DNA of 27,161 bases from a virus. The notes under the pieces are model-generated. The model did not search any database and was not told where the DNA came from. It was given only the letters and a program-made list of their open reading frames with translations. Position numbers and translations under genes: made by a program. Shown one piece after another: positions 1 through 27,161 of the stretch. Each line of letters opens with the position of its first letter. Positions within the stretch are counted from its first letter, which is position 1. The DNA is taken from positions 1-27,161 of IMG/VR virus record IMGVR_UViG_3300046000_008345; one strand, 5' to 3'.

Positions 1-502
1 CCTGCGTGTTCAGCAGGGCGGTGCGGTTGTCCAGCGGCGTCAGGGTGTCGTTCAGGATTTTCCGGCCAGCCAGCAGCTTGGACAGCGTAGCCGCCGAGCC
101 CTGGTTGTTGACCTGATTGGCAACATCCAGACGCATGGACAGGGCGTCAGATTCGATGTTGGCCGCGAGAACCGACATGGCCGGTTCCAGAACGCGCTTG
201 GAGAAGTCGTCCAGCGACAGGGTGAGTTCGGCGCTGGAGAAGTTTACATCGACACCCTTTTGGGTGGCGACTTGCAGCGTGACGCTGGATTCGGTCGTGT
301 CCTGCGCCTGGATCGTCTTGCCGGTGCGGACGGTGTATTGGTTGGGAAGCCGGATCTTGAGGCTGTCGCCGATCTTGGCGCCCGACTTGGCGAAACTGTC
401 GTCATACTGACGGTCGATGGAGCCGACGAAGTTCAGCTTTTGGTGAAGGATGCGAAGCGCCTCGCGCGTCACAGCCGTTGGGGTAAGGATCGTATTGCTC
501 AT
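1..502 (-). CDS. P22-type major capsid (coat) protein, partial
   Basis: This is the first 167 residues of a coat protein that continues past the left edge, so no stop is visible. The N-terminus begins MSNTILTPTAVTREALRILH and continues with a stretch typical of the P22 coat family: 'FVGSIDRQYDDSFAK', 'GDSLKIRLPNQYTV', then 'TLQVATQKGVDVNFSSAELT'. In P22 the coat subunit builds the T=7 procapsid around scaffold. The ATG at 502 lies 24 bases after the scaffold stop; there is only a weak ribosome site. Position after portal and scaffold is the standard P22 head order. I am confident of the family from the sequence; function is by homology. Confidence 0.88.
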   Translation of the reverse strand, partial: MSNTILTPTAVTREALRILHQKLNFVGSIDRQYDDSFAKSGAKIGDSLKIRLPNQYTVRTGKTIQAQDTTESSVTLQVATQKGVDVNFSSAELTLSLDDFSKRVLEPAMSVLAANIESDALSMRLDVANQVNNQGSAATLSKLLAGRKILNDTLTPLDNRTALLNTQ

Positions 503-526
503 GGCAATGGACTTTCAGAGAAGGGG

Positions 527-1420
527 TTAGCCCCGGCGCGATTTCGCTACCTGGGCGTTCCGCCGCTTCATCCACTCGTCATCGCTCAGCTTGTCAGACA
601 GGCCGACCGGGGGCGTGGGGTTTGATCCCCTGACCTTGGCGGCGGGCTGGATTTGCTGCGCTTTCAGGTGGCTTGAAACGACGCGTTGCGTAGCCGCCGC
701 CCCTTCCAGTTCGTGCAGCCGGTGCATGGCGCGGATAAAACGCGGGTCCGTGATCTGGCGAAGCTCTGCCTCGCTGTAATCGAACCGCGTTCCAAACTTC
801 ACCAGCGTGTCGGCGACTTCCGGAGTGAGCGGGATGTTATGCTTTTGCAGATACGCGGCGCCTTCTTCGTTCTGCCTGGCGCGGGTGCGCTGCGTCTCGA
901 TGGCTGCTGTCTGCTTCGCCTGTTCAATCTCGCGATCAGCCTCGGCGCGGGCTTCCTTCGTGCGTTGATGGGTGCGAAACGCCGCCTGCAACGCGTCTGC
1001 GTCGGCTTGCGCCTCGTCCATCCTTCCGAGATTGCGAAACTGGACCACGCGGCTTTCCCACGCATCCCAGTCGATAGTCTCGTATTCGGCCAGTCGCTCA
1101 TCGAGGTTCACCGCCTTGGCGTGAGCCTTGATAACCGCGTCATTTGCCTGCGATTGCTGGACCGCACGTTGTTCCAGTTCGCGGCGGTTTTCGGCCAATT
1201 CCTGCGTCTTGCGGGTGTAGTCCGCCTGCATCATCAGTTGCGCTTTGAGCGCCTTCGGGATGCGGTATTTCTTCCCGTCAAGGTCAACCTCGTCGGTTTC
1301 TTCCTCCGCTTCCTCGTCCGGGTCATCCCCGTCCAAATCCGCGTCATCCGTGACCAGATCGTCCTGCACGTCTTCGACTTCCGGCGCATCAGCGTCCGGA
1401 TTGGTCTCGATATCTTCCAT
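527..1420 (-). CDS. Putative capsid scaffolding protein
   Basis: This 297-aa protein has a very acidic first 45 residues (runs of D/E), then a long charged helical, probably coiled-coil region rich in Q, E, R and A (about residues 55-190), and a basic C-terminus ending KSRRG. An acidic extended N-terminus, helical body and positive C-terminal tip is what scaffolding proteins look like; in P22 the basic C-terminal helix-turn-helix docks onto the coat. It lies between portal and coat, the expected slot. The ATG at 1420 has an AAGGGA-like ribosome site about 6 bases upstream. Sequence alone does not prove scaffold function, but position and composition agree. Confidence 0.7.
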   Translation of the reverse strand: MEDIETNPDADAPEVEDVQDDLVTDDADLDGDDPDEEAEEETDEVDLDGKKYRIPKALKAQLMMQADYTRKTQELAENRRELEQRAVQQSQANDAVIKAHAKAVNLDERLAEYETIDWDAWESRVVQFRNLGRMDEAQADADALQAAFRTHQRTKEARAEADREIEQAKQTAAIETQRTRARQNEEGAAYLQKHNIPLTPEVADTLVKFGTRFDYSEAELRQITDPRFIRAMHRLHELEGAAATQRVVSSHLKAQQIQPAAKVRGSNPTPPVGLSDKLSDDEWMKRRNAQVAKSRRG

Positions 1421-1435
1421 GTGTCCCTTGGGGGT

Positions 1436-3421
1436 TTAGTTCGGGCTGCCCTGTGCTTGGCCCGGCATCGCAGCCCCGAGGGACTGGCGAAGTTCGTTCT
1501 CGACCTTCATGCGGTCGGTTTGAGCCTCAAACGCCTTGATCTGCGCTTCCTGCTCTTTGATCTTGAGGTCCATCACCTTTAACGAAGTGTCAGCCTTCAT
1601 TGACTGGTTTTCAGCGGTGAGCTGGGCAATCTGCGTCATGCCCTGCTGAATTTGCTCCTGCACCTGGGGAGGGATGCCCCCGGCCTGCTGTTGATTGGCA
1701 GGGTTAAGCGAGGCCAGCCGCTTGGCGACCTCCTCGTGTTCCGGCCAGTCCATGTTCTTTGCGACCAGATCCCCGAGAACACCCGCAGCGGGCGGGAACG
1801 CCCGGATGAGTTCCGTCATCTGCGTAGCCGCTTCCTCGCGGCGTGACGTGAACGAAGGCCCGGCGTTGACGATGAGGTCGTATTTCCCAAGGCCAAGCTC
1901 GTAGACGAACATCAGCGGTTGGCCGTTGTCGTCGGTTTGGGGCTGACCATCAGGCCCGACCACGGGAACCGGCTGTTGCGTGTTGACCGCCACCGTTGCC
2001 GGTTGCGCGTCCGGACCCAGAACCCGAATGATCCGCTCAGTCGAATAGACGTGCGGGATCAGGTCAATCAACACCCGCCCGGCGTGGCGAATGGCCCGCG
2101 TCAGGTTGTCGATGAAGTGGAACGTCGAAACGTCCCCCTCCCGCTGACGGGCCATGATTGCGCGCCCGCTCGTCTCGTTCGACCTGGCCCCCAAGGATGC
2201 GTCATACATCCCCATGATTGCCTTCATCTCGTCGGACGTAGACAGCGCCTCTTGAAGCGCCCCAGCCGGGATGCCTGCGAACTGTTGCCGTTGAGGAGGC
2301 GTTGAGCCGTCATACTCAATGTAGGCGTGGCTCATCAGGTTGGCGGTTTCCCACTTCGCGCCGTCCGTCTCGAACGCGCCACGCGGGCCGATAAAGGGAG
2401 CCTTGGGGGCCAATGCGACAAGTTCGGTCGCCATCGTCCGCCAGTAGTTATACATCCGCTGACTGTCTTTGGCGTCACGGATCAGCGAGCGCCAGATGCG
2501 CCGGCCCTCATAGTTCACTTCCTCGCCATAGACCGGCACGATGGGGATGTATTTGCCCGGCCAGTCCACGGTTTTCAGCACTTCGGCGCCTGACAGGATG
2601 TGTTGCTTGACGCTGTAGCTTTCCGTCTCCCGAGGCTCGCCCACCGGGCCAACGCCGTTCGCCTCGAATAGATCAATGTTGGCCTGGTATTGCTCCCGGT
2701 CGATGACCTCACCATTCGACAGAAGCAGGATCGTCCGCTTGACCTTCTCCCGGACCCAGTATTCCGCAATCAGAACACCCTCGTCCGTCATCCACGGATC
2801 TGCAAGGCCCAGATAGGGGTCGTCGTTCCAGTTGATCGGCTCGCCCTTGTATTCCTTCTCGTAAGCGTCCTTGGAGACGAAATCCACGACCAGGGCGACG
2901 TTCCAGTCAGAGCTATCAGCCGTCGTCGAGAACGGATCACCGAACACCGCCAGCGGGTTGGCGATGCGCTCAATCACGATGTCCTGCTCGAACGTGTCGT
3001 CCGTGGCGTATCTCGTATTGATCTTGAAATAGCCGAAGCCACCCGTCACCGCGCACTCGAGCGCCGTGTCATAGGCAACGTCTGCGTCCGAGGTGTATTC
3101 GATGTTGCGGATCAGGCCGGAGTAGATGTCCGCGATCTTCACGTCCGCTTTGCTATCCGCCGGGTGAACCTTGATCGAGGGTTTGTTTTGCCGGGCGTCG
3201 TTCACCACCTGGCGAATGAACGCCGGGAGCTTGTTGATCGTCAGGCAGGGGCGCTGGTCATCCTCGCGCTGCTTCCGGACGCTCTCGTCCCATTGCTCGC
3301 CCAGACGGGCAAAGCGAACGTCGTCCTTATAGGCCTCGCGGTTCTGCTGTTCGACTTCCTGCGCAAGCTGATACGCCTCGCGCGCTTCATGCAGGATGCC
3401 TTCGCTCTTGTCGTCGCTCAT
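1436..3421 (-). CDS. P22-type portal protein
   Basis: This 661-aa protein resembles P22 gp1, the dodecameric ring at the capsid vertex through which DNA enters and leaves. Visible hallmarks: an N-terminal helical region with 'RFARLGEQWDE' and 'RPCLTINKLPAFIRQVVNDA', then 'QNKPSIKVHP', 'ALECAVTGGFGYFKI' and, mid-protein, 'GMYDASLGARSNETSGRAI'. The C-terminus (about residue 570 on) is Q-rich and coiled-coil, like the portal barrel. I chose the ATG at 3421 because its ATGA overlaps the stop of the upstream terminase nuclease ORF; an in-frame ATG at 3433 would add four residues. It is followed 15 bases later by the scaffold gene. Confidence 0.9.
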   Translation of the reverse strand: MSDDKSEGILHEAREAYQLAQEVEQQNREAYKDDVRFARLGEQWDESVRKQREDDQRPCLTINKLPAFIRQVVNDARQNKPSIKVHPADSKADVKIADIYSGLIRNIEYTSDADVAYDTALECAVTGGFGYFKINTRYATDDTFEQDIVIERIANPLAVFGDPFSTTADSSDWNVALVVDFVSKDAYEKEYKGEPINWNDDPYLGLADPWMTDEGVLIAEYWVREKVKRTILLLSNGEVIDREQYQANIDLFEANGVGPVGEPRETESYSVKQHILSGAEVLKTVDWPGKYIPIVPVYGEEVNYEGRRIWRSLIRDAKDSQRMYNYWRTMATELVALAPKAPFIGPRGAFETDGAKWETANLMSHAYIEYDGSTPPQRQQFAGIPAGALQEALSTSDEMKAIMGMYDASLGARSNETSGRAIMARQREGDVSTFHFIDNLTRAIRHAGRVLIDLIPHVYSTERIIRVLGPDAQPATVAVNTQQPVPVVGPDGQPQTDDNGQPLMFVYELGLGKYDLIVNAGPSFTSRREEAATQMTELIRAFPPAAGVLGDLVAKNMDWPEHEEVAKRLASLNPANQQQAGGIPPQVQEQIQQGMTQIAQLTAENQSMKADTSLKVMDLKIKEQEAQIKAFEAQTDRMKVENELRQSLGAAMPGQAQGSPN

Positions 3422-4167
3422 CCGCCCATCCATCCGCCGGCGCCTTGCGGGCGGGGCCTCATATCGCGCTCTACACGCGGACCTGTTCTCGCCATGCGGC
3501 GCATCATCATTCCGTATCGAGACGCTGAAATCCGGTCGTCCTTGACCTTCACGATCAAGCCCTTCTCCCGGTGATACAGCCGAAACTCACCGATCCAGCC
3601 GACACAGGTGCGAAACACCTTCCATCGCCCCGTCTCCATGCGTGTGAGCATTTCGGAGACGCCAGCCTCAACGCCGTTGGACCCGTCCTCAAACGTGGCT
3701 TTCTCGTGCAGCATCTCCAGGCCCTGCTGACGATACTGTTCGGCCAGTTGCTCGCCCGAGCCCTTGTCATGTTGGAGCCCGTCATGGGGCCACGCGCACG
3801 GTATCCAATGCCCCCAAGGCTTGACCGCCGCCGCGTGAATGATCGGCGTGGATTCCCTCGCGGCATATTCCCGCGTCACGTAGATGCAGTCCGCATCCTT
3901 GTCCCATGCCAGCCCGACGCAGGCGAATGGGTGATCCCAGCCGAAGTCCAGGCCGTTGATTTGCGCCCAGTGTTTCGGGATCGCAAACGGCTCAACAATA
4001 ATGCTCTCTTCCGTCACCGGGAACACGCGACCAGACCCCATGATGGGAACGCCCTTGGTCCGCGCCTCCCGCTCATGTGGCGGATAGCTGGCGATGATCT
4101 CCGCGCGCTGTTGCGGCGTGTAATGCTCCGCGTCGTCGATCGTCATGGTCGTTACGTGGCGGCTCAT
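3418..4167 (-). CDS. terL: Terminase large subunit, nuclease part (separate ORF)
   Basis: This 249-aa protein matches the C-terminal half of a phage large terminase, the RNase H-fold nuclease that cuts the concatemer. It contains 'RHVTTMTIDDAEHY' near the start, 'MGSGRVFP' (43-50), the first acidic site 'GLDFGWDHP' (D74) and 'WPHDGLQHDKGSG' (D129), followed by a 'FRLYHREKG' segment and a DD pair near residue 216 that could supply the remaining metal ligand. In relatives I remember, this sequence follows the ATPase domain in one continuous chain; here it starts at its own ATG, whose ATGA overlaps the ATPase ORF stop, so it is in the -1 frame relative to it. Either a true two-subunit split with translational coupling, or one sequencing/mutational indel near 4165. 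Confidence 0.85.
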   Translation of the reverse strand: MSRHVTTMTIDDAEHYTPQQRAEIIASYPPHEREARTKGVPIMGSGRVFPVTEESIIVEPFAIPKHWAQINGLDFGWDHPFACVGLAWDKDADCIYVTREYAARESTPIIHAAAVKPWGHWIPCAWPHDGLQHDKGSGEQLAEQYRQQGLEMLHEKATFEDGSNGVEAGVSEMLTRMETGRWKVFRTCVGWIGEFRLYHREKGLIVKVKDDRISASRYGMMMRRMARTGPRVERDMRPRPQGAGGWMGG

Positions 4168-4871
4168 TGGTCAGCCTCCGCGATCAGGAACATGCTCACC
4201 ACGTCCGACATACCCAGCAGCGGCGTGAACGTCAGGAACACCATCCCACCCGTCGCATTGGTCCGCGTCAGGCCTTCCATGTAGATATCCTGCGGCGGCT
4301 CCTCGTCGAACCACACGCCGTCCAGCGTCTCGCCCTGCCACTTCTCGCGACCCTGGTCGTATGACTTGAACCCGAGCGTGGCCGTCTCGCCGCTTACATG
4401 CTTGACCAGCACGCTATCGAGCGCGTCGGGAACACCCTGACGCATGGACCAGTCCACCAGCAGGTCGCCGGGAATAAACCCCTCGCCCCACTTGGCCCGA
4501 TCCTTCGGCTCACCGACCAGAAGGCGCTGCACACCATCGCGCGTGACCTCGCCGGTTTTGGACCCGGCCCACCAGCGCGTCGGCTTGTCAAAGCGCCGGC
4601 CAAGCCACCAGTCGGGATAAAGGCCCGTCAGGTGAAACGACACCTCAGCGGCGCCGGAGAACGTCTTGCCTAGCTGATTGCCCGCCATCAGAAGCCGCTC
4701 GCGGTGATCCGCGCCAGCCTCGTGGAACTCTCGCTGCTTAGTGTATGGCCGATAAGTCTTGAGACGATTGCGCCTCGCCCGCTTCGCCCGCTCCTCCAGC
4801 AGCGACACCAGCTCCGACTTGAAGTCCAATGACACTGGCGAGGGTGCGGATGCGAGCGTCAAGCTGCTCAT
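4164..4871 (-). CDS. terL: Terminase large subunit, ATPase part (separate ORF)
   Basis: This 235-aa protein is the packaging-motor ATPase half of a large terminase. It has an adenine-binding-like stretch 'YRPYTKQREFHEAG' (40-53), Walker A 'GNQLGKT' (64-70), Walker B 'GVWFDEE' (185-191) with the catalytic glutamate, and the coupling motif 'TFTP' (214-217). It stops at residue 235 shortly after 'LLGMSDVV', exactly where single-chain relatives continue into the nuclease domain. Its 5' end overlaps the small-subunit-like gene by 134 bases, in a different frame; the next obvious ATG lies inside the ATPase fold, so most of the overlap seems real. Alternative GTG/TTG starts within the first 22 codons would shorten the overlap only partly. 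Confidence 0.85.
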   Translation of the reverse strand: MSSLTLASAPSPVSLDFKSELVSLLEERAKRARRNRLKTYRPYTKQREFHEAGADHRERLLMAGNQLGKTFSGAAEVSFHLTGLYPDWWLGRRFDKPTRWWAGSKTGEVTRDGVQRLLVGEPKDRAKWGEGFIPGDLLVDWSMRQGVPDALDSVLVKHVSGETATLGFKSYDQGREKWQGETLDGVWFDEEPPQDIYMEGLTRTNATGGMVFLTFTPLLGMSDVVSMFLIAEADQ

Positions 4872-5130
4872 CGGTCAGGTCGCTCGTGGTTTCTATCTTG
4901 AACTCTTTGGGAAGCAGGCCAGCGATGACCCGCATGTAAGCCGCCGGATCTTCCTCGCGGACCTTTGCCAGCGCGGCAACGCCGTGTTCCGCGAAGTCGT
5001 CGTGCAAGGCGGAAACGAACGCCTCGCCAAGTTTGTTCCTGGCGCCCTTTGGCCTTCCGGTTGGGTTTCCAGATTGGCCGGGTTTGAACAGATGCTCGGG
5101 CGTCTGTTTTTCGCCTGTATCATCAGACAC
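4738..5130 (-). CDS. DUF5681-type protein, putative terminase small subunit
   Basis: This 130-aa protein begins at GTG 5130. It carries the DUF5681-like signature 'FKPGQSGNPTGRPKGARNK' (residues 16-34), seen in proteins encoded just upstream of phage large terminases, then a short helical segment 'GEAFVSALHDDFAEHG' and 'DLTDEQLDARIRTLA'. The last ~25 residues (Gly/Ala-rich) are low in complexity and coincide with the region read in another frame as the TerL N-terminus, so they may simply be run-on. A role in DNA recognition for packaging is inferred from position and from the basic GRPKGARNK patch. It is the first gene after a 234-bp leader. Confidence 0.6.
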   Translation of the reverse strand: MSDDTGEKQTPEHLFKPGQSGNPTGRPKGARNKLGEAFVSALHDDFAEHGVAALAKVREEDPAAYMRVIAGLLPKEFKIETTSDLTDEQLDARIRTLASVIGLQVGAGVAAGGAGEAGEAQSSQDLSAIH

Positions 5131-5235
5131 GGGTGTCAGACCTTTTCGGCTTCCTGACGGATTGGGTTCAGGCCACGGTCAGCGGTCATGTATGCGCTTG
5201 GCGTGGGTGAGGCCGTGCCGGGCCTGAATGGTGAA

Positions 5236-5264
5236 TTTAGAGACGCTTGCGCTAACGTGGTGAA
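5236..5264 (-). promoter_or_regulatory. Weak candidate promoter for packaging/head genes
   Basis: On the minus strand TTCACC (complement of 5259-5264) is followed after 17 bases by TCTAAA (complement of 5236-5241), each matching four of six sigma-70 consensus positions. The spacing is ideal but the match is modest; a late promoter using another signal is just as possible. Confidence 0.18.
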
Positions 5265-5338
5265 GCGGCTTTGCCGTCACCGGGTTCTGGCGTGCGTTGC
5301 CGCTTGGTGCGCCGTTGGCCCCAGATGCGAAGCATCAT
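5252..5338 (-). CDS. Possible 28-aa basic peptide
   Basis: A short ORF starting ATGATG, with GGAG about six bases upstream, encodes a 28-residue very basic peptide (MMLRIWGQRRTKRQRT...). It lies alone in the leader between the NusG-like gene and the small terminase-like gene. A good ribosome site argues for translation; the length and lack of recognisable family argue for caution. It could equally be a leader ORF affecting downstream expression, or chance. Confidence 0.25.
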   Translation of the reverse strand: MMLRIWGQRRTKRQRTPEPGDGKAASPR

Positions 5339-5364
5339 TGCTCCATTTGGTATCACGAGGCTTG

Positions 5365-5907
5365 TCAGGCCGCAACATTCTGTTTCTGAACGTCCGTTGC
5401 CGCGATCTGCATCGGGCCTCCTGTCAGCCTTCCCAGCGCCTTGAGGAAGACCCGGACGCGCTTTGCTCCCGGCTTTGCTTCCATGATGGTGGCAAGCTGA
5501 CCGGCAAAGGGGCCTCCGATAATCAGAACCGGGTCGTTTGCGTTGAGGTCCAGGCCCTTGCCTTTCGTGTGGTCAAAGTGGCCGGCGCGCTCGCGTTCGC
5601 GCATCTCGTGGACCCACTCGAACGGGATAGGCTGGGGCCTGCCCATGCGGGAACCGCAGACGGTCAGGATGGATTCAACGCCCTCAGTCCCTCGCACCTT
5701 CCAGCAAAACCATGCGAGGTCCGCATCTTCCGGGAGCTTGGCAAACAGGTAGCGGGGGAAGATCGGGCGATCCACCGTATCCTTGACGCGGGCGTGTGAG
5801 CGAAGGTGGCGCTCTACGGGCACATAGGCCTCAATGCCATGTTCGGCGAGACGGGCCACGGCGCGCATCTCTTGGCGGGGAGCGCAGGAGGCAACAAACC
5901 AGGTCAT
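5365..5907 (-). CDS. NusG/RfaH-like transcription elongation factor
   Basis: This 180-aa protein has the two-domain plan of NusG paralogues. The N-terminal NGN-like domain starts 'MTWFVASCAPRQE' with the beta-alpha pattern 'RLAEHGIEAYVPVERH' (20-34) and the conserved 'FPRYLFAKL' strand (50-58). A KOW-like motif follows: 'NDPVLIIGGPFAGQLATI' (124-141) and 'RVRVFLKALGR'. NusG binds the RNA polymerase clamp; specialised paralogues (RfaH type) suppress termination in selected operons. The ATG overlaps the previous stop (ATGA), and the gene is the last before the leader of the packaging/head operon, so a role in readthrough of late genes is likely but inferred. Length matches bacterial NusG. Confidence 0.85.
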   Translation of the reverse strand: MTWFVASCAPRQEMRAVARLAEHGIEAYVPVERHLRSHARVKDTVDRPIFPRYLFAKLPEDADLAWFCWKVRGTEGVESILTVCGSRMGRPQPIPFEWVHEMRERERAGHFDHTKGKGLDLNANDPVLIIGGPFAGQLATIMEAKPGAKRVRVFLKALGRLTGGPMQIAATDVQKQNVAA

Positions 5908-6509
5908 GCGCTTGCTTCCTGCTCATACGCCCACCGCTCAGCGTCGATTAGCGCCCGTTCGCGCTCTGCCGTCCATTCGTGTGTGTTGACGCGGTAGGCG
6001 GGCTTTTCGGTGAAGGGTTTGATCCAGCTAGGCTCATGCCAGCGGAGGCGGTTGCCTGGGTAAGCGGCGATGTGTCCGCTATCCAGTTGGATCAGGTGAT
6101 GCTGTTTGTGTTGATCGGGCATCTCGGAATAGTCGGACTTGCACCAGTCGAGCGTTGCGAGATAGGCGCCGGATCTGGTTTGGCCGTCTGAACAGAACAC
6201 ATCAGCTCGCAGGGTTTCGAGGAATGCGTATTGATGCACGGTCACATCGTAGGACAGACTGTCCCAAAGGCAAAGGGTTGAGAGGGGAAGGGGCTCGCCG
6301 GGCTTGAACGTCAGCGAGTGCAGCGGGAGCCTTGCCCATAGCGCGCCGTTGCGGAGCATGACCGTGAAGAGTGGCGCCCGGCCTTCGAGCGCGACCACGC
6401 CGATGATTGCGGCTTCCGTGTAATTGCCGATGTGGTCCGGGTCCTGGTCGTGCAGGAACTCATCCCTGACAAGGCAGTAGGTGATCGGGAAGTCTGAAAC
6501 GAGGTTCAC
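5904..6509 (-). CDS. Hypothetical phage protein, 201 aa
   Basis: I recognise no domain with certainty. The protein is soluble, has no signal peptide or membrane segment, and is rich in aromatic residues and histidine ('DQHKQHHLIQLDSGHIAAYPGNRLRWHEPSW' region, about 133-163). The latter half of that region reads like a small beta-sheet segment. It starts at GTG 6509, whose GTGA overlaps the stop of the preceding 45-aa gene, and its own stop overlaps the NusG-like start, so the three are translationally coupled. The position between SSB-like and NusG-like genes suggests an early/middle function. Confidence 0.75.
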   Translation of the reverse strand: MNLVSDFPITYCLVRDEFLHDQDPDHIGNYTEAAIIGVVALEGRAPLFTVMLRNGALWARLPLHSLTFKPGEPLPLSTLCLWDSLSYDVTVHQYAFLETLRADVFCSDGQTRSGAYLATLDWCKSDYSEMPDQHKQHHLIQLDSGHIAAYPGNRLRWHEPSWIKPFTEKPAYRVNTHEWTAERERALIDAERWAYEQEASA

Positions 6510-6643
6510 TCGCCCATCTCCTCAATCGTGATTTTCTGAGACGCCAGGTATTCGACGAACGCCTGAAACTCAGCGTCTGTCGGCCATAGGCCAAACTTGA
6601 GGCGGAGGGCGTGGCGTAGGGTGTAGAGGAGGCGGTCTGTCAT
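6506..6643 (-). CDS. Small hypothetical protein, 45 aa
   Basis: The ORF runs from ATG 6643 to a TGA at 6506-6508 and encodes 45 residues (MTDRLLYTLRHALRLKFGLW... ending ITIEEMGE), predicted mostly helical. Its stop overlaps the GTG of the following gene by four bases. Without it there would be a 145-base hole in an otherwise gapless operon, which is the main reason to accept it. Function unknown. Confidence 0.6.
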   Translation of the reverse strand: MTDRLLYTLRHALRLKFGLWPTDAEFQAFVEYLASQKITIEEMGE

Positions 6644-6654
6644 GCGGCGCGGTC

Positions 6655-6921
6655 CTAAAACGGGATTTCGTCGTTGAGGTCGGCGTCAAACGCGCGGGGC
6701 TGCTCGGGCGGCTGGGTGCGGGTTTCCGAACCCGTGTCCGTCCGCTGGCGGGGCTCTTCGACCTTGCCCGCGAGCATCGTGTCGGACTTGATCCAGAGGG
6801 CCACCGCCAGCTTCTCGCCGCTTCGCGTAATCAGGGTTCCCTTCCAATCAGGGGCCTTGTCGTTGCGTTTGTCTTTTTCGCGGAAGATGGCGAGGTCGCC
6901 GGGCTTCTGTTCGTAGGCCAA
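6655..6921 (-). CDS. SSB-like protein with acidic C-terminal tip
   Basis: This 88-aa protein has a short beta-rich front part ('GDLAIFREKDK', 'DWKGTLITRSGEKLAVALWIKS') of the kind found in small OB-fold-like phage proteins, then a disordered linker, and ends DLNDEIPF, which closely resembles the DDDIPF-type tail by which bacterial SSB recruits partner proteins. I infer single-strand DNA binding or interaction with the replisome; the OB fold itself is too short to be sure. The start is TTG, one base after the stop of the upstream replication gene. Context (DnaB-like helicase two genes upstream) supports a replication role. Confidence 0.5.
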   Translation of the reverse strand: MAYEQKPGDLAIFREKDKRNDKAPDWKGTLITRSGEKLAVALWIKSDTMLAGKVEEPRQRTDTGSETRTQPPEQPRAFDADLNDEIPF

Positions 6922-6922
6922 T

Positions 6923-7564
6923 TTATGCTGCTCTCAGTTGTTGGGGGACTTGGGTTTCTGGGTGATCGGGTGGCGGGCCTAGTGCGCTTGCCCAGCGGCC
7001 TGTTTGCCGCCAGAGGCCCACCAGGGCTTCCCAATCCGGCCCCACATCGTCATCGACGAAGCTCTGCCAACGGTCGCCCTCGATCAGCCGGTGAACGCCT
7101 TTCGCCATGTCGCCGGAATAGCTCGGCGAGGCATAGGCCGCCCTGATCCCGGCCAGAACGTCAGCCGGGTTTGCTCCCCGCCGCATCGCCGCCGTCAACG
7201 ACCGCTCCAAATCCCCACGGCCTGAACGCTGCCTGCCGATTGCGGGGGTAATTGCCCAGATTGCGTCGAGGTCAGCCTTCGACGGCTTCCGGGGAGCGGG
7301 GGGACTATAGGGGGGTGAGGGGATAGGAGAGTTTTGGTTAGGGGGTGTGGGGGAAAGGGAAAGAGAGGAAAGGGGAGGTGAAGCGTCACTGTTATCGTCA
7401 CCCGTTACGTCACTAGTGACGCTCGTTCTTTTTTTGGCCCTGTATCGGGCCTGACGCTCGGCGCCCTTGCTCCGTCCATTGGTCGCCATCATCTCGACAA
7501 GCTCAATTGCCTGGTCGAACGTCAGACCCATCTCGCGCATTCTCTTCAGGGCTTCGACGTTCAT
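6923..7564 (-). CDS. Putative replication initiator/helicase-loader protein
   Basis: This 213-aa protein has three parts: an N-terminal helical segment ending in a basic stretch 'AERQARYRAKKR' (about 36-47), a Ser/Pro-rich low-complexity linker (about 60-95), and a C-terminal helical domain ('SLTAAMRRGANPADVLAGIR' ... 'GVHRLIEGDRWQSFVDDD'). Similar C-terminal domains occur in phage replication proteins next to DnaB-type helicases, and the ATG overlaps the helicase stop by four bases. The DNA encoding the linker is an origin-like repeat/purine tract (see separate entry), as in lambda O. Role as initiator or loader is inferred. Confidence 0.55.
   Translation of the reverse strand: MNVEALKRMREMGLTFDQAIELVEMMATNGRSKGAERQARYRAKKRTSVTSDVTGDDNSDASPPLSSLSLSPTPPNQNSPIPSPPYSPPAPRKPSKADLDAIWAITPAIGRQRSGRGDLERSLTAAMRRGANPADVLAGIRAAYASPSYSGDMAKGVHRLIEGDRWQSFVDDDVGPDWEALVGLWRQTGRWASALGPPPDHPETQVPQQLRAA
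7291..7421. other. Candidate replication origin: 12-bp iterons plus purine tract
   Basis: On the plus strand 7291-7383 is strongly purine-rich with several runs of four to six G. Immediately beside it CGTCAC occurs at 7384, 7396 and 7408, an exact 12-bp period, the last copy forming the 14-bp perfect palindrome CGTCACTAGTGACG (7408-7421). All of this lies inside the linker of the putative replication protein gene. Iterons next to an asymmetric purine tract inside an initiator gene is the arrangement of the lambda origin. The 12-bp period could instead reflect a 4-residue protein repeat (VTSD/VTGD/DNSD). Confidence 0.4.
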
Positions 7565-8976
7565 GCGGCCCTCGGCAGATCACGGATGGCGCTGCACTCG
7601 ATACGGCAGAACGTCTCAGCGTCCGCTGTAGGGCCTTGGCGGTTTTTGGCGATGATCCACCAGAGGCGGTTTTTATGCTCGCTCAGGGCCTTCAGGTAGC
7701 GACCATAGGCCGTGTCGTCGGCAATCTCGTCGCCGGTCTTAACAGGCTCTTTGATGTAATATTCCGGGCGATACAGGAACATCACCACATGAGCGTCTTG
7801 TTCCAGTTCACCGGCCCAGCGGAGGTCTGACAGGCCGGGGCGGCGGTCCTTCCCCTCGCGCTTCTCAACGTCGCGTGAAAGCTGGCAGAGGGCAATAACG
7901 GGGACTTCCAGCGCCTTCGCCATCTCCCGCAGGGCGCCGCTGATCTCGCCGATCTCGGCAACCTTGTTATTCATGTTCCGCTCGGGCCGCAGCAGGCCCA
8001 GGTGATCCACGATGATGCAGCCGGGCTCTATCCCAGCCTTGCGCCAGTTGCGGACGATCCGGCGGGCCGCTGACGAGACTTGCGCGACACTCAGGGCCGG
8101 GCGAGCGTCAAACATGACAGGCCACGATGCCATTGCCTTGTTGGCCCGTTGCAGCCGCTCCCATTGGCCTTCATCCAGCGAGCCCCATTCGGCTTTGGAA
8201 TAGGACGGGTTGGAATCCTGCCCGCTGTATTGCGGCTCCATCAAGTTAAACGCGACATCGCACGCCATCCGAAGGCCAAGCTCAGGCTCGGTCATTTCGA
8301 GGGAGAAGAACGCAACGCCCTTGCCCTGCATCGCAACATTCTTGGCGATGGACAGCGCGGCGCTGGACTTCCCCATGCCAGGGCGACCGGCGAGGAGCGT
8401 CAGTTGGCCGTTGCGGAGCCCGCCAGTGATCCGGTCAACCTCTTGGAGCCCTATACCCACGCCGGGCATTCCGCGCCGCTCACGGGCCGTCTGGATAGCC
8501 TCCTGCGCCACGAAGGCCAGAGGCTTCCATGCCTCCCGCGAAACGCCGTCACGGGCGATTTCAGCGGCTCCCCGTTCAAGGTGCGCGAGAACCTCGTCAG
8601 AGGTCGTTTCGCCGACCTTGTGCGCGGCCTTGCTGACTTCCTCCGTCAGCCGTGAAATCTCACGCCGGGCGGCACGGTCCAGCACAATAGCCGTGTAACT
8701 CTCAACAGCCCACGGGGAAGCGCGGTCCCATACATCGGCGAGCCATTCCTGCCCGCCCATCTGGGTGAACCCGGCGTCCCCGGAAAGCGCCGCCGAAACC
8801 GTCAGAACGTCGGCACGACCAGCGCGCATCTGCTTCTGAACTTCGGACCAGACCAGCCCATGCACGCCGTCAAAGAAATGTTCGGGGCGCACGCGCTCAA
8901 GCGCGTCGGTGCAATCGTCTGGCGATGCCAAGGCCGACCCAATCAGCGCAATCTCAGCTTCGATAGAGTGGATCAT
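7561..8976 (-). CDS. dnaB: DnaB-type replicative helicase
   Basis: This 471-aa protein has a DnaB N-terminal helical domain ('MIHSIEAEIALIGSALASP', residues 1-19) and a RecA-fold motor domain: Walker A 'GRPGMGKS' (197-204), the DnaB-type 'VAFFSLEMTEPEL' segment, Walker B 'CIIVDHLGLL', and 'ALCQLSRDVEKREGKDRRPG' followed by 'DLRWAGELEQDAHVVMFLYR', all standard helicase motifs H1-H4. The protein unwinds DNA 5' to 3' at the fork as a hexamer. The length is normal for the family. It overlaps the genes on both sides by four bases (ATGA). Confidence 0.95.
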   Translation of the reverse strand: MIHSIEAEIALIGSALASPDDCTDALERVRPEHFFDGVHGLVWSEVQKQMRAGRADVLTVSAALSGDAGFTQMGGQEWLADVWDRASPWAVESYTAIVLDRAARREISRLTEEVSKAAHKVGETTSDEVLAHLERGAAEIARDGVSREAWKPLAFVAQEAIQTARERRGMPGVGIGLQEVDRITGGLRNGQLTLLAGRPGMGKSSAALSIAKNVAMQGKGVAFFSLEMTEPELGLRMACDVAFNLMEPQYSGQDSNPSYSKAEWGSLDEGQWERLQRANKAMASWPVMFDARPALSVAQVSSAARRIVRNWRKAGIEPGCIIVDHLGLLRPERNMNNKVAEIGEISGALREMAKALEVPVIALCQLSRDVEKREGKDRRPGLSDLRWAGELEQDAHVVMFLYRPEYYIKEPVKTGDEIADDTAYGRYLKALSEHKNRLWWIIAKNRQGPTADAETFCRIECSAIRDLPRAA

Positions 8977-9167
8977 TTCAGGTTCACCGCTGCGTCAGCG
9001 TGGCGATAGGCAATCTCGCTGGCCTTCTGGACTCCGACCAAGGCGATCAGAGCCCCCAAGGAATAGGCCAGCATGCCGGCGGCAATCTGGATGCGCTCGC
9101 CGTCGCTTTCAGCGTTCAGGATGGCGTCAGACACCGCAAGAGCGGCGAGAGGAATGGGCTCGCTCAT
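8973..9167 (-). CDS. Hypothetical protein, 64 aa
   Basis: I chose ATG 9167 (MSEPIPLAALAV...), because it overlaps the preceding stop in the ATGA arrangement used throughout this operon; an in-frame ATG four codons upstream exists. The protein is alanine-rich and helical with a mildly hydrophobic central stretch ('IAAGMLAYSLGALIALVGV', about 27-45) that could be a buried helix or one membrane pass. It ends four bases into the helicase gene. Function unknown. Confidence 0.6.
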   Translation of the reverse strand: MSEPIPLAALAVSDAILNAESDGERIQIAAGMLAYSLGALIALVGVQKASEIAYRHADAAVNLK

Positions 9168-9535
9168 GGCTGCACCCACGCCTTGCCGCGATGCCCGAAA
9201 ATCACCCGGCCATCATTCAGGCGAACGGACGAGGCAAACCCGCCCATGCGGAGGCACACGGCGATGTAGAGCGCATCACCGGCCCCAAGATCAAAGGGCG
9301 CGCACCCGTCGCGGGATTGGCCGTCGCTGACGATCTTGCGCGTGACCAAGCCGGGGCCGCTGGCGACCAAACCCTCAACATACATCTTCGCGTGGACGGC
9401 CTTCTCCGAACGTCCGATGGACTTTGCTACATCCGCGCAAACCGTCTTACGGTGTCCGCCCTGGTGGACGCGAGAGCGCAAAACGCCGAGTTCCTCTGAC
9501 GACCACGGGCCGACGCTGGAGGGCTCAAACCTCAT
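9164..9535 (-). CDS. Small Myb/SANT-like DNA-binding protein
   Basis: This 123-aa protein starts at ATG 9535, overlapping the GcrA-like stop (TGATG). Residues 10-52 look like a three-helix DNA-binding unit: 'PWSSEELGVLRSRV', then 'VCADVAKSIGRSEKAVHAKM', in which a tryptophan-led first helix and a 'IGRSEKAVHAKM' recognition helix are typical of Myb/SANT-like phage and GcrA-like HTH domains. The rest contains 'SSVRLNDGRVIFGHRGKAW', a probable beta hairpin. A regulatory or DNA-recognition role is inferred. A longer ORF extends upstream through the GcrA gene but that part is a shadow. Confidence 0.55.
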   Translation of the reverse strand: MRFEPSSVGPWSSEELGVLRSRVHQGGHRKTVCADVAKSIGRSEKAVHAKMYVEGLVASGPGLVTRKIVSDGQSRDGCAPFDLGAGDALYIAVCLRMGGFASSVRLNDGRVIFGHRGKAWVQP

Positions 9536-10119
9536 CACGCCACCTTCCGTGCGAAGTTGGGTTGCGAGTATCCGGCCCAGCTTTTCGGCATGTCGCCGCG
9601 CATTACGCGGGCGTGCGTTGTGCAGTAGGTCGCGCCCTTGGTCGGGTTGCAGCAGGAGCGCGTATCGGCGCCATCGCCATCCACCGGGAACGCGCACTCG
9701 CCAAACTTGCGCGAGGTCCACACACGGGGCGCGATTGCCACAGAGGCGTCTACCTCACGGCCATAGGCGCGGGGCTCATGGACGGGGGGAGGGATGACCA
9801 AAAGGGCGCCGTTGCCGGCCACAACGAGCTTTAGCTTGGGGCGTTTAAACCCCCGCGCATAGGACGGGGCGAGGATAGGCTTTTCAGGCTTGGGAACCTT
9901 CGCCACCTTCACCGCGTTGTTAGTCTGCGGCGGTGTCGCCTTGCGGCGGGTGGCGTCGGGCTTCATGGCCCCGATACGGTGCAGCTTGCCCAGCACGGCG
10001 GAACGGGTGACGGTCGGGCCACGAAGGCTCAACAGGTCGGCAATGTCAGTTCCCGACTTGCCTTCAATCCACCACTGGACGCTTTCGCGCACAATGTCGT
10101 CTGTCCATTCAAAGGCCAT
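9535..10119 (-). CDS. gcrA: GcrA-family cell-cycle regulator (phage-encoded)
   Basis: This 194-aa protein shows the GcrA family layout. At the N-terminus is a DNA-binding domain: 'FEWTDDIVRESVQWWIEGKSG' then 'SAVLGKLHRIG' (40-50), closely parallel to the 'RNAVIGKVHRLGL' segment of GcrA. A basic, Pro/Lys-rich linker follows, and the C-terminus has the Cys/His-containing pattern 'FGECAFPVDG' (139-148), CC (156-157) and 'YCTTHA' (165-170), matching the GcrA end domain. Host GcrA binds sigma-70 RNA polymerase and activates promoters containing methylated GANTC. ATG 10119 overlaps the HNH stop (TGATG). A phage copy could redirect this circuit or compete with host GcrA. Confidence 0.85.
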   Translation of the reverse strand: MAFEWTDDIVRESVQWWIEGKSGTDIADLLSLRGPTVTRSAVLGKLHRIGAMKPDATRRKATPPQTNNAVKVAKVPKPEKPILAPSYARGFKRPKLKLVVAGNGALLVIPPPVHEPRAYGREVDASVAIAPRVWTSRKFGECAFPVDGDGADTRSCCNPTKGATYCTTHARVMRGDMPKSWAGYSQPNFARKVA

Positions 10120-10472
10120 CAGGCTCCCCACCTTTTCTGAAAACCCCGGCTTTGCAGTTTGCGCGTCGAAGCTGGCGCAATGCCAAGGTGTTTTTTACGG
10201 ATGCGGTCGGTCTTCGCCCGTTCGGCAACGTCAGCCGCCGTCTTCTCCCGGTGCTTGTCGCGCAAAGCCGGGAACAGGTTGCTTTCAGCGTGCGCGCCGC
10301 CGTTGCAGAGGGCTTGTCGGTGATCCAGGTCCCACTGGTCCCCAGCCATGATCTTGCGGCCCGTGAGGTGACAGCGGCCACCTTCACGTTCCCAGATGCG
10401 AAGGCGAACCCGAGCGGGGACTTTCGCGTCTGGACTAGATCCAATCCATTCAGCAACGGTGCGCCCGCTCAA
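10119..10472 (-). CDS. HNH endonuclease (classical type)
   Basis: This 117-aa protein has a complete HNH nuclease core: 'GRCHLTGRKI' (one Cys; not the usual CxxC pair), 'DLDHRQALCNGG' with D50-H51, N65 in 'AHAESNL', and H74 in 'RDKHREKTA'. It differs from the three HNH_3 proteins on the other strand. The start is a TTG whose TTGA overlaps the preceding stop. In phages such small HNH proteins sit near packaging genes as nickases or act as free-standing homing enzymes; here it is an early gene beside gcrA, so no specific role can be assigned. Confidence 0.85.
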   Translation of the reverse strand: MSGRTVAEWIGSSPDAKVPARVRLRIWEREGGRCHLTGRKIMAGDQWDLDHRQALCNGGAHAESNLFPALRDKHREKTAADVAERAKTDRIRKKHLGIAPASTRKLQSRGFQKRWGA

Positions 10473-10642
10473 CGCCCCATCTCCGCCCGCAGAATGGCGT
10501 TCGTTGCCGTAATCAGCGCCGCCCGCGTGTGATGAATTTCCCGAGTGTCTCCCCGGTTCATCGCGTCACGATGGGCGAGGAAGGCGCGTGATCTGGCGCG
10601 AACCAGCTTGGCAATGCGGTATTTCTTGAACAGATTGAACAT
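10469..10642 (-). CDS. Small basic hypothetical protein, 57 aa
   Basis: I chose ATG 10642 (MFNLFKKYRIAKLV...), preceded by GGAGG four bases upstream; a second ATG at 10654 is also near a ribosome site. The protein is strongly basic and helical ('KLVRARSRAFLAHRDAMNRG', 'HHTRAALITATNAILRAEMGR'). Its upstream in-frame extension runs through the HTH gene and is a shadow. The stop overlaps the TTG of the HNH gene. Function unknown. Confidence 0.55.
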   Translation of the reverse strand: MFNLFKKYRIAKLVRARSRAFLAHRDAMNRGDTREIHHTRAALITATNAILRAEMGR

Positions 10643-10668
10643 GTATCCTCCCATTGCCTCCCCCTCGT

Positions 10669-10699
10669 GGGGCCGGTCAGTTGCGCGCTGACCGGCCCC
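10669..10699. repeat. Perfect 12-bp hairpin between HTH gene and next gene
   Basis: GGGGCCGGTCAG (10669-10680) and its exact reverse complement (10688-10699) enclose a 7-base loop. It lies in the 100-base gap between the HTH gene stop (10743) and ATG 10642, just ahead of the ribosome site. There is no U-run on either strand, so it is not a standard intrinsic terminator; it may attenuate, protect the RNA or pause transcription. Confidence 0.6.
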
Positions 10700-10742
10700 T
10701 TCGCTAGCGCCTCCGGGGGAGGAACGGGCGCCGCGAATGGTG

Positions 10743-10934
10743 TCAGGCGGGCTCGGTTTGCTTGAGCCGCGCCAAAGTGGCTTTGCGAGGAAACGCCGCC
10801 ATGAGATCGGGCCACGCCGTCCGGGGGATAGCGTTGCGGGAGCGCCAGGTAGCGACGACGCCCGGCTTGACGCCGATCTTTTGGGCGACGACGCCGTAAG
10901 CGCCAAGCTCATCGAGAAGGGTTTTCGCGTTCAT
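10743..10934 (-). CDS. Cro-like HTH regulator (carph-isopro type)
   Basis: This 63-aa protein is a single helix-turn-helix domain: 'LLDELGAYGVVAQKIGVKPG' (helices 1-2) and 'VVATWRSRNAIPRTAWPDLM' (recognition helix plus the IPRTAW element). The pattern 'WRxRNxIPxxxW' matches short Cro-like regulators (the so-called carph-isopro domain) that I associate with Caulobacter-type genomes. It is the first gene of the leftward operon and faces the operator-rich gap at 10935-11045, so it probably represses or autoregulates there. It is too short to have a CI-type cleavage domain. It begins with ATG 10934 without a clear ribosome site, hinting at a leaderless or weakly translated message. Confidence 0.75.
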   Translation of the reverse strand: MNAKTLLDELGAYGVVAQKIGVKPGVVATWRSRNAIPRTAWPDLMAAFPRKATLARLKQTEPA

Positions 10935-11045
10935 GGCGACACCATTGCACAGGGCCGAAATGTTGTCACCCTGAAAATGTTAGCTTGACGGGGCGATTTT
11001 CAGGGCGTCATATGGTGACAGCAAAACGAACCCGCCGGAGAGCAA
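10935..11045. promoter_or_regulatory. Divergent control region with nested inverted repeats
   Basis: This 111-bp gap separates the two operons. It contains a perfect 10-bp inverted repeat, CCCTGAAAAT (10969-10978) and ATTTTCAGGG (10996-11005), separated by 17 bp, and around it a second pair, TGTCACC (10964-10970) and GGTGACA (11014-11020). These look like operators for the adjacent HTH protein. The arms flank a rightward promoter match, so binding would block it. A leftward promoter is less clear: TTGCTG (complement of 11019-11024), 17 bases, GAAAAT (complement of 10996-11001). Confidence 0.6.
10985..11013 (+). promoter_or_regulatory. Candidate rightward promoter
   Basis: TTGACG (10985-10990; five of six -35 positions) is followed after exactly 17 bases by TCATAT (11008-11013; weak -10). 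It lies inside the nested operator repeats and would start RNA about 25 bases before the first rightward gene, with GGAG just ahead of ATG 11046. Confidence 0.4.
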
Positions 11046-11339
11046 ATGTCCCGCCCGATCACCGCCACCATCCTTGTTGAACTTGAGGTCACCGTCGAGG
11101 CGACCCGCGACCAGTGGGGTTTTGACATTGTGGACGTTCGCGCCGTCACTGGATACGACGGCGCCAAGCGGGTTCACACCATGACCCCTTCCTATCTGCC
11201 GACCGAGCTGGCCGAACTGATCAGCCATCACTTCGGCCCGGACGCTGAGAGCGCCATCAGTGCTGCGTTTGCCGACGAGAACCGCTCCGACGATCTGGTC
11301 GACCTCGCCTATGAGCGTTCGCGCGAAGGCGGGTTTTGA
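11046..11339 (+). CDS. Hypothetical protein, first gene of rightward operon
   Basis: This 97-aa acidic protein (MSRPITATILVELEVTVEAT...) has an N-terminal beta-strand-like part and a helical, acidic C-terminus ('LPTELAELISHHFGPDAESA'). No family recognised. GGAG stands six to nine bases before the ATG, and it is the first gene after the divergent control region, so it should be the first product of the rightward promoter. No membrane segment or signal. Its stop overlaps the next ATG (TGATG). Confidence 0.75.
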   Translation: MSRPITATILVELEVTVEATRDQWGFDIVDVRAVTGYDGAKRVHTMTPSYLPTELAELISHHFGPDAESAISAAFADENRSDDLVDLAYERSREGGF

Positions 11340-11692
11340 TGAGCGCCCCCCACACATTCACCGCGACCAGTCCTGCTAACCGGACAGGCTGTAGCGCGGT
11401 GGAAACGGCCCCAGCCTGTGCCCTCCAGGCTGGGGCCACCCAATTCCGCGTGCTCTGGCACTGCGCCGGGGAGCCCGTGTTTAGGGACCACACCGGACGC
11501 ATCCGGCCTATCAGCCTGACCACCCTGCGCGACCTTCGCCGGGCGCTCTGGACGATGGCCCGCGAAACCTCGGGGCGCCAGCGGGACCGGCTCTGCACCT
11601 TGTGGGCCGAAGCCGACGAGGCGCTGACCGACACGGTGCGTTGGCGTCAGGCCGCGTGCGGAATCTTCCTCATTCGGGAGCAAGTGGCATGA
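11339..11692 (+). CDS. Hypothetical protein, 117 aa
   Basis: The start is ATG 11339, overlapping the previous stop by one base; a TTG one codon earlier is possible. The first ~35 residues are Ala/Thr/Cys-rich and probably disordered, followed by a compact part with 'FRVLWHCAGEPVFRDHTGRI' and a helical arginine-rich end. No known motif. The stop overlaps the following membrane microprotein (ATGA). Confidence 0.65.
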   Translation: MSAPHTFTATSPANRTGCSAVETAPACALQAGATQFRVLWHCAGEPVFRDHTGRIRPISLTTLRDLRRALWTMARETSGRQRDRLCTLWAEADEALTDTVRWRQAACGIFLIREQVA

Positions 11693-11766
11693 ACGCCGCC
11701 CGCTACCTCACCGCCGCAGCCCTTTGGTTGATGGTCCTGCCCCTCATGATTTTGGTGATGATGTGA
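11689..11766 (+). CDS. 25-aa membrane microprotein (copy A)
   Basis: The ORF encodes 25 residues, MNAARYLTAAALWLMVLPLM then ILVMM, almost entirely one hydrophobic helix. It overlaps the previous gene by ATGA and the next by GTGA, which argues it is translated. It is strikingly similar to the 30-aa product at 12215-12307 (shared pattern RYxxxAxLWxxVLPxxIL, allowing a one-residue shift). Inner-membrane location is predicted; function unknown. Confidence 0.55.
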   Translation: MNAARYLTAAALWLMVLPLMILVMM

Positions 11767-12218
11767 CTGAACTCGAAATCACAAAAGCCGCACTTTCCGA
11801 GGCCGAAGCCCAGGTGCGCGCCCGTAAAGCGGCACGCGATGCCGAGGTCAATGCGGTCAAGGATCGGTGGGCGCCCGTGGTGTCCGAAGCCGAGACTGCC
11901 GCCGGCCTCGCCGCCCACGCCTACCGGCAAGCGCAGTACGCCGCCACTCCTGACCACCCGTGGACAGGCAAGCGGGTGTTTTGGATCGAGACGATATATA
12001 GCCGCTTCTCCGGCCGTGCGACCTCGACGAAGCGGTATGACGGCATCGTCGAGACCTACCGCCACGGCGTCGATACCGGGCCGGGCTATATGTATATCAC
12101 GCCCGGTCAGGGCTTCGTCCGACTGCTCCTCGCCAGCGGCAAGACCGGCAAGCGCTCGGCCCAACTAGGGGACCGGTGGCAACTCGTCGATGAAGTCACG
12201 GCAGGCGGTGACGCATGA
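11763..12218 (+). CDS. Hypothetical coiled-coil protein, 151 aa
   Basis: I chose GTG 11763 because GTGA overlaps the preceding stop. The first ~60 residues form a charged, heptad-like helix ('ITKAALSEAEAQVRARKAAR', 'AVKDRWAPVVSEAETAAGLA'); the C-terminal part is a beta-rich domain with 'GKRVFWIETIYSRFSGRATS' and 'GYMYITPGQGFVRLLL'. No family recognised. It sits between two paralogous membrane microproteins, so a partnership with them is possible but unproven. Confidence 0.7.
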   Translation: MTELEITKAALSEAEAQVRARKAARDAEVNAVKDRWAPVVSEAETAAGLAAHAYRQAQYAATPDHPWTGKRVFWIETIYSRFSGRATSTKRYDGIVETYRHGVDTGPGYMYITPGQGFVRLLLASGKTGKRSAQLGDRWQLVDEVTAGGDA

Positions 12219-12307
12219 CCCCGCTCGCTCTCATCCGCTACGCGCTCGCCGCACTGCTTTGGTGTGTCGTGCTGCCGTTTCTTCTGATCCTGGCCTTTGG
12301 AGGCTGA
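12215..12307 (+). CDS. 30-aa membrane microprotein (copy B)
   Basis: The ORF encodes 30 residues (MTPLALIRYALAALLWCVVL PFLLILAFGG), a single predicted transmembrane helix. ATGA overlap with the previous stop supports translation. It resembles copy A at 11689-11766 in the RY...LW...VLP...IL core, suggesting duplication within this operon. Confidence 0.55.
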   Translation: MTPLALIRYALAALLWCVVLPFLLILAFGG

Positions 12308-12311
12308 ACCT

Positions 12312-12470
12312 ATGACCCGCGCCGATTGCATGGAAGCCGCCGACCGGCTGGAAGAAGCGAAGGCCGACCTTCGCGCCGCCACGACACAGGCAGAGCTGGA
12401 AGACGCCCGCGAGGAAATCAACTACTGGCGCCGCGTGCTGTTTTTTGCCGGAACGGAGGAAGACCAATGA
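12312..12470 (+). CDS. Small helical protein, 52 aa
   Basis: The 52-aa product (MTRADCMEAADRLEEAKADL...) is a highly charged, probably coiled-coil helix ending 'FFAGTEEDQ'. It begins four bases after the previous stop and its own stop overlaps the next ATG (ATGA). Function unknown. Confidence 0.6.
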   Translation: MTRADCMEAADRLEEAKADLRAATTQAELEDAREEINYWRRVLFFAGTEEDQ

Positions 12471-12790
12471 CTGACCGCCACGCAATCCCAGCCGAAGACA
12501 AGCGCCTTGCGTTCGAAGTCATCACCGAGGCCGGGCGCATCAACCTCGCTCTGGCAGGTGATACCGCGACCATCGCAGCTATCGAGCAAGGCCTTCGCGC
12601 GTCTATCCGCCTTCGCCGCCTCGCTCAGACAATGGAGACGGCCCTGCGCCGCCAGAAGGCCGCTGCGGTCAATGCCGAGCGCATCGCCCTGCGTGACGCG
12701 GAACGGGCCGAACGCCGGAACGACGACATCCGCCGGGCTAGGGGCCTTCCTACGGGGAGCCCCGATCTCGCCATCCCGGGAGCGGCATGA
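12467..12790 (+). CDS. Hypothetical helical protein, 107 aa
   Basis: The start ATG 12467 overlaps the previous stop; an upstream in-frame extension is a shadow. The protein is helical and rich in Ala, Arg and Glu ('LRRLAQTMETALRRQKAAAV', 'NAERIALRDAERAERRNDDI'), likely a coiled coil. No recognised domain. Its stop overlaps the HNH start. Confidence 0.65.
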   Translation: MTDRHAIPAEDKRLAFEVITEAGRINLALAGDTATIAAIEQGLRASIRLRRLAQTMETALRRQKAAAVNAERIALRDAERAERRNDDIRRARGLPTGSPDLAIPGAA

Positions 12791-13254
12791 TGGGTTTCTT
12801 TGAAAAACACCACGACAAGATCGAACTCGGCGCCCCAAGCGGTTGTTGGCTATGGAGTGCGGCGAGGTTCGGCAATGGCTACGGCAATGTCCGGGTGCGC
12901 GGGGAGGCGCGGCTCGCGCACCGGGAAGCCTACGAGGACGAGAACGGCGCTGGATCAGCCGATGGGCTCGTCGTTCGGCACCGATGCGACACGTCTCTTT
13001 GCGTAAACCCCGCTCACCTGGAGGCCGGCACGCAGGCCGACAATGTGCGCGACATGATGGAGCGTGGGCGGCAAGCCAAGGGCGAGGCCCACGGATGCTC
13101 TAAACTCACCGAGGCCGACGTTCGGACGATCCGGGCAACCTATGTTCGCGGCAGAAGCGCTTATGGAGGGCGCGCCCTCGCGCATCGGTTCGGGGTAAGC
13201 CTAGACCTGATCGCCCTGATCATCCGCCGCAAACGCTGGGCGCACGTTTCGTGA
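12787..13254 (+). CDS. HNH_3-type endonuclease, copy 1
   Basis: This 155-aa protein has the HNH_3 core: 'GCWLW' (19-23), 'RLAHREAYE' (42-50), 'RHRCDTSLCVNPAHL' (64-78; H65, N74, H77) and 'GTQADNVRDMMERGRQ'. A C-terminal HTH-like part follows, 'KLTEADVRTIRATY' (106-119) and 'ALAHRFGVSLDLIALIIRRK'. Free-standing nucleases of this kind act as homing enzymes in phages. It is close in both protein and DNA to the copy at 19027-19527, pointing to recent duplication or gene movement. A 55-base gap follows it. Confidence 0.88.
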   Translation: MMGFFEKHHDKIELGAPSGCWLWSAARFGNGYGNVRVRGEARLAHREAYEDENGAGSADGLVVRHRCDTSLCVNPAHLEAGTQADNVRDMMERGRQAKGEAHGCSKLTEADVRTIRATYVRGRSAYGGRALAHRFGVSLDLIALIIRRKRWAHVS

Positions 13255-13309
13255 CGGGGCGCTCCAGCACGCCAGTTCATGGCTTTTGCGGCCTCGCGGG
13301 AGCCCCCGC

Positions 13310-13423
13310 ATGACCCCCGACACCGACACCATCATCGGCCTCATGATCACGGTTGGTCTGTTGGTCGCCTACTTCGCCCTCAGGTCGCTGGCCGAACGAC
13401 ATTTCAAGGATGATGCGAAATGA
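13310..13423 (+). CDS. Single-pass membrane microprotein, 37 aa
   Basis: The 37-aa product (MTPDTDTIIGLMITVGLLVA YFALRSLAERHFKDDAK) has one predicted transmembrane helix (about 8-25) and a charged tail. It lies between two HNH genes and its stop overlaps the next start (ATGA). Unlike the two microproteins upstream it does not share their RY...LW core. Function unknown. Confidence 0.55.
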   Translation: MTPDTDTIIGLMITVGLLVAYFALRSLAERHFKDDAK

Positions 13424-13920
13424 CCCCGGCGCAATTCCTGGCTCGCGTTGAACCGGATGCCAACAGCGGCTGCTGGCTATGGGCCTACGGAGGCCGCACG
13501 AGTGATGGCTACGGCACGGCCCAGCATACGAAAAAGACCCTTCTGGCTCACCGGGTGTCGTGGATGCTGCACCATGGCGAAATCCCCGCTGGTCACAGCG
13601 TTTGCCACAAGTGCGACACGCCCGCTTGCGTGAACCCTGCCCACCTGTTCACCGCCACCCAAGCCGAGAACATGGCGGATATGCGGGCCAAGGGCCGCGC
13701 TGACCGTAAGCACGGCGCCCGGAATGGGCGCGCCAAATTGTCGAACGATCAAGCAATGGAAATCCTGACCCTCTCGAAAATGGGTCTGTTTTCCAAGAGC
13801 GAGATCGCCCGGTCCTACGGCGTCGCGCCGTCGTCTGTCGCCCGCGTCATCAACGGCGAAACCTTCTCCCACCTCATCCATTCCCGCGCCCTTATCGAGG
13901 CTTCCCATGCGAACGTCTGA
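13420..13920 (+). CDS. HNH_3-type endonuclease, copy 2
   Basis: This 166-aa protein has 'GCWLW' (17-21), 'LAHRVSWMLHHGEIP' (42-56), 'CHKCDTPACVNPAHL' (62-76; H63, N72, H75) and 'TATQAENMADMRAKGRAD', then a C-terminal HTH ('LSNDQAMEILTL', 'SEIARSYGVAPSSVARVING'). Same family as copies 1 and 3 but clearly more distant. It overlaps the ERF gene by 14 bases. Confidence 0.88.
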   Translation: MTPAQFLARVEPDANSGCWLWAYGGRTSDGYGTAQHTKKTLLAHRVSWMLHHGEIPAGHSVCHKCDTPACVNPAHLFTATQAENMADMRAKGRADRKHGARNGRAKLSNDQAMEILTLSKMGLFSKSEIARSYGVAPSSVARVINGETFSHLIHSRALIEASHANV

Positions 13921-14578
13921 ATCTATCAAGGCCCTGGCGCCCGCCCTGACCGCTGCCCTTGGCAAGCTGGAAGGCGCGGCCAAGAACGCCAAGAACCCGC
14001 ACTTTAAGAACACCTATGCCGACCTCGCGTCGGTCGTGGAGGCCAGCCGGGAAATCCTCGCGGCTCAGGATTTGGCCGTGATGCAATCGCCCGGCTTGAT
14101 CGTGGAGGGCCGTCTGCAACTCTTCACCCGGATCATCCACAAGTCCGGTGAATGGATCGAGGGCGAGTTCCACATGCCGCTCGCCAAGTCGGACCCGCAA
14201 GCCACGCTCGCCACGCTGACCTATGCCCGGCGCGGCGCCCTCATGGCTATTCTTGGCATCCCGGCGGTTGATGATGACGGGGAGACGGCGGTAGGCAGGG
14301 GAACGGACGGCGCCGCAGCTAGTGGCCCGCGTGACGCCGCCCCAGCCCGTCCGGTTCAGCCTCCCGCCGCGCCAACATTGGCCGAGCGCGCTAACCGGCT
14401 GGAATCCGCCATGCGTGCGAAGGCCGGTCAACCGGAGGCGGTGCAGAAGGTGTTTGACCAAGGCGCATCGCTTTGCGCGGAGCTTGACCAGAAGTCGCCC
14501 GAACGTCTCGCCGAACTTGAGACGCTGTTGAAACTGCTTCTGACCGCGCCGGAAGCCTTTGCGGTAGCCGCAGAATGA
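13907..14578 (+). CDS. erf: ERF-family single-strand annealing recombinase
   Basis: This 223-aa protein matches the ERF family, which anneals complementary single strands in phage recombination and circularisation (P22 Erf). Visible: 'NPHFKNTYADLASVVEASRE' (22-41), 'VMQSPGLIVEGRLQLFTRII' and 'LTYARRGALMAILGIPAVDD' (104-123), which holds the conserved tyrosine-arginine segment and acidic end. A Pro/Ala-rich linker and a helical C-terminus follow, as in Erf. The ATG lies inside the end of the HNH gene (14-base overlap). With NinB downstream it forms the recombination module. Confidence 0.88.
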   Translation: MRTSESIKALAPALTAALGKLEGAAKNAKNPHFKNTYADLASVVEASREILAAQDLAVMQSPGLIVEGRLQLFTRIIHKSGEWIEGEFHMPLAKSDPQATLATLTYARRGALMAILGIPAVDDDGETAVGRGTDGAAASGPRDAAPARPVQPPAAPTLAERANRLESAMRAKAGQPEAVQKVFDQGASLCAELDQKSPERLAELETLLKLLLTAPEAFAVAAE

Positions 14579-15093
14579 GCGCCCCATCCTACAGCCTGGA
14601 ACGCGCCACCGCCGCCGCCAAGGCCCTTGCCGACGCCATCCGAACAGCCGACGCCACGGCAGAGGATGACCTGATCGCGGACATGATCGAGGGCGAAGGG
14701 GACGCAATGGCTGGCGTCTCCCGCCTGTTGCGCTGGATGGCCGAACGCAACGCCTACATCGCCGCGCTGAAGGAAGCCGCGTCCGATATGGCAGAGCGCC
14801 GCAAGCGGTTCGAGGCTGGCGTTGATACCGCCCGCGCTGCACTGGCGACGTTCCTCGATACCGTGGGCCTTTCCAAGCTTGAACGCCCGGAGGCGACCCT
14901 ATCGCTTCGCCCGGCTGGTCCGTCTGTCGTCTACGGCGCCGACTTTAACGCGGAGGGGCTCCCCGAGGAATTGCGCCGCTGGAAATGCGAGGCCGACCGA
15001 CCCGCCGTCAAAGCCGCCCTAGAGGCTGGCGAGGAAGTCCCCGGCGCTACGCTGAACAACGGCGGGACGGTGTTGACGGTGCGCGTGCGCTAA
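14575..15093 (+). CDS. Siphovirus Gp157-family protein
   Basis: This 172-aa protein reads like the Gp157 family: a long N-terminal helical coiled-coil part with 'DDLIADMIEGEGDAMAGVSR' and 'MAERRKRFEAGVDTARAALA', then 'FLDTVGLSKLERPEATLSLR' and 'DFNAEGLPEELRRW', ending in a 'PGATLNNGGTVLTVRVR' strand. Members are common beside phage recombinases; the biochemical role is not established (links to phage resistance have been suggested for one member). ATGA overlap with ERF indicates coupling. Confidence 0.8.
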   Translation: MSAPSYSLERATAAAKALADAIRTADATAEDDLIADMIEGEGDAMAGVSRLLRWMAERNAYIAALKEAASDMAERRKRFEAGVDTARAALATFLDTVGLSKLERPEATLSLRPAGPSVVYGADFNAEGLPEELRRWKCEADRPAVKAALEAGEEVPGATLNNGGTVLTVRVR

Positions 15094-15491
15094 TGAGCGG
15101 ACCCACCGTCATCCTGTCGGGCATGGTCCGACGCGAACAGGCTTGCCGCCTAGTCAACGCCGCTCCCGCTGGGTCAGTGGTGAAGATCGAAAAGCCCAGA
15201 CGCTCGCTACCCCAGAACGCCCGGCTGCACGCCATGATTACCGACGTGGCGCAACAGGTCGAATGGGCGGGTTCAAAGCGCAGCGTCGAGGCGTGGAAGG
15301 ACATATTCACCGCCGCCCTACGCTCTGCCAATCACGGCCTGGATGTGGTCCCCGGCCTTAACGGCGGGTTCGTTCTGCTTGGAATGCACACATCTGGAAT
15401 GTCGGTTGCCGAGGCTGGCGACCTGATGACGCTCATTGAGGCCTTCGCCGCAGAGCATGGCGTGACCCTGGAACGGGAGGAAGCAGCGTGA
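15093..15491 (+). CDS. ninB: NinB-family recombination protein
   Basis: This 132-aa protein has the NinB layout: 'KIEKPRRSLPQNARLHAMIT' (28-47), 'DVAQQVEWAGSKRSVEAWKD', and the C-terminal 'TSGMSVAEAGDLMTLIEAFA' helix pair. In lambda NinB (Orf) binds single-strand DNA and SSB and can replace RecFOR. I chose ATG 15093, overlapping the previous stop (TAATG); the upstream extension is a shadow. Neighbours ERF and Gp157 fit a recombination module. Confidence 0.8.
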   Translation: MSGPTVILSGMVRREQACRLVNAAPAGSVVKIEKPRRSLPQNARLHAMITDVAQQVEWAGSKRSVEAWKDIFTAALRSANHGLDVVPGLNGGFVLLGMHTSGMSVAEAGDLMTLIEAFAAEHGVTLEREEAA

Positions 15492-15820
15492 AACCCAACC
15501 TAACCCTTACGCGCTGGGCCGCACTGAAGGCGCTCAAAGCCTCTGTCGCCCTGCGCCGCCGCCCGTTCTTGGCGCGGGAGTTGATCTACGCCGGAGGGCG
15601 TAGGGGACGTATGATTGCCGCCACCGGGCCAACAATGGAAAGCTTGCGCGGCGCTGGTTGGATTGAGGCGGTCCCCGTCTGCAAGCCCGGCGAAGCGATG
15701 CCGTTTAGGTCGAGCGGGCCGATGATGGCGTGGCAGGTTACGGAGGCCGGTCATGCAGCGATTGCGGCCTGTCCCGACACATTCCCGAACGGCCCGGTAT
15801 GTGATGGGGACGCCGCATGA
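15488..15820 (+). CDS. Hypothetical protein, possible winged helix, 110 aa
   Basis: The start is GTG 15488, overlapping the previous stop. The protein is basic at the N-terminus ('LKALKASVALRRRPF'), with 'ATGPTMESLRGAGWIEAV' and 'MAWQVTEAGHAAIAA', an arrangement resembling a winged-helix wing ('AWQVTEAG' strand following a helix-turn-helix). That resemblance is weak. Located between NinB and the methyltransferase-like gene. Confidence 0.6.
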   Translation: MKPNLTLTRWAALKALKASVALRRRPFLARELIYAGGRRGRMIAATGPTMESLRGAGWIEAVPVCKPGEAMPFRSSGPMMAWQVTEAGHAAIAACPDTFPNGPVCDGDAA

Positions 15821-16542
15821 CCCCCCGCCCTCTCACAGCCTCTAGCTACCGGTTCGCAGCGAAGCGCATCTTGATCGGCTGCGAGACCAGCGGCGTTGTT
15901 CGTAGGGCATTCGCGGCGCGCGGGCATGACGTCTGGTCCTGCGACCTGTTGCCTGCCGAGGACGGTAGCAACCGCCACATCCGGGGCGACATTCGGGACC
16001 ACCTGAACGACGGCTGGGACATGCTCGCCGTCCTGCACCCGCCGTGCACCCGGCTCTGCAACAGCGGCGTCCGGTGGCTTTCGACACCGCCACCAGGACG
16101 AACCCGCGACGAGATGTGGGCTGATCTTGACGAAGGCGCCGCGCTGTTCTCGGCCTGCTGGAACGCGCCTATTGAGCGGGTCGCAGTCGAGAACCCGGTG
16201 ATGCACAAGCACGCCCGCGACAGGATCGAGAACTATCAGCGGCAGGCCCAGACGGTGCAGCCGTGGTGGTTCGGCGATCCGGCCTTCAAGGCGACGAGCC
16301 TCTACCTGCGCGGCCTGCCCCCGCTGGTCCCGACCAATCGCTTGACCCCGCCGAAGCCCGGCACGGACGAACACAAGGCCTGGTCCGCGATCCACCGCGC
16401 ACCACCGGGGCCGAACCGCTGGGCGTTCCGGTCGCGCACGTTCGACGGAATCGCCGCCGCAATGGCCGACCAGTGGTCCGAGGCCGCAGCCCTTGATGCA
16501 GCCGGGCAACCTGACCTGTTTTCTGAACTGGAGAGACAATGA
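15817..16542 (+). CDS. Compact DNA cytosine methyltransferase-like protein
   Basis: This 241-aa protein keeps several C5-cytosine methyltransferase signatures in order: an SAM-site-like 'GCETSGVVRRAFAARGHDVW' (21-40), 'CDLLPAED' and 'HIRGDIRD' (acidic motif), the catalytic-loop-like 'HPPCTRLCNSG' (74-84; PPC at 75-77), and 'VAVENPVMHKHAR' with ENP (125-127). It is much shorter than real 5mC enzymes and lacks an evident target-recognition domain, so activity is uncertain; relatives in other phages are annotated as methyltransferases without proof. Position between recombination genes and integrase gives no clear clue. It could modify phage DNA against restriction. Confidence 0.7.
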   Translation: MTPRPLTASSYRFAAKRILIGCETSGVVRRAFAARGHDVWSCDLLPAEDGSNRHIRGDIRDHLNDGWDMLAVLHPPCTRLCNSGVRWLSTPPPGRTRDEMWADLDEGAALFSACWNAPIERVAVENPVMHKHARDRIENYQRQAQTVQPWWFGDPAFKATSLYLRGLPPLVPTNRLTPPKPGTDEHKAWSAIHRAPPGPNRWAFRSRTFDGIAAAMADQWSEAAALDAAGQPDLFSELERQ

Positions 16543-16835
16543 CCGACCTGAACAAGCTGGCGGATGAGTTGGAAGGGCTGGCGAAAGACGCCGACAAAGG
16601 CTCGTGGGATGACCGCGCTAAGGCAAACGCTTCGCTTCGCAACGCGCTGATCGTCAACATCCCCACCATCCTCTCCGCCCTTCGTGATGCAGGGAAGATG
16701 CGGGAGGCGGCTGCTCAGTTTCGAGACGCTGTGTCTGCGCCAATTCCGACCGGTCCCGACTATTATGCGTGGGTAGCCCAAGGGCGCGAGGCCCGCGAAA
16801 AACTAGACGCCGCTCTCAAGACGGAGGGGGAGTGA
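16539..16835 (+). CDS. Hypothetical protein, 98 aa
   Basis: An acidic helical protein (MTDLNKLADELEGLAKDADK...) with a central 'ALIVNIPTILSALRDAGKMR' helix; I recognise similar small phage proteins by general look but no named family. ATGA overlap with the previous gene and TGATG with the next. Not membrane-bound. Confidence 0.65.
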   Translation: MTDLNKLADELEGLAKDADKGSWDDRAKANASLRNALIVNIPTILSALRDAGKMREAAAQFRDAVSAPIPTGPDYYAWVAQGREAREKLDAALKTEGE

Positions 16836-17131
16836 TGACCACCCTCCCCGAATACCAAGAAGCGCGAGAGCGGTTGGAGGCGTGGATTAACGCGCCCGGC
16901 ACGGACAATGAAACCGTGTGCATACGGTCAACAATCGCCACCATTACGGCGGGCGACCTCCGCCTCCTCCTCGCTGGCCCTCCTGTAAGCAGAGAGGATG
17001 TGGCGAGGGCAATCTGTGACGCGGAATGGGCCGGATCGCAGCCGTGGGATCGCAAGGTGGAAAGTTTCAAGCAGCGTTACCTGGACATCGCCGACGCCAT
17101 CGCCGCACTCTACCGAGGAGAGACGAAGTGA
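16835..17131 (+). CDS. Hypothetical protein, 98 aa
   Basis: The start ATG 16835 overlaps the preceding stop; the upstream extension is a shadow. The product (MTTLPEYQEARERLEAWINA...) has 'VSREDVARAICDAEWAG' and 'KQRYLDIADAIAAL', a pattern seen in many small phage proteins of unknown role. The stop overlaps GTG 17128. Confidence 0.65.
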   Translation: MTTLPEYQEARERLEAWINAPGTDNETVCIRSTIATITAGDLRLLLAGPPVSREDVARAICDAEWAGSQPWDRKVESFKQRYLDIADAIAALYRGETK

Positions 17132-17400
17132 CTGGTTCAGATCAACCCCGGCCCGTCATGGCCCCAAACGGCCACACCGACAGCGGAGCCCATTTGACCG
17201 GGTGGCAACCCATCGAGACGGCCCCAATGGATGGGGCGGAAGTTTTGGCGGGGAAGTTAGAGCGCGGTGCGGTCATGTGGCCGCTCCGATCGCGCTTCGA
17301 CGGGGCATGGACGGCACGCTTTGGCGAGGAAGACTGGCGCTCGTATGACCCGCAGCCCACACACTGGATGCCCCTCCCTCCCGCTCCCGAGGGAACATGA
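17128..17400 (+). CDS. DUF551-like protein
   Basis: This 90-aa protein begins at GTG 17128. It contains 'GWQPIETAPMDGAEVLAG' (about 24-41) and ends 'PTHWMPLPPAPEGT'; these two blocks are the signature of the DUF551 family, small proteins frequent in phages and host islands. Role unknown. Overlaps both neighbours by four bases. Confidence 0.75.
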   Translation: MTGSDQPRPVMAPNGHTDSGAHLTGWQPIETAPMDGAEVLAGKLERGAVMWPLRSRFDGAWTARFGEEDWRSYDPQPTHWMPLPPAPEGT

Positions 17401-17591
17401 CCAGGGCGGCGACATTCAAGCAGGGCGACGTTTCCAAGGCCATCAAGGTTGTGGAAAGCGGGGGTAAGTGTGTCGTGGCTGTGGACTTCCCGAAGGAAGG
17501 CGGCTTCCGCCTATTGCTTGGCGAGCCCGTTGAGATTGCCCCTATCCGCCGGAGCGGCGTGAACGAATGGGATGAGGTTCTCGCCATATGA
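17397..17591 (+). CDS. Small protein preceding integrase, 64 aa
   Basis: A 64-aa protein (MTRAATFKQGDVSKAIKVVE...) with an N-terminal 'KQGDVSKAIKVVESGGK' helix of a type commonly found immediately upstream of tyrosine integrases in alphaproteobacterial phages. It may help excision or be a small DNA-binding partner, but it has no clear excisionase signature. ATGA overlap with integrase suggests coupled synthesis. Confidence 0.65.
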   Translation: MTRAATFKQGDVSKAIKVVESGGKCVVAVDFPKEGGFRLLLGEPVEIAPIRRSGVNEWDEVLAI

Positions 17592-18652
17592 AAGCCGTGG
17601 CGAAGATTGACCTTCCTTACGTTCAGGTCTTCCGGGATCGTCACGGGACGCTTCGCCACTACTACCGCCGTCGAGGTCACACAACGACCGCTCTACCGGG
17701 TCAGGCCGGGTCTGCCGAGTTCATGGAAGCCTATCGGGAGGCCGAGGCCAGAACCCGCCCGCCCGTCGCTCAGAAGGCCGTTCAGCCCCGATCAATTCAC
17801 GCCCTGGTGTCCAAATACTATCAGTCAGTTGATTATCTGGATTTGCGGGAAAGCACGAAGCGCGGCTATCGCAACATGCTAGACCGCTTCCGCGAAAAGC
17901 ACGGGGACAAGGGCGCCGCCAGTATCGAGCCGAAGCACCTGGAAGCCATATTCCTTTCAATGGCCGCTACGCCCGGCGCGACCGTCAATCTTCGCAAGCG
18001 GCTTCGCAAGGTGTTCCGTCTCGCCGTCAGGCTGGGTTGGCGGTCAGACAACCCTGTTGACGCAACGGAGTTCCGGCGCAAACGGTCGGGAGGCTTCAAG
18101 CCGTGGACCGAGGACGACATAGCGGCCTATCAAGACCGATGGCCCACAGGGACGCGCGAGAGGCTTGCGCTGGCCCTGTTGCTATACACCGGCCAACGCC
18201 GCAGCGATGTGGTCGGGATGGGGCGCCAGCACGTCTCAGCGGGGCGCATTAGCGTTCGCCAGCTTAAGACCGACGCACGGCTAAAAATCAGGCTGCACCC
18301 GGCGTTGCTGACAGAGATCGAAGCGCATTCGGGGATGACGTATCTGACGACGCACCAGGGCGCCGCGTTCACCGCCGCCGGGTTCGGGAATTGGTTCAGG
18401 GAAAAGGCGCTAGAGGCCGGGGTCGATAAGACCGCGCATGGCCTACGCAAAGCCGCCGGTCGGCGCATGGCCGAGGCGGGATGCACGGCGAAGGAAATTG
18501 CCGCCGTGCTGGGGCATCGGACGCTATCCGAAGTTGCCCGATATACGAGCGATGCCGATCAGGTTTTGCTCGCTGATTCCGCCGCCGATAAACTGGAGGC
18601 GAACGAAACGGGACGGGCCGGTGTCAAACCTGCTGTGTCAAACCATTCCTAA
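17588..18652 (+). CDS. int: Tyrosine-family integrase
   Basis: This 354-aa enzyme has the expected parts: an N-terminal arm-binding-like region (1-60), a SAM-like core-binding domain (about 70-165, 'IHALVSKYYQSVDYLDLRES'), and a catalytic domain. Catalytic residues are all visible: R204 in 'TGQRRSD', K227 in 'QLKTDA', H284 and R287 in 'HGLRK', H310 in 'LGHRTL' and Y319 in 'ARYTSD'. It would integrate and excise the phage genome by site-specific recombination. It is the last gene of the rightward operon. The last codons contain two copies of the GTGTCAAACC motif that recurs in the region downstream. Confidence 0.95.
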   Translation: MKAVAKIDLPYVQVFRDRHGTLRHYYRRRGHTTTALPGQAGSAEFMEAYREAEARTRPPVAQKAVQPRSIHALVSKYYQSVDYLDLRESTKRGYRNMLDRFREKHGDKGAASIEPKHLEAIFLSMAATPGATVNLRKRLRKVFRLAVRLGWRSDNPVDATEFRRKRSGGFKPWTEDDIAAYQDRWPTGTRERLALALLLYTGQRRSDVVGMGRQHVSAGRISVRQLKTDARLKIRLHPALLTEIEAHSGMTYLTTHQGAAFTAAGFGNWFREKALEAGVDKTAHGLRKAAGRRMAEAGCTAKEIAAVLGHRTLSEVARYTSDADQVLLADSAADKLEANETGRAGVKPAVSNHS

Positions 18653-18844
18653 GCCCAACGCCATAAGGGGTTGCGGGGGAGGGTGGTAGGCCCGGAGGGA
18701 CTGTCTGAATCGAGGGAAATCAACGCGATGCGGTGTCAAACCCCGTTTGACGACCCCAAGCCCCGCTTGGCGTTGCGCGGGGAGTGTCAAACCCCGTTTG
18801 ACGACCCCAAGCCCCGCTTGGCGTTGCGCGGGGAGTGTCAAACC
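18621..18844 (+). repeat. GTGTCAAACC motif array with 51-bp tandem repeat
   Basis: GTGTCAAACC occurs at 18621, 18635, 18733, 18784 and 18835. The copies at 18733-18783 and 18784-18834 head two 51-bp units identical as far as I can see, and a third begins at 18835 and stops after 10 bases. Each unit also contains small hairpins: GTCAAAC/GTTTGAC around CCC, CCAAGC/GCTTGG around CCC, and CCCCGC/GCGGGG. This may be an array of integrase arm-type sites or an expandable tandem repeat. Confidence 0.85.
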
Positions 18845-19026
18845 TCTAGCGCCCGAATTGCCACCACTTGCGCGGCTTGACCGTCGCGGCATGAGCATCC
18901 ACCAGCGCGACCACGCCAGCGCGCCGGGCGTCTTGAAAAGCTAGGAGATTTTCGGCAAAATGCCGGGGTGGCGATGCGTCCTACCGCACGACCACCCCTA
19001 ACCGCCAGAGCCCCAAGGAGGCCCCG
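18653..19026. other. Non-coding region after integrase, probable attP
   Basis: This 374-bp stretch has no convincing gene. It holds the tandem repeats at 18733-18844, a GANTC site (18707-18711), and a promoter match for the downstream HNH gene. No tRNA 3' end or other recognisable attachment core was found. Being directly downstream of integrase and full of repeats, it is the best candidate for the phage attachment site and integrase arm sites. Confidence 0.45.
18933..18961 (+). promoter_or_regulatory. Candidate promoter for HNH gene at 19027
   Basis: TTGAAA (18933-18938) and CAAAAT (18956-18961) are 17 bases apart, matching five and four of six sigma-70 positions. It sits 65 bases before ATG 19027, which has an AAGGAGG ribosome site, so this nuclease gene may have its own promoter. 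Confidence 0.4.
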
Positions 19027-19527
19027 ATGGCTAAGACCACGTTATCCGACCAGAACTTTTTTGAGAAGCACGGCGCCAAGATTGCTTTCGCCGGTCCAGA
19101 TGATTGCTGGCTGTGGGTGGCGGGAAAGAACAGCCACGGATACGGCTCGGTCCGGGCGCGCGGACGTGCTCGTTACGCACATCGCGAGGCATACGAGGCC
19201 AAAAACGGGCGCGGCTCTGCTGAAGGCTTCGTCTGCCGCCACAAGTGCGACACCCCGGCCTGTGTGAACCCGGATCACCTTTTGCTTGGCACACAGGCTG
19301 ACAATGTGCGCGACATGGCAGATCGCGGGCGGCGCAGGGTCGTGCCCAGTAATGGCGAAGACCACGGCAACGCCAAGCTTACCGAGGCCGACGTGAGGAC
19401 GATCCGGGCAACTTACGTTCCCCGCAGCAGAACCCACGGGACATACGCACTCGGACGACGGTTCGGGGTCGATCCGGGGACGATAGGCAGGGTCGTCCAC
19501 CGTCAGGCGTGGGGCCATACTTTGTAA
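19027..19527 (+). CDS. HNH_3-type endonuclease, copy 3
   Basis: This 166-aa protein has 'DCWLWVAG' (26-33), 'RYAHREAYEAKNG' (49-61), 'RHKCDTPACVNPDHL' (71-85; H72, N81, H84) and the identical 'GTQADNVRDM' found in copy 1, then 'KLTEADVRTIRATY', also identical to copy 1, and an HTH end ('LGRRFGVDPGTIGRVVHRQA'). It has an AAGGAGG ribosome site and probably its own promoter, unlike the operon-embedded copies. It lies between the presumed attachment region and the lysis genes, with which it converges at a 14-base gap. Confidence 0.88.
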   Translation: MAKTTLSDQNFFEKHGAKIAFAGPDDCWLWVAGKNSHGYGSVRARGRARYAHREAYEAKNGRGSAEGFVCRHKCDTPACVNPDHLLLGTQADNVRDMADRGRRRVVPSNGEDHGNAKLTEADVRTIRATYVPRSRTHGTYALGRRFGVDPGTIGRVVHRQAWGHTL

Positions 19528-19541
19528 GTTATTGGCCCGCC

Positions 19542-19856
19542 CTATCGCTTCCAGAACTCATACCACGGCTTGGGAGTCACCACCTGCGTGTGGGCGTCAA
19601 TAATCGCCACTGCCGCCGCGCGGCGTCCATCGCAAATGCTAAGAGCCGCCTCTTGGCGAACGATGAGCCCGCCCAAGTCTCCAACCGTCTCCAGCGCCGT
19701 TAAATCGGCCCTAGCGCACGGCTCCCGAAACGTCGGGGGAATGTTGATCGTCACCGGCTGGGGATTGCTCGCGCATCCGCTCAAGCTCACCGCGAAGGCT
19801 ATCGGCAAAAGCAGGGTCGAGAGGCGCAGCGGCGCCGGGTGCGGTCTGGACAACAT
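19542..19856 (-). CDS. Rz1: Rz1-like outer-membrane spanin lipoprotein
   Basis: This 104-aa protein has a basic N-terminus, a hydrophobic stretch 'LLLPIAFAVSLSG' and the lipobox LSGC (25-28), so it should be lipidated at Cys28 and placed in the outer membrane. The mature part is proline-rich near the start ('PQPVTINIPPTF') with paired cysteines at 42 and 70. It overlaps the 3' end of the Rz-like gene by 146 bases in another frame, the arrangement characteristic of phage spanin pairs, which fuse inner and outer membranes in the last lysis step. It ends 'PWYEFWKR' and is somewhat longer than lambda Rz1. Confidence 0.8.
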   Translation of the reverse strand: MLSRPHPAPLRLSTLLLPIAFAVSLSGCASNPQPVTINIPPTFREPCARADLTALETVGDLGGLIVRQEAALSICDGRRAAAVAIIDAHTQVVTPKPWYEFWKR

Positions 19857-20076
19857 CGACTGACCTTTCAGCCTGGGTGCGGATTGTGACTTCGCTGCGG
19901 ATCACGCGTTCTGCAATCTCGCCGGTCTGTTGATTGAGGGAGGCTTGCTGTTCGGCGGCGACCACGCGGGCGTTGGCATTGGCGAGAGCCTTGCGCGTCC
20001 ACCAGACGTAAGCGCCACCCGCGAGGATGGCCGCGACGACTAGCCCGGCGAGGATCATGCGGGCCTGCGTCATCAT
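19711..20076 (-). CDS. Rz: Rz-like inner-membrane spanin
   Basis: I chose ATG 20076 (MMTQARMILAGLVVAAILAG...), whose ATGA overlaps the endolysin stop; upstream in-frame residues are a shadow. The 121-aa product has one N-terminal transmembrane helix (about 7-26) and a periplasmic helical part ('LANANARVVAAEQQASLNQQ', 'ERVIRSEVTIRTQAERS') likely to form a coiled coil, as in i-spanins. Its 3' end contains the start of the Rz1-like gene. The pair sits right after the endolysin, the normal lysis order. Confidence 0.8.
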   Translation of the reverse strand: MMTQARMILAGLVVAAILAGGAYVWWTRKALANANARVVAAEQQASLNQQTGEIAERVIRSEVTIRTQAERSVDVVQTAPGAAAPLDPAFADSLRGELERMREQSPAGDDQHSPDVSGAVR

Positions 20077-20459
20077 TTGGGATACTGTGCCCACGGCAGT
20101 TCCCAGTGCGGACCATCTTTGAACGTGCGCCAATCGCCGCCCCAGGTGAGCGGAACGCCGAGTTCCGCAGCCGACGCCTTCACCGTTTTGGCGAGCCGGT
20201 TATACAGCGGCCAATCCCATGACACGGCGCCGTTGATGACCGGCGCCAAGTCAACCGCGTGGCCCGTCAGGTGGCGGCTGTTCATCGTCTTCGTGGCCTT
20301 CTGCGCGAACAGTTGGCGTTGCCGGTCGATGGTGCGGACGCCCTCCAGAACGGCAAAGTCGAGGTCTGACTTTTGGATTGCGAGCTGCACCACCTTGACC
20401 AGATCGGGATGCACGCCGGTCAGGCGGGTCAGGCTGCGAGCGCCGAGGGCGAAGGTCAT
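20073..20459 (-). CDS. Endolysin, M15-family peptidoglycan peptidase
   Basis: This 128-aa protein has the M15 (VanY/L-Ala-D-Glu peptidase) zinc pattern: 'SRHLTGHAVDL' (61-71; zinc ligands H63 and D70) and 'GPHWEL' (116-121; H118), with D109 in 'WGGDW' as probable catalytic base. It also has 'AVLEGVRTIDRQRQLFA' typical of the family. No signal peptide, so release should need a holin. ATG 20459 overlaps the holin-candidate stop (ATGA). Length is typical for phage single-domain M15 endolysins. Confidence 0.9.
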   Translation of the reverse strand: MTFALGARSLTRLTGVHPDLVKVVQLAIQKSDLDFAVLEGVRTIDRQRQLFAQKATKTMNSRHLTGHAVDLAPVINGAVSWDWPLYNRLAKTVKASAAELGVPLTWGGDWRTFKDGPHWELPWAQYPK

Positions 20460-20794
20460 GGCTTTACCTCTGTCGTTGTCGTTGTCGTGACGGTCGCCTT
20501 CGGGTCTTCGTCGTCCCGCTCGACGTCGGCCTTGAACCCGTCCTTGCCGCCGCTGATCCCCAGCTTCATGCCGGTGATGCAGACAAGCGCCACCAGGACC
20601 ATGAGAGCCGCCGCGAGTTGGCCCTGTCCCAGCAGTTCAAGCTGCAACGGCGCCGCAGAGGCAGGCCACGGCCCGCGCCAGATCACGGCCCCGTAAGCCA
20701 TGAACACCAGCGTCAGGGCCATGCCCGCGCCCGTCTGAGCCCAGAACCGGAGCGACCCGGCGAGGAGCATTGCAGTCCAGATACGCGCAATCAT
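20456..20794 (-). CDS. Holin candidate, 112 aa
   Basis: The protein has two or three hydrophobic segments (about 5-15, 22-38 and 60-77: 'QLAAALMVLVALVCITGMKL') and a charged, acidic C-terminal tail with a run of six threonines ('KATVTTTTTTEVKP'). Small size, membrane segments and position directly before the endolysin suggest a holin. No family signature was recognised, so it could also be another membrane protein of the lysis cassette. Confidence 0.55.
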   Translation of the reverse strand: MIARIWTAMLLAGSLRFWAQTGAGMALTLVFMAYGAVIWRGPWPASAAPLQLELLGQGQLAAALMVLVALVCITGMKLGISGGKDGFKADVERDDEDPKATVTTTTTTEVKP

Positions 20795-20907
20795 CCCAGC
20801 GCCCTTTTCATAAGAAGCCGACCCGCCACAAATGCAGCCGCCGCGAGGCCCGCCGCACCGAGCGGGAGGCCGACCGCAACACCCGAGGCAAACGCCAGCA
20901 CATCCAT
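20791..20907 (-). CDS. Possible 38-aa membrane protein, nested
   Basis: The ORF from ATG 20907 encodes MDVLAFASGVAVGLPLGAAG LAAAAFVAGRLLMKRALG, one predicted transmembrane helix with a basic C-terminus. Its stop overlaps the holin-candidate ATG (ATGA), which supports it. It overlaps another membrane ORF (20808-20960) by 100 bases in a different frame; one or both may be expressed. Confidence 0.4.
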   Translation of the reverse strand: MDVLAFASGVAVGLPLGAAGLAAAAFVAGRLLMKRALG

Positions 20908-20960
20908 CCGACCATCACCCCGACGACTACGCCTTCAGCGAGAAACAGAAGCGGCATCAT
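20808..20960 (-). CDS. Possible 50-aa membrane protein
   Basis: The ORF from ATG 20960 (MMPLLFLAEGVVVGVMVGWM...) has a hydrophobic N-terminal helix and a very arginine-rich C-terminus ('RLPRVLRSASRSVRRASRRL'). Its ATGA overlaps the preceding stop, which supports it, but its own stop leaves 13 bases before the next start. Mutually overlapping with the 38-aa ORF. Confidence 0.45.
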   Translation of the reverse strand: MMPLLFLAEGVVVGVMVGWMCWRLPRVLRSASRSVRRASRRLHLWRVGFL

Positions 20961-21157
20961 CCGGGGTCAGGCTCAACGTCCACCACGGCAGGCGCGGGAT
21001 GTGACCGCTTGCCCAGCCGGGGAAGTTTCACCGCAAACCCGGCGGCGTTCATGCGGGCAATCCATTCCTTGCGGCGGCGATACCACTCAGCGTGACGGCG
21101 TTCAGCCCAGCCGGGAACGGCCATCTCTTCGGGTGTCGCGGGTTCAAGCCACGGCAT
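20957..21157 (-). CDS. Hypothetical protein, 66 aa
   Basis: I chose ATG 21157 (MPWLEPATPEEMAVPGWAER...), with GGAG seven bases upstream; a start at 21208 would overlap the metallophosphoesterase much more. The protein has a basic helical centre ('RRHAEWYRRRKEWIARM') and a proline-rich tail. It overlaps the previous gene by 14 bases. Function unknown. Confidence 0.55.
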   Translation of the reverse strand: MPWLEPATPEEMAVPGWAERRHAEWYRRRKEWIARMNAAGFAVKLPRLGKRSHPAPAVVDVEPDPG

Positions 21158-22328
21158 GTTCAGGCTCCAGCATCGCGGCGGAAACCGTGTAGCGTTCGAC
21201 TTCGCCAAATTGAGAATGGTAGGCAGCGGCCCGCGTGTCCCGAAGGGAGCGGTAGCCCTTGAAGGAATGGTATGGGTCTTTGGGGGCGAGGGTCCGCAGG
21301 CTTTCCACCCGAACCCCGCCGACCTCTTTTACAACGTCGTGGTGAATGTGGCCGGTGTCTATGTAGCGGAACACCGTTTGCCCCCAATGCTCTGAGCAAT
21401 CGACAGCCATCAGCAGGGGGAGCGCGTCCATCTTCACCCGGTCGCCGTGGTGAGCGCCAAACAGGCATTTCCCGAACCGGTGATAGCGAAACACGCTAGG
21501 CCCCAGGTCGATCTTCACGCGCGGGTCACTCTCGAAATAGAACGAAAGGGCCAGCGCCAGCGCGAAGGCGGAATCCGGGTCGTGGTTCCCGGCGAGCATC
21601 CACACGATGACCTCGCCGTGCTTCTCCAGCGCCCGTTCGATGACGTAGCGCCACGCCCGAGCCGCCACTAACAGCGCGTGGTGAAAGCCGCGCTTGTCTA
21701 CGTCGAGCGGGTTTTTGTGGCCCGGCGTGAGCGCGGAACTATCGTTCGCGTGCATTGCATCGCCGATGATTTCCACGATGCAGGTCTGAGCGTTCGGCGT
21801 GACCGTGACCAGGCGGTCAATCCCCGCCCGCGTGATCCTGTCCGCCTCGTCAGTGTCAAACTCATCGCCCCCGGCTTCAGGCCCGGACGCCATGCCGAAA
21901 TGTGGATCTCCGAACTTGTAGATCACCAGCAGGTCAGTCCGAAGGTGGACCGGGGCGACAGTGAGCGGCGCCCGGCCTCTAGCCTCCCGGCAAAGCTCTT
22001 CGACGAACTCCCGCAGGATTTCCGTGCGGCGATCATCGTCAGCGGCGGACTTGACCCATTGCCCGCGCGGCTTGCCCTCCTGGTCGTAATAGGTCGAGAC
22101 GCCCCGCACCCTGAACCCGTCAGGAACCGTGTGCGTCATGTCGTGTTCTGGACTATGCCCGGCCATCGCCGCCTTGGCCTTTACCCCCCGGATAGACCGG
22201 CTAATGCAGCTATGGTGGACGCCGAGCGCCGCAGCCGCCGCACGAAGAGAGCCGTGCTTTTCAACGGCTTCCAGATATTCCCATTGTCGGTCTGTAGCCC
22301 ATTGCCTCAACGACGCCGGGCCGGCCAC
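21144..22328 (-). CDS. HTH-metallophosphoesterase fusion protein
   Basis: This 394-aa protein joins an N-terminal helix-turn-helix ('LRAAAAALGVHHSCISRSIR', 28-47) to a calcineurin-type phosphoesterase. The metal-binding motifs are in order: 'GDPHFGM' (140-146), 'GDAMHAND' (189-196), 'AGNHD' (246-250), 'HHGD' (293-296) and 'GHIHHD' (326-331). The fold hydrolyses phosphodiesters or phosphomonoesters with two metal ions; substrate unknown. The HTH suggests DNA is bound, for example in nuclease or end-processing work. It starts at GTG 22328, overlapping the previous TAG. Positioned between ejection and lysis genes. Confidence 0.85.
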   Translation of the reverse strand: MAGPASLRQWATDRQWEYLEAVEKHGSLRAAAAALGVHHSCISRSIRGVKAKAAMAGHSPEHDMTHTVPDGFRVRGVSTYYDQEGKPRGQWVKSAADDDRRTEILREFVEELCREARGRAPLTVAPVHLRTDLLVIYKFGDPHFGMASGPEAGGDEFDTDEADRITRAGIDRLVTVTPNAQTCIVEIIGDAMHANDSSALTPGHKNPLDVDKRGFHHALLVAARAWRYVIERALEKHGEVIVWMLAGNHDPDSAFALALALSFYFESDPRVKIDLGPSVFRYHRFGKCLFGAHHGDRVKMDALPLLMAVDCSEHWGQTVFRYIDTGHIHHDVVKEVGGVRVESLRTLAPKDPYHSFKGYRSLRDTRAAAYHSQFGEVERYTVSAAMLEPEHAVA

Positions 22329-22597
22329 TACGCGTCACCCTGCGAGCGGGTGCGGCGGCTGGGATTGGCCGGGACGAAATACCGTTCAATCAGGTCCGTC
22401 AGGTGCTTGATCTGCTCCTGCAGCCTCACGACCTCGATGGTGGTCGCGCTCTGCCCCTCGATAGCGGCCCGTAGGGCCGTCGCCTGCGTCTCTGACAGGG
22501 TGGTAAGGGCATTGACCCTGCCCTCTAGTCGGACCAGCCACACGACCCCGCCAAGGGCTGCGATGGCCACAGTAATAAGCTCACCGGAAACAGGCAT
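22328..22597 (-). CDS. Membrane-anchored coiled-coil protein, 89 aa
   Basis: The product has an N-terminal transmembrane helix ('ELITVAIAALGGVVWLV', 6-22) followed by a long coiled coil ('EGRVNALTTLSETQATALRA', 'TIEVVRLQEQIKHLTDLIER') and a basic tail. Such small anchored helical proteins occur in phage lysis and virion regions; it could be an additional lysis or superinfection protein. No family recognised. Confidence 0.6.
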   Translation of the reverse strand: MPVSGELITVAIAALGGVVWLVRLEGRVNALTTLSETQATALRAAIEGQSATTIEVVRLQEQIKHLTDLIERYFVPANPSRRTRSQGDA

Positions 22598-22644
22598 TAG
22601 AAGGCACGCTCGCTGTTAGGGGTGTTTGGTGATATGGTCGCAGG

Positions 22645-22812
22645 ATGCGCGACAAAAAAATCATCGACGCCGACTTTGAAGTGATTGAAGGGCCGGAAGC
22701 CGATCCCGGCCCCGTGCCGTTTTGGCGGCGCTTTTCGTGGTCGCCTTGGCCCGCTATCGGGGCGCTCGCCCTTGGTCTTCCGGCGCTCTTGAAGGTGCTG
22801 CTGCACCCGTAG
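22645..22812 (+). CDS. Plus-strand 55-aa membrane protein (moron-like)
   Basis: The ORF encodes MRDKKIIDADFEVIEGPEAD... with an acidic front, 'FWRRFSWSPWPAIG' and a hydrophobic end ('ALALGLPALLKVLL'). The composition looks like a real gene: a 'KKIIDADFEVIEG' start is common in small phage/alphaproteobacterial membrane proteins. It fills most of an otherwise empty 157-base gap, stands opposite to all neighbours, and overlaps the 3' end of the ejection gene by 59 bases. No clear promoter or terminator seen. Confidence 0.5.
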   Translation: MRDKKIIDADFEVIEGPEADPGPVPFWRRFSWSPWPAIGALALGLPALLKVLLHP

Positions 22813-24994
22813 CAAGCAAGGCCGGAGCCAAGGCCGCCTGACGATTGAACGTCAGAAACTCTTGTGCCGCTTGTGGCCCATAACGCCGCTCTAGATAAGA
22901 CAGAAGCCCGTCAAGTTGCGCCGGGTCTATAGCGGCCCTTGCAAGGCTTTCTGCCTCTTTGTCGTCAATTCCGCGCGATTTGAACCATTGCCACGCCCGC
23001 CCCACTAGGCCTGGAGCGTTGTTCGTTGCCAGATCAAAAGCCACACCGGCGCCGTTTTCAATTCCGCTTATCGCTTGGCGATCAGCAAGCATCGGGACGG
23101 ACTTTGATCCAATGCGCGGCGCAATGTCGTTGGCGTTACGAACAGCCATTGATTCCAGACTAAGCGCGCTTTGCAGCGCCCCGGCGTCTTGCTCGCCCAA
23201 CAAGGCCGCGTTACGCATCTGCTGTTCTGGAGCGATAGCCATTGTGCGCGCAAAGCCCGGAGCGCCGCCGATGCTTTCCCCCGCCTTTGCTTCCACCGCC
23301 CGGCGAGCCGTCGCCCGCGCTAGCGCCACTTCCTCATCCGTCATTTGACCGACCGAAGCGGAAAATTGATCGGTGTTGCGCGCGAGGAAATCGCCGCCAA
23401 CGTCTGCTGCGTCAATCAATCGGCTGTTGGATTCAAACTCTCGCAACGCCGCGTCATAAGCCCTAACCTTGGTTCTTGCATCGCCCCTTACGGCTTCGCC
23501 CAGCGCCGTGAGAAGGCCGCCCGCGCGGTTGCTCCCGCCACGGGCTGCAACGTCGCCAGCATCCAGCAGAGATTTGCTAATCTGTTGAGCCATCCCGACC
23601 GTAATCTGCGTTGATGGATCATCAAGCATATTGGTTGCGAGGCGCCCAAGCTCTGCGCCAATTTCCCGCTCGACCGGATCAAGCGAGTTAAGCGACATGC
23701 GTGCGGCTGCTTCAATGGCCGCCCGACCATCCGGCGAGCGCAACGCCATGACCGTTTGCGGGTCGGGCGTAAACCGCTCCTGTCTAACCGCGCTGAAGGC
23801 CAAATTGCCCGCAGCCGTTCTTTGGTCCGTTAGGGCGGTTTGAATCTCAAGCGGGTTGCGCGGGTCTGGCGAAATGATCCGGCGAGCTTGACCACCAATC
23901 CGACCCGGAAGGGAAACCACCCGAGCATCGTTAAAATCGGTTACGGCCTGACGGGCTGGCGTCATGCGGGACGCCGCGTCCCGGATAATGCCACGCCCTG
24001 CATCGTCAGTCACATCAACCAGCGTCGGGTCAATTCCAGCGGCGCGATATCGCTCTGCTGCCGCTCTGGCGGCTGCTGGGTCCGCGTTTGCAATCTTCGC
24101 AAACTTGTCGATTGCCGGTTGACCCGGCGGGCGGATACGCGGCGGCGGGGCGCTATATCGAACACCCGACGCCACACCGCCCGCAATTTGCCCTACAATT
24201 TCCGCCGCAGCCTGCCCACGCTCGCCCGCGCCCATACCGGCGGCGGCATCGCGTAGCGCCTGACCACCAACACCAGGGGCAATAACTTGCGCCGCACGCG
24301 AGACAAGCCCCCCACCGCCAAGCGCGGCGTTTGGAACCATGCGCCCAACCGCCCGCGCGTATTCGCCTGTTTTGGTTTGTGGGGCATAATCCGGCCCCGC
24401 AATCTGCTGCCGAGCGGCGGCAACGCCTCGTCCTGTCAGTGATGCGCGACCGCCCAGCATCAGAGGATTAGCCGCGTCAACCAAATCCATCGCCGCAAGC
24501 GTTGCATCGCCAATGTTGGAAAGAATGGGACTATTTGACCCGCGCAACGCCGACGCGTTGCGGCGAGCGCCCGCGCCTAGGCCCTCAAGCCCTTTGCGCC
24601 ATCCCGCTATAGCGCCCGCGCCGTCCATGCTGTCGAGCCCGGCGCGCAAATCGCCCGAAGCCCCCAGGAACGGGTCAGCGCCCTGAACCGCACCAATCGC
24701 GGCTGATTTTACGACATCGCCAACGCCCGAAGATTTACGCGGGGGCTGAATAATCGGGTTCCCGGCGTCCCCGTTGTCGTTTCGGCGCAGGTTTCCGCTA
24801 ACGTCTCGATAAAACGTTCCGCGCGGAATTGACGAACGAGATTGACCCGCCGACAGGTCAAACGGACTGGTTGGCGTCCCCGATCCGCGAAGAGGTGGGA
24901 CACTTTTTGTTGGCATGGCCGGTTCAATAATCCGCACGCGACCATAAGTCGGATTAGACGATTCTGGCGCGGGGTCGATAATGCGAACGCCCAT
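22754..24994 (-). CDS. Large internal/ejection virion protein candidate
   Basis: This 746-aa protein is Ala/Gly/Arg-rich. It starts with short repeated 'VRIIDPAPES'/'VRIIEPAMPT' peptides, then a Gly/Ala-rich, partly hydrophobic region (80-290) and helical segments ('DPAAARAAAERYRAAGIDPT', 'GRAAIEAAARMSLNSLDP'). The order relative to other virion genes and the composition fit an ejection or internal virion protein like P22 gp7/gp16/gp20, which are delivered into the cell with DNA. No enzymatic motif was found. The stop overlaps nothing leftward; at the right it overlaps the next gene by one base (TAATG). Confidence 0.55.
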   Translation of the reverse strand: MGVRIIDPAPESSNPTYGRVRIIEPAMPTKSVPPLRGSGTPTSPFDLSAGQSRSSIPRGTFYRDVSGNLRRNDNGDAGNPIIQPPRKSSGVGDVVKSAAIGAVQGADPFLGASGDLRAGLDSMDGAGAIAGWRKGLEGLGAGARRNASALRGSNSPILSNIGDATLAAMDLVDAANPLMLGGRASLTGRGVAAARQQIAGPDYAPQTKTGEYARAVGRMVPNAALGGGGLVSRAAQVIAPGVGGQALRDAAAGMGAGERGQAAAEIVGQIAGGVASGVRYSAPPPRIRPPGQPAIDKFAKIANADPAAARAAAERYRAAGIDPTLVDVTDDAGRGIIRDAASRMTPARQAVTDFNDARVVSLPGRIGGQARRIISPDPRNPLEIQTALTDQRTAAGNLAFSAVRQERFTPDPQTVMALRSPDGRAAIEAAARMSLNSLDPVEREIGAELGRLATNMLDDPSTQITVGMAQQISKSLLDAGDVAARGGSNRAGGLLTALGEAVRGDARTKVRAYDAALREFESNSRLIDAADVGGDFLARNTDQFSASVGQMTDEEVALARATARRAVEAKAGESIGGAPGFARTMAIAPEQQMRNAALLGEQDAGALQSALSLESMAVRNANDIAPRIGSKSVPMLADRQAISGIENGAGVAFDLATNNAPGLVGRAWQWFKSRGIDDKEAESLARAAIDPAQLDGLLSYLERRYGPQAAQEFLTFNRQAALAPALLATGAAAPSRAPEDQGRAPR

Positions 24995-25875
24995 TATTCA
25001 ACGATCCCCAATGAGCCATCCGGCATAATTACATAGCTTCCTTTTGGAAGACGATTAGCCGTCGCTTGATCTCTTGCAATATAAGGATTGTTTTGCGAGC
25101 CCCGTGGCTTGCCCAAGTCCAGTTTGCCGTCTGCTTTAAGGGCCTGCTGTTTCCGCATAGCAGGAACCGGCGCAATACGTGGAACCGCTGGGGGCTTGCC
25201 GGGCCTTGCCATAGCGGCGGGCGGGACAATACCTTGCCGCCCAAACTCTTCCGGCGTGTATTTGGAGCGCGGCGAACGATAGAGCGGCGGCAGTCCGTCG
25301 CCCGTGCCGCCTAGAGATTCAAACGAACCCCGATCACGGCGGTATTGCTCGCCCATGATTGTAGAAAGGTTGGACAGAAGCGGCTTAACTTTTTGCCGAA
25401 AAACCATGGCATCAACGCTGCCAGGGTCTTTGATAATCTGGTTCATTAGCGCCATATCGGGGCCAGTGATAACGCCCAACTCGTAGGGAACCCCCTTCAT
25501 TCGCATCATCAAGTCAGTGGTAGATTGCTGCAACACAGCCAAATCAACCGGGTCTAGCACCTGGCCAAGCGGCCCCGCCGTTTTCACCTTGGCGAATTGA
25601 GAATCAATGCGGTCAATGCTTTGAAGCGCCGCGTTAGCGCCCGCAGCCGATTTAACGGCCTCGCCGGATTGCGTGTCGTTTGGCCCGCGAACTCGCGTTA
25701 GGCCGCCCTGCGGGCCTTGACGAAACACCGTCCCCAACGGACTGCGCTTATATCCGTCGCCCAAAATCTCCAACCCGCCCGCGTCCGTAACCGGCGACCA
25801 TGACGCCTGATTACCCGGATCACCGCCGTTAAAGCGATATCCGTTTTCTACGGTTCCGACTGCTGGCGCGCCCAT
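24994..25875 (-). CDS. Virion-associated protein, possibly ejection protein, 293 aa
   Basis: The N-terminus has 'GYRFNGGDPGNQASWSPVT' and 'RSPLGTVFRQGPQGGLTRVR', the middle is helical ('LQSIDRIDSQFAKVKTAGPL', 'LMMRMKGVPYELGVITGPDM'), and the C-terminus ends 'LPKGSYVIMPDGSLGIVE', a motif found at the end of several phage structural proteins. I recognise the style but not a named family. It is located between the S74-type protein and the large ejection candidate. Confidence 0.5.
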   Translation of the reverse strand: MGAPAVGTVENGYRFNGGDPGNQASWSPVTDAGGLEILGDGYKRSPLGTVFRQGPQGGLTRVRGPNDTQSGEAVKSAAGANAALQSIDRIDSQFAKVKTAGPLGQVLDPVDLAVLQQSTTDLMMRMKGVPYELGVITGPDMALMNQIIKDPGSVDAMVFRQKVKPLLSNLSTIMGEQYRRDRGSFESLGGTGDGLPPLYRSPRSKYTPEEFGRQGIVPPAAMARPGKPPAVPRIAPVPAMRKQQALKADGKLDLGKPRGSQNNPYIARDQATANRLPKGSYVIMPDGSLGIVE

Positions 25876-26550
25876 TTATCGACCTCCGGCCCGATATTTT
25901 GTCCACGGCCCCGAACCCGAGTCAGCGGGCGCAGCGCCGCCACGCCCCCCGCCCGAAGGTTTGCGAGGAGGCGCGCGGCCCGCCGATGCGCGAACGCCGA
26001 CCGTGCGAGGGTCCGCAGGACCGCCGGGGATGTATTCCAATGTCACCCCGTCCGCCCCCCACCGATACCCGGCTGGAGCGGGCGCAGCGGCCACGGGCTT
26101 TTCAGGGAAGGGGTAAGCCATAGTCGGCTCGTCACCCTCCCCGAACTCAACAATGCCGGTCGGTGTCGTGAACCGCTGGGGCCGCGCCGCTTCCTTCGGC
26201 TTGCCGAAGTATTGCGCCCACAGTTCGGGGCTTACGTCGAACACGGCCTGTTGGTCAGCCGGGAGGTTGGCCCGGAACTGCGCTTCCCGTTCCGATTGCC
26301 CGGCGCCCGCGATCCGCTTTTGAGCGCCGGCCAATTGGCCGGTTTCGCCCGACATTTCCCGAAGACCCGAACCGATGATATCGAGGTTTTGCCGCCAGCC
26401 TCCACCGCGACGGGGAGGGGCCATTCCGCCCATCTGCGGACCCGGCATGGCGGGGAAGCCCATCACACCCGGCTCAGGTTGCTGGGGAGCCTGAGGCATC
26501 CCGCCCATGCCCGGAATCCGCTGCATAAACCGTCCGAACCCGTCGAACAT
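25876..26550 (-). CDS. Hypothetical virion-region protein, 224 aa
   Basis: The protein has a Met/Gly/Pro-rich N-terminus ('PGMGGMPQAPQQPEPGVMGF'), a central helical part with 'KRIAGAGQSEREAQFRANLP' and 'FDVSPELWAQYFGKPK', a short beta region, and a Gly/Arg/Pro-rich tail ending 'GPWTKYRAGGR'. It lies between the S74-terminated protein and virion genes, so it is probably a minor structural protein. TAATG overlap with the upstream gene. Function unknown. Confidence 0.5.
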   Translation of the reverse strand: MFDGFGRFMQRIPGMGGMPQAPQQPEPGVMGFPAMPGPQMGGMAPPRRGGGWRQNLDIIGSGLREMSGETGQLAGAQKRIAGAGQSEREAQFRANLPADQQAVFDVSPELWAQYFGKPKEAARPQRFTTPTGIVEFGEGDEPTMAYPFPEKPVAAAPAPAGYRWGADGVTLEYIPGGPADPRTVGVRASAGRAPPRKPSGGGRGGAAPADSGSGPWTKYRAGGR

Positions 26551-27161
26551 TAGTTAAGCCTCCCGTAATCGACCTTGAGGAACCCGCTGGCATCCACCGA
26601 CACCGCGTCAGGGTCCGTCTTCTGGACCTCCTGCGCCATGACGCCGAGACGCTCGACGCCCGGATCATCCCAGATGTAGCGGTAGCGATACCAGTTGCGT
26701 CCACCCACCACGCCGACCGGCTCGATATCCGTTTTCAGGCGAACGTCGGAGAACATAGAGGCGACCTGAGCCGCCGTCCCGATCATGCTTCCTACGCTTG
26801 GCGTGCTGGTCTGCGTTCCCGTCGTGGACGCCCCGGCGTAGAGGTTCCCGATCCCGCCGAGAAGGCCCAGGTTGTTCTGGAACTGCTGTTGGCCGTAGCC
26901 CTGTTGCAACAGATATTGTTGATACATCCGATCAAGCGCCTGCTGTTGGGTTTCCTGCTGTTGCGTGCCGTAGCTGTTAAGCGTGTTCGCATCGAGCAGG
27001 CCCATCTGCTGCTGTTGCGAGCCCAGATTGCCCAGAAGGCCAGCCGCCTGAAGCTGTTGCGAGTTGCCCTGTAGACCCGCCGACTGGTTGGCCTGTTGCG
27101 CCTGCATCTGGGCGCCCTGATTTGCCAGCGCCGCTTGCTGACCATACCCGGCGTTCGTCAG
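26550..27161 (-). CDS. S74-terminated phage protein, partial
   Basis: The reading frame is open to the right edge; 203 residues are visible and the N-terminus is missing. The visible part has a long Gln-rich helical region ('QQQMGLLDANTLNSYGTQQQ') and a C-terminal S74-type chaperone domain: 'MFSDVRLKTDIEPVG' and 'YRYIWDDPGVERLGVMAQEV', ending 'GFLKVDYGRLN'. The SD.R.K.DI motif is where S74 domains self-cleave (serine of 'FSDVRLK'). Such domains trimerise and release tail spikes or fibres, and also occur on ejection-region proteins. The Gln-rich body resembles internal virion proteins more than a spike. Confidence 0.7.
   Translation of the reverse strand: MTNAGYGQQAALANQGAQMQAQQANQSAGLQGNSQQLQAAGLLGNLGSQQQQMGLLDANTLNSYGTQQQETQQQALDRMYQQYLLQQGYGQQQFQNNLGLLGGIGNLYAGASTTGTQTSTPSVGSMIGTAAQVASMFSDVRLKTDIEPVGVVGGRNWYRYRYIWDDPGVERLGVMAQEVQKTDPDAVSVDASGFLKVDYGRLN

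Follow-up and report, generated by a model that had tools for sequence, protein, structure and literature searches.

The window analysed here, a 27,161-bp IMG/VR virus record, encodes a NusG/RfaH-type paralogue that is probably a Q-like antiterminator of the late operon, recruited at a cognate leader element. This functional idea is well supported by comparative anatomy, namely, the Q-like position of the gene, a leader that covaries among relatives, and a terminator after the leader in most of them. The textbook account of processive antitermination in late-gene control rests on lambda N and Q and a few other examples. If the proposed function is correct, a second, self-sufficient design of late control would be present in dozens of unrelated temperate phages, having apparently arisen twice, and phages would join the users of specialised NusG paralogues. 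Such a system would also supply many natural protein-element pairs for the study of nucleic acid recognition by NusG paralogues, as well as a marker for the start of late transcription in alphaproteobacterial phages.

The NusG-like gene and its genomic position

The gene (positions 5365 to 5907, minus strand) starts with ATG and encodes a protein of 180 amino acids, in which an NGN domain (residues 1 to 103) is followed by a KOW beta-barrel (residues ∼120 to 175). The original prediction of a complete NGN+KOW protein at this locus was borne out by the intact ORF, by the Pfam NusG match, and by structure prediction, which had been proposed as a check: the AlphaFold2 model consists of an NGN domain and a beta-barrel KOW domain (pLDDT 90), and a Foldseek search with this model retrieved NusG and RfaH. 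The assignment of the N-terminal domain to the NusG/Spt5 NGN type combines this fold match with the score against Pfam NusG (PF02357; E = 4.2e-14; 53.3 bits versus a cut-off of 22.2, residues 1 to 103). The C-terminal domain of the window protein scored slightly under the Pfam KOW cut-off (19.5 versus 22.3 bits) and is identified as a NusG/Spt5 KOW domain by the score of the relative L004, which is above that cut-off (22.6 bits), by the profile of the family, and by the predicted beta-barrel. This profile, built from a 41-row family alignment, matched full-length NusG, NGN and KOW together, at 4e-34, as well as RfaH (4e-19) and the NusG-RNA complex 8f5g in the PDB (1e-18). The window protein also matches phrog_6386, annotated as “transcription antiterminator” (1.9e-18). 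Its scores were below the cut-offs of the models for three specialised paralogues, namely, the RfaH equivalog TIGR01955 (65.6 versus 144.5 bits), LoaP NF033641 (19.1 versus 125 bits), and UpxY NF033644 (56.6 versus 100 bits).

The NusG-like gene is preceded, in the same orientation, by small replication-type genes and a gene for a DnaB-type helicase (7561 to 8976, minus strand; Pfam), which form the upstream, replication part of the leftward operon. Downstream, as had been predicted, lie the packaging and head genes, all coordinates being on the minus strand: a DUF5681 gene that is the first late gene and encodes a probable terminase small subunit (TerS-like; 4738 to 5130), the N-terminal (Terminase_6N; 4164 to 4871) and C-terminal (Terminase_6C; 3418 to 4167) parts of the terminase large subunit, and a P22-like portal gene (P22_portal; 1436 to 3433), each identified with Pfam, followed by a scaffold-like gene and a P22-like coat gene (P22_CoatProtein; 2 to 502) that starts at ∼502 and is truncated by the window end. 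With replication-type genes upstream and late genes downstream, the NusG-like gene is the last gene of the replication operon. The untranslated leader that separates it from the late genes (5131 to 5364, minus strand; 234 nt) had been described as the only long one in the leftward operon, and this description held over the span compared, from the operon start near 10.5 kb to the coat gene: the other neighbouring genes overlap or lie 1 to 15 nt apart, and no other gap exceeds ∼25 nt.

Several other features of the window deserve mention. The terminase large subunit gene (3418 to 4871, minus strand) is split into two ORFs that overlap at ATGA, the first with the 6N domain and the second with the 6N tail and 6C; L003 carries an identical split (11269 to 12719), so a lone sequencing error does not account for it. 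The gene that immediately precedes the NusG-like one (5904 to 6509, minus strand) matches phrog_3704, “ferredoxin,” and has no Pfam match, and a GcrA-type cell-cycle regulator is encoded farther upstream (9535 to 10131, minus strand; Pfam, 8.4e-13). Three similar-looking ORFs on the plus strand (12787 to 13254, 13420 to 13920, and 19027 to 19527), the first of which matches HNH_3, may be repeated HNH endonuclease genes. Just past the integrase gene, a short unit is repeated (∼18700 to 18880; protein-level repeat PFDDPKPRLALRGEC), possibly marking the attachment-site region.

The position of the gene is conserved. Among the leader-element loci that include a NusG gene and extend for 2 kb or more downstream, a terminase is located 0.3 to 1.8 kb downstream on the same strand in all 54 (42 of class B, 9 of class C, and 3 of class A; the classes are described below). 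The gene precedes the terminase in the closest relatives, L003 (62%) and L004 (63%), the latter with a terminase and portal of a different kind from those of the window. The same order was found in Bradyrhizobium phage ppBjS10J-1, Labrenzia phage vB_LagS-V1, a phage recorded from Nostoc, Agrobacterium phage Rivra, Rhizobium PPF1, Sinorhizobium phi2LM21 and phi3LM21, and Mesorhizobium vB_MseS-P1, as well as in the IMG/VR loci L006 and L007 and the Bradyrhizobium prophage L019. The gene thus shares one trait with specialised NusG paralogues that antiterminate, its location beside a long target operon with a leader element. A NusG match in the record of Microcystis phage MaAM05 (L010; MW495066.1) was rejected, being part of a secE-nusG-rplK-rplA run that resembles host DNA; the record also carries metabolic genes and is likely a piece of host chromosome mislabelled as phage. 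In the Bradyrhizobium prophage L019, the terminase large subunit gene (9032 to 11299) contains an insertion with Hint-like ends and an overlapping HNH nuclease ORF, which appears to be intein-like.

Leader elements after the gene

Inspection of the DNA after the stop codon of the NusG gene in 13 phages revealed three types of leader element. The window shares class A with L003 and L004, which have the untranslated leader in common with it. Comparison of the three delineates, on the minus strand, a hairpin I (GATGC-TTC-GCATC; 5324 to 5336), which is kept in L004 with an altered stem and loop (GGACGC-TAAC-GCGTCT); a nested stem II (5282 to 5322) that consists of an outer GGG/CCC stem, an internal loop, and an inner GGCG/CGCC stem, with flanks CGCCAGAACCCGGTGA identical in all three phages; and a stem III (GGTGA...TTCACC; 5259 to 5281) with an invariant outer stem and a divergent inside. 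In L004 the class A leader is present, with the element 390 nt from the gene, even though the terminase and portal are unrelated to those of the window. The joint alignment of the three sequences contains little covariation, and the fold is slightly more stable than shuffled sequences in the window (z = −1.2) and L003 (z = −0.6) and more clearly so in L004 (z = −2.7). The class B covariance model R1 has no match in the leaders of the window or of L003 to L007, and the window leader was therefore assigned to a separate class; no match reached the Rfam gathering score in the window or in 11 relative loci. The class A 16-mer alone was rejected as a marker, 10 of its 13 matches being chance occurrences without NusG, mostly in coding sequence.

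Scanning of the window leader recognised neither a sigma-70-like promoter nor an intrinsic terminator. Of the original prediction that a NusG paralogue serves late transcription in this phage, the identity and the placement of the protein stood, whereas the leader lacks the recognisable intrinsic terminator that readthrough of this kind would overcome. The leader does include a C-rich, G-poor untranslated stretch (5189 to 5268, minus strand), within the top 1.6% of the 80-nt windows of the operon, that by its base composition is a possible Rho-loading region.

Class B is the largest class, with 51 distinct sequences, and combines a nested stem and a mini-hairpin: CCCTGA..GYCTC..GAGRC..TCAGGG is followed by CAGTGC(GAAA or UACA)GCTATG and then by a G/C hairpin with a T run after it. 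The 16-nt core of this element (CAGTGCKAMAGCTATG) was searched for blindly in 2.9 million IMG/VR viral contigs, which yielded 91 loci. At 54 of these loci, as well as in three named phages, the core is preceded on the same strand by a NusG-like ORF that ends 101 to 168 nt upstream of it; such an ORF was never found on the opposite strand. Among the remaining 37 loci, 6 have the outer stem, each with <200 nt of upstream DNA, and the other 31, which have no stem, look like chance matches. A search of 396 genomes from a single bacterial family (Rhizobiaceae-like), picked around a genome match, gave eight exact matches to the motif, all with the stem, the terminator, and an upstream NusG gene, compared with four chance matches for a reversed-motif control. 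A covariance-model search of 297 genomes, in which 17 candidates per genome were scored, produced one strong match. When run on three complete phage genomes, the model located a single strong site per genome, and in each case this site was in the late leader.

The predicted three-helix structure of class B is compatible with pairing in 95.8% of cells across the 51 distinct sequences, compared with 17 to 39% in slid controls, a comparison biased in favour of the structure because it was drawn with the alignment in view and because the rows are related. Double changes number 45, compared with 12.4 ± 4.6 in shuffles (0 of 500 reached this count). The inner stem contributes 20 of them at one pair and 8 at another, which would be hard to obtain otherwise.

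The class C element has the form GGCCGGT..TTTCACCCGCCGGG(C/T)GGCTTGTGTCC and often has a terminator after it; one class C row with wrong coordinates, L120, was disregarded. An intrinsic terminator lies within 75 nt after the class B element in 52 of 57 cases (16 of 171 in shuffled sequences) and within 140 nt after the class C element in 6 of 9 (3 of 27 in shuffled sequences); the three class A phages, the window, L003, and L004, have none.

The phage protein could instead act as a NusG-like terminator or brake: early transcription would be stopped at the leader by this protein, or by host NusG together with Rho, and the late genes would start from a separate promoter activated by another factor. 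In most relatives a terminator does immediately follow the NusG gene, and Rho termination can be promoted by housekeeping NusG, according to a 2021 review (PMC7819879). This explanation appears unlikely, given that a plain terminator would need no preceding covarying element of 50 nt and that a dedicated copy between early and late genes, paired with a cognate leader element, is the usual layout of antiterminating NusG paralogues; loaP, taA, and upxY, for example, adjoin their targets, as described in that review (PMC7819879).

In three genomes of class B or related to it, the late operons showed no clear sense-strand excess of internal intrinsic terminators, so that the target of antitermination may be the single leader terminator or Rho. 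The same result is compatible with a leader that acts as an autoregulatory attenuator, or that couples translation of the first late gene through RfaH-like recruitment of the ribosome, without processive antitermination; RfaH in the cell acts mostly via translation and exclusion of Rho, as stated in the review (PMC7819879). Such a leader is a distinctly improbable alternative, leaving unexplained why the class B element stands before an intrinsic terminator in 52 of 57 cases.

Origins of the factors and the proposed switch

In a tree of 50 of the proteins, the leader classes form three groups, and the number of changes of class is the minimum possible; for class B this clustering is partly expected because membership was defined by the motif. 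When E. coli NusG, E. coli RfaH, one host NusG, and four plasmid paralogues were added, the RfaH side of the tree took in classes A and C (100/99), and class B was placed next to NusG (100/99). This topology suggests two origins of the phage NusG-like factors and, because the tree is unrooted and the outgroup sampling is thin, goes no further than a suggestion. The class B and C proteins (for example, those of L009 and L006) have ∼35 to 45 additional N-terminal residues ahead of the NGN domain, an extension that often starts with MQH in class B, contains FPISPTS in class C, and is absent from the window protein.

That the leader element is instead a DNA packaging (cos or pac) signal, with the NusG-like gene an unrelated neighbour, is very improbable: packaging sites often adjoin the terminase small-subunit gene, and the element is always located 0.3 to 1.8 kb upstream of TerL, but the class B element is the same across many diverse terminases, some of them <35% identical, tracks the NusG clade and not the terminase, covaries in the style of an RNA, and precedes a terminator in the transcribed orientation, while the DNA immediately ahead of TerS in L008, L009, L011, and L013 contains another stretch, GC-rich and cos-like. 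This stretch, distinct from the leader element, is conserved in the form GGGGGG..GGTCGAAAGT..CCGCGCCCC..GAGATTTT.

Under the antitermination model, the NusG-like protein would be expressed as the last product of the replication operon. RNA polymerase arriving from that operon, or starting at a leader promoter, would transcribe the leader. Either the leader RNA or the exposed non-template DNA would fold into the class-specific element, at which the NGN domain would load the protein onto RNA polymerase. The loaded polymerase would then pass a stop a short way downstream; in most relatives this stop would be the intrinsic terminator, and in the window phage it may be a Rho-dependent or pause site. 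The NusG-like protein would ride with the polymerase through the terminase, head, tail, and lysis genes. We infer binding, loading, and readthrough from the layout of these loci, and class A would presumably work in the same way as classes B and C. For alphaproteobacterial phages at large, the odds lean modestly toward a widespread switch with at least two origins, one in the RfaH branch and one beside NusG, in which a paralogue and its cognate leader replace Q and the leader represents a new family of RNA or non-template DNA elements.

Relation to known antitermination systems

Lambda Q is encoded at the end of the replication operon, before the late leader. The window gene resembles it by analogy, as the last gene of its replication operon, directly before a late leader with an early stop; the window protein belongs to the NusG family, and the likeness drawn here is one of position. 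NusG-like genes have already been annotated in phages, in phrog_6386 and in several GenBank records, so that the mere presence of such a gene is not new. Apart from phrog_6386, the same protein family is represented by a NusG-like protein of a Helicobacter pylori prophage that was likened to lambda N (PMC11321410) and by a “transcription antiterminator” encoded where the early region of phiLM21-like prophages ends (PMC12429752). Neither the H. pylori account (PMC11321410) nor the phiLM21-like one (PMC12429752) includes a leader element, a terminator, or a fixed position across phages. The accessible part of the 2021 review of specialised NusG paralogues lists no phage ones (PMC7819879), and in the open-access literature neither the leader element nor a fixed position of NusG paralogues at phage late operons was found described. 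What appears to be new here, and is well supported by the comparison of genomes, is the proposed use of specialised NusG-paralogue antitermination, with a cognate leader element, for phage late genes.

The window protein shares the NGN+KOW architecture with RfaH and with the paralogues of plasmids and exopolysaccharide clusters, and the tree places its class on the RfaH side, together with alphaproteobacterial plasmid paralogues. However, the KOW domain of free RfaH is an alpha-hairpin, whereas that of the window protein is predicted by AlphaFold to be a beta-barrel. GafZ of the Caulobacter gene transfer agent is likewise an alphaproteobacterial antiterminator of a phage-type late cluster, but it is reported to act jointly with the NusG of the host, its recruitment taking place near the promoter (PMC11150451), whereas the window factor is itself a NusG paralogue. 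LoaP of Bacillus velezensis regulates antibiotic operons and not phage late genes, and its dfn hairpin is unlike the phage elements. Nevertheless, the gene of this NusG paralogue adjoins its target operon, and LoaP needs a small leader RNA hairpin to override the intrinsic terminator that follows the hairpin (PMC12691694). By analogy, LoaP would be the nearest known working model for the phage switch.
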